A model generated the notes under the pieces. That model saw nothing but the letters and a program-made list of their open reading frames with translations, did not search any database and was not told the origin of the DNA. Positions 1-64,000 of a stretch of DNA of 64,000 nt are shown here, piece after piece. The stretch is from Desulforhabdus amnigena. GTDB lineage: Bacteria > Desulfobacterota > Syntrophobacteria > Syntrophobacterales > Syntrophobacteraceae. The stretch is taken from NCBI RefSeq assembly GCF_027925305.1, contig NZ_BSDR01000001.1, positions 1,515,001 to 1,579,000 on the forward strand, in the 5' to 3' direction. Numbering within the stretch: the first letter of the stretch is position 1; each line of letters begins with the position of its first letter. The position numbers and the translations under genes are program-made.

Positions 1-2615
1 CGGAAGTGGAGCCCACGCAAGAAGAGCCCGGGGAAGAGGCGCCCTCGCCCGCCCCCGTGCACCCAGTTGAAACGCCCCTGGAAAAGGTCGAAAAAGTAGA
101 AGCAGTAGAAGAGCCGGTACACGTGGAGGTTACACCCGAGCCTTCAATTCCCCCTGAAGAGCTCCCTCGGGAAATTTCCTCTGCTCCCCCTACAGAGGAA
201 GAAACCCCTTCACCGGCCGAAGTGAAAGCCATCTCCCCTGAGCCTGAAGCGCAAGTTCCTCCATCGGAAGTGGAAGAGGTAAAGAGAGAAGCGAGCCAGG
301 AACCCTTGGAAGCGGAAGTTGCGAGAAAGGAACTGGAAGAACAGATGCCTCAAGAGCAGCTTGAAGTACAAGCTATCCCTACCCCCGAGCCAGGTGAAGA
401 ACCGGCTGCTGAGACCGTAGCCGGCGAGGTCGCTGCAGAAGAAGAGGAGTCCAAGGCCAAGAAGGCCAAGAAGAGGCGCCGTAAAAAATCCCGCAAAGAC
501 GAACCGGCACGCATCATCAAACTGCCCGATATCATTCCACCTGAACCCGAGGAAGAACCGGAGCTGCCGCATCTGGCGCCTCGTCTCCAGGCAAAAGCGG
601 TTACAGAGGAAAAGGAAGTCAAAGAAGCTCCCCGCAAGAAGAGGGTCAAAGCCGTCGACGAGGTGGTCAAGGAGGCTCCCGACCGGAAACGCAAGGGCGG
701 GCAACGCAAAGAAGTTTTTGTACGCGAAGACCTCTATTCCAAAAAGGAGCTTGCGGCTCAGGCGGATCGCGGCCGTCCGAAAGACAGGGAAAGGCCCTCT
801 GTAGAGGAAGCCAAAGCCGAGCCTGCAGTGGCCAAGATAGGGAGAAAGAAAATCAAAATCGACGAAGCGATTACTGTCGCGAATCTGGCCAAGCAAATGG
901 GGCAGAAGGCGGGTGAAGTCATCAAGAAACTGTTGCTCCTCGGGCTCCCCGCCAGTATCAACCAGGCTCTGGATTTTGATACGGCAGCGCTGGTTGCCAG
1001 TGAATTCGACTTCGAAGTGGAAAAGGTCGGATTCGAAGAGGAAGAAGTGCTTCAAACACAGCAGGACCGCGAGGAAGATCTCGTCCCGAGACCTCCCGTC
1101 ATCACGGTTATGGGACACGTCGACCACGGTAAGACATCCCTTCTCGACGCCATACGGAAAACCAACGTCATCAGCGGGGAGGCGGGAGGCATCACCCAGC
1201 ACATCGGTGCTTATGACGTCAAGCTGGAAAACGGACACGTGGTCTTTCTGGATACTCCGGGCCATGAAGCCTTCACCGCCATGCGTGCCCGTGGAGCCAA
1301 GGTGACGGACATCGTCATCCTGCTGGTAGCGGCGGACGACGGTGTCATGCAGCAGACGATCGAAGCCATCAACCACGCCAAAGCGGCTGAAGTCCCCATC
1401 ATCGTGGCCATCAATAAAATAGATAAGCCCAATGCAAACGTGGAGAAGACCAAACGGCAACTGGCGGAACAGGGTCTCATCCCCAGTGAATGGGGCGGAG
1501 ATACAACCATGGTGGAAATTTCCGCCAAAAAGCAAATCGGCATAGATGAGCTTCTGGAGATGGTTCTTCTGCAGGCAGAACTATTGGAATTGAAGGCCAA
1601 TCCAAACAAGCCTGCCCGCGGGCGTGTCATCGAATCCAAGCTGGACAAGGGGCGGGGTCCCGTGGCTACTATCCTGATCCAGGAAGGAACTCTGAAGGCG
1701 GGCGACATTTACGTCTGTGGAGTGAATTCCGGACGCGTTCGAAACATGTTCAATGACAGGGGAAAACGGTTGATGTCGGCCGGGCCTTCCATGCCTGTTG
1801 AAGTTCTCGGCTTTTCAGGAGTCCCCAACGCGGGGGATCAATTCATTGTCCTGACGGACGAGAAACAGGCCAAACTCGTTGCGGAACATCGTTCCCTCAA
1901 ACTGCGGGAAAAAGAGCTCACCCGGACTTCCAAGGTCACCCTGGAGAGCCTGTTCGATCAGATCCGCGAGGGCGAAATCAAGGAACTCAATGTCATCCTG
2001 AAAACAGACGTGCATGGGTCCCAGGAAGCCATCAGCGACTCGCTCTTGAAGCTCTCGACACCTGAAGTGAAGGTCAACATCATTCATAATGCCACCGGCG
2101 CCATCACGGAAACGGACATCATGCTGGCTGCCGCATCCAATGCCATCGTGATAGGGTTCAATGTGCGCGGGGACTCGAAAGTTTTGGAACTGGCGGAACA
2201 GGAAAATGTGGATGTGCGATATTACGACATCATCTACCAGCTCCTGAGCGATATCCGGGACGCCATGGTGGGTATGCTCGAACCCGTTTTTCAAGAAAAT
2301 GTACTAGGCCGTGCCGAAGTGCGGCAGACCTTCCAGGTACCCAAGATCGGCATGATCGCCGGTTCATACGTGCTGGACGGCAAGGTGGAACGCGGCGCAA
2401 AGGTGAGAGTCCTCAGGGACCAGGTTGTTGTTTACGACGGGAAAATCGGTTCTTTGAGACGGTTCAAGGAAGATGCAAAAGAGGTCAAAGCCGGATTTGA
2501 ATGCGGTATCGGCATCGAGAATTTCAACGATATCAAAGTAAACGATATCCTCGAGGTTTACGAACTCAAGGAAGTCAAACCCACGTTGGAAGGTGACAGC
2601 GACAAAAAATCGTAA
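1..2615 (+). CDS. infB: translation initiation factor IF-2 (5' partial)
   Basis: IF-2 is the GTPase that places initiator tRNA on the 30S subunit and promotes 50S joining. An acidic Glu/Pro-rich linker and a Lys/Arg-rich stretch occupy about the first 280 residues. An IF2_N domain follows ([19 protein letters not shown]), then the G domain with G1 [10 protein letters not shown]2/G3 GITQHIGAY and DTPGHE, G4 NKID, and the C-terminal domains II-IV. The frame is open to the left edge. The GTG at base 6 falls inside the linker, and the usual N-terminal IF2_N domain is absent, so the true start is very probably upstream. It heads the visible part of a ribosome-maturation operon. Identification is secure; only the start is unknown. 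Confidence 0.97.
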
Positions 2616-2627
2616 CTCTCATATTAG

Positions 2628-2688
2628 CCACGGAGGCACAGAGGGCTCAGAGAAAGACCTTCAAATGAAATTTCCGTGCTCTCCGTGG
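2628..2688. repeat. dispersed inverted repeat (CCACGGAGG-type)
   Basis: An imperfect inverted repeat lies just after infB. The left arm begins CCACGGAGGCAC and the right arm ends GTGCTCTCCGTGG. A related copy is at 33776-33853 and a half copy at about 22222-22247, so this is a dispersed intergenic repeat rather than a local terminator; no T-run follows. Confidence 0.6.
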
Positions 2689-2795
2689 TTCAGATGAAAT
2701 CTGACAACGTCAAGTTATGCCCATAATCGCTGGGCGGGTCATCTCAGGTCCGACGCACGGTTTGGATCTGGTTTCACCCCTATGGATCTGTTCAT

Positions 2796-3089
2796 ATGAC
2801 AGTCGGAATTGCACGCGTAACGTTCAGGCTCCACGGCAATCAGTCTCTCAAAGAAAAGCGCAAAGTCGTCAAGAGCCTCATCGAGAAGAGCCGCCACCGG
2901 TTCAATGTTTCCGTCGCGGAAGTTGCGGACCAGGATGTACATCAGCGCACCACCATCGGTGTGGCGGTGATCGGAAGCGACGGGCGCGTTATCAATTCTC
3001 TTCTGGATCGCATCATCGATTTCATGGATTCCCTCAGCCTGGCAGACATGGTGGAACGGGAATTCGAACTGATTGCGCTGGGGGATTGA
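2796..3089 (+). CDS. DUF503 / YlxP-like protein
   Basis: This 97-residue protein matches the DUF503 (YlxP) family in length, in the opening 'VGIARVTFRLHGNQSLKEKRKVVKSL', here cited by its core LKEKRKVVKSL, and in the conserved segment VAEVADQD. The family typically sits between infB and rbfA in bacteria, exactly as here. Its biochemical role is not established; a link to ribosome or tRNA-associated processes is inferred from synteny. The ATG has no strong Shine-Dalgarno, so it may rely partly on coupling within the operon. Confidence 0.88.
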   Translation: MTVGIARVTFRLHGNQSLKEKRKVVKSLIEKSRHRFNVSVAEVADQDVHQRTTIGVAVIGSDGRVINSLLDRIIDFMDSLSLADMVEREFELIALGD

Positions 3090-3179
3090 CCATGGACCCT
3101 TGCGAGGGTCTTTATTTTCATCGGGCGGTTGTTTTTTGCCACTCGATTCAATTTCGTCCCCATGGCGAGGATAAAGACT

Positions 3180-3533
3180 ATGGAATATAAGCGCTCCGAC
3201 CGGATAGCCGATCTCCTTCAAAAGGAGATTGCAGACCTGGTCTTCCGCAGAGTAAAAGATCCCCGCGTCACTTCCGTGACCATCAGCGGGGTGGATGTGA
3301 CGGCTGATCTCAAACACGCCCGCGTCTATTACTGCGTCATGGGCTCGCCCACAGAAGAGGAAAAACAATCCGTGGCTCAAGGCCTCAACAAGGCCAAGGG
3401 GTTCATACGTCAAGAACTGGGAAAGCGGTTGTACATACGATATGTACCCCAGATAACGTTTTGTTACGACCAATCGTTTGAGTACGGGGACAAAATCGAG
3501 CGCATACTGAAAGGTTTGCACGAAAATGAATGA
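3180..3533 (+). CDS. rbfA: ribosome-binding factor A
   Basis: RbfA is a KH-like factor needed for late maturation of the 30S subunit and 16S 5' end. The 117-residue product starts MEYKRSDRIADLLQ and carries the family core VTISGVDVTADLKHARVYY. I chose the ATG at 3180, preceded by GAGGAT, because RbfA proteins normally begin within a few residues of the R-x-x-R-I/V-A-x-L-I motif. An upstream in-frame ATG at 3162 would add six residues. The last 8 bases overlap the start of nrnA, indicating translational coupling. Confidence 0.93.
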   Translation: MEYKRSDRIADLLQKEIADLVFRRVKDPRVTSVTISGVDVTADLKHARVYYCVMGSPTEEEKQSVAQGLNKAKGFIRQELGKRLYIRYVPQITFCYDQSFEYGDKIERILKGLHENE

Positions 3534-4530
3534 GATCTACCGGGAGACTATCGACAAGATCGTGGAAGCAATCCGCGAGCACCATCGGTTCCTCATCGTC
3601 ACGCACATCAAACCGGATGGGGATGCCGTGGGGTCCTTGCTTGGTCTCTCCTTTCTTCTCCGCCGCCTGGGGAAATCAGTCACTGCATGCACTCAAGATC
3701 CCATACCCACCACCTTGGAATTTCTTGCCGGTTCGGAAAGCATCAGCCATGAGGTACCTCAACCTTACCTTTACGATGTCGCCATTCTGGTGGATTGCGG
3801 GGATTTTCCCCGCGTAGGTTCTTCATTTGCCGAAGCCGTCGGCAGGGTCCCTTTCCTTATCAACATCGATCACCATTACGGGAATGTTCCTTTCGGAGAC
3901 ATCTGCTGGGTCAATGCGTCGGCAAGCAGCACCTGCGAAATGCTTTACCACCTGAGCTCCGCGCTCTCGGTTCCCCTGGACAGGGAGATCGCCACTCATC
4001 TCTACACGGGACTGTTAACGGACACAGGCTCTTTCCGTTTTGGGAACACGAATCAGAAGGTCCTGGAGATAGCCGCCGACCTTGTGGGCGCCGGCGCTGA
4101 ACCGGCTCACATCGCTCAGCAGATTTTCGACTCCGCGTCTCCCCAAAGGCTCAAACTGCTGGCCCGGGTATTGTCCTCGGTTGCATTCCACGCAGATGCG
4201 CGTCTGGCAACGGCGGAACTCAGCTTGAAGATGTTCGACGAAACGGGAACCTCCTCCATGGACAGCGACGGTTTCATCAATCAGCTCCGTTCAGTAAAAT
4301 CCGTCGAGATGGCCATGGTTTTCAGAGAGAGTGCCGAAGGACTTGTACATATCAGCATGCGATCCAAGGGAAAAGTGGATGTGGCCACCTTCGCTCAGAC
4401 CTATGGAGGAGGAGGACATCGGCAGGCTGCCGCTTTTCGTTCCTCCGGTGATTTGCAGACAGTTCGTGCAAAGTTCACGGAGGAAGCGCGGAATTACCTG
4501 ATGGTAAACTCGAAGGGCTCAACAGTATGA
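3526..4530 (+). CDS. nrnA: DHH phosphoesterase, NrnA-type nanoRNase / pAp phosphatase
   Basis: This 334-residue DHH/DHHA1 protein is of the NrnA class, which degrades 2-5-nt RNA and dephosphorylates pAp. Visible motifs are HIKPDGDAVGS (DxD metal ligands), DCGDFPR, the signature NIDHHYGN, the tail of domain 1 with TDTGSF, and the DHHA1 glycine-rich motif YGGGGHRQAAAF. It overlaps rbfA by 8 bases and precedes truB, the order seen in many bacteria. It would work with PNPase further down the operon in end-stage RNA turnover. Confidence 0.93.
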   Translation: MNEIYRETIDKIVEAIREHHRFLIVTHIKPDGDAVGSLLGLSFLLRRLGKSVTACTQDPIPTTLEFLAGSESISHEVPQPYLYDVAILVDCGDFPRVGSSFAEAVGRVPFLINIDHHYGNVPFGDICWVNASASSTCEMLYHLSSALSVPLDREIATHLYTGLLTDTGSFRFGNTNQKVLEIAADLVGAGAEPAHIAQQIFDSASPQRLKLLARVLSSVAFHADARLATAELSLKMFDETGTSSMDSDGFINQLRSVKSVEMAMVFRESAEGLVHISMRSKGKVDVATFAQTYGGGGHRQAAAFRSSGDLQTVRAKFTEEARNYLMVNSKGSTV

Positions 4531-4612
4531 AAAATCCACTTCCCGGGATGCGTTCAACCTGGCACATCCAATGTTGTTTGTCCGCATCCGGCAGCAAAAT
4601 TTTGTGGTAGAC

Positions 4613-5596
4613 ATGAATTGTGAATATGCAAAAAATGCCGCTTTCCCTGAAAAGCCCGAAGTAACTTCAAATCCCGGTTCTCCTGTTCATGGCGTTTTAG
4701 TCCTTGACAAGCCGGAGGGTATAACGTCTTTTGGGCTGGTAGCGAAGGTCAAAAAGCTGCTGAACATAAAGAAGGTGGGGCATTGTGGCACTCTGGATCC
4801 ATTCGCCACCGGCGTGATGATCCTCTGCCTCAACCAGGCTACGCGCATTGTGGATCAGTTGCTGGTGCAGGATAAGGCCTACCGTTTCACCTTACGCTTC
4901 GGAGTGGAAACGGACACTCTGGACAGAACCGGCCAGGTGATCCGCGTTTATGAAGGTCCTCCACCATCGGAAGACGAGTTGATGATGAGGGTGAAGGGGT
5001 TTCTGGGAACTCATCAGCAGCGGGTTCCCCGCTACGCCGCTGTGAAGATCCAGGGCAAGAGGCTTTATGAACTGAGCCGCAAGGGAATAGAAGTCGATCT
5101 GCCATCACGCGAAGTTCAGATTCAACGCCTGGAACTCATCAGTTACAGGTGGCCTGAAGCCGTTCTGGAGGCGGAGTGCTCTAAAGGGACCTATATTCGG
5201 CAACTGGCAAGCGATCTTGGCACTCAATTGGGGTGTGGAGCCCATGTGACCCAATTACGACGTTTGAGGAGCGGGTCGTTTGGTATAGAATGCGCCATAT
5301 CCCTGGATGCATTTCCGGAAAGATCGCCATGCAGTTTCTGGGAGAAAAAACTCATCACCATGAACGAGGCATTGCCTCATTTACCTGGGATTGTCGTCAC
5401 AAACAAACGGATAGTGAAACGAATCCAGGAGGGGACCCTCGATTCTGATTGGGAAAATGAACACAGAGACCATTTCGCGGTCTCGAATGTTCCAGTCAAG
5501 GTTTTAGCTCCCGATAATCATTTGGTAGCGCTGTGGTGGCCTCATGCAGATGGCCGGGAACAGCGTCGTTTGCGCGTGTTTCAATCGGTCCGGTGA
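4613..5596 (+). CDS. truB: tRNA pseudouridine(55) synthase
   Basis: TruB converts U55 in the T-loop of tRNA to pseudouridine. The protein has GVLVLDKPEGITSF, the catalytic-Asp motif GHCGTLDPFATGV, the RYAAVKIQGKRLYELSRKG segment and the PUA-like C-terminal part. The ATG at 4613 gives 327 residues; an in-frame ATG at 4571 would add 14. Neither has a good ribosome-binding site, and conserved sequence starts some 24 residues after the chosen ATG, so the start is the uncertain part. It lies 82 bases after nrnA. Confidence 0.93.
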   Translation: MNCEYAKNAAFPEKPEVTSNPGSPVHGVLVLDKPEGITSFGLVAKVKKLLNIKKVGHCGTLDPFATGVMILCLNQATRIVDQLLVQDKAYRFTLRFGVETDTLDRTGQVIRVYEGPPPSEDELMMRVKGFLGTHQQRVPRYAAVKIQGKRLYELSRKGIEVDLPSREVQIQRLELISYRWPEAVLEAECSKGTYIRQLASDLGTQLGCGAHVTQLRRLRSGSFGIECAISLDAFPERSPCSFWEKKLITMNEALPHLPGIVVTNKRIVKRIQEGTLDSDWENEHRDHFAVSNVPVKVLAPDNHLVALWWPHADGREQRRLRVFQSVR

Positions 5597-5713
5597 ATTC
5601 TCACGGGGCGATGAGCACAAGTGGTCTGTGGACCGTGGTTCCACCAGGGCGGAGCCATTGGAACCAGGATCATCAACATCATGTTCACAATAGTGAAACA
5701 AAGGAGAAACGCC

Positions 5714-5983
5714 GTGGTAATGACCCCTGAAAAAAAGCAATCGATCATAGATGACTTCAAAATGCATCCATCCGATACGGGTTCGCCCGAAGTTCAGATC
5801 GCACTTCTCAGTGAAAGAATCACCTATCTGACGGAGCATTTCAAAGTCCACAAGAAAGATCATCATTCAAGACGCGGGCTGCTGAAGCTTGTCGGACAGC
5901 GCAGGCAGTTGCTCAATTATTTGAAGAAGAAAAACATCGACCGTTACAACACCGTTATCGAACGGCTTGGATTACGGCGCTAG
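5714..5983 (+). CDS. rpsO: 30S ribosomal protein S15
   Basis: S15 is a primary 16S-binding protein of the central domain. The 89-residue product has [16 protein letters not shown], the signature [12 protein letters not shown] and the end [11 protein letters not shown] chose the GTG at 5714 because AAGGAG sits 8 bases upstream and the length then equals the usual 89 residues; the frame is open further upstream but that part has no family similarity. It precedes pnp in the classical rpsO-pnp arrangement. Confidence 0.96.
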
Positions 5984-6055
5984 TTTTCCTCAATCCGCCT
6001 CCCGACCCGATTTTCACAGGAGGCGGAAGTATTATATAACATAAGGAAATTATTT

Positions 6056-8155
6056 ATGAAACATTCAGTTCAAGTCGAGGTGGGCGGACGTCCGCTTACC
6101 ATCGAATGTGGTCACGTAGCCGCACAGGCCAGTGGGTCTGTAATGGTGCGTTATGGAGACACTGTCGTGCTCGTGACGGCGACCAAAGAAGACCGAGTCA
6201 GGGAAGGCATCGATTTCTTGCCTCTCATGGTCGACTATCAGGAAATGAGTTACGCGGCAGGTCGCATTCCGGGTGGTTTTTTCCGGCGTGAAATGGGCCG
6301 TCCCAGTGAAAAAGAAACCTTGACTTCACGCCTTATCGACCGCCCTATCCGTCCACTGTTTCCCAAGGGCTACACCTACGAAACGCAGGTCATTGCCACG
6401 GTTCTCTCTGTGGACATGGAAAACGAACCCGATGTCATTGCCATGACCGGTGCATCTGCAGCGTTGCACATTTCTCCAATTCCTTTTCATGGTCCGGTGG
6501 CCGCTGTACGCGTCGGCCGTGTGAATGGGGAATTTCTCATCAACCCGAGCGCACTGCAGTTGGAAGAGAGTGACCTGAACGTGGTGGTGGCCGGAAACTA
6601 TGATGCGGTGGTCATGGTGGAAGGTGGAGCGAACTTTGTTTCCGAAGAAGTCCTCATTGAAGCCATTGATTGCGGGCATGCAGCCATTCGTCCCATTTTG
6701 GACGCTCAGGAAGCATTGCGTAAAATGGTGGGCAAGGAAAAGGAGGTTCTACCCGAAGTGGTCCAAGACCCGGCCTTGATCCAGGCCGTCAATGAGCTTG
6801 CCTCCCTGGAAATGCGGGAAGTGATGACCACTGCGGATAAACTCCTGCGACGCACCAAAAAGAAAGCCCTCAAGGAGCGCATCAAGGAAAAAATGGCGGA
6901 GGATTACCCCGAGCGGCAGAAGGAAATCGAGGACGCGCTTGAGGACTTGGAAAAACGTGTGGTCAGACGCATGATGGTCGAAGAGGGTCGAAGGATCGAT
7001 GGCCGCAAGTTTGACGAAATCCGGCCCATTTCCATCCAAACGGGTATTCTCCCCAGGACTCATGGATCCGCCATCTTCACCCGTGGAGAGACTCAGGCCC
7101 TTGCCATAGCCACTTTGGGGTCCTCCTCCGATGAACAGAAGATAGAAACTCTGGCTGGTGAAATGTTCAGATCCTTCATGCTCCATTACAACTTTCCACC
7201 CTTTTCGGTGGGAGAAGCAAAGCCCCTCCGCGGCCCCGGTCGCAGGGAGATCGGACATGGCGCTCTTGCGGAAAGAGCCGTTAGACCCGTTCTACCCAAA
7301 GATGGAGAGTTCCCTTACACCATTCGGCTCGTTTCCGAAGTTCTGGCTTCCAACGGATCGAGTTCCATGGCTACGGTCTGTGGCTCCTGCCTGGCCCTCA
7401 TGGACGCAGGGGTTCCCCTTTTGGATTCAGTAAGCGGAATCGCCATGGGTCTCATCAAAGAAGGCGACGATGTGATTATCCTTTCAGACATCCTGGGGGA
7501 TGAAGATCATCTTGGAGACATGGACTTCAAGGTTACGGGAAACGAACGCGGCATTACAGCTATCCAGATGGACGTGAAGATTGCCGGAATCGACCGCAGC
7601 ATCATGCAACGCGCTTTGGAACAGGCTCGCCAGGGGCGTATCCATATCGTAGGCAAGATGCGGGAAGTCATGCCCGCACCCAGGGAGGAACTCTCTCCCT
7701 ACGCTCCCCGGGTTGTTACCATCAACATTAACCCCGAAAAAATCCGCGATGTGATCGGCCCCGGCGGGAAGGTGATTCGCGCTATTGTGGCTGAAACCGG
7801 TGCTAAAATCGACATCGACGATTCAGGTCGTGTCGTTGTCATGAGTCCGGACGCAACCGCATGCAACAAGGCCATCGACAAAATCAAGAGCTTAACTCAG
7901 GAACCCGAGGTGGGACAGCTTTACATGGCGCGCATTGTCCGCATTACAGACTTTGGAGCATTTGCGGAAATCCTGCCCGGAATCGATGGACTGATCCATA
8001 TCTCGCAGCTGGACCACACACGAGTCCGCAAGGTAACCGATGTGGTTCAGGAAGGCGAAGAGGTGCTTGTCAAGGTAATCGAAATCGATAAGGACGGACG
8101 TATCCGGTTGAGCCGCAAGGCAGCCCTGGAGAAGCCCTCGACGGATAAAGAATAG
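6056..8155 (+). CDS. pnp: polyribonucleotide nucleotidyltransferase (PNPase)
   Basis: PNPase is the phosphorolytic 3'-5' exoribonuclease of RNA turnover. The 699-residue protein shows both RNase PH domains ([20 protein letters not shown]; then [25 protein letters not shown]), a KH domain ([18 protein letters not shown]) and an S1 domain ([15 protein letters not shown]), ending with DGRIRLSRK. Order and length are standard. The ATG is preceded by ATAAGGAAAT. This is the last gene before the terminator at 8355-8395. Confidence 0.98.
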
Positions 8156-8564
8156 CTGCAATGGAGACTCTTCCGAGTTCCATAAGCCGATGATGGGTAA
8201 CGAGCAAAAAGATTCCATTGCGGGGCGGGTGTTTTCTCGCCTCTCCTTCAAAAAGCTCTGGAATCTTGCGCTTGATACTCATCCCGTTTTCATGACCCAT
8301 AAACAAACCGCCCTATGATGGGTCCCAATAGGCAGTTCCATCTGTAGAAGTCCAGCCTGTGCGGATCTTTGTTGTCATCCGACAGGCGTTTTTTTCAGAT
8401 GCGCTTGTTTATTCATCCACCTACACCATCTTGATCTAGTGAAATAAAACAGACATTGAAATGAGCGCCCCTGCGCATGATGCGGCATGTTCCTCGTAAT
8501 GGGACAGGCTTGCCGCAACCCATCATGTTGAGACGGCGCCTTTCAGATAATAGAAGGGGAAAGC
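8156..8564. other. intergenic region after pnp
   Basis: About 400 bases without a convincing gene. It holds the strong terminator noted separately at 8355-8395. The remainder shows no tRNA, riboswitch or repeat that I can support. Confidence 0.5.
8355..8395 (+). terminator. rho-independent terminator of the infB-pnp operon
   Basis: The stem GCCTGT-(G)-CGGAT pairs with ATCCG-ACAGGC around a 10-base loop, with one bulged G, and is followed by a seven-T run. It lies about 200 bases after the pnp stop and is on the correct strand. Confidence 0.88.
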
Positions 8565-9830
8565 TTGTACCAGAAGACAGTTCTTCGCAATGGGATTCGT
8601 GTGGTCACAGAAAAGATACCTTACGTTTACTCCGTATCTACCGGCATATGGGTGGGCGTCGGGTCCCGGGACGAACAGGAGAGCGAACGGGGAATCACTC
8701 ATTTTATCGAGCATATGCTCTTCAAGGGGACTCAGCGTCGCACCGCACTGGATATCGCCAAGGAACTCGATGCGGTGGGAGGCTTCGCCAACGCTTTCAC
8801 CTCCAAAGAACATGTTTGCTTCCATGCAAAAGTTCTGGACACTCACCTTCCCCTCGTTGTAGATGTTTTGACAGACATCTTTCTCAATTCCGTGTTTGCG
8901 CCTCAAGAAATCGAAAGGGAACAGCAGGTCGTTCTACAGGAAATCCGGATGATCGAAGACACCCCGGACGAGTTCGTCCACGTTCTCTTTCAAGAAATGT
9001 TTTGGAAAAACAACCCATTGGGATTACCCATCTATGGTACGGCCGAAACGGTAGCCCGTACAGACCGCGAGAGCATTCTCCGTTACCTCGATCGCACGTT
9101 TCATCCAGAACAAATCGTAGTGGCAGCAGCCGGCAATCTGGAACACGACCGCTTTGTCGATCTGGTCGCCCCATCGCTCGAAACCCTGAACCATCGCGAA
9201 CGCCGCGCAGACCGCAAAAAACCTTCCATTCATCCGGCTATTCAGGTGATAGAAAAGGAACTGGAGCAGGTACATCTATGCCTGGGCCTGAAAGGCGTCG
9301 CACAGACCGATGAAAACCGTTTCCCCTGCCATATCCTCAATGTCATTCTGGGTAACAGTATGAGCAGTCGTCTCTTTCAGGAAATTCGAGAAAAAAGGGG
9401 ACTCGCCTATTCTGTATACTCCTTTCTGAACAGCCATGCGGACACGGGAATGCTCGGGGTATACGCCGGAATCGCTCCGGAAAATATCGAAGAAACCCTC
9501 AAGCTCATTCGGCAGCAACTCGATCTTTTGGCGACTGAACCCATCCCGGAAACAGAACTCGCTGCGGCTAAGGAATACCTTCGCGGCAGTATGTACCTCA
9601 ACGCAGAAAGCACCGACTCCCGTATGAACCGGTTGGCCAAGAATGAGTTCCTTTTCGATCGTTTCATTCCCTTTGAGGAGGTAGAAGAAAAAATTATGGC
9701 GGTGGATGCCGGTTCCATTCAAGAGTGGTTTCAATCGGTGTACCACCCCCAACGCATGGGCCTTCTCCTTCTCGGTCCGGCGGGTCTCAAAGAGGCACAT
9801 CTGGAAAACATCTTGCTCGAAAAAGAATAA
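8565..9830 (+). CDS. M16 family zinc metallopeptidase (processing-protease type)
   Basis: This is a 421-residue single-unit M16B peptidase related to mitochondrial processing peptidase and YmxG. The inverted zinc motif is HFIEHMLFKGT (HxxEH), with the downstream Glu in the LPLVVDVLTDIFLNSVF/EREQQVVLQEI segment, and the C-terminal half has the GLAYSVYSF motif. The start is TTG, supported by AGAAGGGGA just upstream and by homologous proteins beginning shortly before L-x-N-G-x-R-V. Its natural substrate is unknown. Placement after rpsO-pnp is common in bacteria. Confidence 0.92.
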   Translation: MYQKTVLRNGIRVVTEKIPYVYSVSTGIWVGVGSRDEQESERGITHFIEHMLFKGTQRRTALDIAKELDAVGGFANAFTSKEHVCFHAKVLDTHLPLVVDVLTDIFLNSVFAPQEIEREQQVVLQEIRMIEDTPDEFVHVLFQEMFWKNNPLGLPIYGTAETVARTDRESILRYLDRTFHPEQIVVAAAGNLEHDRFVDLVAPSLETLNHRERRADRKKPSIHPAIQVIEKELEQVHLCLGLKGVAQTDENRFPCHILNVILGNSMSSRLFQEIREKRGLAYSVYSFLNSHADTGMLGVYAGIAPENIEETLKLIRQQLDLLATEPIPETELAAAKEYLRGSMYLNAESTDSRMNRLAKNEFLFDRFIPFEEVEEKIMAVDAGSIQEWFQSVYHPQRMGLLLLGPAGLKEAHLENILLEKE

Positions 9831-9838
9831 GGTGAGCC

Positions 9839-10621
9839 ATGTCATTGTTTTTCCAGGTACTCGCCAGCGGATCCAAAGGGAACTCCATCGTCGTGTGCAG
9901 TTCCAAAACCCGGGTGCTCTTCGATTCCGGATTGAGCTGCAAGGAAATCGTCCGCCGCCTCGAAAAGACTCCTGTGAATGGCAAGGATCTGGACGCCCTG
10001 GTCATCAGCCACGAACACCAGGACCACAGCCGAGGCTGCGGGGTTATCAGCCGCCGTTTCGATCTGCCCGTTTACCTCACGCGGGGAACTCTCGAGAACC
10101 TGCCGCCTCAGGTGGGACAACTGGCATATTCTCAAGTTTTTCAAACGGGGGCTTCATTCACCATCGGCGATTTGAAGATTCATCCTTTTGCCGTTTCCCA
10201 TGACGCCGGAGAACCCTCCGCCTTCGTCATTGAGCAGGGAAGCATCCGCATGGGAATCTGTACAGATCTCGGCATGGTGACACAATTGGTCAAAATTCGC
10301 CTTCAGCAATGTCAGGCGCTCGTAATCGAATCCAATCACGATGTCACCCGCCTCATGGAAGGTCCCTACCCGCTTCATTTGAAACAGCGCATCCGAAGCC
10401 GCCATGGTCACCTCTCCAATGAGGAAGCCATTGAACTCCTCAAGGACTTGCACCATGAGGGTCTGAAATCGGTTCTGTTTGCACACCTGAGTGAAACCAA
10501 CAATCATCCGGACCTCGTGCGCCGTGGCTTTCAGAAATTAAGCCTCTGCCAGGAATGGGAAGGGGTGCGATTTGAAATCGGGAAGCAAAACGAAGTCTCA
10601 ACAGGGATTGAACTCGCCTGA
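9839..10621 (+). CDS. MBL-fold metallo-hydrolase, WalJ/YycJ-like
   Basis: This 260-residue metallo-beta-lactamase-fold protein has the motif SHEHQDH and the opening FQVLASGSKGNSIVV typical of the YycJ/WalJ group. Further ligand motifs are SHDAGEPS, ICTDLG, ESNHDVTRLM and FAHLSETNNHPD, the last resembling the HLS-x-x-N-N motif of this group. WalJ-like proteins have been reported as exonuclease-like DNA-damage proteins; that function is inferred here. The start lies 8 bases after the M16 gene, so the two are probably co-transcribed. Confidence 0.88.
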   Translation: MSLFFQVLASGSKGNSIVVCSSKTRVLFDSGLSCKEIVRRLEKTPVNGKDLDALVISHEHQDHSRGCGVISRRFDLPVYLTRGTLENLPPQVGQLAYSQVFQTGASFTIGDLKIHPFAVSHDAGEPSAFVIEQGSIRMGICTDLGMVTQLVKIRLQQCQALVIESNHDVTRLMEGPYPLHLKQRIRSRHGHLSNEEAIELLKDLHHEGLKSVLFAHLSETNNHPDLVRRGFQKLSLCQEWEGVRFEIGKQNEVSTGIELA

Positions 10622-10755
10622 CCGCTCCCCTTCCATTGCCTCTTCGATGGGGACTAAGGGGGGTGAAAGTCCATACGAGGTTTCGGGTAGACTCCAAGAT
10701 GGAAAAATGATGCTCATCTGAAAATACAAGAAGATCCCGCCTTAAGGAGAATTCT

Positions 10756-11694
10756 ATGGAAACATTGCCCAAATGTTTGCTGCTCCCCGTCGACGGCAGT
10801 CAGGAATCTCTCAGGCCCGCCCAGTTTCTGGCAGACCTCTATCCCCAACGGGATACGATCGACATCATCCTTTGCTATTTCCTGCCACCCCTTCCCCCTA
10901 TTTATCGGCAAAGACCCGATTCCCCCGAGATGTATGCAAAATTGAAAGCGATGCAAACAGTGCGTGATAAAAATAAGCGGTCCATTCTGGACCGTGCCAG
11001 GGAATTTCTCATAAGCATCGGGTTTTCCGGGGAGCATATTCAGGAGCATGTCGAAGAGAAGGCCCTCAGCGTGGGCAGGCAAACCTGCATATTGGCGGAG
11101 CGCAAAAAGGTGGACGCCGTTCTTGTTCAAAAGCAAGTCGTCAGAAGTCTGGAAGATTTTCTGTCCTCAGACATTTCCTCCGCTCTGCTGCAGCATTGTC
11201 TGACGAGTCCCATATGGTTGATAGACGGCAACGTCGACCCAAGCCGGGCGGTGATACTCCTGGAAGATGAGCATACATCCTTTAGAGCCGTGGACCATGC
11301 GGCGTTCATGCTGGAGGAAACCGATACGCACATCACTCTTCTCTACCTTGCTAAATCCGTCAAGGCGGCTTTGAAATGCCCGGCTTTTTCTCTTGATGCG
11401 GAAATGGGAGAATGGCTGAAATCGAGCGCGGGAAAGGATGTATTGCCGATTGTAATGGAAGCAAAAGCAATTTTGAAAGAGGGGGGCGTTTCTGAAGAAC
11501 GCCTGGATCTGACGGTGCTGCCTGGGAGGGGAAACAAAGCTTCCGAGGTCACATCTTATTGCAGGGAGGCGGGCATCGGCATTGTCGTCCTGGGCCATTC
11601 ACATCCCACCGGAATATGGAGTTTTCTCAAGAGCTCGGTCACTCAAAAAATGCTGACCGAGCTCCACGATATGGCCTTATGGATCAACCAATGA
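10756..11694 (+). CDS. tandem universal stress protein (UspA)
   Basis: A 312-residue protein built of two UspA-type domains. Each starts with a short strand followed by a P/D-x-S-type segment (LLPVDGSQESLRPAQFL and VILLEDEHTSFRAVDHA), and the second ends with the nucleotide-binding-like IVVLGHSHPTGIWSFLKSSVTQKML, which fits the G-x2-G-x9-G(S/T) loop pattern only loosely. The ATG has AAGGAG 8 bases upstream. It is convergent with secF with one base between the two stop codons. Precise role unknown; stress-related by family. Confidence 0.82.
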   Translation: METLPKCLLLPVDGSQESLRPAQFLADLYPQRDTIDIILCYFLPPLPPIYRQRPDSPEMYAKLKAMQTVRDKNKRSILDRAREFLISIGFSGEHIQEHVEEKALSVGRQTCILAERKKVDAVLVQKQVVRSLEDFLSSDISSALLQHCLTSPIWLIDGNVDPSRAVILLEDEHTSFRAVDHAAFMLEETDTHITLLYLAKSVKAALKCPAFSLDAEMGEWLKSSAGKDVLPIVMEAKAILKEGGVSEERLDLTVLPGRGNKASEVTSYCREAGIGIVVLGHSHPTGIWSFLKSSVTQKMLTELHDMALWINQ

Positions 11695-11695
11695 T

Positions 11696-12760
11696 CTATG
11701 CTTTGGCATGTTTTGCCGCAGGACTTCGCTTCTTGAGATCTTCATACAGAATCAGCAGAGGACTGGCCACATAAATGGAAGAATAGGTTCCCGTGATGAT
11801 GCCGATGAGAAGGGCGAAGGAGAAGTCGTGAATGACCGTACCCCCCAGTACGAACAGGCATCCCGCGACGAGGAGCACTGTACCCGAAGTCAGGATGGTC
11901 CGGCTCAGGGTCTGGTTGATACTCATATTGATGATATCCTTGAAGTCTTCTTTCCGGCTTTTCCTGTAATTCTCACGAATACGGTCGTAGACGATGATTG
12001 TGTCGTTGAGGGAAAAACCCACGAGGGTCAAAATGGCCGCAAGCACTTCCAGGGTAAATTCCTTGTTGGTCAGAGCGAAGACCCCCACGGTAATGAGTAC
12101 ATCATGGATGAGGGAGAGCACCGCTCCCAAGGCATAAGGCAACTTGAGAAACCAGCAGAGGACAAGGGTCACCAGCAAGGCACCCACAATGAGGTAAACG
12201 ACCCCCACGCCGAGCGCTTCCAGCAGGTAGACCCCCACGATGAGTACGGCCACCATGATTCCGCTGCTGGCCCATTTGAACTCAAATCGTCCGGATATGT
12301 AAATGGCAATGAAAAGCAACGCATAGTAGATGGCAAAGAGGGCCTTTTGCCGCAAATCGTGTCCCACCTTGGGCCCTACCATTTCGACACGCATTACAGT
12401 CACCTGCCCTTCGCCGTAGGCCTTTTCCAGGGCGGACTGGACCGTTTCGGAAAGACTCTGAACCTCGGAGCTCATCATCCCCGCACGAATGAGGTATTCA
12501 TTGTCCTTGGCAGCACCGATCTGCTGTACAGTACTTTGAGAAATCAGGTCCTTCAGTGCTGAACGGATCTCATCGGGACTGGTTGTCTTCTTGAACTGAA
12601 CCTGAATCAAGGTGCCGCCGGAAAAATCCACACCGAGATTGAGGCCCCCTCGATAAATGAGCGCACACAAACCAAGTAAAATCAATATACTGGAAAGCAC
12701 AAATGCCTTATAGCGATTTCCTACGAAATTCAGATTGATATCGGGTCTGATCCATTCCAT
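11696..12760 (-). CDS. secF: protein translocase subunit SecF
   Basis: SecF works with SecD to pull exported proteins across the membrane using the proton gradient. The 354-residue protein has the first transmembrane segment after FVGNRYKAFVLS, the motif LGVDFSGGT, a periplasmic loop, and five C-terminal transmembrane segments including SLNDTIIVYDRIRENYR and NQTLSRTILTSGT. It is the last gene of yajC-secD-secF, with secD ending 26 bases upstream on the same strand. Confidence 0.96.
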   Translation of the reverse strand: MEWIRPDINLNFVGNRYKAFVLSSILILLGLCALIYRGGLNLGVDFSGGTLIQVQFKKTTSPDEIRSALKDLISQSTVQQIGAAKDNEYLIRAGMMSSEVQSLSETVQSALEKAYGEGQVTVMRVEMVGPKVGHDLRQKALFAIYYALLFIAIYISGRFEFKWASSGIMVAVLIVGVYLLEALGVGVVYLIVGALLVTLVLCWFLKLPYALGAVLSLIHDVLITVGVFALTNKEFTLEVLAAILTLVGFSLNDTIIVYDRIRENYRKSRKEDFKDIINMSINQTLSRTILTSGTVLLVAGCLFVLGGTVIHDFSFALLIGIITGTYSSIYVASPLLILYEDLKKRSPAAKHAKA

Positions 12761-12786
12761 TCCGTCTACTCCTTGGTTCTAGAAAG

Positions 12787-14385
12787 CTAGATGCTCAGCG
12801 TACGCATGCGACGTTCACTCAACAAGTAATCGAAGATAATGCGTGTTACGACGATTGCGGTAAACAAGTTTGCGACAAGACCGATGGAGAGGGTAACCGC
12901 AAACCCCCGGATAGGGCCGGTCCCGAACTGAAAGAGAACCAAGGCGGCGATCAGGGTCGTGATATTGGCGTCGATAATGGTGACCGTAGCCTTGCTGTAC
13001 CCGGCGTCAAGGGCCGCCCGGGGTGTTTTGCCCAGTCTCATTTCTTCGCGTATGCGTTCATAGATGAGCACGTTGGCATCGACGGCCATACCGATGGTGA
13101 GAGCAATACCTGCAATACCCGGAAGCGTCAGCGTTGCTCCGAATGCGGCAAGTCCGGCGAGAATCAGAATAATATTCATGACGAGGGCCACATCCGCCAC
13201 GACACCCGACAGCTTGTAATAAATGACCATGAAAAAGATGATGGAAATACCCCCCACCAAGCAGGCAAGCAACCCTTTCTGAATGGAGTCTTTTCCAAGA
13301 GCGGGACCCACCGTCCGCTGCTCTAGAATTTTAACGGGCGCGGGCAGCGCGCCGGCTCGCAGCACAATGGCCAGGTCCCGGGCCTCTTCCATGGAAAAGG
13401 ACCCGGTGATACTGGCGCGTCCCCCGCTGATCTTTTCCTGAATGACGGGAGCGGAGTAAACGACACCGTCCAGTACGATGGCAAGCTGCTTTTTCACATT
13501 GGCTTCGGTGACACGTTCGAAGATCCGTCCTCCCTGCTGATCGAAAGTCAGAGAAACGTAAGGCGTATTGTATTGAGTATCGATCTGGACCTGAGCATTG
13601 GTGATGTATTCGCCCGTCATGAGGGTGCGGTCTTTCAGGGCGATCTGACTCTGATAGGTCTGCCCGGTCGTCTTGTCTTCACGCTTCATGGTGTAGACTT
13701 TTACTCCGGCTGGAATCTTGCCGTCCTTTATATCCTGCGGCGTCACACCTTCCGCCACCAGTTTGAATTCCAACAGCGCCGTTTTACCGATGAGAGCGAC
13801 CGCACGCTGAGGCTCTTTCACACCGGGAAGCTGGATGAGAATTCGATCTTCCCCTTCAGGGCGAATATCGGGTTCACTCACGCCAAATTGATCGATACGG
13901 TTCCGGATCGTTTCCAAACCCTGAGCGACCGCCATCTTTTTGGTACGCTCCACTTCAGTCGGCTTCATGGCCAAAGTCACTTTCATGCCCTCAGCGCCGG
14001 TTTCTCCACTTTTCCATTCCAGGGTGGGAAAGTCTTTATCCAGGATATCCTTGAGCTGATTCTGCTGGTCAACACCAGGCAATTGGATTTCAATGTTCAG
14101 ATCCTTTGCCCTGGTAATCTGAGTGAAGGCAACATGCTGTTCACGGAGAGTCTCTTTGAGGTCTTCAGCGAGACGCTCCAGCGTACTCTCCACCGCCTTA
14201 TCCGACTCGACCTCCAGCACCAGATGCATACCGCCCTGGAGGTCGAGACCGAGATGGATTTTTTCCGTGGGAAAGATCTTGGTCCACCATGAAGGTAAAG
14301 ACGAGCTCAAGGTTGGCACCAGATAAACGATCCCTGCGATCAGGATCGCAACTACCATCAGTGTACGCCATTGAAGATTTTTCAA
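12787..14385 (-). CDS. secD: protein translocase subunit SecD
   Basis: SecD shows LGLDLQGGMHLVLEV, the periplasmic P1 region with RNRIDQFGVSEPDI and QLPGVKEPQRA, the conserved VYSAPVI and GRASITGSF segments, and a six-helix RND-like membrane part with GMAVDANVLIYERIREE. I prefer the TTG at 14385 (532 residues, preceded by GGGGGGAAT) over an upstream TTG at 14400 that lacks a ribosome-binding site. About 200 bases separate it from yajC. That gap includes a TATAAT hexamer near 14458-14463 on the minus strand, but no good -35 box at the normal spacing. Confidence 0.95.
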   Translation of the reverse strand: MKNLQWRTLMVVAILIAGIVYLVPTLSSSLPSWWTKIFPTEKIHLGLDLQGGMHLVLEVESDKAVESTLERLAEDLKETLREQHVAFTQITRAKDLNIEIQLPGVDQQNQLKDILDKDFPTLEWKSGETGAEGMKVTLAMKPTEVERTKKMAVAQGLETIRNRIDQFGVSEPDIRPEGEDRILIQLPGVKEPQRAVALIGKTALLEFKLVAEGVTPQDIKDGKIPAGVKVYTMKREDKTTGQTYQSQIALKDRTLMTGEYITNAQVQIDTQYNTPYVSLTFDQQGGRIFERVTEANVKKQLAIVLDGVVYSAPVIQEKISGGRASITGSFSMEEARDLAIVLRAGALPAPVKILEQRTVGPALGKDSIQKGLLACLVGGISIIFFMVIYYKLSGVVADVALVMNIILILAGLAAFGATLTLPGIAGIALTIGMAVDANVLIYERIREEMRLGKTPRAALDAGYSKATVTIIDANITTLIAALVLFQFGTGPIRGFAVTLSIGLVANLFTAIVVTRIIFDYLLSERRMRTLSI

Positions 14386-14613
14386 ACCGATTCCCCCCAA
14401 AAGCTTTTAGAGCCTGACCGAAAAGCCGTTTTTGAAAGCGGCAAACGTCTTCCCTTCATTATAAAATTCTGTCGTGTATTGAATTGATGAAGGCACTTGG
14501 TATTCTCAGGCAGACTCTTCTATGAGTCCTGATTCGACAGAAAGGGACACCTCCCTGACAACTGAAATGTGCCCCCCATGTCCTTTGACGATATGCAATG
14601 ACAGGAATGAAAT

Positions 14614-14955
14614 TTACTCGGCAGTCTCGCCTTTGCCAAGTACTGCCGCAATATAGCCCCGCTGCACCTTCACTCGAACCTTATCGGCGATTTCCAACGT
14701 TACGACAGTATCGGTCATGCCCGTAATCGTTCCCTGGAGCCCCCCCTGGGTGAGCACCCGGTCCCCTTTTTGCAAATTGGAGAGCATGTTCCGGTGTTCC
14801 TTCTGCTTTTTCTGCTGGGGTCTTATGAGGAGAAAGTAGAAGATCACAACCATTAAAAGCAGAGGGGCAAAAGCGGCCAAACCACCTCCAGCCTGTCCTC
14901 CTGCGCCACCTTGCCCTCCAACACCCATCGCGTACGCTATACTAGCCCACTCCAT
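14614..14955 (-). CDS. yajC: preprotein translocase subunit YajC
   Basis: YajC is a single-span membrane partner of SecDF. The 113-residue product has a Gly-rich lead (MGVGGQGGAGGQAGGG), a transmembrane segment (FAPLLLMVVIFYFLLIRP) and the family hallmark RPQQKKQKEHRNML followed by GDRVLTQGGLQGTI. I chose the ATG at 14955 (MEWASIAYAMG) because GGAGG lies just upstream; the longer frame adds 19 residues with no family support. Confidence 0.94.
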   Translation of the reverse strand: MEWASIAYAMGVGGQGGAGGQAGGGLAAFAPLLLMVVIFYFLLIRPQQKKQKEHRNMLSNLQKGDRVLTQGGLQGTITGMTDTVVTLEIADKVRVKVQRGYIAAVLGKGETAE

Positions 14956-15420
14956 GCGTTCCTCCATGAATAGTTGAACTGAACGAGAACTAAAATTCGG
15001 TTTCCAACTCACCCGGCAATCACCCTCAAGGGTGATTTACGCAACCATAGTGAAATATTTCCTTCACTCCCCCATGACCCGATGGGTCATAGCGAAGCAT
15101 GAAAAGGTAGATCTTGTTTCATTCCCAACATGAAAGCATCGGGTAGGAAAACCCAAGCTACCATTTCATATAAAAAGAAAGGCTCATATAAACGACATTT
15201 TATGAGTTTTGTCAACGGGCCAAAATCATTAAATCCCTTTTGCCGCGCTTCGGTTGCCGATACATTTGAAATAGCAGACAGTTAAATCGTGGGCTTAAAA
15301 AAAACACTTCAGCCTCCTCGTTTCCGGTCGACTTGCACAAAGTGGAGGAGGAGCATATAAACGATGTCATCAAAATACAAGATGACCCGGGAGATTTCAA
15401 AAAACACAGAAGGAGCAAGT
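14956..15420. other. divergent intergenic region yajC-cysQ
   Basis: This A+T-rich divergent region should contain the promoters of yajC (leftward) and cysQ (rightward). It holds the palindrome noted at 15069-15089. An alternative cysQ start (ATG at 15364, with GGAGGAGG upstream) falls at its right end. I see no RNA gene. Confidence 0.4.
15069..15089. repeat. palindromic 21-mer shared with 47199-47219
   Basis: The block CCCCCATGACCCGATGGGTCA contains a near-perfect palindrome (TGACCC..GGGTCA). The same 21 bases occur in inverted orientation at 47199-47219 with one mismatch. It could be an operator or a dispersed palindromic repeat; both copies are intergenic. Confidence 0.5.
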
Positions 15421-16239
15421 GTGATCGACCTTGATTTTTTAGAAAATCTGGCCCGCAAGGCCGGCGAATCCATCATGCAAGTCTATGAGACGGACTTCAG
15501 TGTGCAGCAGAAGGAGGACAAATCCCCTCTCACTCTGGCAGACTTACGTTCCCATGAGGTGATCGTTTCAGGCCTTCAGTCCCACTACCCCGATATTCCC
15601 GTTCTTTCGGAAGAAGGCAGAGCGATCCCCTATAGTACACGAAGAAAATGGGCCCGGTTCTGGTGCGTGGATCCTCTGGACGGGACCAAGGAATTCGTCA
15701 AACGGGACGGAGAATTCACCGTCAATATCGCTTTGATAGAGGGAACGACCCCCGTGTTGGGAATCATATACATTCCCGTCGCTCAATGTCTTTACATGGG
15801 GAAGATGGGAAGCGGCTGCTGGGAAACCACAAAAGGGGAACGCAGGAAGCTGCATGTCCAACGCCCCCGCACGAACGCGCCGGTACGGGTACTCATGAGC
15901 CGCCACCATCCATCACCTCACCTGGACGAAATCCTCGATGCCCTGCCCGCTTATGAACCCATCAAGCGTGGAAGCGCCCTCAAGTTCTGTGCGCTGGCAA
16001 AGGGGGAAGCCGATTTCTATCCGCGCACCGGACCTACCTCGGAATGGGATACCGCAGCAGGGCATGCGATTGTCGCCGCAGCGGGGGGAGTGATGGTGAA
16101 TCTCCAGGGAAAACCCTTCACATACAACAAGGAAAGCCTGACCAACGGCCCTTTTCTTGCCGCCCCCAGCCTGGAATGGCTCCAGGAAACAGGCGTTCTT
16201 CAAAGGGCGTCATCCATGAAACTCGACGAATCGTCATAA
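15421..16239 (+). CDS. cysQ: 3'(2'),5'-bisphosphate nucleotidase (CysQ)
   Basis: CysQ dephosphorylates 3'-phosphoadenosine 5'-phosphate, recycling the by-product of sulfate assimilation. Inositol-monophosphatase-fold motifs are present: SEEG, the metal-binding WCVDPLDGTKEFVKRDGEFTVNIAL, and GPTSEWDTAAGHAIVAAAGG. I chose the GTG at 15421 (AAGGAG 5 bases upstream) because IDLDFLENLARKAG then aligns with the usual N-terminus, giving 272 residues. The ATG at 15364 is also preceded by a good ribosome-binding site and would add 19 residues. The 3' end overlaps the convergent comF by 40 bases. Confidence 0.93.
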   Translation: MIDLDFLENLARKAGESIMQVYETDFSVQQKEDKSPLTLADLRSHEVIVSGLQSHYPDIPVLSEEGRAIPYSTRRKWARFWCVDPLDGTKEFVKRDGEFTVNIALIEGTTPVLGIIYIPVAQCLYMGKMGSGCWETTKGERRKLHVQRPRTNAPVRVLMSRHHPSPHLDEILDALPAYEPIKRGSALKFCALAKGEADFYPRTGPTSEWDTAAGHAIVAAAGGVMVNLQGKPFTYNKESLTNGPFLAAPSLEWLQETGVLQRASSMKLDESS

Positions 16240-17060
16240 CTCTTTTTCCAGTCGGGCAGGGCCCTGGAGACGGTCAGCGCATGAATTTCAGCGGCTCCAC
16301 TCTCTTTGAGAACCTTGGCACATTCATTGAGAGTGGTGCCCGTGGTGAAAACATCGTCGATCATCAAGACGATTCGTCCCCTTATTTCCGAGGACAGGGA
16401 AACTTGAAAAGCCCCTTTGACATTCTCCAGCCTTTGGCTGCGGTTCAACCGAGTCTGAGGTGCCGTCCAAAATCTGCGGACCAGAACGTCGAAACGGACA
16501 GGCACACCAAGACGTCGGGCCATCACGCCGGCAATGAGCGCTGCCTGATTGAACCCTCGCTCACGTACCCGTTTGACATGCAGGGGAACCGGCACGATGA
16601 TCTGAGCTCGAGGCGCCTGTTCCCGTTCGATGGTCCTGAGCAGAAGCTCGGCAAGTGCGGGAACCCAGTGCAGATGCCCTCCGAATTTCAGTTCATGGAT
16701 GTGTTCCCGAACGATCCCCGCGTGTTGAACCGCCGAGCGGGCATAGTCGAAGGAAAAAGTGGACAGAAGGCAATCCCCGCAGAGGTGATCGGGAGAGGAA
16801 GGGCTTTTGGGAAAAGGCCGGCCGCATTGCGGGCAGATGGGGGACGAGATCCAGGGGATTTTTTCCAGGCAGGATTCACACCAGAATCCCTCATGATGTA
16901 GAAGCCACTTTCTCCCGCACCCGGCACAAGGAATTGGAAAGCAAAGATCCAGAAAGGACCTTCCCAGCCCTTTGAGGTGTCTCAACGCCTTTTCGAAGCT
17001 CCATTTTGGACGGAGTACCGACGATTTCAGTTCCACCGGCGGTGCCATCAAATCCTCCAC
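16200..17060 (-). CDS. ComF family phosphoribosyltransferase
   Basis: This 286-residue protein has an N-terminal zinc-finger region (CAGCGRKW, CESC, CPQCGRPF, CGDC) and a C-terminal PRT domain with VPVPLHVKRVRERGFNQA and the PRPP loop VLMIDDVFTTGTTLNECA. ComF proteins take part in DNA uptake in competent species, but the bacterial family is widespread and its general role is unsettled. Its end overlaps the 3' end of cysQ on the opposite strand. I see no competence genes nearby. Confidence 0.9.
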   Translation of the reverse strand: MEDLMAPPVELKSSVLRPKWSFEKALRHLKGLGRSFLDLCFPIPCAGCGRKWLLHHEGFWCESCLEKIPWISSPICPQCGRPFPKSPSSPDHLCGDCLLSTFSFDYARSAVQHAGIVREHIHELKFGGHLHWVPALAELLLRTIEREQAPRAQIIVPVPLHVKRVRERGFNQAALIAGVMARRLGVPVRFDVLVRRFWTAPQTRLNRSQRLENVKGAFQVSLSSEIRGRIVLMIDDVFTTGTTLNECAKVLKESGAAEIHALTVSRALPDWKKSYDDSSSFMDDAL

Positions 17061-17120
17061 ATGAAAGGAGGATTTGATGGGATTCCCGATTTAGAGGAGG
17101 TTTCTGAAAGCATGACGAAA

Positions 17121-18368
17121 TCATTCGCCCAGGTGGCTGATGATCGCCTGGCCAAATTCAGAACATTTAACCTCCCTAGCCCCTTCCATCTGCCGCGCCA
17201 GGTCATAAGTCACGACTCTGGATTGAATCGTTTTTTCCAGGGCTTTTTCAATCAAATGAGCGGCTTCCACCCAGCCGAGGTGCTCCAGCATCATGACTCC
17301 CGACAGAATCAGGGAGCCCGGATTCACCTTGTCCATTCCCGCATACTTGGGAGCCGTTCCGTGGGTCGCCTCAAAAATGGCGCATCCATCCCCGATATTT
17401 GCTCCAGGCGCCATCCCGAGGCCGCCCACTTGCGCCGCGAGCGCATCCGACAGGTAATCGCCGTTCAAATTTGGGGTGGCCAGCACCTGGTATTCTTCAG
17501 GTCTCAGCAAGGCCTGCTGGAACATGGAATCGGCGATGCGGTCCTTGATGACCACACGACCGCTGGGGTTCTTCCCATCATATTTTTCCCACAATTCCGA
17601 CTCCGTCACCGTCTCTGAAGCAAATTCCGCCGCAGCCAGTTCATACCCCCAGTTCCTGAAGGCCCCTTCGGTATACTTCATGATATTTCCCTTGTGCACC
17701 AGAGTGACGGAATTCAGCTTCCGGTCGAGAGCATAGCGGATGGCCCGCCGTACCAACCGGTGAGTTCCGAAACGGCTCATGGGCTTGATTCCGATGCCCG
17801 GGTTCTTGGGAAGTTTGACCCCAAATTCCTTCTCCAGGATCGCACTCAGTCGTTCCGCTTCCTCAGACCCGGCCGGCCATTCAATCCCCGCATAGACATC
17901 TTCGGTGTTTTCACGAAACACGACCATATTGACTTTCTGAGGATCCTTCATCGGGGAGGGCACGCCCGAAAAGTATCGCACGGGACGGACACAGGCATAG
18001 AGATCCAGCACCTGCCTCAGGGTCACATTGAGACTTCGAATGCCTTCACCCACCGGTGTCGTCAAAGGCCCCTTTATGGCTATCACGCATTGGCGGATAG
18101 CCTCAAAGGTCCTTTCCGGAAGCCATTCCCCCGTTTCCCGTTTGGCTTTTTCGCCCGCAAGGAGCTCGTACCAGTGAATTTTTCTTTTACCACCGTAGGC
18201 TTTTGTGACGGCTGCGTCCATGACGGCTTGAGAAGCGGCCCAAATGTCCGGTCCTACGCCATCGCCCTCGATGAACCCGATATTTGGATCTGAAGGCACG
18301 TTCAGACTCAAATCCTTTTCCACCGTTATCCATGTTCCCGTCGCTCTTTGATCTACCATGGCATTCAC
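17121..18368 (-). CDS. icd: NADP-dependent isocitrate dehydrogenase
   Basis: Icd oxidatively decarboxylates isocitrate to 2-oxoglutarate. The 415-residue protein has the opening [16 protein letters not shown], the substrate loop [19 protein letters not shown] (with the Ser/Asn/Arg residues that bind isocitrate and control activity), [14 protein letters not shown], and the metal/NADP segment [19 protein letters not shown] followed by [17 protein letters not shown]. Length matches the bacterial Icd family. It is followed by comF and preceded by prmA; no metabolic operon partner is visible. Confidence 0.96.
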
Positions 18369-18380
18369 ATCCTTTCTGTA

Positions 18381-19250
18381 TCACTCAAAGGCCAAAAGGC
18401 ACCACTCCCCATCGGTCCTGGACCGAGTGAGTTTCATGCCCGCCTGTTCATAGGCCGCTTGAACATCCGCTTTTTGTTCAACCAAAATGCCGCTCAATAC
18501 CAATCGCCCGGAAGGCTCCACCCGCCGTACCATGGCGGAAGCCATTTCAATCAAGGGAATGGATTGGATGTTGGAAATGACAACACTGTATCGTTCTTTG
18601 ACGTCTGCGACCGTAGTCACCTCAAGTTGAATCTTATGAGACAGATGGTTCAACTCGAGGTTTTCGGCAGCCACTTCAATGGCCTCAGGGTCATTGTCGA
18701 TCCCCAACACCGGCTCAAATCCCAGAAGAGCGGAAGCCATAGCGAGAATCCCCGACCCCGTCCCCACATCCAGGAGCGATTTCCTTTCCATGTTTTTGAA
18801 TTCATGAACGCTTTCTTCAAGCCACTCCAGGCAGAGCCGGGTCGTTTCGTGGTGTCCCGTCCCAAAAGCCCGTCCCGGGTCTATCAGGATCACCCGATCG
18901 CCGGCGGCTGCATGCGGCTGCTCCCATGTGGGGCAGATGAGAAAATGTTTTCCCACTCGAAGCGGTTTGAAATGCTCCTTCCACCGGTCCGCCCAATCGT
19001 CGTCAAGCAGCAACGAAGTACGATATGTCGGCAGCATAGGCAGGGAATGGGACTCCTTTACAATCTTCAACAGGCTCCGAAGCTTCTCCTCACTCGCCTT
19101 CTGAAAGTCTTCCCCCGCCAGATAAAAACGCACTCCCTTTTCTATCAATTCCACACTCACGCCAAAGGCTTCAACCAGTTCCGCGGCCAGATCATCCAAA
19201 ACATCCATCCCACAAAAAATTTCAATACAAATCCACTTTTTTTCCATCAC
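18381..19250 (-). CDS. prmA: ribosomal protein L11 methyltransferase
   Basis: PrmA trimethylates ribosomal protein L11. The 289-residue protein has the substrate-recognition N-domain (EIFCGMDVLDDLAAELVEAFG) and the SAM domain with DPGRAFGTGHHETTRLCLEWL and SLLDVGTGSGILAMASALLG, then a NIQS motif in place of the common NI(L)A-x-x-L. The stop lies 12 bases before the start of icd, so they may be co-transcribed. Confidence 0.92.
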   Translation of the reverse strand: MMEKKWICIEIFCGMDVLDDLAAELVEAFGVSVELIEKGVRFYLAGEDFQKASEEKLRSLLKIVKESHSLPMLPTYRTSLLLDDDWADRWKEHFKPLRVGKHFLICPTWEQPHAAAGDRVILIDPGRAFGTGHHETTRLCLEWLEESVHEFKNMERKSLLDVGTGSGILAMASALLGFEPVLGIDNDPEAIEVAAENLELNHLSHKIQLEVTTVADVKERYSVVISNIQSIPLIEMASAMVRRVEPSGRLVLSGILVEQKADVQAAYEQAGMKLTRSRTDGEWCLLAFE

Positions 19251-19339
19251 CGTCCTTCATCGTAACGATTGAACCCGCATCCCCTGATAACACCAATGGG
19301 TTATTCCAAAACAAGGTCGATCTTGAGGCAAGCAAAGAA

Positions 19340-20569
19340 TCAGGGGGATTCAAAGGGATGCCCGCTCAACCACCGCTCCATTCGATCGAAAGCTTCATGG
19401 ATCTCCGCTTCATTGCCTCCAAACGAAATGCGAATGAGATTTTCACCCGTAGGACCGAAGGCGGCCCCCGGAATGGTAATCACGCGGGCATCGTGCAGCA
19501 GTCGCAGAGCAAAGGTCATGGAGTCCACTCCGGGTATCTTGTAACGCATCATGAGGTAATAGGCCCCTCGGGGTTTGATGTAATCGAAATAATCTTCCAG
19601 CCGATCGAGCCGTTCACAAACCATATCCCGCCGGCCCTGGAGCGCGGTCCGTATCTCGGACACACATTCCTGAGGGCCTTCAAGAGCTGCCAGGGCGGCA
19701 AATTGTGAAAGGGTCGGCGCGCAGATGGCCATGGCATCATGGACTTTCATGATCTGGTCCAGAAGCCCTTCCGAACAGTAAACATACCCCACACGCCAAC
19801 CCGTCATGGCGTATTTCTTGGAAAAACTGTAGGTGGCGATCAACCGGTCCCGAAGCTCGGGCAGGGATGTCACACTGAAATGAGATTCATTGTCGTAGAC
19901 CAGAAAATCATAGGTTTCATCCGATATGACGAAAAAGTCGTGTTCCACCGCAAGCTCTGCCACCTTACGAAGGTCTTCCTCCGGGAAATTGGCTCCCGTG
20001 GGATTGTGAGGATTACAGAGCACAATGGCTTTCGTTCTTGGAGTGATCGCACGACGAATGCCTTCCACGTCCAACCGCCAGCTGGATTCATCAAGAGGAA
20101 CGAAAACCGGCACACCTTCAGCCAATAAAACCTGCTCGATATGCGACGCATAGTTGGGCGAGGGAAGAATCACTTCGTCCCCACGTTCGACGACCGTCAG
20201 AATGGCAGCGGACAGGGCTTCCATGGCTCCGACAGTGATGCAGATTTCCCTCTCCGGGTCGGCCTCGATACCGCATTGTACTCTCAGATGCCGAGCCACA
20301 GCCTCCCTCAGCTCCGGTAACCCGGGCCCCAGGGTGTACTTGCCCGATTGAGGGTTTTCTTTCATGGTCCGGCAGACAGCTTCTACAATATGGGGCGGCG
20401 TGGGGAAAGAAGGAATGCCCTGTCCCAGGGAAACGCACCCGCCCACCTTGGCGGCGATGAGAGGCATTTCCTTGATGGCCGATATATTGATCTGACTGAC
20501 TCTGTGACTGATGCCGCGTGTCCGGTATGTCTTTCCGGAAGCCACCAATGCAGAACGTAGAAACGTCAT
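19340..20569 (-). CDS. pyridoxal-phosphate aminotransferase, class I/II
   Basis: This 409-residue fold-type-I aminotransferase has SLGQGIPSFPTPPHIVEAV, the PLP-contact segments NPHNPTGANFP and SDETYDFLVYD, the Schiff-base lysine motif YSFSKKYAMTGWRVGY, and the carboxylate-binding RISFGG. I chose the ATG at 20569 because AAAGGAG lies 6 bases upstream; the longer frame to 20695 lacks support. It is probably an aspartate- or aromatic-type enzyme, but the substrate cannot be set from sequence alone. Confidence 0.93.
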   Translation of the reverse strand: MTFLRSALVASGKTYRTRGISHRVSQINISAIKEMPLIAAKVGGCVSLGQGIPSFPTPPHIVEAVCRTMKENPQSGKYTLGPGLPELREAVARHLRVQCGIEADPEREICITVGAMEALSAAILTVVERGDEVILPSPNYASHIEQVLLAEGVPVFVPLDESSWRLDVEGIRRAITPRTKAIVLCNPHNPTGANFPEEDLRKVAELAVEHDFFVISDETYDFLVYDNESHFSVTSLPELRDRLIATYSFSKKYAMTGWRVGYVYCSEGLLDQIMKVHDAMAICAPTLSQFAALAALEGPQECVSEIRTALQGRRDMVCERLDRLEDYFDYIKPRGAYYLMMRYKIPGVDSMTFALRLLHDARVITIPGAAFGPTGENLIRISFGGNEAEIHEAFDRMERWLSGHPFESP

Positions 20570-20944
20570 GCAAACTCCTTTGGATTCAGTAATGACAGGA
20601 TTCACGAATCGATGGATCAATGGTTGTAACATGGTGCGCTCGGCACAGTACCTGCGCGACCGCCGGACAGTATAGATCTTCGGCAGCCGGAGCACAACCG
20701 GTCAAAGGCTGTGAGAGATATTTCCCGTACAGAGGAAATTACGAGGGTATGTTTTTAAACCGATCGAGGCCGGGTTTCGTCCAGGGATGGATGCTTCTTC
20801 AGCAATGTTTCAAAGGTAACCGTTCACTGCCCTTGCACATCCGCAGATTATGCGGATGCCCCAGAAAGGGAAAAAGCCAATTTTTAAACTTTTCTTATTC
20901 TCTGCATCCTCCGCACCTTCTGCGGTGAACGCTTTACTCACCCC
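20570..20944. other. intergenic region before the aminotransferase gene
   Basis: About 370 bases upstream of the aminotransferase and downstream of the YbjQ pair (both on the minus strand). It contains short Pu/Py-rich stretches such as GCATCCTCCGCACCTTCTGCGG near 20901-20930, reminiscent of the dispersed CCGTG/CTCCG repeats elsewhere in the window. No gene is supported. Confidence 0.4.
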
Positions 20945-21388
20945 CTACTCCAATTTCACGGCCGTCCCATAGGCAAAAGCTTCAACGCACCCCACTCCTT
21001 TGCCTGCATTGCGGCCAATTGTCGATGTTTCGATGCGTACGTTGATGATGACGGTTGCCCCTGTTGCCGCCTCTTTCATTCGCAGCATAGCCTCTCTGCG
21101 GGCACGATCGATGAGACTCTCATAAGAACGGACTGTTCCTCCGAATATGTTGCGAAGCCCGGCGAGTATTCTTTTGAAGTAATCCACGGAAATCACGGCA
21201 CTACCGCAAACCAGTTCAGCAGCCTGCACCCGCCTTGATGGATCATCCACATGTTTCATAGTCACCGCCGGCAGGTAAAGAAGCATCATTTCCCTTTCGT
21301 TGATGGAACGGTAATGTCGCTTCTCAATCTGGCTCCCGACAAAATAACCCAGCGCAACCAGAGACAAAAAGATTATAAGATCGAACAT
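20945..21388 (-). CDS. YbjQ/UPF0145-family protein with N-terminal membrane anchor
   Basis: The 147-residue product starts with a hydrophobic segment (MFDLIIFLSLVALGYFVGS), followed by a YbjQ-type domain: MKHVDDPSRRVQAAELVCGSAVISVDYFKRILAGLRNIFGG is its first half, here cited by GSAVISVDYFKRI, and it ends with GATVIINVRIETSTI and FAYGTAVKLE. The start at 21388 has GAGAGGAG upstream. YbjQ domains are pentameric and have been called heavy-metal-binding, but the function is not settled. It lies 13 bases downstream of a second YbjQ protein, forming a two-gene unit. Confidence 0.8.
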   Translation of the reverse strand: MFDLIIFLSLVALGYFVGSQIEKRHYRSINEREMMLLYLPAVTMKHVDDPSRRVQAAELVCGSAVISVDYFKRILAGLRNIFGGTVRSYESLIDRARREAMLRMKEAATGATVIINVRIETSTIGRNAGKGVGCVEAFAYGTAVKLE

Positions 21389-21401
21389 GATCGGACTCCT
21401 C

Positions 21402-22067
21402 TCATTCCACGAATACAGCAGTCCCGTAGGCGTACAACTCGGCAGCACCCTGAGCTACGGAAGAAGTGGAAAACCGGACGTTCACGACGGCGTTCGCCCC
21501 CAGTTGAGCGGCCTGTTCGATCATCCGTTCCAGAGCTTGTTGGCGGGATTCGTTCAACAACTTTGTATATCCCTTGAGCTCCCCACCCACCAGATTTTTC
21601 AGGCTTGCCATTATGTCTTTCCCCAGGTGCTTTGCTCGAATCGTGCTGCCCGAAACCAGCCCAAAGTGTTCCACAATGGTCTTGCCGGGAACGGTTTCGA
21701 TATTCGTCACTATGATCTTACGGCCATTGGACGCATCCAGGGATCTGTTCGATTTGAAAGCCGTCCCCTCCATAGCCTTGAGTGGCTCCGCCTCTTCCAT
21801 CTGCAAGTCGGAGTTCTGTTCCAGCCCGGTAAAGTCTTCAAGGGGATCGAGCGTGCAAACGGCCCCTGCTGCTGCGAAAACCTTCTTGAATTTTTCAGCC
21901 GTCGCCGCATTGGCCCTCTTTTTGATCACTATCCGCTCACCGGAAAAAAGTCTTTCAATACCTTTGGCATCCAGTTTGAGCGCATTCATCAGAATCCCAC
22001 GAACCTGCTCGGCATCCATTCCAGGTAATGTTTTTCCCTCAAAGATCACATTATAATGCGTCGCCAT
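21402..22067 (-). CDS. YbjQ/UPF0145-family protein with N-terminal extension
   Basis: This 221-residue protein has a C-terminal YbjQ domain (KIIVTNIETVPGKTIVEHFG, GSTIRAKHLGKDIMASLKN, LGANAVVNVRFSTSSV, YAYGTAVFVE). About 90 N-terminal residues resemble small alpha/beta modules seen in predicted signalling or proteolysis-associated proteins (YNVIFEGKTLPGMDAEQV, ERLFSGERIVIKKRANAATAEKFKKVF). That N-module is similar to one used in DUF- and ClpS-like-annotated proteins, but I cannot name it firmly. It starts with ATG at 22067 after GGAAGGGG. The adjacent membrane-anchored paralogue suggests a hetero-oligomer; this is inference. Confidence 0.78.
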   Translation of the reverse strand: MATHYNVIFEGKTLPGMDAEQVRGILMNALKLDAKGIERLFSGERIVIKKRANAATAEKFKKVFAAAGAVCTLDPLEDFTGLEQNSDLQMEEAEPLKAMEGTAFKSNRSLDASNGRKIIVTNIETVPGKTIVEHFGLVSGSTIRAKHLGKDIMASLKNLVGGELKGYTKLLNESRQQALERMIEQAAQLGANAVVNVRFSTSSVAQGAAELYAYGTAVFVE

Positions 22068-22419
22068 AGTGAACCCCTTCCAAATAGCTGTCAGCAAAAA
22101 GCAAAACCCGTCAGGACCTCACCCTTGAAAGACCGGTAGACTCCCCCTCTTCAGGAGGTATACCAAGCCAGGAGGGCGCCGGGCAGTGAGAGGGAAAACA
22201 GCCGGTTTTTGAATTTTCCTTCCTCCCGTGCTCTCCGTGCCCTCTCCGATGAAAGGCTGCGATCCTCACCACGCTTCAAAATCGGCTTTTTGCAAAGCAA
22301 ACTTTACACTTAATTGCAGCGATGAAATTGGGTGACCTATCGGTGAATCACTGGGAAATCCTGACAAAAGGAATCCTTCATGGAAGGATGGGGAAGGTGG
22401 AAAAGGGTAGGAATTTATT
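22068..22419. other. intergenic region with half-repeat
   Basis: About 350 bases between the FAD-oxidase gene and the YbjQ pair. It includes a CCCGTGCTCTCCGTGCCCTC stretch near 22227-22247 that matches the right arm of the dispersed repeats at 2628-2688 and 33776-33853. No gene is supported. Confidence 0.4.
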
Positions 22420-23820
22420 TCAGAAAATCTTTCCGGGATTCAAAATCATTGCGGGATCGAAGACTTTCTTGATTTCTCTTTGGATTCGAATACTTTCCTT
22501 GGAAAGTTCCATGTGCAGAAAACGATTCTTCGCCATGCCGATGCCATGTTCCCCGGAAATCGTCCCCCCCATGGCGAGCACTCTTTGCAGAATATCGGCG
22601 ATCCCCTCCTCCACTCTCCTGGCAATATCCCGACTTTCGCCGGTAATGTTCAAATGAATATTGCCGTCCCCCGCATGGCCGAAAGAATAAATTTTCATGC
22701 CGTAAAGCTCTTCAAAACGGGGCAATCCCTCGACAAATTCGGCGATGCGCCCCATGGGAACCACAATGTCTTCCGGAATGTAGAGTGGAAAATGATGTTC
22801 GATCCGCAAAGAGACCTCTTTTCGGACAGCCCACATTTGCGCCCTTTTGTGAGAATCGGGTGCGAGGAGCACATTGACGGCTTCAAATTCGAGACAGATT
22901 TCACCGATGATTTCGATTTCTCTCTGAATGACCTCGGGTACCCCGTCGACTTCAACGAGGAGAAAAGCACCGGACTCCTGAACGCCGTCAAAAGGCATGT
23001 AGTCACCTACGAGTTCCAGGCAACGCCGGTCCATGAATTCCATGGCACAGGGAATGTGCCCCCGGCCAAGAATGGCGGTAACCGCACGCATGGCCTCGGC
23101 AAGACGAGGAAAAAGCGCCACCAGGGTCATGATTGCCGGTGGATTGGGAATCAGCTTCAGGGTGAGTTCGGTGATCACACACAACGTTCCTTCCGACCCC
23201 ACCAGAAGATGTGCCAGATCGTAGCCCACCACCCCTTTGCGAGTCTGCACTCCCGCCTTGATTTTCTCCCCGGAAGGCAGTACCGCTTCCAGTCCCAGCA
23301 CATAGTCCCGGGTGGTCCCGTATTTAACACAGGAAGGGCCGGCCGCATTGGTGGCGGCGTTTCCACCGAGAGAACAGGTATCCAGGCTTGCGGGATCGGG
23401 TGGATAATAAAGCCCCACATTCTGTGCCGCCCTCTTCAAATCCATATTGATCACACCCGGCTGTACCACGGCGATCAAATTCTCCCTGTCGATGGAGAGG
23501 ATACGGTTCATTCTGGCAAGAGAGAGCACCACTCCACCCCAAAAAGGCAGAGCACCTCCCGTGAGTCCCGTGCCGGCGCCTCTCGGAACGACCGGAAAAC
23601 GATATTCATTGGCCAACCGCAAAAGAGCCTGCACCTGATCCGCAGAGACCGCTTCCACGACAAGATCGGGGGTACAGCGAAACTCCGAGGCGTCCTGCGA
23701 AAAGCTCTCCAGTTTACGGGGATCGGTAATACAGGCATCTTTCCCCACTGCATCCATGATGCGGGCGGCTATTTCAGGTGTCAAAGGCAGATAAGGGTTG
23801 TCGATGGTCTTCAAAATCAA
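22420..23820 (-). CDS. FAD-binding oxidase, GlcD/D-lactate dehydrogenase type
   Basis: A 466-residue FAD_binding_4/FAD-oxidase_C protein of the GlcD family, which oxidises 2-hydroxy acids such as glycolate or D-lactate. Motifs are VVPRGAGTGLTGGALP, the FAD loop DPASLDTCSLGGNAATNAAG, and the C-terminal YSFGHAGDGNIHLNI plus SGEHGIGMAKN. The start is TTG at 23820, overlapping the permease stop by 4 bases (TTGA), so it is translationally coupled to the ABC transporter genes. No GlcE/GlcF partner is visible. Coupling to an amino-acid-type importer suggests the imported solute may be related to its substrate; this is inference. Confidence 0.92.
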   Translation of the reverse strand: MILKTIDNPYLPLTPEIAARIMDAVGKDACITDPRKLESFSQDASEFRCTPDLVVEAVSADQVQALLRLANEYRFPVVPRGAGTGLTGGALPFWGGVVLSLARMNRILSIDRENLIAVVQPGVINMDLKRAAQNVGLYYPPDPASLDTCSLGGNAATNAAGPSCVKYGTTRDYVLGLEAVLPSGEKIKAGVQTRKGVVGYDLAHLLVGSEGTLCVITELTLKLIPNPPAIMTLVALFPRLAEAMRAVTAILGRGHIPCAMEFMDRRCLELVGDYMPFDGVQESGAFLLVEVDGVPEVIQREIEIIGEICLEFEAVNVLLAPDSHKRAQMWAVRKEVSLRIEHHFPLYIPEDIVVPMGRIAEFVEGLPRFEELYGMKIYSFGHAGDGNIHLNITGESRDIARRVEEGIADILQRVLAMGGTISGEHGIGMAKNRFLHMELSKESIRIQREIKKVFDPAMILNPGKIF

Positions 23821-24491
23821 TTCCTGTGATGTTCAAAACCGGGAAGACTCAGGTGGCCTTCCAGCCGGTGCAGCAACCAGCTCGCCAAGGAAACGAGGGC
23901 GAGATAGAAGGCTCCCACCGTCAGAAAAACTTCGGTGTACTTGAAGTAATGGGAAGCAAGGATCTTTGCCTCGCCGGTCATTTCGATACAGGTCACCATA
24001 TAGGCCAAAGAGGAATACTTGATGAGATAAATGATTTCGTTCCCGCACCCGGGAAGGGCCCTACGAAGCGCCTGAGGCAAAATGATGGACTTCAGCATCT
24101 TCCACTTTGTAAAGCCGAGCGCCTGCGCTGCAAGCAGCTGGCCTCTCTTGATGGAAAGCAATGCCCCCCGAACATACTCGGATTGATAGGCGCCGCTGCA
24201 CAGAGAAAAGCCAACCACTGAAGCGACAAAGGGCGAAAGATAGATTCCCACGTGCGGAAGACCGAAATACCAGAAGAAAAGCTGAACGACCAAAGGGGTC
24301 CCGCGGAAGAGAGCCACATAGGCATTGGCCAGTGTTTTGAAAAGGCGATTCCCATAGACTCGCGTCGCACCGGCCCAAACGCCGATGCAAACCCCAAAGA
24401 AAGCCGAGGGAAGGATCAGCGCAATGCTGACCTTGAGCCCTCTCAGCAGGGATGGCAAAACTTCGGATTGAAGAAACTGCAGTTCTTCCAT
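23817..24491 (-). CDS. polar amino-acid ABC transporter permease (second)
   Basis: A 224-residue inner-membrane permease of the HisM/GlnP type. It has several hydrophobic segments and the EAA-loop signature QAAQALGFTKWKMLKSIILPQALRRALPGCGNE, cited by its core ALGFTKWKML and LPQALR, followed by LIKYSSLAYM. The FRGTPLVVQLFFWYFGLP segment is typical of the family. It follows the ATPase gene with a 6-base gap and is coupled by overlap to the FAD-oxidase. Confidence 0.93.
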   Translation of the reverse strand: MEELQFLQSEVLPSLLRGLKVSIALILPSAFFGVCIGVWAGATRVYGNRLFKTLANAYVALFRGTPLVVQLFFWYFGLPHVGIYLSPFVASVVGFSLCSGAYQSEYVRGALLSIKRGQLLAAQALGFTKWKMLKSIILPQALRRALPGCGNEIIYLIKYSSLAYMVTCIEMTGEAKILASHYFKYTEVFLTVGAFYLALVSLASWLLHRLEGHLSLPGFEHHRN

Positions 24492-24497
24492 GTGTAT

Positions 24498-25259
24498 CTA
24501 ACCGGCCTCTCCATAGAGTTCATTGATTTTTGAACAAAATTCTTTGGTCCTGGCGCATTCGGCAGAAAAGAGAATCTTTGATGGAGGCCCCTGTTCCACG
24601 ATGAGGCCATCTTCCATGAAGATGATCTCAGTGGCCAGAGCGCTGGAAAACCCGATCTGATGGGTGGCCATGATCATGGTCATGCCGTTCGCCACCAGAT
24701 CCCTGATCACCGAGAGCACTTCCCCGATCAACTCGGGGTCGAGAGCGGAGGTCGGTTCATCGAGAAGCATCACCTTGGGGTCCATGGCAAGAGCCCGTGC
24801 AATGGAAACGCGCTGCTTCTGCCCACCTGAAAGCTGAGCGGGGTAATGATCGATGTGTCCTCCGAGGCCGACTCTTTCCAATTCCGCGACAGCCCGTTCC
24901 CGGGCCGATTTTTTGTCCATCCCCTTCACGCGCACCAGGGCGATCTGCACGTTCTGCAGCGCCGTGAGATGATCGAAGAGATTGAAGTCCTGAAAAATCA
25001 TCCCCACCTGCTGCCTGTAGGCGTAAAGTTCGCGCTTCCGGTGCCGGTTCACCTTTCTCCCTTCCAGCCAAATTTCGCCTTCCTCAGGCATGACGAGGAA
25101 ATTGATGCACTGCAGGAGGGTGCTTTTTCCTCCCCCGGAAGGTCCGATGAGGACCTTGAGTTCTCCCTTGGAGATGGAAAGGGAAATCCCCTTCAGAATT
25201 TCCCGGTGACCGAAAGTTTTTCTTATATTTTCAAGTCGCAGAATGGGTTCGTTTTCCAT
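24498..25259 (-). CDS. polar amino-acid ABC transporter ATP-binding protein
   Basis: A 253-residue GlnQ/HisP-type ATPase. Walker A is GPSGGGKST, the Q-loop is in MIFQDFNLFDHLT, the signature is LSGGQKQRVSIARAL and Walker B is VMLLDEPTSALDPEL, with the switch His in MATHQIGF. It lies between the two permease genes of the transporter and supplies energy for import. Confidence 0.95.
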   Translation of the reverse strand: MENEPILRLENIRKTFGHREILKGISLSISKGELKVLIGPSGGGKSTLLQCINFLVMPEEGEIWLEGRKVNRHRKRELYAYRQQVGMIFQDFNLFDHLTALQNVQIALVRVKGMDKKSARERAVAELERVGLGGHIDHYPAQLSGGQKQRVSIARALAMDPKVMLLDEPTSALDPELIGEVLSVIRDLVANGMTMIMATHQIGFSSALATEIIFMEDGLIVEQGPPSKILFSAECARTKEFCSKINELYGEAG

Positions 25260-25400
25260 TGTTTCATTGAAATCCTTTATGTGAAATCGTCTTCAGGAGA
25301 CTTCGTTGAGCGCTGCAATGCCGGGAATTGCTCCTGCAAGACAATCGAATCCTTCAAAATAAGAATTTATCCTCGACTTTGTCCCGTCGGGTCAGGAGGA

Positions 25401-26069
25401 TCAATGCGAATAGCCATGGATTCTTGTTTTGCTTTCCAAAAACCGAAGTCCCTTCGTCCCTGCATAAGTCAATATGAGATAGATCATTCCCGCGGCAATG
25501 TAGAGAGGAAGGTGCTGATACGTTCTGGTAGCCACAAAATGGGTGCGGGCCATGATTTCGGCGACTCCCAGAGCATAAGCGACCGCTGAATCCTTCAGAA
25601 CAATGGAATATTCGTTGGACCATGCCGGAATGGAAAGGCGTAAAGCCTGCGGCAAAATAATGAACAGGACCGCCTGGGTATCACTCATGCCGAGGGCCTG
25701 CGCAGCCTTCAACTGGCCTGCCGGCATGGAAGCAATGGCTCCGCGAAAAATTTGAGACTGATATGCTGCACTGATCAGTCCGAGAACGATGACCGCAACG
25801 GTAAAGGCGGAAAGATTGATATTCAGGAGTGAGCAAAAACCAAAATAAAAAAGAAACAGAAGGACGAGAAGGGGCACTCCGCGGAAAAACCAGACATAGA
25901 TCCTGACTCCGGCTTTCACCAGGAAAGAGCCGTAAACATGCCCTACGGCGAGCGGCACTCCCAGGGCAAGGCCGAACAGCATGGCTCCCACCACGATGCC
26001 TACGGTCACAAATGAGCCTTGCAACATATAGGGCAAGGCATGGATAACGGCGCTCAGTCCTTCAGACAT
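25401..26069 (-). CDS. polar amino-acid ABC transporter permease (first)
   Basis: A 222-residue HisQ/GlnP-type permease with the family segments FRGVPLLVLLFLFYFG and the EAA loop QLKAAQALGMSDTQAVLFIILPQALRL, cited by its core AAQALGMSDTQ, followed by EYSIVLKDSAVAYALGV. Together with the second permease it would form the membrane heterodimer. It is separated from the binding-protein gene by a terminator-like hairpin and from the ATPase gene by about 140 bases. Confidence 0.93.
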   Translation of the reverse strand: MSEGLSAVIHALPYMLQGSFVTVGIVVGAMLFGLALGVPLAVGHVYGSFLVKAGVRIYVWFFRGVPLLVLLFLFYFGFCSLLNINLSAFTVAVIVLGLISAAYQSQIFRGAIASMPAGQLKAAQALGMSDTQAVLFIILPQALRLSIPAWSNEYSIVLKDSAVAYALGVAEIMARTHFVATRTYQHLPLYIAAGMIYLILTYAGTKGLRFLESKTRIHGYSH

Positions 26070-26124
26070 GCTAACGAGGCTTTCCTTCGAGTTTGCCGGC
26101 GGGACGAATTACTTCCCTGAAGTC

Positions 26125-26167
26125 AAAAAAACCGGCAAGTTTCAGGAAAATCCCTGATTCTTGCCGG
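26125..26167 (-). terminator. attenuator-like terminator between binding-protein and permease genes
   Basis: On the minus strand, CCGGCAAG..TCAGGG pairs with CCTG..CTTGCCGG around a short A/T loop, and a seven-T run follows immediately. It sits about 40 bases after the stop of the substrate-binding protein and before the first permease gene. That position fits partial termination giving more binding protein than membrane components, as in other ABC operons (inference). Confidence 0.85.
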
Positions 26168-26209
26168 GATCAAATCTTCGGTACGATGATTTAAAAACAG
26201 CAATGACGG

Positions 26210-26977
26210 CTACTTCTTCAATTCATATTTTACCTGCAGGCTTTCCCACTCGGGAGAAGCCATGATCTTTTTCAGCCCCTCATTGAGGGTATTCAGCAGT
26301 TCGGTATCTTCCTTGCGCACGGCATATCCGAATTCCTCCTCCGGCATGCCGAAACCGCCGAGGATCTTCACAGGTTTCTTCTTGACAGCATCCTGCGCCG
26401 GAGCATCGTCCATGGCGGCGGCAACGATACGGCCGTTGATCACGTCTTCAATGGCAAGAGGAGCAGAATCATAATAGACCAGCTCAAATTTCTTTCCCTG
26501 ACCCTTGATCAGGTTTTCTTCAATCCACTTGGCTTCCGTAGTCCCTCGCTGAACGCCGATCTTTTTTCCTTCACTCATGGCGGTTTCAGGTGTCAGATCG
26601 GAATCCGCCTTGGCGACCAGCACCTGAGAGATCTTCCAATAAGGAAGAGTGAAATTGACTTCTTTCTTGCGCGCTTCGGTGATGCTCATGCCGGAGGCGA
26701 TCATATCGATCTTCTTGGCTTTGAGACTTGGAATGATCCCGTCCCAGTCCATGGGCTGATGCTTGACTTTGAATCCCATGTCCTTGGCGATCCAATTGAT
26801 GACAGCCACATCGAACCCGTCAGGATTTCCCTCTTTGTCCACGAATGCAAACGGGGGAAAATTCGCGTCGATCCCATTGATGTAGGTTTTTTCCTCAGCC
26901 AGGCAAGACATCACATTCACAGCCATAAGCAATGAAAAAATCAGTGTAAAAACCGCAAAAAATTTCTTTGTCTTCAC
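26210..26977 (-). CDS. amino-acid ABC transporter periplasmic substrate-binding protein
   Basis: A 255-residue SBP_bac_3 protein. It has a signal peptide (KTKKFFAVFTLIFSLLMAVNVMSCLA, cited by FFAVFTLIFSLLMAVNVMSC, with a Cys that could make it a lipoprotein), then the fold markers NFPPFAFVDKEGNPDGFDVA, GMSITEARKKEVNFTLPY and GTTEAKWIEENL. I chose the GTG at 26977 because AAAGGAG lies upstream. It heads the transporter operon. The ligand is probably a polar amino acid or related acid; not determinable here. Confidence 0.93.
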   Translation of the reverse strand: MKTKKFFAVFTLIFSLLMAVNVMSCLAEEKTYINGIDANFPPFAFVDKEGNPDGFDVAVINWIAKDMGFKVKHQPMDWDGIIPSLKAKKIDMIASGMSITEARKKEVNFTLPYWKISQVLVAKADSDLTPETAMSEGKKIGVQRGTTEAKWIEENLIKGQGKKFELVYYDSAPLAIEDVINGRIVAAAMDDAPAQDAVKKKPVKILGGFGMPEEEFGYAVRKEDTELLNTLNEGLKKIMASPEWESLQVKYELKK

Positions 26978-27316
26978 TTCCCTCTCCTTTCGTTGAGTTG
27001 AAAGAACCAAAGCCCCCTCCCGCCTTCACCCGACTGGAACCTGACAGCAGGATCATTTTGCACGGTCAAGATTCCGAAAAGACGATCGAATCGAGATCGC
27101 GAGAAAAATAACAAATGGTTAGAATGGGATCAAGAAGAAATCTGCCGCGAAGGGAAGGCTGTAAGGGGGAAGAATCCTTGGAATCATTGGATGGCCATGA
27201 GATAAAGGCTGCAAAGTGCTCTCATCTCATGGCCTTCGGTTTAAATCATAAGGGCAGTATCTGCGGTCAGTCCCTATACGATGCGATATTTGCAAAGTCG
27301 TTGCGTTCACAATCGG
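26978..27316. other. intergenic region upstream of the ABC operon
   Basis: About 340 bases that should hold the promoter of the ABC operon (minus strand) and the end of the ridA transcript. The hairpin at 27193-27234 is the only clear structure. A 76-codon plus-strand frame here has no support. Confidence 0.4.
27193..27234 (-). terminator. hairpin downstream of ridA
   Basis: Perfect 11-bp arms (GGCCATGAGAT / ATCTCATGGCC) enclose a 20-base loop, about 85 bases after the ridA stop on the minus strand. There is no clear T-run, so it may be a weak terminator or an mRNA-stabilising stem. Confidence 0.45.
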
Positions 27317-27703
27317 CTAGAAGGACCGAAACGCCGTGCACTTGACCTCCACCTTTGCGCCTTTCGGCAGTCCTCGCACTTCCACCACTGCGCGGGCGGG
27401 TTTGTGGTTCGAAAAATATTCTTCGTAGATGGTGTTGAATACCGAAAACTGACCCATATCCGTCACAAAAACATCAACGGCCGCCACGTCGGACAATCCG
27501 TATCCCGCCGCCTTGAGTATATTCTGCATATTATTCAAGGCCTGTCTTGCCTGGTCGGCAAAGTCCTCGCTCACCAGTTCCACGCTTCCGGGCTTCAACG
27601 CTATCTGTCCACTCACGAAAAGCCAACCGCCCGCTTTAATCCCCTGAGAATAAGGCCCGATGGCAGCTGGAGCCTGATCCGTTTGAATGACTTCGCAACT
27701 CAT
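27317..27703 (-). CDS. RidA family reactive-intermediate deaminase
   Basis: RidA hydrolyses reactive enamines/imines generated by PLP enzymes. The 128-residue product has QAPAAIGPYSQGIKAGGWLFVSGQIAL, cited by its core IGPYSQGIK, then ALNNMQNILKAAGY, VFVTDMGQF and the catalytic-Arg region PARAVVEVRGLPKGAKVEVKC, cited by PARAVVEVRGLPKGAKVE. I chose the ATG at 27703 because GGAGG lies upstream and family proteins begin close to this point. Confidence 0.94.
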   Translation of the reverse strand: MSCEVIQTDQAPAAIGPYSQGIKAGGWLFVSGQIALKPGSVELVSEDFADQARQALNNMQNILKAAGYGLSDVAAVDVFVTDMGQFSVFNTIYEEYFSNHKPARAVVEVRGLPKGAKVEVKCTAFRSF

Positions 27704-27814
27704 TGGATAAAATCCTCCCACATACGAAAAATCCTTTTCCACCCTCACGTCAACTCGGCAATCATTCGACCGTCCCCGCACCCTCAGGGCCTTTTGAAAT
27801 GATACTCATAAAGA

Positions 27815-28069
27815 TTACGATTCAGCCTCAAAGTTCTTGATGAACTGTCCGATCTGAACTCCCAGATAAACGCACTCTATTCCATCGAGGCAATCCTCTG
27901 CATCCTTTTTTTCAAGGTGAGTGGTCAATTCATGCCGGCCTTTGGACAACTTCACAATCCAGGCATCTTTCCGGTCATCAAAGTCGAGCGAGAGATCCAG
28001 ACCATGTTTGTCAATCTCTGAATACATCTCCCGCAATTTTCCATCCAATGTTTTTTTATCGACGCTCAT
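27815..28069 (-). CDS. small hypothetical protein, 84 residues
   Basis: I do not recognise this protein. It is a charged, probably soluble 84-residue product (KKTLDGKLREMYSEIDKHGL, DLSLDFDDRKDAWIVKLSKG, HELTTHLEKKDAEDCLDGIE) with a good ribosome-binding site (AAAGGAG). The alternating charged/hydrophobic pattern suggests an alpha+beta fold like small HMA- or YezG-type modules, but no motif proves it. It lies about 110 bases upstream of ridA on the same strand. Confidence 0.72.
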   Translation of the reverse strand: MSVDKKTLDGKLREMYSEIDKHGLDLSLDFDDRKDAWIVKLSKGRHELTTHLEKKDAEDCLDGIECVYLGVQIGQFIKNFEAES

Positions 28070-28301
28070 GAAATTCTCCTTTTTCTACAGTGAACTCATG
28101 CAAGTGTCCAAAACTCATGTCCTCTTTTACACTCACATACGATAATCAGCATCTTGTGAAATACCAGAGGTAAAAGTAACGCCATTCCATTTCTTCAGCG
28201 GTTGTTGGAAGAAATCTTTATTGCCATGAATTCCTCAAGATTCTATTATGCGGTCGTTCCGACCCTGATCATTTGTATCCGCTCCTTGCGGATGTCTTTT
28301 T

Positions 28302-29546
28302 ATGCTGAGCTTTTTTACTCATCCGAAAGAAGCGGATTTGAATTCTTCGGCATCATACAAAATTCTCATGTATTCGCACGATACCTACGGTCTGGGCCAT
28401 ATCAGAAGATGCCTGGCCATAGCCCGCAGCCTGAGTAAAACTCCGGCCAACATTCTTCTTCTGACGGGCTCCCCCCTGGCAGGCCGATTCAAGATCCCCG
28501 GGCACATCGATTTTGTCCGCATCCCCGGAATGATCAAAGTCACCAACGAGCAATATCTTCCTCTTTCCATGAAGCTGGACGCCGCGGAAGTCCTGGAGAT
28601 TCGAAAAAGCATTATTCTCGCCACGGCCAAGGCTTTCCGACCGGATTTCTTCATCGTGGACAAAGCGCCGCTGGGCTTGAAACGGGAAGTGGTGGATACT
28701 CTGCGCTGGCTCAAAACCGATTTTCCATCCTGCAGGTCCATCCTGGGCCTCAGAGATATTATGGACAGCGCCGAATCCACCATAGAAGACTGGAAGAGCA
28801 AAGACATCTACGAAGCCATGGACCAGCTCTACGATGAAATATGGGTCTATGGCTGCAGAAATTTTTACGATCCCATCCAAGAATATGCCATTCCGCCCCA
28901 TGTGGCCGAAAAAATTTATTTTACGGGCTATATCCCCAGGCACGTTCCATGCCGGGAGGACATTCAGATCACACGCAGGTCACTGGGCATATCCGACAAT
29001 GAGAAACTCATCATCGTCACGACCGGCGGCGGCGGCGACGGTCAACCGGTCGTAAACACATTTCTCAAAGCCTTCGATTCCGCTCATGGCGGAATTCCGG
29101 AACGCACTCGAGTCGTCATCGTGACGGGTCCATTCATTTCCCCCAAGGATTACAAGGAAGTGGTGAAGCGATGTGAATCACTCGGGTTTATCACCCTCAA
29201 GTTCTACCGTTTCATGGAACGGCTGATCGGTGCCGCTCAGGTAGTGGTCAGCATGGGCGGATACAACACGGTGTGCGAAATTGCGAGTCAAAGAAAACCT
29301 TTTCTCATCGTTCCAAGGACCGTTCCACGTGAAGAACAGCTCATCCGTGCCCAGGTTTTGTGCACCAAAGGTTTTTGCGACTATCTGCACCCCGCGGAAT
29401 TGACCCCCGCAGCTCTTCGTCAAAGGGTCCTGGCTCTTCTGCACAATGGTTCCTCGTGCCGGGAGAAGATGGGACACTTCCCCTTCACGGCTCTTGAAGT
29501 CATTCGCAAGCGCATTCTTCAGCACAAGGGAGGTCGGCAGGTTTGA
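28302..29546 (+). CDS. MurG-like (GT28-type) glycosyltransferase
   Basis: This 414-residue protein belongs to the predicted glycosyltransferase group related to MurG. It has the nucleotide-sugar N-domain start MYSHDTYGLGHIRRCLAIAR and the C-domain donor-binding region VSMGGYNTVCEIASQRKPFL followed by VPRTVPREEQLIRAQ. The ATG at 28302 has no obvious ribosome-binding site; an internal ATG at 28368 (MYSHDTYG) is possible. It is the first of three overlapping glycosyltransferase genes. Acceptor and donor are unknown. Confidence 0.88.
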   Translation: MLSFFTHPKEADLNSSASYKILMYSHDTYGLGHIRRCLAIARSLSKTPANILLLTGSPLAGRFKIPGHIDFVRIPGMIKVTNEQYLPLSMKLDAAEVLEIRKSIILATAKAFRPDFFIVDKAPLGLKREVVDTLRWLKTDFPSCRSILGLRDIMDSAESTIEDWKSKDIYEAMDQLYDEIWVYGCRNFYDPIQEYAIPPHVAEKIYFTGYIPRHVPCREDIQITRRSLGISDNEKLIIVTTGGGGDGQPVVNTFLKAFDSAHGGIPERTRVVIVTGPFISPKDYKEVVKRCESLGFITLKFYRFMERLIGAAQVVVSMGGYNTVCEIASQRKPFLIVPRTVPREEQLIRAQVLCTKGFCDYLHPAELTPAALRQRVLALLHNGSSCREKMGHFPFTALEVIRKRILQHKGGRQV

Positions 29547-30787
29547 AAACGGACGTGAAACCCCTGGGGATGATCCTCAAAGGTTATCCCCGCATCTCCG
29601 AGACTTTCATCAGCAGGGAAATCCTCCTCCTGGAATCCCTGGGCATCCCCATAAAAATATTCTCCCTGAGGCAACCAAGGGAAACTTTTTCACACGATCA
29701 TGTCAGGGAAATCAAAGCCCCGGTGAGTTATATGCCGGAATACGTGTTTCCTCACTGGAAAACGCTCCTGAAAAGCAATGGAATGGCATGGATGCGGCTG
29801 GGAAAGCACTACACACGATGTTTGGGCAGTGCAATCCTGAGAGCCTTCGAGAGGCGCAAGCCTGCGACCCTGCGCCACTTCCTGCAGGCTGGGCATCTTG
29901 CGGCCACGCAACTTCTGGATTCCTCCGTGGCGCATCTTCATGCCCACTTCTGCCACACTCCGACATCCGTGGCTCTCTTTGCGTCGGAACTCACAGGACT
30001 GCCCTTCAGTTTCACGGCTCACGCCAAAGACATCTACACTTCGGAACCCGAACAACTCGCCAGAAAAATTCAGAAAGCCAAGTTCGTCGTCACCTGCACA
30101 CAGTACAATGCCCGTTATTTGAAAGGGCTGATGAACGGAACCGAAACTCCCATTCATACCATTTATCATGGGATCGACCTGGAATTTTTCGAGTTTTCCT
30201 CCCGCACACGCCCCGCTCCCCCCTACCGGATTCTTTCCGTCGGACGGCTGGTCGCAAAAAAAGGCTACGATGACCTGCTCAAGGCACTGAAAATCCTCGA
30301 AGAGGAAGGGCTCGATTTCCAGTTTGTGCACATCGGCAGCGGAGATATCGAACCCAACATCCGGAAGACCATTCGGGAGCTGGGATTGAGCCACAGGGTA
30401 CAGCTCCTGGGAACACTCCCCCACGACCTTGTGCTCGCTCATTACAAAAAAGCTCATCTTTTCGCCCTTGCGTGCAAAGTGGCCGAAAACGGAGACCGCG
30501 ACGGAATACCCAATGTGCTGGTGGAAGCCATGGCTGTCGGTCTTCCCGTGGTCACGACCCGGGTCTCGGCCATCCCCGAACTGGTGGAAAACGGGGTCAC
30601 CGGCACCCTGGTGGAATCCAACAATCCGAAGGCCATGGCTGAAGCCATTCGACGGAACCTGCTTCATCCCGAGAAGTGTGACGCTCTCATTCCCCGGGCG
30701 AGGGAGCGGGTGGAAGAGCTCTTCGACAACCGCCGCTGCGTGATGCAGCTCCATTCTCTTTTCAAGGAAGCCCTCGGCGACGCGTGA
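29543..30787 (+). CDS. GT4-family glycosyltransferase (WcaL-like)
   Basis: A 414-residue GT-B enzyme similar to exopolysaccharide transferases of the WcaL/AmsK type. Visible motifs are HLHAHFCHTPTSVALFASEL, FTAHAKDIYTSE, SVGRLVAKKGYDDLLKAL and the donor-binding EAMAVGLPVVTTRVSAIPEL. It starts with TTG, overlapping the previous stop (TTGA), with GGGAGG upstream, so it is translationally coupled to both neighbours. It would add a sugar to a surface glycan or lipid-linked acceptor. Confidence 0.92.
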   Translation: MKTDVKPLGMILKGYPRISETFISREILLLESLGIPIKIFSLRQPRETFSHDHVREIKAPVSYMPEYVFPHWKTLLKSNGMAWMRLGKHYTRCLGSAILRAFERRKPATLRHFLQAGHLAATQLLDSSVAHLHAHFCHTPTSVALFASELTGLPFSFTAHAKDIYTSEPEQLARKIQKAKFVVTCTQYNARYLKGLMNGTETPIHTIYHGIDLEFFEFSSRTRPAPPYRILSVGRLVAKKGYDDLLKALKILEEEGLDFQFVHIGSGDIEPNIRKTIRELGLSHRVQLLGTLPHDLVLAHYKKAHLFALACKVAENGDRDGIPNVLVEAMAVGLPVVTTRVSAIPELVENGVTGTLVESNNPKAMAEAIRRNLLHPEKCDALIPRARERVEELFDNRRCVMQLHSLFKEALGDA

Positions 30788-31905
30788 AGATAGCTTTCTA
30801 CTGCCCCAACAAACCCCTCGCCCACCCCCATCCCTCGGGAGATCTCATCATCGCCCAGGGAATCTCAAGGGAATTGAACCGCGCAGGACACACCTGTAAA
30901 GAAATAGCGGCATTCCGGTCCCGATGGTTCTGGAAAACTTCACGGGGGTGGAGAGAAGCCCTCATCGCCCTGCGGGCGGCTTACAGGGCGGCACATGACT
31001 TTCACCCTCATATCTGGCTCACCTACCATTCCTACTACAAATCCCCCGACGTGCTCGGCCCGGCCATAAGCCGCCTTATGGGTATCCCCTATGTCCTCTT
31101 TCAACCCATGTATGCCACCAAATGGCGGAAGGACCCTGAAACCCGCATCGGTTTTTATCTGAACCGGCTGGCCATCAAGGCATCCCACCACGCATTCACC
31201 AACAATTTAAACGACCTGGAAGCCCTGGGAAGAATTCTTCCACCCCGAAGAATCACCCACCTTCCTCCGGGTATTTTCCCCGAGGATTTCCAGCATGACG
31301 ACGAGGCTGGGAAAGCTGTCCGATTGCATTACGGCATTTCCCCGGATACTCCTCTGATTTTGACTGCGGCCCGTTTCAGGAACGACGTCAAGTTTGAAAG
31401 TCTGGTCTACCTTTTCAAATCCCTGGCCTTACTCGGAAGATTTCGAAAGGATTTTGTCTGCCTGGTGGCGGGCGACGGCCCCATGGAGGAAGCGCTTCGG
31501 AGGATGGCGGACGCACTGCTGCCCGGTCGAGTGATTTTTGCGGGGAGGATTCCCCGCCATGAGTTGTTCCGATTCTATTCTGCGGCGGATCTTTTTGTCT
31601 TCCCGGGTATCGGAGAATCCCTGGGGATGGTTTTCCTGGAAGCCCAGGCCTGCGCCTTGCCCGTCGTCGCTCTGAAGACGGGAGGAATTGCCCAGGTGGT
31701 GAAGCAGAACCGGACGGGCATCCTCGTTCCCGAAGACGGAGGCGAAGCAATGGCCCGGACCATCGATCAACTGCTGCGGGACCCGGAACATCTGAAGGCC
31801 CTCGCAGCTAACGGTCCACGTTTTATCCGGAATGAACGCAATCTCAGGTGGAACTATCTTGAACTTGCCCGGCAACTGGAAAAAATCAGAACAATAGCCC
31901 TATAA
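30784..31905 (+). CDS. GT4-family glycosyltransferase
   Basis: A 373-residue GT-B transferase with LTAARFRNDVKFESLVYLFK, VAGDGPMEEALRRMADALL and the C-terminal EAQACALPVVALKTGGIAQV and GIGESLGMVF motifs. It begins with GTG overlapping the previous stop by 4 bases (GTGA). The N-terminal half is less conserved (IAFYCPNKPLAHPHPSGDLI), as usual for the acceptor-binding domain. It completes a three-gene glycosylation operon with no polymerase or export gene nearby. Confidence 0.92.
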   Translation: MKIAFYCPNKPLAHPHPSGDLIIAQGISRELNRAGHTCKEIAAFRSRWFWKTSRGWREALIALRAAYRAAHDFHPHIWLTYHSYYKSPDVLGPAISRLMGIPYVLFQPMYATKWRKDPETRIGFYLNRLAIKASHHAFTNNLNDLEALGRILPPRRITHLPPGIFPEDFQHDDEAGKAVRLHYGISPDTPLILTAARFRNDVKFESLVYLFKSLALLGRFRKDFVCLVAGDGPMEEALRRMADALLPGRVIFAGRIPRHELFRFYSAADLFVFPGIGESLGMVFLEAQACALPVVALKTGGIAQVVKQNRTGILVPEDGGEAMARTIDQLLRDPEHLKALAANGPRFIRNERNLRWNYLELARQLEKIRTIAL

Positions 31906-31957
31906 GAAAAACACTCCCAGCCTCGATGTATCGAAGGACAGGCAGACAGTCCAGGCA

Positions 31958-33352
31958 TCAGAAATCGACTTGAAAACGGGACTCAAAAATATTCACATCG
32001 GCATCATCGATGCCGAGATCCTCCCGGTCTTCGATTTGAGCCAACACATAGTTGAACATGACGCGCATGTTCGGATTCGGATACCAGTTGAGGCCAAAGG
32101 TGTAGTTTTGTTCCCTACCCCCCGTAATTCCAGCATCGTTCAAATCCAACCGGGAATACCGGACTCCCAGTTCCCAAGCGCCCCATCCTCCTTTGACCGG
32201 ATTGAAATTCTGCCTGGGCTTGACGCGGTCGAATGCTCCACTGGAGGTCTTGTACGGACGATGCTCCCCGGTAAGGAAGTAACTCGCGAAAACGTAAAAT
32301 CCATAGAAATCGGTATAATCATCCGCCTCGCTATCCACCAGCGCCTGAAAATATTCCCCCTGCAGAGAAAATGGCCCATATACCATGGCAAATTCCGGAT
32401 TGAAGAGATCTACGCCGTCTGTGGCAATACTTCCGGTATCGGCCAGCCTTGCATCAGTGAGGTGAGCCTCGGGCCGCGCCGAGAATCGAACCGTCGTCTC
32501 GTCGCTGTCCCTGAATTTGTGACTGTACGAGAGGCCGAGATGAACCAGTTCTCTTCCATCCTCACAATACCAGGGAAGGCCGGTAATGCGTGCAGTGGCC
32601 TGATAGTCCGAAAAGTCCGCAAAAGAATCACCGAAATCATCCGTTTCATAAAAGGCTCCCATAGCCCAAGTCATGAGACCGTTCAGTTCCTGATTGGAAA
32701 GGGTTAACCCCGTATTACGGCCGGGTGAAAAGGCGTTGGGGAGCCCACGTTCCATAAAGGTGATGAATTTGCTGCTGGTCAGTTCCTCGAGAGAAAAAGG
32801 CTCCTTCTGGTGTCCCACTCTGATGCGGCCGACATAGGGGATATTTTTCATGCCCAGCCAGACATCGGTAAAATCCACATCCCCTTCCGCAAATTCGAAT
32901 TCCGATTTAAATTCATAATTTTCGTAGATGGTTCCCTCCACAAAAAGCCGGGCCCTGCGGAATTCAACACCATGCCCATCGATATCGTCGTCGGAAAAGG
33001 CAGCATCTACCTCTTCGTCGGGGTCAAAGGCCGCCCAATCGGTCTGGATTACTCCACCGGCCTTGATTTCGGTCTTCCTGTCCTCGCTTTCGAACCGGAT
33101 TCCTTCCTTCCAATAAACACGGAAATCATTCGGCTTACTCTCTTCTTTACCGGCCTCCTTCACCAGTTCCTTGTATTGTTCCTCGCTAATCTGCCCATTT
33201 GCCCTCAAAATTTCGATGATTTTCTCCGCGACACTCTTTTCGTCGGCCAATGCCAGCCCCGCCCACAGGATCCATAATGTGAACATTATGAACGATACAG
33301 CGAATCTCGGTGCCCTCCACCTTTGCGGCAGTCCTTCGGAACTCTCCATCAT
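31958..33352 (-). CDS. phosphate-selective porin O/P family protein
   Basis: A 464-residue outer-membrane beta-barrel protein. It has an N-terminal signal segment (FAVSFIMFTLWILWAGLALA), a short coiled-coil region with VAEKIIEILRANGQISEEQY, then Porin_O_P features (AGGVIQTDWAAFDPDEEVDA, GVEFRRARLFVEGTIYENYE, VGRIRVGHQKEPFSLEELTS) and an aromatic C-terminus ending SRFQVDF. The acidic DPDEEVDAAFSDDDIDG loop is notable. OprP/OprO proteins pass anions such as phosphate; selectivity is not shown here. Confidence 0.9.
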   Translation of the reverse strand: MMESSEGLPQRWRAPRFAVSFIMFTLWILWAGLALADEKSVAEKIIEILRANGQISEEQYKELVKEAGKEESKPNDFRVYWKEGIRFESEDRKTEIKAGGVIQTDWAAFDPDEEVDAAFSDDDIDGHGVEFRRARLFVEGTIYENYEFKSEFEFAEGDVDFTDVWLGMKNIPYVGRIRVGHQKEPFSLEELTSSKFITFMERGLPNAFSPGRNTGLTLSNQELNGLMTWAMGAFYETDDFGDSFADFSDYQATARITGLPWYCEDGRELVHLGLSYSHKFRDSDETTVRFSARPEAHLTDARLADTGSIATDGVDLFNPEFAMVYGPFSLQGEYFQALVDSEADDYTDFYGFYVFASYFLTGEHRPYKTSSGAFDRVKPRQNFNPVKGGWGAWELGVRYSRLDLNDAGITGGREQNYTFGLNWYPNPNMRVMFNYVLAQIEDREDLGIDDADVNIFESRFQVDF

Positions 33353-34089
33353 CTCTTCTCCTCCTCATCCATTGTTATCATTGAAGAAACTCGACGCCCA
33401 ACAAATCGGTACGTCTCACACCATGCCGCAGGCAATCTCCCCGGCACGCTGAAAAAACCGATTTTCCTGTGTGAATCGAACACGTTTAGGCTGACTTACA
33501 AAAAATGAGAGGCTGTTTTTTTATACTCTAATCCGGGTAATACCGGGAGTAGAGGCATTTCTTGCGCAGGAACCTGCCAATACCTTTCCCAGGACATCGC
33601 AATGTCCAACTTTTATCCATTCACAGTGTATATTTCAATTGTTTTCATCACCCCACTTCGTGCCCGAAGTACAAGGGGGGACATTTTGCCTCAAATGCAG
33701 TCTTATCCGACGGCCTGCTCGACAAAGAATCGATAATCTTTATCTTAGGGAGTGGGTTGCTCTTGAAATCCCCATACCACGGAGCCACAGCGATCACAGA
33801 GGAATTCCATAAGAATTCCAAAATCTTCTCCGTGCCCTTCGTGTCTCCGTGGTGAATAATGGGATATTGGAATCTGCCAACTCCCTCAGGTGTATCAGCA
33901 GAGATCCTCCAAACATTTTACCGTCATTCTCGCGTAAGCAGGAATCCAGAAAAATAACTCTAAAACCGGATTTCCACCTTCGCCGGCATGACGGATGCGG
34001 GCATGGAATGGTTAAGTTTTATGCTTACGTATTGATTGCATTTGCAGCCGTCGGTACTCTTGAACATGATCTACAGGCAGGAGGTGTCC
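33353..34089. other. gene-free region with two dispersed repeats
   Basis: About 740 bases between the porin and P-type ATPase genes with no supported gene. It contains the inverted repeat at 33776-33853 and a TCATTCTCGCGTAAGCAGGA-type repeat at about 33922-33950 that recurs near 43550-43612. Promoters for the divergent neighbours must lie here, but I cannot point to one with confidence. Confidence 0.5.
33776..33853. repeat. dispersed inverted repeat (ACCACGGAG arms)
   Basis: ACCACGGAG at the left pairs with CTCCGTGGT at the right, with a second pair CACAG../..CCTTCGTG less exact inside. The AGGAATTCCATAAGAATTCC centre is also palindromic. It is the same family as the repeat at 2628-2688. Confidence 0.62.
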
Positions 34090-36837
34090 ATGGAAATATT
34101 GTTATCCAAACACTGGCATCACGTTCCATCGGAAGAGGTGGTGAAAATCCTGGGATCCCACCCGGAAAAGGGTCTCGATCTTTTCGAGGTCAAGCACCGC
34201 CAGGATCGTTTTGGACTCAACATACTCACACCCAAGAAGAAGAAGGGACCGATCCGGCGGTTCCTCCTTCAATTCCACAATCCGCTTGTTTACATTCTCA
34301 TATTAGCCGGTTCGGTGACCGCCTGGATCAAAGATATGGTCGATGCCGCCACGATCTTTGGCGTCGTTTTGATCAATGCCGTCGTGGGCTACATCCAGGA
34401 ATCCAAGGCCGAAAGGGCCATCGAAGCACTCGAGGGAACCCTCAACACGGAAGCCGTGGTGGTTCGAGGGGGCAAGACACTGCATGTTCCGTCATCCGAA
34501 CTGGTTCCCGGTGACGTAGTTTCCATTCAGTCGGGGAGCAAGGTTCCCGCGGACTTGCGTCTCATACGATCCCGCGACTTACAGGTGGCGGAGGCCGCCC
34601 TCACTGGAGAGTCGGCCCCCGTGAATAAGGATGCATCTCTGCTCCTTCCCGAAGAGACGGTCCTGGCAGACCGGCAGAACATGGTTTATGCGTCCACGCT
34701 CGTCACCTACGGCCAGGGTCTCGGTGTGGTTACCGCGACGGGAGACAAGACGGAAGTCGGCCGCATCTCTGAGCTCATCTCCGAAGCGCAATCCCTTGAG
34801 ACCCCGCTTACCCGAAAGATCACCCGTTTCAGCCATTTTCTGCTCGTCGCCATCCTGCTCCTTGCTGCCGCTACTTTCTTCATCGGGACCGTCCGTGGCC
34901 AGCCGATCATCGATACCTTCATGGCCGCCATCGCCCTGGCCGTCAGTGCGATTCCCGAGGGATTGCCTGCAGCCGTGACCATCACTCTGGCCATTGGTGT
35001 TTCCAGGATGGCCCGCAGGCGAGCCATCATCAGGAAACTCCCCGCGGTGGAGACCCTGGGAAGCACCACTGTCATTTGTTCCGACAAGACCGGTACCTTG
35101 ACTCAAAATCAAATGACGGTCCAACATATTTGTACTGTGGATACCTGCTTCGATGTAAGGGGAACAGGATACACGCCCAAGGGTGAAATCTTCTCCCCGG
35201 ACGAGAGCTTCTCCCCGGACCATCATAGGGCTCTCAAACAGACTCTGGAAGCAGGCATGCTGTGCAACGACAGCGAACTGAGGGAAGATCCCAATGGTGA
35301 ATGGATTGCCGAAGGAGACCCAACGGAAGTGGCTCTCATCGTTTCAGCCATGAAAAGTGGTATTCACCGCAATGAATTGAATCAACAATATCCACGTTTG
35401 GACGTCATCCCCTTCGAATCCGCGTACCAGTACATGGCCACCCTGCATTCCGCAGGACCCGATCAGGCTAAAATTGCCTATGTGAAGGGAGCGGCGGAGG
35501 TGATTCTGGCCAAATGTGGGCACGCTTCAACCGGGGAAGGAGTCTTCGTCCCTTTCGATATCTCGGCCGCCTTTCGAAAAGTGGAGGAAATGGCCCGCAA
35601 GGGATTGCGAATTCTGGCGTTTGCCTTTAAAGAGATTCCCGCCGAAAAAGAGTCCCTCAGCCATGAGGACATTTCTCATGGACTCGTTTTTTTAGGCATG
35701 CAGGCCATGATCGATCCCCCGAGGCCTGAAGCCATAGCTGCAGTCAAGGCCTGTCAGGATGCCGGTATAAACATAAAAATGATCACAGGGGATCATGCCC
35801 TGACTGCATCGGCCATCGCTTTGCAGCTGGGTTTGAAGGGCAGGATGAATGAAGAGGGGAATGGACTCCTGGCCTTCAGTGGCCGGGAGATGGCCGGATT
35901 TTCCGACGAGGAGCTTATCGAGGCTGCCCGGGAGGCCGCTGTCTTCGCCCGTGTCTCCCCGGAACAAAAGCTGCGGCTGGTAGAAGCGCTTCAGGCGCGT
36001 GGAGAGGTGGTCGCCATGACCGGTGACGGGGTGAACGACGCTCCGGCCCTTAAACAGGCCGACATTGGAATCGCCATGGGGATCACCGGCACGGATGTAT
36101 CCAAAGAGGCCGCAGACATGGTGCTCACGGACGACAATTTCGCGTCCATAGAAGCGGCCGTGGAAGAAGGCCGTGGAGTGTACGACAACCTGATCAAGTT
36201 CATTGCGTGGGCACTTCCTACCAATGTGGGGCAGGGGTTGGTTCTCCTCGCTTCCGTTCTTGCGGGTGTTGAACTGCCCATGCTTCCCGTACAGGTCCTG
36301 TGGATCAACATGACCACTGCCGGCATTCTGGGTATCGCACTCGCTCTCGAACCCAGGGAAGAGAATATCATGAACAGGCCTCCCCGCGACCCCGGTTCTC
36401 CAATCCTTACGGGAGATCTTCTCGGGCGTATCTTGATCATGGGACTGGTGATCCTCATCGGGGCCTTCGGGCTTTTTGAATGGGAGAAACTGTCAGGAAC
36501 CTCAACGGCTGAGGCCCGAACGGTTGCGGTGAATACCGTCGCTGTTGTGGGAAGCTTCTATCTACTCAACTGTCGATCCATGACAAGGTCTATTTTTCAG
36601 CTTGGATTTTTCTCCAACCCATGGGTGCACGTCGGCATTTTGGGCATGATCCTGCTGCAGATGTCCTTCACCTACCTGCCGTTCATGAACTACGTCATGT
36701 CCAGTGCTCCCATACAGGCGGAGGATTGGTTGAGAATTGGAGGGGTTGGCCTGGCGGGCTATCTCATCGTGGAGTTTGAAAAGTGGATTCGAAGAAGGAT
36801 TTCGAAAAGGAGAGAAAAGTGGCGACAAGCATCCTGA
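34090..36837 (+). CDS. cation-transporting P-type ATPase (CtpF/Ca2+-ATPase type)
   Basis: A 915-residue P2-type ATPase that exchanges cations at the cost of ATP. It has the N-domain, TGESAPV actuator motif, the M4 motif PEGLPAAVTITLAIG, the phosphorylation site CSDKTGTLTQNQM, the hinge MTGDGVNDAPALKQADIGIAMG and the M5/M6 region ALPTNVGQGLVLLASVLAG with LPVQVLWINMTTAG. PEGLPA and NMTT resemble Ca2+/Mn2+ pumps and CtpF. I chose the ATG at 34090 because AGGAGG lies upstream. A relic of a second such gene lies at 39382-39504. Confidence 0.93.
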   Translation: MEILLSKHWHHVPSEEVVKILGSHPEKGLDLFEVKHRQDRFGLNILTPKKKKGPIRRFLLQFHNPLVYILILAGSVTAWIKDMVDAATIFGVVLINAVVGYIQESKAERAIEALEGTLNTEAVVVRGGKTLHVPSSELVPGDVVSIQSGSKVPADLRLIRSRDLQVAEAALTGESAPVNKDASLLLPEETVLADRQNMVYASTLVTYGQGLGVVTATGDKTEVGRISELISEAQSLETPLTRKITRFSHFLLVAILLLAAATFFIGTVRGQPIIDTFMAAIALAVSAIPEGLPAAVTITLAIGVSRMARRRAIIRKLPAVETLGSTTVICSDKTGTLTQNQMTVQHICTVDTCFDVRGTGYTPKGEIFSPDESFSPDHHRALKQTLEAGMLCNDSELREDPNGEWIAEGDPTEVALIVSAMKSGIHRNELNQQYPRLDVIPFESAYQYMATLHSAGPDQAKIAYVKGAAEVILAKCGHASTGEGVFVPFDISAAFRKVEEMARKGLRILAFAFKEIPAEKESLSHEDISHGLVFLGMQAMIDPPRPEAIAAVKACQDAGINIKMITGDHALTASAIALQLGLKGRMNEEGNGLLAFSGREMAGFSDEELIEAAREAAVFARVSPEQKLRLVEALQARGEVVAMTGDGVNDAPALKQADIGIAMGITGTDVSKEAADMVLTDDNFASIEAAVEEGRGVYDNLIKFIAWALPTNVGQGLVLLASVLAGVELPMLPVQVLWINMTTAGILGIALALEPREENIMNRPPRDPGSPILTGDLLGRILIMGLVILIGAFGLFEWEKLSGTSTAEARTVAVNTVAVVGSFYLLNCRSMTRSIFQLGFFSNPWVHVGILGMILLQMSFTYLPFMNYVMSSAPIQAEDWLRIGGVGLAGYLIVEFEKWIRRRISKRREKWRQAS

Positions 36838-37103
36838 TAGAGGAGGGGGCCTGACGCAGCCCAATGCGTTTTCCTGCAGGAACGAGCTTGCTCGCGAAGT
36901 GTTTGGTTCACGAGCAAGCTTGTTCCTGGGCAGAGTCCTTTTTATGAACTCTGCCCAATATGCCTTAACGATTTCAGTTTGCCTGCCTATATACGTAACA
37001 ATCTACTCCACGCAGGCTTACGCGCTCAACCAAGCCCCTTCCTCTTTTACCGGAAAACACTCCTTCTTCACTTCTCCGCATGAGTTAGTGAGTTGATTCG
37101 TGT
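36838..37103. other. convergent intergenic region
   Basis: About 265 bases between the P-type ATPase (+) and cytochrome peroxidase (-) ends. The inverted repeat at 36877-36928 dominates. The rest has short hydrophobic frames without support. Confidence 0.4.
36877..36928. repeat. REP-like hairpin with 18-bp arms
   Basis: CAGGAACGAGCTTGCTCG pairs with CGAGCAAGCTTGTTCCTG across a 16-base loop, with one G:T-type mismatch. It lies between two convergent genes. The arm sequence resembles extragenic palindromes of many Proteobacteria; it could also end transcription from either side, though it lacks T-runs. Confidence 0.8.
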
Positions 37104-38753
37104 TTACTTATAGGGTTTCGGCGCCTTGGGGGTGTAGGTATCTGTCAATGTTTTCAGGTACGCGACGATCGCAGCCTCTTCATCTAGGGTCAGTCCAAGG
37201 TCTCCAAAACGGCCACCTCCCAAAACGGCGCCAAACGTGGGACTTCCAGGTTGGTTGGGGTTGGCAAATGCCGGAGCCGGCCAGCAGTTGTTTGCCAATG
37301 CGTCCTTTTCCGTCTCGATACCATCCGGGCACCGCGTAATGCCGAATGAGTTCGCCGTCGATTGCCCTATGAAACCCGTATTGTAGAAGTGCACGATGCT
37401 CTCAAGGCTCTTGAACCAACCGTTGTGGGTATAGGCCTTGGTGAAGCCTTGGCCGGGCCGCTTGTCTACATTCCGCAGGGTCGCAGTCTTCTGGAACCCC
37501 CGGTGGTCACAATTTCTTCGAAATCCGGGGGCGCTACATCCACCATTCGAATTATCCCCATTCACGCCTGTGAGGCCCGCCAGCCCCAGGTCTGGATCTA
37601 TAAATGTTCCATCATCTTTGAATGTTGGGGGAATCTCAGGATTGCGTGGCACACCGATGTTATGGTAACCGTCGTCGGCGTAAAGCTGCTTGGGCTCCTC
37701 TCCCGTATCAGTACCAGGATTGTCACTATGACAACCTGCGCACCCTGCGGACTTGCCGGTAGGATTTAACAAACTTGTCACTCCATAGAACAAATCGTGC
37801 CCCAGATTTTCCTGATCCGTAAGGCCGCCCAGAGGGAATTTCCCGTCAGCCTCCTCCGCAAGGGCTTTATCGCGCTTGGAGCTGAACGAGTTGAGGTCGG
37901 CGGAGGCCTGCCAGGCACAGACCGCCAGCATGATTCTTTTGAAACTGATGTCGAACGCCTTCTCCTCGGTCACATCATCAGCTTTAATAGCGACCACATC
38001 GCTACTGCAATCGATTTTAACTCCCCAGACATCCTTGTAAAGTTTAGCATATTTTGCGTTCGCAACATGGTTACAAACGGCCTGTCTGTCGATATTCTGC
38101 TCGACAGGGTTCGGCATGGGATTCAACGCCTGATCGGCCGTCGGGCCGAAATAAATAGAGTATCCTAGGATTTCTGAATTTGTAAATTTCGTGCCGCCGG
38201 TATCGTAAAAGATCTCCTCACCAATATGTTTTGTGGCCCCTGCTGGGAATAATGCAACTGCATTCCCTTCGGCACGCCCGTTCCAGAAGTTCCCGCCACA
38301 GATACCGGGGACACCAAAGGGGCAAGGTCTGAAGAGCGGTACGATCAAGCTCGCATAGGCGTTGGTGGGAGGCTTGAGGTTGCCTACCGTGTGCGGGTTT
38401 GCGCCAGTGATCGCCACCTGATGCAGGTTGACACCGGAAACGCCTCCCGTCCCGCCAGTGGCTGGATCGTGGCAGGTAACACACGCCATGCGGCTCGGTG
38501 AGGATATCTTATCGAAAAAAACATACTTGCCCAACAGTTCTATGTTCGAGAGCTCCGGGTCCTTGTTGCTGTCGGTCTTTGATTTTGCAGAGGCATATCC
38601 CATTATCATGCCCACCACAAGCATTACGGCAACGATACCAGCCAGAAGACCATACCCCTTCACGGAAAAGAAGGAAGAAACAGCATTTTTCGATCTCCCC
38701 CGTTCCGAGAAATTGACTTTTTTCGAGTTATTCATTATTTGATTTTCTTTCAT
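37104..38753 (-). CDS. di-haem cytochrome c peroxidase (MauG/CcpA family)
   Basis: A 549-residue periplasmic or membrane-anchored di-haem peroxidase that reduces hydrogen peroxide or acts on unknown redox partners. An N-terminal transmembrane segment (GYGLLAGIVAVMLVVGMIMG) is followed by two CxxCH haem sites, CVTCH near residue 91 and CAGCH near residue 330, the second after a large insertion. The opening motif LGKYVFFDKISSPSRMACVT is typical. AAAGGAG lies upstream of the ATG. The chain is longer than classic CcpA (about 320), so it belongs to the extended group. Confidence 0.88.
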   Translation of the reverse strand: MKENQIMNNSKKVNFSERGRSKNAVSSFFSVKGYGLLAGIVAVMLVVGMIMGYASAKSKTDSNKDPELSNIELLGKYVFFDKISSPSRMACVTCHDPATGGTGGVSGVNLHQVAITGANPHTVGNLKPPTNAYASLIVPLFRPCPFGVPGICGGNFWNGRAEGNAVALFPAGATKHIGEEIFYDTGGTKFTNSEILGYSIYFGPTADQALNPMPNPVEQNIDRQAVCNHVANAKYAKLYKDVWGVKIDCSSDVVAIKADDVTEEKAFDISFKRIMLAVCAWQASADLNSFSSKRDKALAEEADGKFPLGGLTDQENLGHDLFYGVTSLLNPTGKSAGCAGCHSDNPGTDTGEEPKQLYADDGYHNIGVPRNPEIPPTFKDDGTFIDPDLGLAGLTGVNGDNSNGGCSAPGFRRNCDHRGFQKTATLRNVDKRPGQGFTKAYTHNGWFKSLESIVHFYNTGFIGQSTANSFGITRCPDGIETEKDALANNCWPAPAFANPNQPGSPTFGAVLGGGRFGDLGLTLDEEAAIVAYLKTLTDTYTPKAPKPYK

Positions 38754-39627
38754 TTTATCATCTCCTTTAAAAAGATAGGTAAATGAAATAGATCAGCCAG
38801 TTCCGAAAACCTGTACCCTCACAACGACCACCTCCTTCCCGCAAGCAAGAAAGCCAAATCATAACAATTGGCGACTCGCCTTTTTAGTCGGACAGACTGC
38901 ATACTACCTTTCCTTTGGCCAGGCTTTAGGGACTCTGGAAAAAATAACCGTTCGCCTTGGTTTCGAAGGTCTCTTAACGAAAGTACTGGAGAATGAGAGG
39001 GGATGAATCAGATAATATTCACCCTATAGATTCCTGGGAAAGTGTCCACGGCACCAGAAAACTACCCACCCCAAAGGCATTCATTCTACCGTGAAAATAC
39101 ACCGTCTGGTAGGTAGGGGACTCCTTTTCTGACGCTGGATATCGATTTTTGAAACCCGACCTACTCATGCCGGGGACAAACATTCCTAGATGTTCATGAG
39201 ATGTTTGGTTAGCTTGAATTCTGAATGTGAACCGGAGAAGCTCTCTCCGAACCGCTTAGCAAAATCACGGTCCGTTTCGAGTCTGGAAGGATAAAGATTA
39301 TATATAGGTAGAATTAAAATAACTTCGTCAGGAACAAAAATCAAATAAAATGTGAGCGAGCCGTGAAGATAATATCCATAGGCTGCACCGATCCAGTACC
39401 CCATAGAAGCGGAGGTCCGGAGAAAAATTGCGGGGATCGGCCTGGCTGGGCACTTCCTCGTCGAATTTGAAAAGTAGATTCGAAGAGGGATCTCGGCTAA
39501 AAAGGGCGAGAGAGGTTTTCGGATAGCCCCTCAGTGGCGGCAATTGTCCGGCAAATACGAGAATCAGCGAAACCGGCCCGAGGAGGGCGGCCGCTGAACC
39601 AATCATTCCCAACAGGAGGTGATTTCC
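38754..39627. other. gene-poor region with P-ATPase relic
   Basis: About 870 bases with no supported gene between the peroxidase start and the dehydrogenase. It holds the peroxidase promoter region and the ATPase relic at 39382-39504. A 72-codon minus-strand frame at 39186-39404 (hydrophobic, FYLIFVPDEVILILPIYN) has no recognisable homology and I leave it unassigned. Confidence 0.45.
39382..39504 (+). pseudogene. relic of a P-type ATPase C-terminus
   Basis: The frame reads AAPIQYPIEAEVRRKIAGIG, then LAGHFLVEFEK, a TAG stop, then IRRGISAKK. The intact ATPase gene at 34090-36837 ends with APIQAEDWLRIGGVGLAGYL, IVEFEKW, IRRRISKRR. The TAG stands where the intact gene has TGG (Trp). The match is too good and too long for chance, so this is the tail of a decayed second ATPase gene, some 2.5 kb from the intact one. 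Confidence 0.75.
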
Positions 39628-40644
39628 ATGTCGATTCCCGAAACTATGCAGGCCATGGTACTGGAAAAAGCGGGTCGGCCCCTGCAACTGCGGCGGGTGC
39701 AGGTTCCCCGGCCCCAACCGGGACAGGTGCTGGTTAAAGTAGCAGCATGCGGAGTGTGTCGGACCGACCTCCATATTGTGGACGGAGAACTCACCGAGCC
39801 GAAACTTCCCCTGATCCCCGGACACGAAATCGTCGGGACTGTGGTGGAAACCGGCCAACAGGTCACGCATTTCCATGTCGGCGACCGGGTCGGCATCCCC
39901 TGGCTCGGCTCCACATGCGGCCGTTGCCGGTATTGCCGCAAGGGGCGGGAGAATCTCTGCGAGCAGGCCCGTTTTACCGGCTACACCCTCGATGGGGGCT
40001 ATGCCGAATACACTCTGGTCGACGAGCAGTACGCCTTTTTTCTTCCGGCAGATTACAGCGATGCGGAGGCCGCCCCGCTTTTGTGTGCCGGCCTGATCGG
40101 CTACCGTACCTACCGGATGGCCGGAGAAGGGATCGAGCGGCTGGGGATCTACGGGTTCGGCGCCGCCGCTCACATCGTCGCCCAGATCGCCGTTTACCAG
40201 GGGAAAAAACTCTACGCCTTCACTCGCCCCGGAGACCTTGAGGCCCAGGCCTTTGCCCGCCGTCTGGGGGCCGTGTGGGCCGGTGACTCCAATGCCCTTC
40301 CTCCCGAGCCTCTGGACGCCGCCCTGATCTTCGCGCCGGTCGGTTCGCTGATCCCGGCGGCGCTGCAAGCCACCGACAAGGGAGGCGTGGTGGTCAGCGG
40401 GGGCATTCACATGAGCGATATCCCAACCTTTCCCTACCGCTTGCTTTGGGAGGAGCGGAGTATCCGTTCGGTGGCGAACCTGACCCGGCGCGACGGGGAA
40501 GAACTGCTCGCCATCGCCCCGAAGGTTCCAGTCCGAACCGAAGTGCAAACTTTCCCTCTCGTGCAGGCCAATGAAGCCCTGGATCGGCTGCGTTCCGGGC
40601 GCATCGAAGGGGCGGCGGTCCTGCGGATGCCGAATGCCGGCTGA
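39628..40644 (+). CDS. zinc-dependent alcohol dehydrogenase
   Basis: A 338-residue MDR-family dehydrogenase oxidising alcohols or reducing aldehydes with NAD(P). It has the catalytic-zinc region CGVCRTDLHIVDGELTEPKL, cited by CGVCRTDLH, then GHEIVGTV, the structural zinc cluster CGRCRYCRKGRENLC and the nucleotide-binding GIYGFGAAAHI. I chose the ATG at 39628 (AGGAGG 8 bases upstream). The sequence is G/C-rich at third positions, like the rest of the island. Similar proteins are called AdhA or 'alcohol dehydrogenase, propanol-preferring'. Confidence 0.93.
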   Translation: MSIPETMQAMVLEKAGRPLQLRRVQVPRPQPGQVLVKVAACGVCRTDLHIVDGELTEPKLPLIPGHEIVGTVVETGQQVTHFHVGDRVGIPWLGSTCGRCRYCRKGRENLCEQARFTGYTLDGGYAEYTLVDEQYAFFLPADYSDAEAAPLLCAGLIGYRTYRMAGEGIERLGIYGFGAAAHIVAQIAVYQGKKLYAFTRPGDLEAQAFARRLGAVWAGDSNALPPEPLDAALIFAPVGSLIPAALQATDKGGVVVSGGIHMSDIPTFPYRLLWEERSIRSVANLTRRDGEELLAIAPKVPVRTEVQTFPLVQANEALDRLRSGRIEGAAVLRMPNAG

Positions 40645-40702
40645 TCCTGCCGGCTGACTGCGGTGAAGAGGTTACATTTGCTGGAAAAGGAGTGTATCGT
40701 AG

Positions 40703-41860
40703 ATGTTCGGTCTAAATCCGATTTCCCATATCATCATCACCCTGTTTCTATGCGGCGACGTGATGACCGGGCGGGGGATCGATCAGGTGCTCCCGCACCC
40801 GAACGATCCCAGGCTGTATGAACCCTGGGTGAAGGATGCCCGGCGTTATGTGGATCTGGCCGAAAGCGTTCACGGCCCGATCCCCCGCCCCGTCGGTTTC
40901 TCCTACATCTGGGGAGATGCCCTCACCGAACTGGAACGGGCGGCGCCTGATGTGCGCCTCATCAACCTGGAGACCGCCGTCACCAGCAGTCCGGACTACT
41001 GGCTGGGCAAGGGAATCAACTACCGTATGCATCCCGCCAATATCCCCGTTCTTACGGCCGCAGGCATCGACGTCTGCACCCTGGCCAACAATCACGTTCT
41101 CGACTGGGGATATACCGGACTCGAGGAGACGCTGAAAACCCTGAAAAATGCGCGGATCGCCTACGCGGGGGCAGGGCACACGCCGGCCGAGGCCCAGGCC
41201 CCGGCGGTGATCCAGGTTGCAGGGAAGGGTCGGGTGCTGGTGTTCGCCTTCGGCTCCCCTTCCAGCGGTATCCCCCTCAACTGGGTCGCCACTGCCCAAA
41301 AACCTGGAATCAACCTCCTGCCCGACCTAACGCCCAAGACCGTTCAGGCTATAAGGGAAAGAATCCGGGCGGTGAAGCGCACCGGCGACATCGCGGTGGC
41401 CTCCCTGCACTGGGGAGGGAACTGGGGCTTTGCAATACCAAAGAGGCAGCGGGAATTTGCCCACCAATTGATCGACGAAGCCGGGGTGGATGTAATCCAC
41501 GGCCACTCCTCCCACCATGTCAAGGGGATCGAGATATACCGGGGAAAACCGGTCCTGTATGGCTGCGGGGATTTTTTGACCGATTACGAGGGAATCGGCG
41601 GCTACGAGGAATTCCGTGGGGACCTGGGACTGATGTACTTCGTGAGCATGGACCCGGCAACCGGAACCCTGGAAACGCTTCGAATGATCCCCACCCGGGT
41701 CCGGAACTTTCGGATTCAACGCGCCTCCACCGAGGAAGCCCGCTGGCTTTGGAACACCCTCAACCGGGAGGGAAAGGCTCTGGGAACCCGGGTCGAAATG
41801 GCGGAGGACCTGACCCTGCAGCTGCGCTGGAATGGAGGCGGGAGCCAAAAGGAACATTGA
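40703..41860 (+). CDS. CapA-family (PGA_cap) metallophosphatase-like protein
   Basis: A 385-residue CapA/PGA_cap protein, a calcineurin-like fold related to poly-gamma-glutamate capsule proteins. Motifs are FLCGDVMTGRGIDQVL, LINLETAVTSS, TLANNHVLDWGYTGLEET, SLHWGGNWG, and the metal-binding HGHSSHHVKGIEIYRGKPVLYGCGDF, cited by HGHSSHHVKG and YGCGDFLTDYEG. Unlike secreted CapA it lacks a clear signal peptide. AAAAGGAG lies upstream. It follows the dehydrogenase by 58 bases and may share its transcript. Many such proteins occur outside capsule loci, so its substrate is unknown. Confidence 0.9.
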   Translation: MFGLNPISHIIITLFLCGDVMTGRGIDQVLPHPNDPRLYEPWVKDARRYVDLAESVHGPIPRPVGFSYIWGDALTELERAAPDVRLINLETAVTSSPDYWLGKGINYRMHPANIPVLTAAGIDVCTLANNHVLDWGYTGLEETLKTLKNARIAYAGAGHTPAEAQAPAVIQVAGKGRVLVFAFGSPSSGIPLNWVATAQKPGINLLPDLTPKTVQAIRERIRAVKRTGDIAVASLHWGGNWGFAIPKRQREFAHQLIDEAGVDVIHGHSSHHVKGIEIYRGKPVLYGCGDFLTDYEGIGGYEEFRGDLGLMYFVSMDPATGTLETLRMIPTRVRNFRIQRASTEEARWLWNTLNREGKALGTRVEMAEDLTLQLRWNGGGSQKEH

Positions 41861-41953
41861 ATACAGATCGTGGAGGCAGAGAACACTTTCGTACTGCAGG
41901 GTATCCCCGATCGAGCGTTCAGCTGTCTGGATCTTGAAATTTTAACCGAAAAT

Positions 41954-42499
41954 TTATCTTCCCGTGAACGCCGCCACCCGGCTTGCCAGGTCCTCAACCA
42001 ACCGGTCGCGGTTGCCGGGGTTGACCTCGACCAGTACCACATCGGGCCGCTGTTTGACCTCGGCGATCAGGCCACCTCCCTTGAGGGCAACAGTGGCGAC
42101 GACGGTTTTAGACGAATCGAGAAGATGCCGCACCAAATCCACAAACCGCGCGGACAGGCATTCCATTTTGCCGATTTCGTCGATGAACACCAGCGGGGTA
42201 GCGATCTGGTCCAGCTTCTGGGCGTCCAGGAACTCCTCGAATCCATGGACATCGACCCCATACTTGCCCACTCGCGGCCCGCCGTGAATATCGACATGGG
42301 CCAGAAGGCCCGTCGCCCCGTTCAGCCCCACGAGACGAAAGCCCTTGCGTTGCCCCTGCAGACGGATCTCCTCGGTGTAAAAGCCGGCCGGCCGAAGCCC
42401 ACGCAATTCATGAGCCAGACTCTTGAGCAAAGTGGTTTTGCCACAACCCGGCATTCCGGTCATCAGGACATGTCGGCGCAGGTGTGAATCCCGGTTCAT
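41954..42499 (-). CDS. THEP1-type nucleoside triphosphatase
   Basis: A 181-residue P-loop NTPase of the THEP1 (NTPase_1) family found mainly in archaea, thermophiles and eukaryotes. Walker A is GMPGCGKTT near residues 15-23, followed by GFYTEEIR, typical of the family, and Walker B VFIDEIGKME. The family hydrolyses NTPs in vitro and its physiological role is unclear. It begins by overlapping the last 4 bases of the Clp1-type kinase gene (ATGA), so the two P-loop proteins are made together. Confidence 0.9.
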   Translation of the reverse strand: MNRDSHLRRHVLMTGMPGCGKTTLLKSLAHELRGLRPAGFYTEEIRLQGQRKGFRLVGLNGATGLLAHVDIHGGPRVGKYGVDVHGFEEFLDAQKLDQIATPLVFIDEIGKMECLSARFVDLVRHLLDSSKTVVATVALKGGGLIAEVKQRPDVVLVEVNPGNRDRLVEDLASRVAAFTGR

Positions 42500-43407
42500 T
42501 CTTCGACCTCCTTCCCGAAAAGAGGGGTTGTGACGCGCTGCAGTTCCGTCCCGGTGAGAGGATCGATGCGCAGCTTTCCCAGGCGCACAAGGGCCACCTG
42601 CTCAGGTGAGCGGATTGGGCTGACCAACTCCAGCCCGTTGGATAAAACCTGACTCACCACACCGGCCCCAACAAGAAATCCCTCCCGGTCGATCAGGCCG
42701 GCCAGGCAGCCCGGTTCCGCGTTCTTCAATCCGTAAACCGGTTTTTGCCCCTTGTAGATGCGAAGAGTCCCGGCCCCGTCGAAAAAGCGACGAAAGAGGA
42801 TTCGCCGCCGCTCGGCCCGTTCCTGGGGGGATCTCCGGCGCACTCCGACGGAAACCGGCAGAACATGGAGTTTCAACCGCGGATCATGCCGCCACGGCAG
42901 CAGGAGATGCTCAAGCTCCCGCCCCTGCTGCAGCGCGATAACCGCAGTCGGCGTCAGGAGCTCGACTTCCCATTCCTTGAGGGCGCCACCCCCGTATTCC
43001 TGCGCAACCAGTCCCGAAGTGTCGATAAATACCGGATCAGCCCCTTTGGCCCGCGCAAAATCGCGCAACCTGCACAATCCTGTAAGGACCTGAAGCATAT
43101 GTCCCCGCGGCGAACTGCTGCCGACGAAAAAGGACGCCCGTTCCACCACTTCTGAAGACTCCCCTGCCCTTGTGACCAGATTCAGCGTTCCGGGAATTCC
43201 CAAACTCGACTGGCCCAGATCCCCATCCAGCCAGGCCGCGTTTTGTCCCCGCCTGCAGGCCTTTTCAAGCAGCCAGCGGGCCAGGGTGCTTTTACCCGAG
43301 TCCGTGGCTCCCACGAGCATGACAGTACCGCTGAGCGCACTCCGGTCGAACCCCTGCCACTCTTCCGGAACGTCCAAATCAACCGGCAAAGGGGGCAATT
43401 TATCCAT
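42496..43407 (-). CDS. Clp1/Grc3-type polynucleotide 5'-kinase
   Basis: A 303-residue P-loop protein of the Clp1/Grc3/Nol9 type, which phosphorylates 5'-OH ends of RNA or DNA. Walker A is GATDSGKST (33-41), then the diagnostic segment DGDLGQSSLG (61-70) with the following IPGTLNLV, and FIDTSGLV as the next acidic motif. The C-terminal third has a small barrel-like domain (YGLKNAEPGCLAGLIDREGF). Such proteins are common in eukaryotes and archaea, sporadic in bacteria. AAAGGAG precedes the ATG. A fragment of a second such gene lies at 50010-50067. Confidence 0.88.
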   Translation of the reverse strand: MDKLPPLPVDLDVPEEWQGFDRSALSGTVMLVGATDSGKSTLARWLLEKACRRGQNAAWLDGDLGQSSLGIPGTLNLVTRAGESSEVVERASFFVGSSSPRGHMLQVLTGLCRLRDFARAKGADPVFIDTSGLVAQEYGGGALKEWEVELLTPTAVIALQQGRELEHLLLPWRHDPRLKLHVLPVSVGVRRRSPQERAERRRILFRRFFDGAGTLRIYKGQKPVYGLKNAEPGCLAGLIDREGFLVGAGVVSQVLSNGLELVSPIRSPEQVALVRLGKLRIDPLTGTELQRVTTPLFGKEVEE

Positions 43408-43496
43408 TTTTCAATCTCCTTTTTTCACCCGATTCAACCCCGGTTCAAAAGAGGAAAAAGACTGCGCCTTCATATCCGACAATGTCAACTTACGCA

Positions 43497-43533
43497 CTGC
43501 ACGAAAGGCATAGCGAAGAGACGATGCCGATGA
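43497..43533 (+). pseudogene. relic of the prim-pol gene 3' end
   Basis: These 37 bases match 51576-51612, the end of the intact prim-pol gene, with only two A/G differences. They read LHERHSEETMPM against LHERHGEETMPV. The upstream body of the gene is missing here, so this is a truncated second copy or a breakpoint of the island duplication. Confidence 0.75.
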
Positions 43534-43549
43534 CGAGAAAGCTGTATTT

Positions 43550-43612
43550 GGGCAGGAATCCAGCCAAGCACTTCATTTCTGGATTCCCGCTTAAAGATTG
43601 CGGGAATGACGG
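43550..43612. repeat. dispersed inverted repeat (GGAATCCAG arms)
   Basis: GGCAGGAATCCAG at the left faces CTGGATTCCCGC at the centre and CGGGAATGACGG at the right, forming nested stems. A degenerate relative sits at about 33922-33950. This is an intergenic repeat class common in this kind of genome. Confidence 0.55.
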
Positions 43613-43655
43613 AAGTGCCCATATGCAAAATGTTAAAGAACTCGTGATCGGGTGC

Positions 43656-43770
43656 TTAGAACCTATCCAGAAACTACATGTGGACTTTGCGGCACCCCCT
43701 TGGTCCCCCCTTGAGGGGGGAATTAAAGGGGGGGGTCCGCTGCCGAGGTAGGTTTTTGGATAGGCTCTTA
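43656..43770. mobile_element. MITE-like element with 20-bp imperfect terminal inverted repeats
   Basis: The ends TTAGAACCTATCCAGAAACT and AGGTTTTTGGATAGGCTCTTA are inverted copies with only three or four mismatches. The 115-bp interior carries a G/C-rich hairpin (CCCCCCTTGAGGGGGG) and no ORF of its own. This is the form of a non-autonomous transposon derivative. I cannot identify a sure target duplication. Confidence 0.6.
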
Positions 43771-43772
43771 AC

Positions 43773-44534
43773 TCAGACATCTGAATAAGCCGCCATAATC
43801 TCGAACAGCATCTGACCGTATTCGTCTTTCATGGGGAGTTCCCGGTCTATTTTGATTCGACGTCTGGTGGCCAGTGTGGTTTTCCCCGTTCTCGGGTCGG
43901 TTCCCTCCTTCTTAAAACACTCCCAGTAAAGCCCTACACCACGCCGCTGCCAGCGTGGTAAATTGTTGAAGTTGATTCCATGCCGAAAAAGAAATTCGTT
44001 CTGATAAGAGGCCGACTCGCTTTTCAGCAACTGCGTTGCTTCTGCAACGCTTTTGCCCATCTTGCGTAAAGTCCAATAGCACCAGCTGTGTAGAGCATTG
44101 TTTGCCGCCTCGGCCTGACGCCAACGAAAATAATCGAGCACCAGCATGGCATCCGGCCCCATCCAGATACGGCTGTCGAAATGGGCCGCCTCACCCAGGG
44201 CAAGGCTAAATGCCGCGCTGACAATCCCTGCAGAAACGGACACAACCTTTTCCAGCCGGCGGTCAAAGAGGACCCAATCCCTGGGAAGGAGCAGGGAAAT
44301 CTCGTCACTCATGGTGTATGCATAAACACCCTGCAACTCTGTCAAAAGGGCGCTGGCAGCTGAAACCATGAGGTCTCGAAACTGCGGATCAAAAGGTTTG
44401 CTGAAACGGTCCGAGGTCTTACGGGAAAAGCCCCGCCCGTCCAGGCGAATGATCGGCCAACAGGCCGGCAGCATGCGCAAAGAACTGAAATATTCCAGAG
44501 AGCGCATCCGCTTTTCGAGATCCTTCAGTTCCAT
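43773..44534 (-). CDS. Thg1-like protein (3'-5' RNA polymerase, TLP type)
   Basis: A 253-residue Thg1 homologue. Thg1-like proteins add nucleotides in the 3'-to-5' direction, mostly to repair tRNA 5' ends. Metal-binding carboxylates sit in RLDGRGFS (Asp32) and YTMSDEISLLL (Asp77, Glu78), and the WRQAEAANNALHSW segment stands where eukaryotic Thg1 has HINNLYN. Absence of that motif places it with the bacterial/archaeal TLPs, which act template-dependently, rather than with tRNA-His guanylyltransferase. AAAGGAG precedes the ATG. It lies upstream of the Clp1-type kinase, on the same strand. Confidence 0.92.
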   Translation of the reverse strand: MELKDLEKRMRSLEYFSSLRMLPACWPIIRLDGRGFSRKTSDRFSKPFDPQFRDLMVSAASALLTELQGVYAYTMSDEISLLLPRDWVLFDRRLEKVVSVSAGIVSAAFSLALGEAAHFDSRIWMGPDAMLVLDYFRWRQAEAANNALHSWCYWTLRKMGKSVAEATQLLKSESASYQNEFLFRHGINFNNLPRWQRRGVGLYWECFKKEGTDPRTGKTTLATRRRIKIDRELPMKDEYGQMLFEIMAAYSDV

Positions 44535-44866
44535 CAGCAGTCTCCTTTATCATCTCGGTTATTATCTCGACGCGAGATCCGGGCCAAGTACCGAAAATTG
44601 TAAGTATGCGGCCATTTCCTTGCAGGAACGGCTTCCGGCCGTGACAGAAACGGCAACCGTACACCTTGTCGCGGCAGGATGCCACTCTTACAGAAACGCA
44701 CGGGTAAACGGGTGCGTAATTGCGATCATGAAAACCAAGCCGCTTACCCGCACCCCCTATCAGCCGCACTCTTTTCTCCAGGGGAAACTGGCCAAACGGC
44801 GCCCGGCGCCGTTTGGTGGAGATCGCCGGGTCATCGGTGAGACTGCCCGGGGTGCAATCATGGTTT
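44535..44866. other. spacer with perfect hairpin, no gene
   Basis: About 330 bases between the Thg1-like gene and the PCMT relic. It includes the hairpin at 44792-44816. The long frame 44419-44916 on the minus strand mixes unrelated stretches and runs into the duplicated segment, so I do not call it. From 44849 the sequence becomes the direct repeat. Confidence 0.45.
44792..44816. repeat. perfect 11-bp hairpin
   Basis: CCAAACGGCGC-CCG-GCGCCGTTTGG, an 11-bp perfect stem with a 3-base loop. It lies upstream of the Thg1-like gene and downstream of the PCMT relic. No T-run follows on either side. Role unknown; it could stabilise or end the leftward transcript. Confidence 0.6.
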
Positions 44867-45582
44867 TCAAAATCGGCGTAACGAAGCTTGAGCGTACTTT
44901 CCGCGCAGGGAAACATACAAAACCTGGCAAATCACTTCTCTGGCTGTCCCCCCGGGTTCTTTCTTCACAAGTACCAGGTTCTGAACACCCCCCTCCTTGT
45001 GACCGGCGCGATGAGCCTTCCTCCCATTTTGAGCTGGTCCAGCAAGGGAGGAGGAATTTCGAGGCAGGCCGCCGTCATGCAAATGCGGTCATAGGGGGCT
45101 TTTTCCTGGTACCCAAGCCCGCCGTCCCCGTGTACCAGGACAATGTCACTGTAGCCCGTATTCTTTAGATTATTTTCTGCAAAGGCCAGGGTTAATGGAT
45201 CGATCTCAATGGAAACGACCAGGCCCTTCTCCCCGACGATTTCCCGGGCCAGAGCCGTACCCTAGCCCGACCCGAGCCCGACTTCGAGAAACCTGTGTCC
45301 TCTGTCGAGTCCCAGGGGTTCATAAAAAAGGGGATAACTGTGTGGGCAGGAAATGGTGGCCTCTTCCCCGGGCAGTGGGAGAGGGACTTCCTCATAGGCG
45401 TAGTCCTTATAGAAAAAGGGAATAAACTCTTCCCTGGGAACCTTCAGCATCGCTGCTTTGATGCGCTCTGAGCACAAATAGCCTTTCCGGGTGAGCCAGA
45501 CCACTTTCTGCTCCTTTTCCCTGCGAAATTCTTCCCTGCTTTTAACCGGCTCTTTGGGCGGAGGAATGATCCAGCCCGGCAT
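44867..45582 (-). pseudogene. decayed protein-L-isoaspartate methyltransferase
   Basis: This is a broken copy of the intact PCMT gene at 51658-52365. Near 45263 the SAM-motif tyrosine (SGYG) has become a stop (SG*G, TAC to TAG). Near 44997 two extra bases shift the frame (CTTGTGACC against CTTAACC). The end also reads through to two extra residues (SLRRF). The beginning and motif PLPGEEATISCPHSYP are intact. It follows DUF72 in the ancestral operon order. Confidence 0.9.
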
Positions 45583-45621
45583 ATATTTTCCCTTTGCGAT
45601 GGTCGATTGTTGTCCAAATCC

Positions 45622-46347
45622 TCAGAAGGACTCCCCCTCACGGTGCAAACAGGCGATGAATCTCAGCGCATCCTCTTTCATCGTCATATTGTTGAACATG
45701 ACGTACCCTTCCCTTCCTTCGCACAGGGAGAGAAGCCTTTGAAGGTCCATGTCGCCGTAGCGGTAGCGATAACCACCGATACCGTGCAGACGATAGTAAA
45801 CAGCTCCTTCACTCAGGCACTTGTCCTTGAAAGGGTCGACACAGTGAATGAGATCGAGACTGCCGCAAAGCTCCTGGACCAGCTCAGGCGGCCAGGGGCC
45901 CCGGGGCTCCCAGGCGATTCGGAAAGCCCCTCGCACCAGGGAAGAGAAAAACGCCGAAAAATTGCGGATATTTTCCTCCGTTGGAGTGAAACCGGCCGGG
46001 CACTGAAAGACTACCACAGAGGCCTGCAAGACCTCGGCAATCTCCCTGGTGACCCGCCAGGCATCCTGAACCTCCCGCGAAGGACGGAAGCCTCCCAAGC
46101 GCTTCGAAACCTCCGGCGAAACGGGATGGGCAAGGCGTCGGTAGGTGGGGCTGGAGGGCTGGTGGGTGATGAGCTGCCAGGCCTTGAGGGTGAAACAAAA
46201 ACCTGGCGGAGCCTCCCGCCGCCAGCGCAGGGCGGTCTCTATACGGGGCGGCTGATAAAAGGTCTTCTGGATCTCCACCGTCGGGAAGTGCTTGAAATAG
46301 AGTGCCCGCCTTCCGGCAAACCCACAGCAACCGACCTTAAGGTTCAT
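45622..46347 (-). CDS. DUF72 domain-containing protein
   Basis: The 241-residue product is a full DUF72 protein: start MNLKVGCCGFAGRRALYFKH, then FCFTLKAWQLITHQPSSPTY, the region with TRPWP-type aromatics as EPRGPWPPELVQEL, HCVDPF, and the C-terminal YYRLHGIGGYRYRYGDMDL and YVMFNNMTMKEDAL. DUF72 proteins have a TIM-barrel fold and unknown chemistry. I chose the ATG at 46347 (AGGAG 9 bases upstream). The longer frame reading into an amzA relic and beyond is not real. In copy B the same gene is reduced by a 630-base in-frame deletion. Confidence 0.93.
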   Translation of the reverse strand: MNLKVGCCGFAGRRALYFKHFPTVEIQKTFYQPPRIETALRWRREAPPGFCFTLKAWQLITHQPSSPTYRRLAHPVSPEVSKRLGGFRPSREVQDAWRVTREIAEVLQASVVVFQCPAGFTPTEENIRNFSAFFSSLVRGAFRIAWEPRGPWPPELVQELCGSLDLIHCVDPFKDKCLSEGAVYYRLHGIGGYRYRYGDMDLQRLLSLCEGREGYVMFNNMTMKEDALRFIACLHREGESF

Positions 46348-46388
46348 AAAGCAAGCTCCTGCAATTTTTGCAAAAGCCGGGTCCCTTG
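46337..46388 (-). pseudogene. relic of the archaemetzincin 3' end
   Basis: The minus-strand frame gives GPGFCKNCRSLLYEP-stop, matching the end of the intact archaemetzincin (GPGFCKNCRSLFYKP-stop) at 52490-53017. Its stop overlaps the start of DUF72. The match ends at 46388, next to the transposase relic, so the rest of the gene was lost. Confidence 0.88.
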
Positions 46389-46392
46389 AAGA

Positions 46393-46581
46393 GATCTTCC
46401 GCTTCACAAGGCCCTGGCCATGCTGAAACGCGAAAAGAAAATAGGCGCAGAGCTCATAGAAAAGCTGATGAACCGGCGACACGACGGGTTCAGTACCCAT
46501 GCCTGCAACCGCATCGCCAGAGACGACCTGGACGGGCAAGCAGGCTCTAACACAATATATCATGCGAAACGCTTTCTCTAG
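46393..46581 (+). pseudogene. IS91-type transposase C-terminal relic
   Basis: The plus-strand frame reads HKALAMLKREKKIGAELIEK, LMNRRHDGFSTHACNRIARD and DLDGQAGSNTIYHAKRFL-stop. This fits the C-terminal part of IS91/IS801-like transposases (LL+E-K-I-x-x-x-L-I-x-x-L-L-x-W-R-H-S-G-F-x-V-H-x-x-x-R-I). Only about 62 codons remain. It starts at the exact break in copy A of the duplicated cassette, so it probably marks the rearrangement point. Confidence 0.65.
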
Positions 46582-47034
46582 ACATTAAATCACCTCTATC
46601 CAGGATACCGGCAAGGGTCCTCTATCGGTCCGGCATAACCCATGGGAAGAATAAGAAAAACTTCCAAATCTTCACTCCTGATCATCATTACTGACAGCAG
46701 GTACTATCCGAAAACTCTCAGAAAACGATTTCTTATCACCTGTTTACTTTTTATAGTTTGAAAGTTATATAATAATCCAATACTTCTAGCGATTATTCAT
46801 CAGAGGTGGTGTCGGAATGTACGAAGGAATTTTCCTGGTAAAATTGGAACAAACCTAAAGGGTAATATGGATGGATCTATGAATCATCCGAATTCCCAAG
46901 ACATTGACGGAGTAGTAAAAAGTAGCAGCACGGTAAAATCGCAATCCGGCATTAGTTAGAAAATAGGTGAATCGGCAAAATCGTTCACCGATGTGCCGTT
47001 TTCATCGTTTGAGAGTGCCGCCCCGGAATGACAA

Positions 47035-47105
47035 TTTATATGAAAAAGGCTCATGGATCTTCGTGCCTCAATGTGCAGTAGTTTATATGAAAAAAAGGCT
47101 CATGG
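47035..47105 (+). repeat. two direct repeats of a 22-bp unit
   Basis: TTTATATGAAAAAGGCTCAT (47035 on) and TTTATATGAAAAAAAGGCTC (47082 on) share the same start and the end GGCTCATGG, differing by two A. The spacer is about 25 bases. The meaning is unknown. Confidence 0.5.
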
Positions 47106-47198
47106 TTCATAGCTCATGCTGACATCGCTTTTCAAGAGCGTTTCCCGCTTTCCTCCTTATTGCCTTGCATCCCTTTGCCCATTTTTCATTTTTTGTTG

Positions 47199-47219
47199 TG
47201 ACCCACCGGGTCATGGGGG
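47199..47219. repeat. inverted copy of the 15069 palindrome
   Basis: TGACCCACCGGGTCATGGGGG is the reverse complement of the 21-mer at 15069-15089 with a single difference. Both are intergenic and contain TGACCC/GGGTCA arms. Confidence 0.5.
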
Positions 47220-47482
47220 TTAAGTTCTTCCCCCACCGCTTACCTGCCCTATCTTTCATTCTGTCACTTTGTTTCCAGACTTGACGAGCAAGACATGTCT
47301 TTAGACGTTTAGCTCATTGTAAATCAAGCCAGCGCTCGTTTTCACCAAGTTCATAAACCTCCACATATTTCCATATTTGCTATCTGTTTCCGGCAACTCG
47401 CTTGACGTCTAAAAACCGTGAGAGATGCATGGGAAAATGCCATTGATGTTTGGACATAGATAAACTGAAAGGAATCTTTGAA

Positions 47483-47926
47483 ATGAACGAAAACGAAAGA
47501 TGTGGATCTTACTCATGGATCCAGACAGAAAACCTAATTGTGGAGAGTTATATTCTCGATGGTTTCGCCCGTGATTCAGAAGATTGTTCTTCTAAAGGGT
47601 GTTCCGGAGGGGATTGTTCCGAGCATACTGAGGACAGTTCGGGGCATTTGCACGCGCACGAACATTATAAGAACAGCTATTACAACGACAATCGGCAATC
47701 TCTTTTTGAAAAATTTCGCCTCGCGATCGACGAGCGGCACCAAAAATATGCTGCGGGTTACCAGTGGTTCTGCAGGAAATGCGGTCATCCGTGTGCCAGT
47801 ACAGAAATATGGATCCCGTGCAAGGGTAAGTTTGTAACGGCTAAGGTAATATGCCACCTCAGTTGCTTTAATCACTGGAGACTGGAAATTTATCCCGCTA
47901 TCCCGGAAATAGGAAAGATGAACTGA
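47483..47926 (+). CDS. Cys-rich hypothetical protein
   Basis: I do not recognise this 147-residue protein. It has two unusual Cys clusters: CSSKGCSGGDC near residues 37-47, followed by a His-rich stretch (HTEDSSGHLHAHEHYKNSYY), and CRKCGHPC near residue 104 with CHLSC near residue 129, likely a zinc ribbon. The start at 47483 (AAAGGA 9 bases upstream) is preferred to a TTG at 47450. Its stop overlaps the start of the next gene (TGATG). The Cys/His content suggests metal binding. Confidence 0.7.
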   Translation: MNENERCGSYSWIQTENLIVESYILDGFARDSEDCSSKGCSGGDCSEHTEDSSGHLHAHEHYKNSYYNDNRQSLFEKFRLAIDERHQKYAAGYQWFCRKCGHPCASTEIWIPCKGKFVTAKVICHLSCFNHWRLEIYPAIPEIGKMN

Positions 47927-48144
47927 TGAAATACTTGCTTCATTTCAAATGTGACGTTTGTGGTTGGAAGTGGTCCGTCTATTGTGAATCCATGATTTCG
48001 GCTCTAAATTCCATCGCCGATGAAGGATGTCCCAAACAATGCGGAAATTTTGGAAAAATCTATCTGATGGGTCATGAGAAAACGGAGGATAATACCCTGT
48101 TGGAAATGATCGGTTGTGGAATTGGGGCTGTATGTAAATTTTAG
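47926..48144 (+). CDS. small Cys-rich hypothetical protein
   Basis: A 72-residue product coupled to the previous gene by a TGATG overlap. It has CDVCGWKWSVYCES (two closely set Cys pairs), then CPKQCGN and a C-terminal CGIGAVC. Zinc-ribbon- or rubredoxin-like spacing is visible, but the family is unknown. Because the pair shares overlap and Cys style, they may form a complex. Confidence 0.65.
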   Translation: MKYLLHFKCDVCGWKWSVYCESMISALNSIADEGCPKQCGNFGKIYLMGHEKTEDNTLLEMIGCGIGAVCKF

Positions 48145-48573
48145 CCCAAGCGACGTTACACGGTGGCGAAAGTTCTCACCTCATTGAACGATTCAATTCC
48201 CCCTCGATGGGGGTGCCGGCAAGTACACATCCCCCTGAATCCCCCTTCAAAGGGGGACTTCAAAATCTTCCAGACAGGATGACGACTTCTGCCGCGGTGT
48301 ACCAATATTTCAACCTGAATTACGGATTGTCAGATTTGAGTTGGGTGTACCTTCTGAAGTCATGTGAAATAAGTACTGCCCGACTTATTCTCCTTTTGCT
48401 ATTGTACCGGCAGCAGCGCAAAAGGGTTGAAAGATACCATCAAAATACGTAACTTACTTTTATTTATGGAAATAATATCTCCTGACACGCTATTTTTATG
48501 AAGATAGATCTCCCGAGTCTTTAGGTTTGAAATGCCCAAATAAAATATTTTACACTCTTCATAGGGGTGAGAT
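48145..48573. other. intergenic region with GGGGG-hairpin
   Basis: About 430 bases with no supported gene. A CCCCCTGAATCCCCCTTCAAAGGGGG-type dispersed hairpin occurs around 48230-48258, cited by its core CCCCCTTCAAAGGGGG. An 81-codon plus-strand frame crosses it and is not convincing. Confidence 0.4.
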
Positions 48574-49923
48574 ATGATCATTAGCTCTGATCTTCTTGAG
48601 AATACGTGTAAAAATACAATCGAAACCATACTTCTATGTTTGGAACACGCTACAAAAGGAACCATCTATCACATTGGTCCCATGCCGGAACTCCAGGCAG
48701 TGCGGATCGCATCAGGGATTCGTGAAGAAAGAAGAGGGCAAATTAAGTGGGGCTTGCCCGGAGTTTCCGATTACAATGATCCCGGTAAGAGTTGGGAAGA
48801 ATACCGGGACAAGCCTGGTCGTCCTTTGGAGGCGATGGGGTGGTGCGTAGAAAAGCAAAAAAGTTGGACTGCGGACAACCCGAGTGAAAACAGCCGAAGT
48901 GTTCGAAAACAGGTCTCTGGAGAATTGGAAGATACCTATCATATGGAACCTGTCCTGGTCAGTAAAAAGGATCTTTATGGAAATCGGCTCCATATGCTGG
49001 ATTATCCTCTGGATTGGCAAGGGAATCCTATTTGGCAAGATACCGATTACGTCGTTGTAGCAGTTATCAAAATCCATTTCCTCCCCCTCACCATTACGCG
49101 AGGTGATCGTTCTACTAAAATCATTAAAAAGCTTTCTCGAACTCTAGGTACGCAAATGCTATCGCTCCAATTGCGGGAAAGCCTATTGAAAGGTCAAAAG
49201 GAACTGGCCCGCCAAAGGCTTCAAAGCTGCAATATCCTGGCACATGAATTGCGCAATACCCTGATGAAGCTGAGCTTCGCATTTGGGGCCATTAATGCGG
49301 AAATTAGCTTTCTCAGGGAACAGTGGGAAATTGAGCTGAGAAAGGTTTTCCCGGAACTGGAAGACAAACGGGTGATTCTTGAACGACTGAATCATTTGAT
49401 TCGTTTGCGAATTCCCAGGATGAACGGATCAAAAGAATTGATACGTTTGGCTAATGAGTTGCTGACGGAGGAGAAAGAATTGAGCGACATTTCCCTCATA
49501 CCTCGTCAGGCAGAGCAATGGCTCAATGAGAAGATAAAGCCGAAGTGGGATCGTTTATTATTGGAGAGCCAGGCATGGGACGCGGATAAGGAAGAGATCC
49601 AGCAGCTTTTGGAGCGTCTGAGAAAGGCCTTTTGGATTGGAACAGATAAAGATCTTGTCCGAAAGATGAATCATCTTCCTGAAGATCTGAGAATCAAATG
49701 GCCTGAACTTGCCTATACGCGATTTTGTGCAGAAAATCTCTCTCTACTGGATGAAATTCTAGAACTACTCCAGCATCCTGCGCTCAATATCCCTCATAAA
49801 CAGCACACCCAAAAGATTTTCACTTGTCTGAAGGCCCTCATAAAGATTATTCCCGAAATCGAGAGACGAACCAACACGATCATTTCCTGTCTGAAAAACG
49901 GGATTTCATATGAAGATTTGTAA
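48574..49923 (+). CDS. protein with histidine-kinase-like H-box, no ATPase domain
   Basis: I cannot assign this 449-residue protein. Residues about 1-190 form an alpha/beta region (CLEHATKGTIYHIGPM, WGLPGVSDYNDPGKSWEEY, YVVVAVIKIHFLP). At about residues 218-240 it has CNILAHELRNTLMKLSFAFG, which closely follows the HisKA phospho-acceptor pattern (H-E-L-R-x-x-L). The remaining 200 residues are alpha-helical and highly charged (LERLNHLIRLRIPRMNGSKE, LLERLRKAFWIGTDKDLVRK). No N, G1 or G2 box of a HATPase domain is present. The unusual composition and A+T-rich codon use set it apart from the island genes. Confidence 0.7.
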   Translation: MIISSDLLENTCKNTIETILLCLEHATKGTIYHIGPMPELQAVRIASGIREERRGQIKWGLPGVSDYNDPGKSWEEYRDKPGRPLEAMGWCVEKQKSWTADNPSENSRSVRKQVSGELEDTYHMEPVLVSKKDLYGNRLHMLDYPLDWQGNPIWQDTDYVVVAVIKIHFLPLTITRGDRSTKIIKKLSRTLGTQMLSLQLRESLLKGQKELARQRLQSCNILAHELRNTLMKLSFAFGAINAEISFLREQWEIELRKVFPELEDKRVILERLNHLIRLRIPRMNGSKELIRLANELLTEEKELSDISLIPRQAEQWLNEKIKPKWDRLLLESQAWDADKEEIQQLLERLRKAFWIGTDKDLVRKMNHLPEDLRIKWPELAYTRFCAENLSLLDEILELLQHPALNIPHKQHTQKIFTCLKALIKIIPEIERRTNTIISCLKNGISYEDL

Positions 49924-50153
49924 CTACTGAGTTCGAGTTCAGCTCGGAGCATTACGAATTCGTACAGAATCGACATTCCGGGGCTGAAAGGCCGGCTTTT
50001 TGACTCCTGCTCCACCGCGTCTGAAGAATCCCATGCCCGTCCGACCAGGTTCAGAGTACCGGGAATTCATCTCATGGCTGAAGTTTCTCACACCATTTGA
50101 GACGGCAGTAACATGCATCTATAACCGCTGTCGAGATATCACCGGAATATGCT
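49924..50153. other. spacer with Clp1-type kinase relic
   Basis: About 230 bases between the H-box protein and the HhH protein. The only recognisable content is the kinase relic at 50010-50067. Confidence 0.5.
50010..50067 (-). pseudogene. relic of a second Clp1-type kinase gene
   Basis: The minus-strand frame reads IPGTLNLVGRAWDSSDAVEQ. The intact kinase (42496-43407) reads IPGTLNLVTRAGESSEVVER at the matching place. At the base level most of a 58-base block at 43142-43199 agrees, including CCGGGAATTC and TCTGAAGA. It is only a fragment, evidence of a decayed or partial duplication. Confidence 0.72.
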
Positions 50154-50753
50154 ATGGAAAATGACCTTGCGAAACTCAAGCTGAGCCCGCTCTATTCCGA
50201 AGAGCTGGGTATCGTGCTTTCAGAAAATGATGACAAGGAGTATTTCAAGTGGTTTCTCGCCAGCCTGCTCTTTGGCGGCCGCATCTCGGAGACCATTGCC
50301 AAACATACCTACCAGGCCTTTGCCAGACACGATCTGCTCACGCCGGAGAAGATCCTGAAGGCTGGTTGGGATTATCTTGTCTATCCTATCATGCGCGAAG
50401 GCGGCTACGTGCGTTACGATGAACGGAAATCGACTCAGATTCTGCGCGACTGCGAAAAACTGCTGTGTGAATACAACGGCAGCCTGAAACGACTGCATGA
50501 GGCGGCGGCCGATGCCGGCGATCTTGAAGAGCAATTGCTCGATTTTTATGGCGTCGGCCCTGTGACGGTAAATATCTTTCTGCGCGAACTGAGACCGTTC
50601 TGGCACAAGGCCAACCCGGCTCCGCTCCCCATCGTGCGTGAACTGGCCGCTGCGCTTGGCATCGACCTGGATCGCTACAGCCCCAAGACGCTCACCTTCT
50701 GCCGTATCGAAGCCGGGCTGATACGACATCGTAGAAAAGAACGGCAGGGATGA
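50154..50753 (+). CDS. HhH-GPD-like (endonuclease III-type) small protein
   Basis: A 199-residue all-helical protein with one helix-hairpin-helix (LLDFYGVGPVTVNIFLRELR, cited by FYGVGPVTVNIFL) and flanking helices of the HhH-GPD type, e.g. LLFGGRISETIAKHTYQAF. Catalytic Lys/Asp positions of the glycosylases are not certain, and there is no iron-sulfur Cys4 loop. It may be a DNA- or RNA-end-handling protein rather than a glycosylase. It stands 69 bases upstream of the prim-pol gene, on the same strand. Confidence 0.78.
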   Translation: MENDLAKLKLSPLYSEELGIVLSENDDKEYFKWFLASLLFGGRISETIAKHTYQAFARHDLLTPEKILKAGWDYLVYPIMREGGYVRYDERKSTQILRDCEKLLCEYNGSLKRLHEAAADAGDLEEQLLDFYGVGPVTVNIFLRELRPFWHKANPAPLPIVRELAAALGIDLDRYSPKTLTFCRIEAGLIRHRRKERQG

Positions 50754-50822
50754 TCCGGGATGATGAAAAGATGATCTCCATATTTTTTGGAACCATCAAC
50801 CGGAGTATAGGAGCACTCGATC

Positions 50823-51626
50823 ATGCCATCATCGATTGAAGAGGCCGCGCTTGAATACCTGAAACGGCACTGGTCGGTCATCCCCATCAGATCTCATGAC
50901 AAGCGTCCTGCTATCCGCTGGCAGGAATATCAGCATCGCCATGCCACCAAAGAAGAGGTGAACGAGTGGTTTTCACGCTGGCCGGCGAGCAATGTGGGGA
51001 TCGTGACCGGTGCAATCTCGGGTCTGGTCGTACTCGATATCGATCCCAAACACGGCGGAGACGCCGGCCTGGCCGAGCTGATCCGGCATCATGGCCCTTT
51101 GCCGCAAAGCGTGGAAGCAATCACCGGCGGTGGCGGTCGCCACATCTATTTCGCCCATCCCGGCGGCATGGTGCGCAACAGAGTGGGTTTGGCGACTGGG
51201 ATCGATCTGCGCGGCGACGGCGGCTGCGTGGTGGCCCCCCCTTCGCTGCACCCCTCCGGTAGGGTCTACAGCTGGCGGAAAGGGCATGCCCCCCATCAGC
51301 ATGCATTGGCGCCGATGCCTGGCTGGCTTTTGCAGGAGGCGGCCGGTGAATACGAACGGCGCGGCCACCCCCTGGAATATTGGCGCAATCTGCTCAGGGA
51401 AGGTGTGCCGGAGGGGGAACGCAACAATACTATCGCCTCACTGGCGGGCCACCTGCTCTGGCATGGTGTGGACCCTCACGTGGTACAGGAGTTGTTGTTG
51501 TGCTGGAACCGGATACGGTGTCGCCCGCCGCTCTCCGATGGTGAGGTGGTGCGCACCGTCGAGAGTATCACGCACCTGCACGAAAGGCATGGCGAAGAGA
51601 CGATGCCGGTGAATGAAAAGATGTGA
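50823..51626 (+). CDS. bifunctional primase/polymerase (prim-pol) with PriCT-like tail
   Basis: A 267-residue archaeo-eukaryotic-type primase. Catalytic DxD is in VVLDIDPKHGG (Asp72, Asp74), the sGGRH motif is TGGGGRHIYF (His107), and GIDLRGDGGCVVAPPS completes the prim-pol core. About residues 190-260 resemble a PriCT module (GERNNTIASLAGHLLWHGVD, CWNRIRCRPPLSDGEVVRTV). No helicase domain follows, unlike plasmid or phage primases. AGGAG lies upstream. The last 37 bases recur at 43497-43533. Confidence 0.88.
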   Translation: MPSSIEEAALEYLKRHWSVIPIRSHDKRPAIRWQEYQHRHATKEEVNEWFSRWPASNVGIVTGAISGLVVLDIDPKHGGDAGLAELIRHHGPLPQSVEAITGGGGRHIYFAHPGGMVRNRVGLATGIDLRGDGGCVVAPPSLHPSGRVYSWRKGHAPHQHALAPMPGWLLQEAAGEYERRGHPLEYWRNLLREGVPEGERNNTIASLAGHLLWHGVDPHVVQELLLCWNRIRCRPPLSDGEVVRTVESITHLHERHGEETMPVNEKM

Positions 51627-51657
51627 CGGAGTCGGGGTGCAATCATGGTTTTCAAAA

Positions 51658-52365
51658 TCAGCGTAACGAAGCTTGAGCGTACTTTCCGCGCAGGGAAACA
51701 TACAAAACCTGGCAAATCACTTCTCTGGCTGTCCCCCCGGGTTCTTTCTTCACAAGTACCAGGTTCTGAACACCTCCCTCCTTAACCGGCGCGATGAGCC
51801 TTCCTCCCATTTTGAGCTGGTCCAGCAAGGGAGGAGGAATTTCGAGGCAGGCCGCCGTCATGCAAATGCGGTCATAGGGGGCTTTTTCCTGGTACCCAAG
51901 CCCGCCGTCCCCGTGTACCAGGACAATGTCACTGTAGCCCGTATTCTTTAGATTATTTTCTGCAAAGGCCAGGGTTAATGAATCGATCTCAATGGAAACG
52001 ACCAGGCCCTTCTCCCCGACGATTTCCCGGGCCAGAGCCGTACCGTAGCCCGACCCAAGCCCGACTTCGAGAAACCTGTGTCCTCTGTCGAGTCCCAGGG
52101 GTTCATAAAAAAGGGGATAACTGTGTGGGCAGGAAATGGTGGCCTCTTCCCCGGGCAGTGGGAGAGGGACTTCCTCATAGGCGTAGTCTTTATAGAAAAA
52201 GGGAATGAAGTCTTCCCTGGGAACCTTCAGCATCGCTGCTTTGATGCGCTCTGAGCGCAAATAGCCTTTCCGGGTGAGCCAGACCACTTTCTGCTCCCTT
52301 TCCCTGCGGAATTCTTCCCTGCTTTTAACCGGCTCTTTGGGCGGAGGAATGATCCAGCCCGGCAT
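51658..52365 (-). CDS. pcm: protein-L-isoaspartate O-methyltransferase
   Basis: PCMT methylates isoaspartyl residues in damaged proteins so they can return to aspartate. The 235-residue product has PLPGEEATISCPHSYPLFYE (substrate/active-site region), the SAM motif FLEVGLGSGYGTALAREIVG and DIVLVHGDGGLGYQEKAPYD. A short Lys/Arg-rich N-extension precedes the core. The start at 52365 has AAAGGGAAAA upstream. This is the intact partner of the pseudogene at 44867-45582. Confidence 0.94.
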   Translation of the reverse strand: MPGWIIPPPKEPVKSREEFRREREQKVVWLTRKGYLRSERIKAAMLKVPREDFIPFFYKDYAYEEVPLPLPGEEATISCPHSYPLFYEPLGLDRGHRFLEVGLGSGYGTALAREIVGEKGLVVSIEIDSLTLAFAENNLKNTGYSDIVLVHGDGGLGYQEKAPYDRICMTAACLEIPPPLLDQLKMGGRLIAPVKEGGVQNLVLVKKEPGGTAREVICQVLYVSLRGKYAQASLR

Positions 52366-52404
52366 ATATTTTCCCTTTGCGATGGTTGGTTGTTGTTCAA
52401 GTCC

Positions 52405-52500
52405 TCAGAAGAACTTCCCCTCACGGTGCAGGCAGGCGATGAATCTCAGCGCATCCCCCCGCCTCCCGGTAAACCCGCAGCAACCGACCTTAAGGTTTAT
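52405..52500 (-). pseudogene. DUF72 remnant after 630-bp in-frame deletion
   Basis: The frame reads INLKVGCCGFTGRRG, then DALRFIACLHREGKFF-stop. This is the start and end of the DUF72 protein joined directly, with the intact gene (241 codons) reduced to 31 without a frame break. The ATG has become ATA. The stop and reading phase remain. It is presumably not translated. Confidence 0.9.
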
Positions 52501-53017
52501 AAAACAAGCTCCTGCAATTTTTGCAAAAGCCAGGTCCCTTGCGGTCCGTATCGATCAGGCTGTTGGAGAAATGCATCACGCAGGTTGGATCGGGACAATG
52601 CCCCAGACCTGCCAGGTGGCCGATTTCATGCACCGCCTCGGTCAGCACCCGGTGGCAAAAGACACCCCGGGTTAAGGGGCGCCCGGGGTATTCCATATGC
52701 AGCCGTTTCAGGGAAATAACGGCACAGCGGTGCAGAACATCGGCCTGGCCGAAAACGAAGTTGAGCCCTGCTTCGAACAGGTCGGCACCGATGATTGCCA
52801 GGCGAAAATCCCCTGAGGGCCCCAGTTCGCGCAGTCGCTGCAGAACCAGGGAAGCGCGGTACTGGCCGCGGGAAGGGACGAATGCGTTCTTTGGAAGACC
52901 GATCTGTTCTCCCAGTCGAACGGTGCAGGGGAAAAACCCGGCAAGCCGGCTCTCCAGCAACTCGACGACCGGGTGTTCAACATCCGCCGTGAAATAGAGC
53001 CAAATGGTTCCTTGCAT
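52490..53017 (-). CDS. amzA: archaemetzincin (zinc metallopeptidase)
   Basis: A 175-residue archaemetzincin. The full family signature is present: HEIGHLAGLGHCPDPTCVM (HExxHxxGxxHC-x4-C-x-M) followed at the right spacing by GFCKNC, giving the extra zinc-binding Cys set. Its peptidase substrates are unknown. The family is typical of archaea and higher eukaryotes, patchy in bacteria. I chose the ATG at 53017; the frame continues upstream and overlaps the rSAM gene. Its stop overlaps the old DUF72 start, and a tail relic of it occurs in copy A. Confidence 0.93.
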   Translation of the reverse strand: MQGTIWLYFTADVEHPVVELLESRLAGFFPCTVRLGEQIGLPKNAFVPSRGQYRASLVLQRLRELGPSGDFRLAIIGADLFEAGLNFVFGQADVLHRCAVISLKRLHMEYPGRPLTRGVFCHRVLTEAVHEIGHLAGLGHCPDPTCVMHFSNSLIDTDRKGPGFCKNCRSLFYKP

Positions 53018-53033
53018 GGTTGCGAAAATCGAC

Positions 53034-54131
53034 CTAGACCAGAAGGTGGACATTTCCCAGGCGCACTCTGCTCAGTCCCTCCTCCCGGGCTGCATCCAGG
53101 CATCTTTCGGCCAGTTCCCGTGAGGTCACGGGCAGGTCAGCCATGTGGAATTGGGGGTGAAAGGCCAGCAGGCTGTAAGGGATGTTTCTGTCGATCGAGG
53201 CGATGCAGCGCGCCAGGAGACGCACTTCCTCCGCGTCGATGTAGCCTGGGACAAGCAGCGTGTTTGCGATCAACAGGGGTGGCTCCGGCCGCTCCCGAAC
53301 CAGCTTGCCCGCACGGGCGAAATTTTCCAGGGTCCTTCGGTTGCTCACTCCGGTCAGAGCGATGTGCAGGTTCTCATCCCAGGCCTTGAGGTCGAACTTG
53401 ATGTTGCCGCCTGATTCGAGCGCCACCTCCACCATCTTGTCGAGAACGGCCGGATGCATGGAACCGTTGGTTTCCCAGCAGATGCGCAGAATTTTTCCTT
53501 TGGCCTTTTCCCGCGCGAGCCTGGCGGCATTGAGGGAAAAAGGGGCTTGTGGCGTCGGGTCGCCGCCGAAAAAGCAGATGCATGACGTGCAGTCATCGAC
53601 CGCGGCGGCCAGTTCTTCAACGGTTCGGGTTTGGGGTCTTGTGGTCAGTTCCATGAAGGACCAGTTCTGACAAAAGAGGCAGTTGAAGGAGCAGGCGTGA
53701 AAAAAGACCGCCAGGTTTTTGTAGCCGCGTTCCGGTCCCTGACGGTGGGCATACCTGGGATAGCCGGCCCCGGTACCGCCGGGACAGACCCAGTCCCCCA
53801 CGCAATTGGTCGGCAAAGGGTCGTGATACCAGGAGAGCTTTCCTCGCTCGGCGGTGACGTCCTTGATTTTCCCTTTTTCGTTTCTGCGCAGTCCACAATA
53901 GCCCACCCCACCCTCGGGGATACGGCATTCGTGCACGCAGAGTCGGCAGGGAATCCCCTCCGGCGCTCTGGGCTCGGTTTCCGGAAGGCCGAAGGAAGCC
54001 CTGCTTCTGCGGTGGATCTTTAGGGCCAGCGCAAGGGCCTTGTCGGGTTTGTCCAGAATACAGCTTCGGCAGACACCGAGCTCCCTCGCGATCTCCTTTG
54101 AACTCTTTTCACAGATCTCGCACCACCCCAC
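53034..54131 (-). CDS. radical SAM protein (PflA-like), island copy
   Basis: A 365-residue radical SAM enzyme with an N-terminal Cys-rich region (CEICEK, CRSC, CRLCVHEC, GYCGL), the cluster motif CSFNCLFCQNW (CxxxCxxC), CFFGGDPTPQAPFS and the C-terminal GNIKFDLKAWDENLH and LLIANTLLVPGYIDAEEV. It is close to pyruvate-formate-lyase-activase-like proteins of unknown target; a paralogue lies at 62496-63632. The start is GTG with GGGAGG upstream. It overlaps none of amzA's chosen frame but is only 16 bases away, so they form one operon. Confidence 0.9.
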   Translation of the reverse strand: MGWCEICEKSSKEIARELGVCRSCILDKPDKALALALKIHRRSRASFGLPETEPRAPEGIPCRLCVHECRIPEGGVGYCGLRRNEKGKIKDVTAERGKLSWYHDPLPTNCVGDWVCPGGTGAGYPRYAHRQGPERGYKNLAVFFHACSFNCLFCQNWSFMELTTRPQTRTVEELAAAVDDCTSCICFFGGDPTPQAPFSLNAARLAREKAKGKILRICWETNGSMHPAVLDKMVEVALESGGNIKFDLKAWDENLHIALTGVSNRRTLENFARAGKLVRERPEPPLLIANTLLVPGYIDAEEVRLLARCIASIDRNIPYSLLAFHPQFHMADLPVTSRELAERCLDAAREEGLSRVRLGNVHLLV

Positions 54132-54360
54132 GTTTCAAAACCTCCCGGGGATCGCCGTGCCGCATTGCGGGCACTTGCCGTTTTTAATCGTTTCAAGGAT
54201 TCCTGGGAACCCGGATGTCCCGCCCACAGAAAGCGGCCAAGATGGCCGTGCTCCCAGGGTTTCAGTTTCATCCGTTCAGAGCATAATCCGCGACGAACCC
54301 CTGATTCTCAGGCTGGCGCAGAGAATGATTGAATGATCACCGGCCGGACTTTAAAAATCC
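54132..54360. other. spacer with AmrS-like tail relic
   Basis: About 230 bases upstream of the radical SAM gene. On the minus strand it ends with the frame GFPGILETIKNGKCPQCGTA, IPGRF-stop at about 54135-54210, which resembles the last residues of AmmeMemoRadiSam-type (AmrS) proteins (CPxCGTxIPGxF). The upstream part is not readable as a gene. I regard it as a possible relic. Confidence 0.45.
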
Positions 54361-54720
54361 CTAAAAATACTTTTCCTCGATTTCGATTTTCGCTTCTCTC
54401 AATCGACCGTAATCCAGCTTCAACCTTTCATTGGCAATGTTTTTCTCCAATTTGATTGTATCCAGAGGTTCTCCCAGGAAGCCGAGCAAATAGGGTTTTG
54501 AAACTTTGTACACGTCTTCCCCGACCCTGAAGACATAATCACCTATCAACATGTATGCATCGATTTCAGTGCTGGTATCTTCCGTCGTTTCCGGATGTAC
54601 CTTCTGCTTGACAGTCACCTTGCGTAATTCGATGTCAGCCTGAACTTTTTTGCCTTCCTTGGAAACGAGAATAAAATCCTCTAAGCGCTGAAAACCTGTT
54701 TTTTCAATAACTTCTGCCAT
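54361..54720 (-). CDS. hypothetical protein, 119 residues
   Basis: I do not recognise this soluble, charged protein. It starts MAEVIEKTGFQRLEDFILVS, continues ADIELRKVTVKQKVHPETTE and YMLIGDYVFRVGEDVYKVSK, and ends with a helical tail (ANERLKLDYGRLREAKIEIE). AGGAGG precedes the ATG at 54720. It lies 70 bases downstream of the CBS gene on the same strand, so they may share a transcript. Confidence 0.72.
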   Translation of the reverse strand: MAEVIEKTGFQRLEDFILVSKEGKKVQADIELRKVTVKQKVHPETTEDTSTEIDAYMLIGDYVFRVGEDVYKVSKPYLLGFLGEPLDTIKLEKNIANERLKLDYGRLREAKIEIEEKYF

Positions 54721-54790
54721 CTTAAGAAACCTCCTGCGGTTTTTTCCTCTGACCGCTTCCAGCATGTGAACCGCGAACGCGGGTTCCACT

Positions 54791-55192
54791 TTACATGTAG
54801 GCCACGAACTCGGGTTCCAGGAGACCCTTCAGGATATCGCACCGGGCCACAACTCCCACCAGCTTGTCATTTCTGGTAACAGGGAGACGGATGACATTCT
54901 TTTCCTTCAAAATCTTAATGGCTTCTGTGATAGGGGTATCGGCATCGACTGTGAGAGGGTCTCGGCTCATGATGTCCTCCGCCGTAGTTTTCGCAAGCTC
55001 CTTATCCTCTAAGACAGCCTCCAACAGATCGAGCTCTGTAATCAACCCTATCACTTTTCCTTCATCGTCAGTCACGGGCATGCCACTGTAAAGGCCCGTA
55101 AGGAGCTGCATGGCAATATCCCGAGCCGAGGCATTTTTTCTGGCGGATATTACCGGTCTTACCATGACATCGGATACCTTCAAGTCTTTCAT
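54791..55192 (-). CDS. tandem CBS-domain protein
   Basis: A 133-residue protein consisting of two CBS motifs (KVSDVMVRPVISARKNASAR, GMPVTDDEGKVIGLITELDL; then AEDIMSRDPLTVDADTPITE, RLPVTRNDKLVGVVARCDIL). Such stand-alone pairs bind adenosyl nucleotides and regulate partners or act as energy sensors; the partner is unknown. I chose the ATG at 55192 (AAGGAGGGA upstream). The longer frame to 55294 lacks support. Confidence 0.93.
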   Translation of the reverse strand: MKDLKVSDVMVRPVISARKNASARDIAMQLLTGLYSGMPVTDDEGKVIGLITELDLLEAVLEDKELAKTTAEDIMSRDPLTVDADTPITEAIKILKEKNVIRLPVTRNDKLVGVVARCDILKGLLEPEFVAYM

Positions 55193-55283
55193 GACTGTCC
55201 CTCCTTTTTTAATGGGTGCAATGATGACGGCACTTCCCCTGGTATCTTTTCTGGTCTGCAAGATGTGATATATTTTCGTAAAG

Positions 55284-55616
55284 CTACTCTCCACCCGCAG
55301 CCGCGGAGTAAGCTTCTTTCATATAATCTGCTCCCGCCACGAGGACTTTGATTTTGGGAGCCCCCTCCAGGTAGGATGCCATTTCATCTTCCAGCTTGCG
55401 CCGCTCCTCGCTATTTGCCCATTTTTCCCAATCTTTTACAGAAGACCAAACCGAAAGCACCACTACCTCACGAGGATCTTCCTTGTTGACGAAAGTTTCT
55501 CCCCGTACATACCCCCTCTGCTGCATAGCCTTGATTCTGAAGTTGAGAATCGCCTGCAAATGTTCTGGATAGGGAGATCCTTTGAATTTCCTCTCGATCA
55601 GTACGTGGACATTCAT
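55284..55616 (-). CDS. ABM-domain (antibiotic biosynthesis monooxygenase-like) protein
   Basis: A 110-residue dimeric alpha+beta-barrel protein of the ABM superfamily, with MNVHVLIERKFKGSPYPEHL, NFRIKAMQQRGYVRGETFVN and REVVVLSVWSSVKDWEKWAN. Members include small oxygenases and haem-degrading proteins, but many have no known activity. A good ribosome-binding site (GGAGGAC) lies upstream. It ends about 90 bases before the CBS gene and may be in the same operon. Confidence 0.85.
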   Translation of the reverse strand: MNVHVLIERKFKGSPYPEHLQAILNFRIKAMQQRGYVRGETFVNKEDPREVVVLSVWSSVKDWEKWANSEERRKLEDEMASYLEGAPKIKVLVAGADYMKEAYSAAAGGE

Positions 55617-56031
55617 GACGTCCTCCTTTTCATAGAATTGTTAACTCCTCCTTGTATTATCCCACCGACCCAAATCTTTTTCCCTGCCAAAACGGAAAGA
55701 GCTTCGGTGAAGCAACGATCTCCAATAAAAGCAAAGGGCTACATAAAAAAACCCTGCCAATCCGTTTGAAGAATGGAATCGAGTCGCTCATTGCAGAAAT
55801 TCAAAGGGAGTGTGATCGTCAAGGGAAATCTCATGAAAAGATAAACAAATGAGTAGTGATTTCTTAACATTTCCGTTTCCCATGTCTTGCATGCGGTCTG
55901 AAATATCGTAGAGTTTCTACTCAAGTATCTATCTCATCAGTTAATGTGGTCAATGGGTATTGTCAATTGGGAAGGCCACAGACAAACAGTCATTGCAAGA
56001 TTTTTGTGATGCGGCTCAACCTGCAGATAGT
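55617..56031. other. gene-poor region
   Basis: About 415 A+T-rich bases. A 66-codon plus-strand frame ending at 55852 (CDRQGKSHEKINK) has no start context or homology that I can support. No RNA gene or repeat stands out. Confidence 0.4.
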
Positions 56032-56961
56032 TCAGGATAAAAGAGGGGCAAGTCCGGGAAGTTGATTCTTGACAAGCCCCAGGTTTTCTACTCCCAGGGC
56101 AGGTCGACGGGTGCAGCCGCTTACCGCCTGGGAAATTCGCCACTCATCCCGCAGTTTGAAATCGCTGGTTCCATTGGGGGCCTGTACTGCGCGAAAAGTC
56201 AGATTTTTGCCGTCGACCGATACTTCCACGATGGTCTGACGGTGATCGCTGTGCGACACCCTTCCCGCATTGCCCGCATTGATCAGATAAATCCCTCCCA
56301 GATCATTGGGAATGCGCCGCCAGTGGTACACATGGGTATGCCCGACAAAGACCGCTTTGACCTTGTCTCTATGCTTGAGCAGCATGCTCCAGAAGGGGTC
56401 TGTTTCGGGATCGTCGGGAATATAGGGTTCGTGATAGGTCACAAAGATGTGTTCGGCATTTTGAGCGGATGCGATGGAATCTTCGACCCAGCGAATCATT
56501 TCGATATTATTGAAAGATCGGGCAAAGCGGGAATACTGGTCCAGCACGATCAACCGCACATTTTTCCAATCCGCGTAATAATTGATGCTTTTGGAATCAT
56601 ACATTTTGACACTTTTGCCGAGGGCCGGAATCATTTTTTTCAGCAAATACTCCACATCATCGGCATTTTCGTGGTTTCCTCGAACGGGAAAGAATGGGGG
56701 GGCTTTTTCTTTGAAGACCTGCCGGTAGATCTCATCATTCTTGGCGACGGGACTCAGATCGCCGACAGCGAGCACAAAGTCTATGGGAGAAAACGCATGA
56801 TCCGGATTGACCGTCATGTTTTGAATTTCCTCCAACACATTGCGATAAGAGGCGAAAGCCGATCGGTTATCGGCAACGACGGCAAAACTCCATTTCTCGG
56901 CAAAAGCCGGAACAGAGAAAAACAAAAGTGCCAAGACAATCGAAAGACTTCTTCTCATCAT
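56032..56961 (-). CDS. secreted calcineurin-like metallophosphoesterase
   Basis: A 309-residue exported phosphoesterase. The signal peptide is MMRRSLSIVLALLFFSVPAFA, followed by the metallophosphoesterase motifs AVVADNRSAF (D-x-H replaced by D-N), LAVGDLSP (GD), PVRGNHENADD (GNH), TYHEPY and VGHTHVYHW (GHxH). The first metal ligand pair looks altered. The ATG pair at 56958-56961 follows AAAGGAAT. The substrate is unknown; the periplasm is the likely site of action. Confidence 0.9.
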   Translation of the reverse strand: MMRRSLSIVLALLFFSVPAFAEKWSFAVVADNRSAFASYRNVLEEIQNMTVNPDHAFSPIDFVLAVGDLSPVAKNDEIYRQVFKEKAPPFFPVRGNHENADDVEYLLKKMIPALGKSVKMYDSKSINYYADWKNVRLIVLDQYSRFARSFNNIEMIRWVEDSIASAQNAEHIFVTYHEPYIPDDPETDPFWSMLLKHRDKVKAVFVGHTHVYHWRRIPNDLGGIYLINAGNAGRVSHSDHRQTIVEVSVDGKNLTFRAVQAPNGTSDFKLRDEWRISQAVSGCTRRPALGVENLGLVKNQLPGLAPLLS

Positions 56962-57190
56962 TGATTCCTTTCTTTCACATCGAACATACCAGCAAAAATC
57001 ATAAAATCTCTTTTTCTCCAAACTCTGCGAAAACATCGGTTCCCATCCGATCCATTGGTGGATTCTTGGATTCATTGCATTTTGAAGTTCACATTTGGGT
57101 TTGAATGATTATTATTATATTACCTTTGAAATAAATATCGTCGCAATGTCCTTTGGAGAGCTGAATTCTAAGTCGAGAGGAGAAAGCAAG

Positions 57191-57370
57191 ATGGCGGAAA
57201 AAAAAGAGGTATGTACCTGTACGAAATGCGGCAACGAAGCTGAAATGACGATAACCTGCCAGTTGATAGAAGTGGAAGAAGAAGGCAAAATCAAAAAGAA
57301 ACAAAAAGAAACCAGAACCTGTAGCGTTTGCGGCAATGAAGCCGACATGATCATCGACTTTGAGCAATAA
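57191..57370 (+). CDS. 59-residue Cys4 zinc-ribbon protein
   Basis: A very small protein with two CxxC pairs (CTKCGNEAEM and CSVCGNEADM), internally repeated, separated by an acidic-basic Lys/Glu stretch. It is most simply a duplicated zinc ribbon. AGAGGAGA lies upstream of the ATG. The nearby strong terminator (57404-57444) supports its being a real transcription unit. No known family is recognised. Confidence 0.75.
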   Translation: MAEKKEVCTCTKCGNEAEMTITCQLIEVEEEGKIKKKQKETRTCSVCGNEADMIIDFEQ

Positions 57371-57403
57371 CGACAGAATTCCATACAATATAAGACGCCT
57401 TCA

Positions 57404-57444
57404 AGAACACCTGGAAGATCCTTTTCAGGTGTTCTCTCGTTTTA
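57404..57444 (+). terminator. rho-independent terminator
   Basis: AGAACACCTG and CAGGTGTTCT form a perfect 10-bp stem with a 12-base loop, followed by a T-rich stretch (CTCGTTTTATT). It lies 33 bases after the zinc-ribbon gene. Confidence 0.82.
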
Positions 57445-57502
57445 TTCCCTTCGCGTTCCGTCTGGAGGCAAGAAAACGCACCAGCTTCAGAACCTATGCA
57501 AT

Positions 57503-58180
57503 CTACGGCTTGCAAATCTTACAGGGGCTGTAACCTTCCCGCAAGGCCGCATTGCGGCTCCAGAACCGAGCGGTGCATTGCTTGCAATTGTAGTGTGGGC
57601 AGCCCCGCTTATGGAAAATACGAGTCGAGGTGTTTCCATGGTAAGGCGCAAACGCCCCCAATAAACTCTTATGATCGGATTCAGGATTGGACGCAGCCGG
57701 TTTTTCCTCATGCCTGTATTCCCAGGGAGGAATGGGATTCTTTGATGCCCAAAGCCCCCGTTTGTTGCGCCTGGCTTCTTCCTGAAGATCGAACCACTTT
57801 TCGCAAAAGGGCTTCCTGCAATACTGAGGATAAACCCACGCAAGACCCGCTTTGACCAGTTCTTCGTTGAGGAGCCGTCCCCCTACCGACACCATCCCCA
57901 CGGTGCGCCCATATTGATCCCTATCCACGGGCTCGATTTTCAATTCCTTTCCCGACAGGAAACTCGTAGTAAACTCTTTCGCCTCGTCATGAAAATCCTG
58001 CTTCCATTCGGGAGCATCGATGCCATAAAGTCTGACCCCTATTTCCCCGAATTGATAATGCAGTATGAAAGAATCGCCATCCTTCACTTCGACTCTGCCC
58101 TTTTCTCCCCAGCCCCGGCAAAGAGAAGGGATAAGAAAAAGAAGGAAAATCAGGAGACCTATCCTTGTTTGAATCTTCAT
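57503..58180 (-). CDS. secreted thermonuclease (SNase)-family protein with Cys-rich tail
   Basis: A 225-residue exported nuclease. A signal-like segment (IGLLIFLLFLIPSLCRGWG) precedes the SNase domain: DGDSFILHYQFGEIGVRLYG, IDAPEW, then DRDQYGRTVGMV and NEELVKAGLAWVYP. The two key Arg and Asp/Glu positions are present in form RLYGIDAPE and DQYGRT. The C-terminal 45 residues add a Cys/His module (HKRGCPHYNCKQCTARF, GYSPCKICKP), similar to metal-binding Ada-type tails. The start at 58180 is chosen by the signal peptide; the longer frame is not supported. Confidence 0.88.
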   Translation of the reverse strand: MKIQTRIGLLIFLLFLIPSLCRGWGEKGRVEVKDGDSFILHYQFGEIGVRLYGIDAPEWKQDFHDEAKEFTTSFLSGKELKIEPVDRDQYGRTVGMVSVGGRLLNEELVKAGLAWVYPQYCRKPFCEKWFDLQEEARRNKRGLWASKNPIPPWEYRHEEKPAASNPESDHKSLLGAFAPYHGNTSTRIFHKRGCPHYNCKQCTARFWSRNAALREGYSPCKICKP

Positions 58181-58384
58181 ATCTTCAACTATCCTTTTGT
58201 TCGCCGGCGAAAACGTTCCACCGCAGTTTGAGAATGACAAGAATCCTCTCAAAGGTTAGAAAATACGGATAGCGTCTATTTTAAGCCTCGCTTCGGAAAA
58301 CGGAAAGCAGGGGTTTTTATGACAATAGGATATTTTTCTGATAATTGCCCGAAGAGCTCACATTCTGAAAAGGTTGGCAGAGAA

Positions 58385-58630
58385 ATGAAAATCTATGTTT
58401 GGCGGCACAGCAAGAAGTTCTCCAGTTGGTCGATGTTCGATGAACCTCACATCTTCAAGGACAATTACATGCAGGCGGAAGTGGTCATTCTGGCCACGTC
58501 CAAGGAGGAAGCGCTGGAAATGCTGAAAAGCGACGACCGCTGGAACATCGATGAACTGCAAAGGATCGAACCCATGGTTTTCGACCTGGATCGTCCGGCG
58601 GTGATCAGTAAACTGGTGAGTTTCAGCTGA
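58385..58630 (+). CDS. hypothetical protein, 81 residues
   Basis: A small protein beginning MKIYVWRHSKKFSSWSMFDE, with EALEMLKSDDRWNIDELQRI and ending DRPAVISKLVSFS. I cannot name the family, but the MKIYVWRHSxKFSSWSM start looks conserved rather than random. An upstream ATG at 58319 would add 22 residues; the ribosome-binding site favours neither strongly. Confidence 0.7.
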   Translation: MKIYVWRHSKKFSSWSMFDEPHIFKDNYMQAEVVILATSKEEALEMLKSDDRWNIDELQRIEPMVFDLDRPAVISKLVSFS

Positions 58631-58812
58631 AAGCGTTTCTCTCGCATGACTTTCGGAAAGCAATGGCTCTGCTGCCTGGAAGGTTTATTGCAAAGATCTC
58701 CTGAAAACCGGCAGGACGACTGCCCCTCTTTGAACGCTCTTTCAAGGCTCCATGGCGCATGGTCATGAGGGGGATACATCCGGTGCAGAACATCCATTGG
58801 AAGGAAAAACCG

Positions 58813-61164
58813 ATGAAACGAATTTGCATGAAATTTGCGCTGATTGTCCTTGGATTCCTGGCATTTCCGACAAACGCCGATGCGGGTGAAGCGCAAAACC
58901 CCGCAGATAAAACCCTCTCACCCTATTTTTTCGTCAAAAGCGAAGATCCCACAGCGGACCAGCTGCCCCTTCAATCCACATCCGTTCAGGTGGACATCGC
59001 CGGTGTCATCGCCGACGTCAAAGTGACTCAGGTTTATAAGAACGAAGGGAAAAAGGCTCTCGAAGCCCTGTACGTTTTTCCGGCTTCCACGAAGGCTGCC
59101 GTCTACGGCATGAAAATGACCCTCGGGGAGCGTACCATCACGGCACAAATCAGAGAGCGTGAAGCGGCGCGCCGGGAGTATGAGGAAGCCAAACAGGCGG
59201 GCAAGAGCGCCTCGCTTCTGGAGGAGCAGCGGCCCAACGTCTTCCAGATGAATGTCGCCAATATTTTGCCCGGAGATGTCATCAAGGTGGAAATGAGCTA
59301 CACCGAATTCCTCAATCCCACTGATGGAGTCTATGAATTCATCTATCCCACCGTGGTCGGTCCCCGCTATGCCAATCAGCCGGAAGCCACAGCCCCATCC
59401 TCGGAAAAGTGGGTAAAAACCCCCTATCTCCACCAGGGAGAACCGCCCACCTATTCTTTCGACATCCAGGTGAACCTCTCCACAGGAATGCCCCTCCAGG
59501 ATGTCACCTGCCCTTCCCACAAGGTCACGACCCAGTTTGACGGCCCGGCTCTGGCCACCGTCAAACTGGCTGAAAACATGTCATCTTCCGGGAACCGGGA
59601 TTTCATTTTGAAGTACAAGCTGGCCGGGGAAAAGATTGCTTCGGGTCTTCTTCTCTACAAGGGCGAAACGGAGAATTTTTTCCTGCTCATGCTGCAGCCG
59701 CCCCAACGCATCAAGACCGAAGAGATCCCACCCCGCGAGTTCATTTTCATCGTCGATGTATCGGGCTCCATGCATGGGTTCCCCCTGGACATCTCCAAAA
59801 AGCTCATGAAGGACCTTCTCGGACACCTCCGCCCCACAGACAGGTTCAATGTGCTGCTCTTCTCCGGCGGTTCCAGGGTCATGGCGGATGGGTCACTGCC
59901 TGCGACTCCTGAAAACATCGAGCGCGCCATCCGTATCCTCGACGAAGAACGGGGCGGGGGTGGAACCGAACTTCTTCCCGCCCTTCAGCGCGCTCTGGCC
60001 CTGCCCAAAGCGGAAGGCTCCGCGCGTTCCGTCGTCGTCGTCACGGATGGATACGTAAACGTTGAAACACAAAGCTTCGATTTGATTCGAAACAACCTGG
60101 GAAAAGCCAATCTGTTCGCCTTTGGAATCGGTTCCAGTGTCAACCGTTTCATCATTGAAGGGATGGCTCGGGCAGGGATGGGAGAACCCTTCATCGTGAC
60201 CAGGCCGGATGAGGCCTCCAGCCAGGCCGAAAAATTCCGCAAGTATATCGAATCGCCGTTGCTGACGGGAATTCGTCTGGATTTCGGCGGCTTCAATGTG
60301 TATGACACAGAACCTTCGAACATCCCCGATGTGCTCGCTGAGCGCCCGGTGACGGTTTTCGGCAAATGGCGGGGTCTGCCCCGCGGAGAGGTTGTTCTGG
60401 AAGGCAGGGCGGGCCGGGAGGAATTTCGGCAGAAAGTGGATGTCGGTGCGGTCAATCCCTTGGAAGTCAATGCACCACTGCGTTACCTCTGGGCCAGAGA
60501 GCGGATCGCCACGCTATCGGACTACAATCACCTTCAGCCGGACGATGACCGTATAGCGGAAGTCAAAGAACTGGGTCTGAAATATCACCTGCTCACCCCC
60601 TACACTTCCTTTGTCGCAGTGGACACCCTGGTTCGCCGTAAAGACGGCGAAGTGACGACCGTCCAGCAACCGCTCCCCCTGCCCGAAGGAGTTTCGGACT
60701 ACGCGGTCGGCAATGAGGGTCCAGGCGGCGCCCCGAGAAGCATGGCCCTTCGTGAGCAATATCCCATCCGTCCGCTTCCCCCTCCCACATCGGATGTGGA
60801 TAAAAGTGGCGAGAAAACCGGGGAAGCCCGCATTTACGTTCAAGCCCACAGCGAAGAGATGACCGCAACGAAGGGATTGTCCAAAGAATCCGTTGAAAAG
60901 GTGATCGAGAAACATCTCCCTGAGATGGAGGGTTGTTACAGGAGTGCGTTGGCAAAACAGCCTGGACTTCAAGGAAAAATGACCCTGAAATTCGTGGTGG
61001 ATTCCAGGGGAAGGGTGAGAAAGGTCCGGATCGTTTCCAGCGGATGGGTTTCGAGGGAGTTTCAGACCTGCATCGAGAACCTGCTGAGGCAGTGGCGATT
61101 CCCTGCTCCCTCTTCAGTAAGCAAAGTGGAAATCATTTATCCGTTCACCTTCGGTGTCCGATAA
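58813..61164 (+). CDS. VIT-VWA protein with C-terminal AgmX/PglI domain
   Basis: A 783-residue exported protein. A signal peptide (MKFALIVLGFLAFPTNADAG) is followed by a VIT domain (VQVDIAGVIADVKVTQVYKN, then RREYEEAKQAGKSASLLEEQ and PGDVIKVEMSYTEFL), a VWA domain with MIDAS DVSGSM and the metal Thr/Asp loop TDGYVNVE, a spacer, and an AgmX/PglI-type C-terminus (MEGCYRSALAKQPGLQGKMT, GRVRKVRIVSSGW, CIENLLRQWRFPAP). The latter is common in myxobacterial gliding and adhesion proteins. Probably a surface or periplasmic complex component. Confidence 0.92.
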   Translation: MKRICMKFALIVLGFLAFPTNADAGEAQNPADKTLSPYFFVKSEDPTADQLPLQSTSVQVDIAGVIADVKVTQVYKNEGKKALEALYVFPASTKAAVYGMKMTLGERTITAQIREREAARREYEEAKQAGKSASLLEEQRPNVFQMNVANILPGDVIKVEMSYTEFLNPTDGVYEFIYPTVVGPRYANQPEATAPSSEKWVKTPYLHQGEPPTYSFDIQVNLSTGMPLQDVTCPSHKVTTQFDGPALATVKLAENMSSSGNRDFILKYKLAGEKIASGLLLYKGETENFFLLMLQPPQRIKTEEIPPREFIFIVDVSGSMHGFPLDISKKLMKDLLGHLRPTDRFNVLLFSGGSRVMADGSLPATPENIERAIRILDEERGGGGTELLPALQRALALPKAEGSARSVVVVTDGYVNVETQSFDLIRNNLGKANLFAFGIGSSVNRFIIEGMARAGMGEPFIVTRPDEASSQAEKFRKYIESPLLTGIRLDFGGFNVYDTEPSNIPDVLAERPVTVFGKWRGLPRGEVVLEGRAGREEFRQKVDVGAVNPLEVNAPLRYLWARERIATLSDYNHLQPDDDRIAEVKELGLKYHLLTPYTSFVAVDTLVRRKDGEVTTVQQPLPLPEGVSDYAVGNEGPGGAPRSMALREQYPIRPLPPPTSDVDKSGEKTGEARIYVQAHSEEMTATKGLSKESVEKVIEKHLPEMEGCYRSALAKQPGLQGKMTLKFVVDSRGRVRKVRIVSSGWVSREFQTCIENLLRQWRFPAPSSVSKVEIIYPFTFGVR

Positions 61165-61240
61165 GACTATGACCGTCTGGAGTCTGGCATGAACAAAAAC
61201 ACCGCACCTTTTTTTCCAAACTGACAGGAAGATTTTTCAA

Positions 61241-62506
61241 ATGCAAAACTGGCTCAAGGTATACGGCAATCGGCGAGTGCTCAGCCTGCTGGGCCTCGGC
61301 TTCTCTTCTGGACTCCCACTCGCCCTCACGGCATCCACGCTACAGGCCTGGATGGCGACCGAAAAAGTGGACCTTGCCCTCATCGGCATTTTTTCCCTGG
61401 TGGGGTTGCCGTATACCTTGAAGGTCCTCTGGGCACCCGTCATGGACCGCTTCACTCCCCCTTTCCTCGGCCGTCGCCGGGGCTGGATCGTTATCACACA
61501 AGTCCTCCTTGCCCTGGCTATCCTTGCCCTCAGCCTTGCTTCGCCGGCTTCCATGCCCTGGCTTGTGGCTTTTCTGGCTGTCATGATCGCCTTTTTCAGC
61601 TCGAGCCAGGACATCGTCGTGGATGCGTACCGTGCAGATGTCCTCCAGGAACGTGAATTGGGCGCAGGGGCCGCGACAACGGTTGTCGGATACCGCATCG
61701 CCCTCATCGTCTCGGGAGCCGTCGCCATGATCCTTTCCGATCATCTTCCCTGGCGGGCGGTGTATGGTCTCATGGCTGTCCTCATGCTCCTGAACGTCGC
61801 CTTTACCCTGGCGGCTCCGGAACCCGCCGAAAGGGTCGTACCACCCAAAACCATCAAAGAAGCCGTGTGGGGGCCGCTGGCTTCCTATTTTCGCCGCTCC
61901 GGCGCCGTGGAAATGCTCTGCTTCATCATGCTCTATAAACTGGGAGACGCCGTTGCGGGAGCCATGACCACCCCGTTCCTCCTGGATCTCGGATTCACTC
62001 GAACGGATGTGGGCACGGTAAACAAAGCCTTCGGGTTGATCAGCACGATCCTCGGAACGCTTGCGGGTGGAAGCATCATTGCAAAGATGGGAATCAACCG
62101 ATCCCTCTGGCTTTTTGCCTTTCTCCAGGCTTTTTCGAACCTGGCCTTCACGGGACTGGCCTTGGTGGGAAAAAGCTATGCCGTGATGGTAACCGCGATC
62201 GGCCTTGAGAACATTTGCGGCGGCATGGGCACGGCGGCATTCGTGGCTTTCATGATGAGCCTTTGCGACAAGCGGTTCACTGCCACGCAGTATGCCCTCC
62301 TCACCAGCTTTATGGCTGTCACCCGCGTTTTGGCTGGAGTCCCCACGGGATTCATGGTGAATTCCCTGGGGTGGGCCATGTTCTATTCCGTGAGTGTGTT
62401 GGGAGCGCTTCCCGGTATTCTGCTTCTTCCCCGCTTCGCTCCGTGGAATGGAGGAGAGGGAAGAGGCTATGGAGCAAAAGAGGTGGAACTGGTGATCAGT
62501 GAATGA
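61241..62506 (+). CDS. AmpG-like MFS permease
   Basis: A 421-residue 12-TM permease of the AmpG muropeptide-uptake group. It has GFSSGLPLALTASTLQAWMA, the loop VMDRFTPPFLGRRRGWIVIT (R-R-R-G-W), SSSQDIVVDAYRADVL and the second-half GLENICGGMGTAAFVAFMMS. It imports N-acetylglucosaminyl-anhydromuropeptides in known cases. It overlaps the convergent radical SAM gene by 11 bases at its end. Confidence 0.9.
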   Translation: MQNWLKVYGNRRVLSLLGLGFSSGLPLALTASTLQAWMATEKVDLALIGIFSLVGLPYTLKVLWAPVMDRFTPPFLGRRRGWIVITQVLLALAILALSLASPASMPWLVAFLAVMIAFFSSSQDIVVDAYRADVLQERELGAGAATTVVGYRIALIVSGAVAMILSDHLPWRAVYGLMAVLMLLNVAFTLAAPEPAERVVPPKTIKEAVWGPLASYFRRSGAVEMLCFIMLYKLGDAVAGAMTTPFLLDLGFTRTDVGTVNKAFGLISTILGTLAGGSIIAKMGINRSLWLFAFLQAFSNLAFTGLALVGKSYAVMVTAIGLENICGGMGTAAFVAFMMSLCDKRFTATQYALLTSFMAVTRVLAGVPTGFMVNSLGWAMFYSVSVLGALPGILLLPRFAPWNGGEGRGYGAKEVELVISE

Positions 62507-63632
62507 AATGACGATTTCCCAGCCGCACCCGCCGCAAACCGGCTTCTTTGGCCACCTTCAGGCAGGCTGCGGCCTGATCCCGCGAAGTCGTGGGAAAATC
62601 TTCCAAGCAAAACTGAGGGGTAAAAGCAAGCAAGGCATAGGGAATATCCGGATTGAGACTCGCGATGAAAGAAGCGATTTTGTAGACCTCTTCTTCTCCC
62701 ACATAACCCGGCACCAGGAGCGTGCTCGCCACCAAAAGCGGCGGTTCCGGCCGCAAAGGAACCCACTCGGCCAGGCAAGCAAAATTTTCCAGCACCTGCC
62801 GGTTGTCGCATCCGCACAGGGCCTCGTGGATATGAGGGTCCCACGCTTTTAAATCCGCTTTCACACACCCTCCGGATTCCAGGGAAAGACGCGCCATGGG
62901 TTTGAGCCAGGCAGGGTTCATGCTCAGATTGGTTTCCCAACAGATGCGCAGAATCCGATCCGGATGCCTTCGCCGCATCTCCTCCGAAACACGCAGCGCA
63001 TAGGGAAGCTGAGGTGTGGGGTCTCCACCGAAGAAGCAGACGCAACTGGTTTCATCGTTGACTTCATCGACCAGGGAATCGACGGAACGCCAGGTTCCCT
63101 TTGAGAGGCCGCTTCTCTTGAAAGACCAGTTCTGGCAGTAGAGGCAGTTGAAGTTACACCCTTCAAAAAACACGGCCAGATTATAGAATCCAACCTCCGT
63201 TCCACAATCATTGGCATACACTGGGTAGCCGGCTCCTGTTCCCCCAGGGCACACCCAGTCGGCCACACAGTTGGTGGGAAGAGGATCGTAGTAGCAGGAG
63301 ACACGCGCCCTGGAACGTCCGTCCAGGCGCAGGCTGTTTTTATCCCCCGTACGAATGCCGCAGTACCCCGAATCCTTCTCCCCCATGAGGCACTCGTGCG
63401 GACAGAGGCGGCAGGATATCCCCCGGAGATTTCGTGGCGGGTTCCTGGGAAGGTCGAATACCTGCCTCGAGCGTGAATGGATGGCGGCGATCCGCTCACG
63501 GCTCTCTTCCCACCGGTTCTTTATACAATCGGGACAGACCTCAAGGCTGTGCCCGATCCCGGAAAGCCGTGCTCCGCAAATGAGGCAAACAAATGTTCTA
63601 TTCCTGGACCTACCGCATCCCTTGATGAGCAT
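62496..63632 (-). CDS. radical SAM protein (PflA-like), second copy
   Basis: A 378-residue paralogue of the island radical SAM protein at 53034-54131. It has the same N-terminal Cys clusters (CLICGA, CPDC, CRLCPHEC, GYCGI), CNFNCLYCQNW, CFFGGDPTPQLPYA and the tail LVASTLLVPGYVGEEEV, with the same order and nearly the same length. It lies 11 bases downstream of hypE on the same strand, so it could be co-transcribed with hydrogenase maturation genes. Function unknown; a glycyl-radical activase is the nearest family relation. Confidence 0.9.
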   Translation of the reverse strand: MLIKGCGRSRNRTFVCLICGARLSGIGHSLEVCPDCIKNRWEESRERIAAIHSRSRQVFDLPRNPPRNLRGISCRLCPHECLMGEKDSGYCGIRTGDKNSLRLDGRSRARVSCYYDPLPTNCVADWVCPGGTGAGYPVYANDCGTEVGFYNLAVFFEGCNFNCLYCQNWSFKRSGLSKGTWRSVDSLVDEVNDETSCVCFFGGDPTPQLPYALRVSEEMRRRHPDRILRICWETNLSMNPAWLKPMARLSLESGGCVKADLKAWDPHIHEALCGCDNRQVLENFACLAEWVPLRPEPPLLVASTLLVPGYVGEEEVYKIASFIASLNPDIPYALLAFTPQFCLEDFPTTSRDQAAACLKVAKEAGLRRVRLGNRHFIH

Positions 63633-63643
63633 GGATTCTTACC

Positions 63644-64000
63644 TCAACAAATCCTGGGGAGCTGTTCCCCGCGCAGCATGTCCAAAAGGCGATGGCCCCC
63701 GATGCGCGTTCTCAGGAACACACGCCCGGCGTCGTTTGAAACCGTTTCCCCTATCTTGCAGGCGTTTCTGCCCAGAGGATGATCCCGCATGACTCGAAGC
63801 ACACTTTTCATGCATCGGGCGGGCACGAAAACAAGCACCTTTCCCTCGTTGGCCACATACAATGGGTCCAACCCCAGGATTTCACAGGCTCCGGCCACAT
63901 CCTCACGCACCGGCAGGGCTTCCTCTTCCAGACGAATGCCCACATGAGACTGCTCAGCGATCTCGTTCAACGTGGTCGCCACTCCTCCTCGAGTCGGATC
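63644..64000 (-). CDS. hypE: hydrogenase maturation protein HypE (5' end beyond the window)
   Basis: HypE carbamoylates and dehydrates to make the cyanide ligand of the NiFe centre, on its C-terminal Cys. The visible part is the C-terminal domain: DPTRGGVATTLNEIAEQSHV, GACEILGLDPLYVANEGKVL, then MRDHPLGRNACKIGE and the end GEQLPRIC. The terminal Cys that carries the thiocyanate is present. The frame is open to the right edge of the window, so the gene begins outside it. Confidence 0.95.
   Translation of the reverse strand, partial: DPTRGGVATTLNEIAEQSHVGIRLEEEALPVREDVAGACEILGLDPLYVANEGKVLVFVPARCMKSVLRVMRDHPLGRNACKIGETVSNDAGRVFLRTRIGGHRLLDMLRGEQLPRIC

Follow-up and report, generated by a model that had tools for sequence, protein, structure and literature searches.

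Two copies of one operon segment

How can a genome come to hold two partial copies of one operon, each broken in a different gene? The question is raised by a 64,000-nucleotide stretch of the Desulforhabdus amnigena genome (the window), in which an earlier note had described two direct repeats and read them as a duplication followed by complementary decay. Copy A (44849–46388, reverse strand) comprises the start of a dinB C-terminal remnant, a PCMT pseudogene, an intact DUF72 gene and the last 15 codons of amzA; copy B (51634–52541, reverse strand) is a second, direct copy of this block. These limits proved to be as claimed, and the base-by-base global alignment (908 columns) contains 27 substitutions, one 2-nt gap, which reflects an insertion in A, and one 630-nt gap, which reflects an in-frame deletion in B. 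At about 1.5 kb and 97% identity (E = 0), the repeat is far above chance, and a search of the whole genome, a single contig of 4,536,740 bases, found A and B to be its sole two copies. Their longest identical run, 196 bp, is long enough for recombination. The radical SAM (rSAM) gene and all of amzA except its last 15 codons lie outside the repeat. A transposon target-site duplication is ruled out because the repeat is far too long.

Such a pair could be an artefact in which two strain variants of a single locus were joined in one contig during assembly. An overall difference of about 3% between the copies and an estimated contamination of 2.57% would fit this explanation. However, the genome is a single contig of 4.54 Mb that is 99.4% complete, the lesion-bearing copies each have unique flanks in addition to a 5.2-kb spacer, and they are too divergent for the false expansion of one identical sequence. 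We therefore consider an artefact highly improbable.

PCMT and DUF72 are each broken in one copy

The description of gene states in the earlier note was correct for both copies. In A, the PCMT pseudogene (44875–45582, reverse strand) carries both a nonsense codon (TAC to TAG at codon 107, 45264–45262, within the methyltransferase motif GSGYG) and a frameshift (two extra nucleotides at about 45000–45001). Neither lesion occurs in any of seven outgroup PCMTs (L034, L035, L036, L037, L046, L054 and L074), of which L034, a contig of 5 kb from a Desulfuromonadales MAG, carries the nearest relative of the operon outside this genome. The PCMT gene of B (51658–52365, reverse strand; 235 amino acids; PF01135, E = 1.2e-55) is intact, and its product is 86–87% identical to those of L034 and L035.

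The state of DUF72 is the reverse. Copy A holds an intact gene (45622–46347, reverse strand; 241 amino acids; PF01904, E = 2.4e-32), with an ATG that overlaps the end of amzA, an AGGAG motif 9 nt upstream and a product that retains 74 of 75 conserved alignment columns (those shared by at least 90% of about 20 homologues). In B, the 630-nt in-frame deletion at 52457/52458 has left only the in-frame ends of the gene, a remnant of 31 codons (52405–52500, reverse strand) in which ATA replaces the ATG. A comparison of DUF72 with solved structures gave no match, and a literature search for archaemetzincin together with DUF72 found no papers.

At the right limit of the repeat, A contains nothing of amzA beyond a 15-codon tail (46343–46388, reverse strand; 46 nt), which matches positions 1576–1621 of L034 at 85%. 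Intact amzA (52490–53053, reverse strand; an archaemetzincin of 187 amino acids; PF07998, E = 2.6e-23; NF033823 above cut-off) and an intact rSAM gene (53034–54131, reverse strand; PF04055) are found beside B. Separated from these two genes, the DUF72 gene of A would now depend on its own promoter. There is thus good support for duplication with complementary decay of DUF72, which B has lost, and of PCMT, which A has lost. The pattern may extend to Thg1 and to the o199 and PrimPol genes described below, but the evidence for it does not reach amzA and rSAM. Similarly, the proposal that exactly one working copy of every gene remains holds within the operon but not for the genome, which encodes elsewhere a second PCMT (41% identical) and another gene of the DUF72 family.

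The outer flanks are two ends of one ancestral locus

In L034, the genes lie in one direction in the order rSAM-amzA-PCMT-dinB-Thg1-CLP1, and the encoded proteins are 84% (rSAM), 76% (amzA), 86% (PCMT), 77% (Thg1) and 79% (CLP1) identical to those of the window. Here the same genes are divided. To the left of A stand Thg1 (43773–44534, reverse strand; tRNAHis guanylyltransferase-like; PF04446), which is absent beside B, and a CLP1_P kinase-like gene (42496–43407, reverse strand; PF16575), in the same order as in L034, where the two adjoin; to the right of B stand amzA and rSAM, again in the L034 order. Because L034 carries all of these contiguously, the genes left of A and those right of B must once have been joined: they are two ends of one ancestral locus, parted by repeat, spacer and repeat.

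The dinB remnant provides a relative date. In A, a C-terminal piece of dinB (44735–44907, reverse strand), which aligns with the end of dinB in L034, is fused behind PCMT and runs on to Thg1. The same fusion is present in B (51634–51692, reverse strand), where it is cut off at 51634. L034 lacks the fusion and has a whole dinB behind PCMT. Since A and B share the PCMT–dinB fusion, dinB was deleted before the duplication took place.

The ancestral position of DUF72 is less firmly anchored. The amzA–PCMT interval of L034 contains neither DUF72 nor a remnant of it, which rules out that L034 underwent the same DUF72 deletion as B, and the placement of DUF72 in the ancestor therefore depends on the remnants in B. 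Either DUF72 was gained in the lineage of the window or it was lost tracelessly in that of L034. An intact rSAM-amzA-DUF72-PCMT operon, which the earlier note had suggested looking for in related genomes, was not found, and the order amzA-DUF72-PCMT occurred in no other genome searched. Close relatives of DUF72 occur in 47, and relatives of amzA in 137, of 395 genomes from the phylum; where both are present, the nearest pair lies about 8.4 kb apart (G432) and none is adjacent. A profile search detected no DUF72 gene in 62 loci around PCMT relatives, and in 6 of 20 DUF72 regions examined a CLP1 gene is adjacent or nearby. The undivided rSAM-amzA-PCMT-dinB-Thg1-CLP1 array of L034 supports an ancestral single operon, but it does not include DUF72. 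The operon genes form a loosely shared neighbourhood, and their exact order here is unique among the genomes searched.

Directly observed are the repeat, which genes are intact or broken in each copy, and the division of the ancestral flanks over A and B. We infer from these observations, with a probability of roughly 0.6, that A and B are halves of an ancestral CLP1-Thg1-(dinB remnant)-PCMT-DUF72-amzA-rSAM locus, in which a direct segmental duplication was followed by reciprocal loss. Both copies would have been made inside this genome by duplication, after which PCMT would have been lost in A through the nonsense codon and the frameshift, and DUF72 in B through the in-frame deletion and the loss of its start codon.

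Divergence between the copies is uneven

Substitutions between A and B are unequally distributed, with 12 in 734 positions of the PCMT part (1.6%) versus 15 in 176 positions of the DUF72 end, intergenic and amzA part (8.5%; Fisher P = 2.3e-5). Twelve substitutions cluster in one 100-bp stretch, a density reached in only 5 of 5,000 random placements. Polarisation with outgroups placed derived changes on both branches: the TAG codon and the two extra nucleotides arose in A, and the changes opposite A positions 45406, 45274 and 45198 arose in B. In the amzA tail, comparison of the L034 and window sequences showed that A retains the ancestral state at sites 46345, 46351 and 46379, whereas B carries the derived one. 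This unevenness is a point against a simple duplication, which does not predict it without gene conversion. It suggests either conversion between the copies before PCMT broke in A or a recombination within PCMT that brought in the copy of a related strain. Divergence in that part would also be lower if both PCMT genes were under strong selection until recently. If the copies arose by duplication, gene conversion probably homogenised their PCMT parts at a time when A had not yet acquired its lesions.

The second of these possibilities would make one copy xenologous. DNA of a related strain, comprising the spacer and PCMT-DUF72-amzA', would have undergone a single recombination, in a Campbell-type insertion, with a resident locus from which DUF72 was already missing. 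Flank, repeat, spacer, repeat and flank would result, and DUF72 would have been restored by the event itself, not through the decay of a second copy. The topology fits the single-crossover insertion of a circle, and a tract of recombination or conversion agrees with a divergence of 8.5% at the ends of DUF72 and amzA but 1.6% in PCMT. However, the identical dinB deletion in both copies means that the donor must have been a very close relative. Further evidence on both sides comes from the spacer and its setting.

The spacer and a possible larger duplicated unit

The spacer (46389–51633; about 5.2 kb) is heterogeneous. Between 46.4 and 50.0 kb, its G+C content is 43–46%, which is host-like, and its relatives lie in the host family; the operon parts have a G+C content of about 53–62%. 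Beyond this stretch lie o199 (50154–50753, forward strand), a member of an unnamed family that gave no match to solved structures, and, next to copy B, a stand-alone PrimPol gene (50823–51626, forward strand; 267 amino acids; PF09250) that is full length relative to a 272-amino-acid homologue. In five genomes (L047, L052, L059, L074 and L075), relatives of o199 have PCMT as a neighbour or are located between it and amzA. Searches of the remaining spacer proteins against Pfam, NCBIfam and PHROGs returned nothing significant, leaving a phage or plasmid identity of the spacer unsupported, and no relatives of PrimPol were found in viral contigs. The whole block lies within a 25.3-kb island (31785–57112) that is missing from the one genome of the same genus compared, in which the two sides of the site are about 190 bp apart and both DUF72 and this type of PCMT are missing.

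For a xenologous origin, the location of the block within this island and the presence of a PrimPol gene in the spacer are favourable. Against it, PrimPol is the only plasmid- or phage-type function recognised in the spacer; neither an integrase nor genes for mobilisation or a plasmid backbone were recognised there, and most of the spacer is host-like in G+C and consists of host-family sequence. A further obstacle is a 54-bp repeat of the PrimPol end near Thg1, which this origin explains only if the incoming homologous stretch was longer. On balance, we regard this origin as unlikely.

This 54-bp repeat pairs the 3' end of the intact PrimPol gene beside B (51569–51624, forward strand) with a segment between Thg1 and CLP1 (43491–43545, forward strand). 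The two are about 89% identical (E = 1.9e-10), unique to these two places, and flank the block. The left copy is a PrimPol-end remnant, because the spacer PrimPol is full length, and it lies within about 300 bp of sequence that is extra relative to L034, near the Thg1 stop. It also bears on a stepwise insertion, in which the spacer arrived first and a short operon patch was then copied across by template switching, with no larger unit involved. The A and B junctions (46388/46389 and 51633/51634) have no obvious transposon ends and only a few nucleotides of similarity, as such a process would leave them, but the PrimPol-end remnant between Thg1 and CLP1 is not accounted for, and we judge this course of events improbable.

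Segmental duplication must itself accommodate the spacer, because a plain tandem duplication predicts adjoining repeat ends and the 5.2 kb between them is a point against it. Tandem duplication without further deletions is ruled out, since it leaves both the spacer and the 54-bp repeat unexplained. A larger duplicated unit is suggested by this one short repeat. o199 and PrimPol would formerly have lain between CLP1 and Thg1, and the unit from there to amzA (o199-PrimPol-Thg1-dinB remnant-PCMT-DUF72-amzA end) would have been duplicated; A would then have lost o199 and PrimPol save for the last 54 bp, and B would have lost Thg1. We hold this extension to be nearly an even bet, leaning slightly towards doubt.

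Deletion between the repeats would always cost a gene

The earlier note had proposed that deletion between the repeats would remove DUF72. As judged from the positions of the lesions, this applies to most crossovers, those in the PCMT part of the repeat: one at 44849–44999 would keep a whole PCMT and lose DUF72, and one at 45002–45603 would lose DUF72 and leave PCMT with one or both lesions. It does not apply to a crossover in the 84-nt right part, which would keep DUF72 and lose PCMT. Every loop-out would lose the spacer, including o199 and PrimPol. With each copy holding a gene that is missing from its counterpart, a complete single locus cannot be recovered by any one deletion between the repeats. 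The cost may nevertheless be small, because of the other PCMT and DUF72 family genes of this genome.

Relation to known models of gene-order change

Tandem duplication–random loss is best known from mitochondrial gene order. As in that model, each duplicated gene has a single working copy, and these are distributed over both copies; it differs in that decay here is unfinished, both sets of remnants are readable and 5.2 kb of other DNA separates the copies. The locus also resembles a Campbell insertion-duplication in its topology of flank, repeat, spacer, repeat and flank, but a stand-alone PrimPol is the sole recognised function of plasmid or phage type.

Bacterial gene-order models predict trapped duplications in which each copy is missing a different gene. 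To our knowledge, the intermediate stages of such duplications are rarely caught. In Selection during Niche Adaptation (SNAP), the two copies of a duplicated region lose the function of different genes; the duplication can then no longer be discarded, and gene order ends up rearranged. The SNAP authors reported signs of the first two steps and called for further tests (PMC7055797). The present locus likewise combines a duplication with the inactivation of a different gene in each copy. However, SNAP concerns tens to hundreds of genes, including essential ones, whereas the proven unit here is about 1.5 kb (perhaps 9 kb), and none of its genes is known to be essential or to have been under selection for dosage. 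More tentatively, and rather against the odds, the locus might represent operon-scale reciprocal loss at the fixed stage that SNAP predicts, with a unit that includes o199, PrimPol, Thg1, PCMT and DUF72 in one working copy each, an operon that is permanently split and a loop-out that always costs a gene.

In conclusion, the locus is a real duplication with complementary decay that fits duplication-and-loss models, notably a late stage of SNAP (PMC7055797). It is a clear natural example of an already known route of gene-order change and no new kind of system. If the larger unit is true, reciprocal loss would be wider than the earlier note saw, and one event would have split the operon and shifted several genes relative to each other. 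Because both sets of remnants are still legible, the order of events can be reconstructed with few related genomes.

The island and the genes between the repeats

The duplicated block lies within a 25.3-kb island (31785-57112), and in a genome of the same genus the matches to positions 31784 and 57113 are only about 190 bp apart. Between the two copies of the block, positions 47082-47223 belong to a family of dispersed repeats, each about 140 bp long, with about 40 copies in the genome (identity mostly 79-87%). The nearby 95 bp at 46953-47047 share 98% identity with a single other genomic site (G000:C1:1308762-1308856).

This interval also encodes a 449-aa protein of no known family (48574-49923), for the first part of which several relatives exist at the DNA level (about 69%), both elsewhere in the host genome and in many related genomes. 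The product of o199 (50154-50753), for which family searches returned no match, contains GVGPVTVN, by eye a helix-hairpin-helix-like motif; its relatives adjoin PCMT. The stand-alone PrimPol (267 aa; 50823-51626) has a best plasmid relative at 59%, which adjoins phosphoribosyltransferase, groEL and hsp20 genes.

Two radical SAM genes

In L034, a Desulfuromonadales metagenomic contig that carries the closest outside relative of the operon, the radical SAM gene has a TGA near position 180. At this site Cys is present in 34 other radical SAM matches, and the window sequence reads CVHECRIP. This TGA may be either a selenocysteine codon or an error in the metagenome-assembled genome. A second radical SAM gene in the window (62502-63587) shares 53% identity with the operon gene (53034-54131). 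Because most relatives have one radical SAM gene at such an identity level, the operon copy looks acquired.
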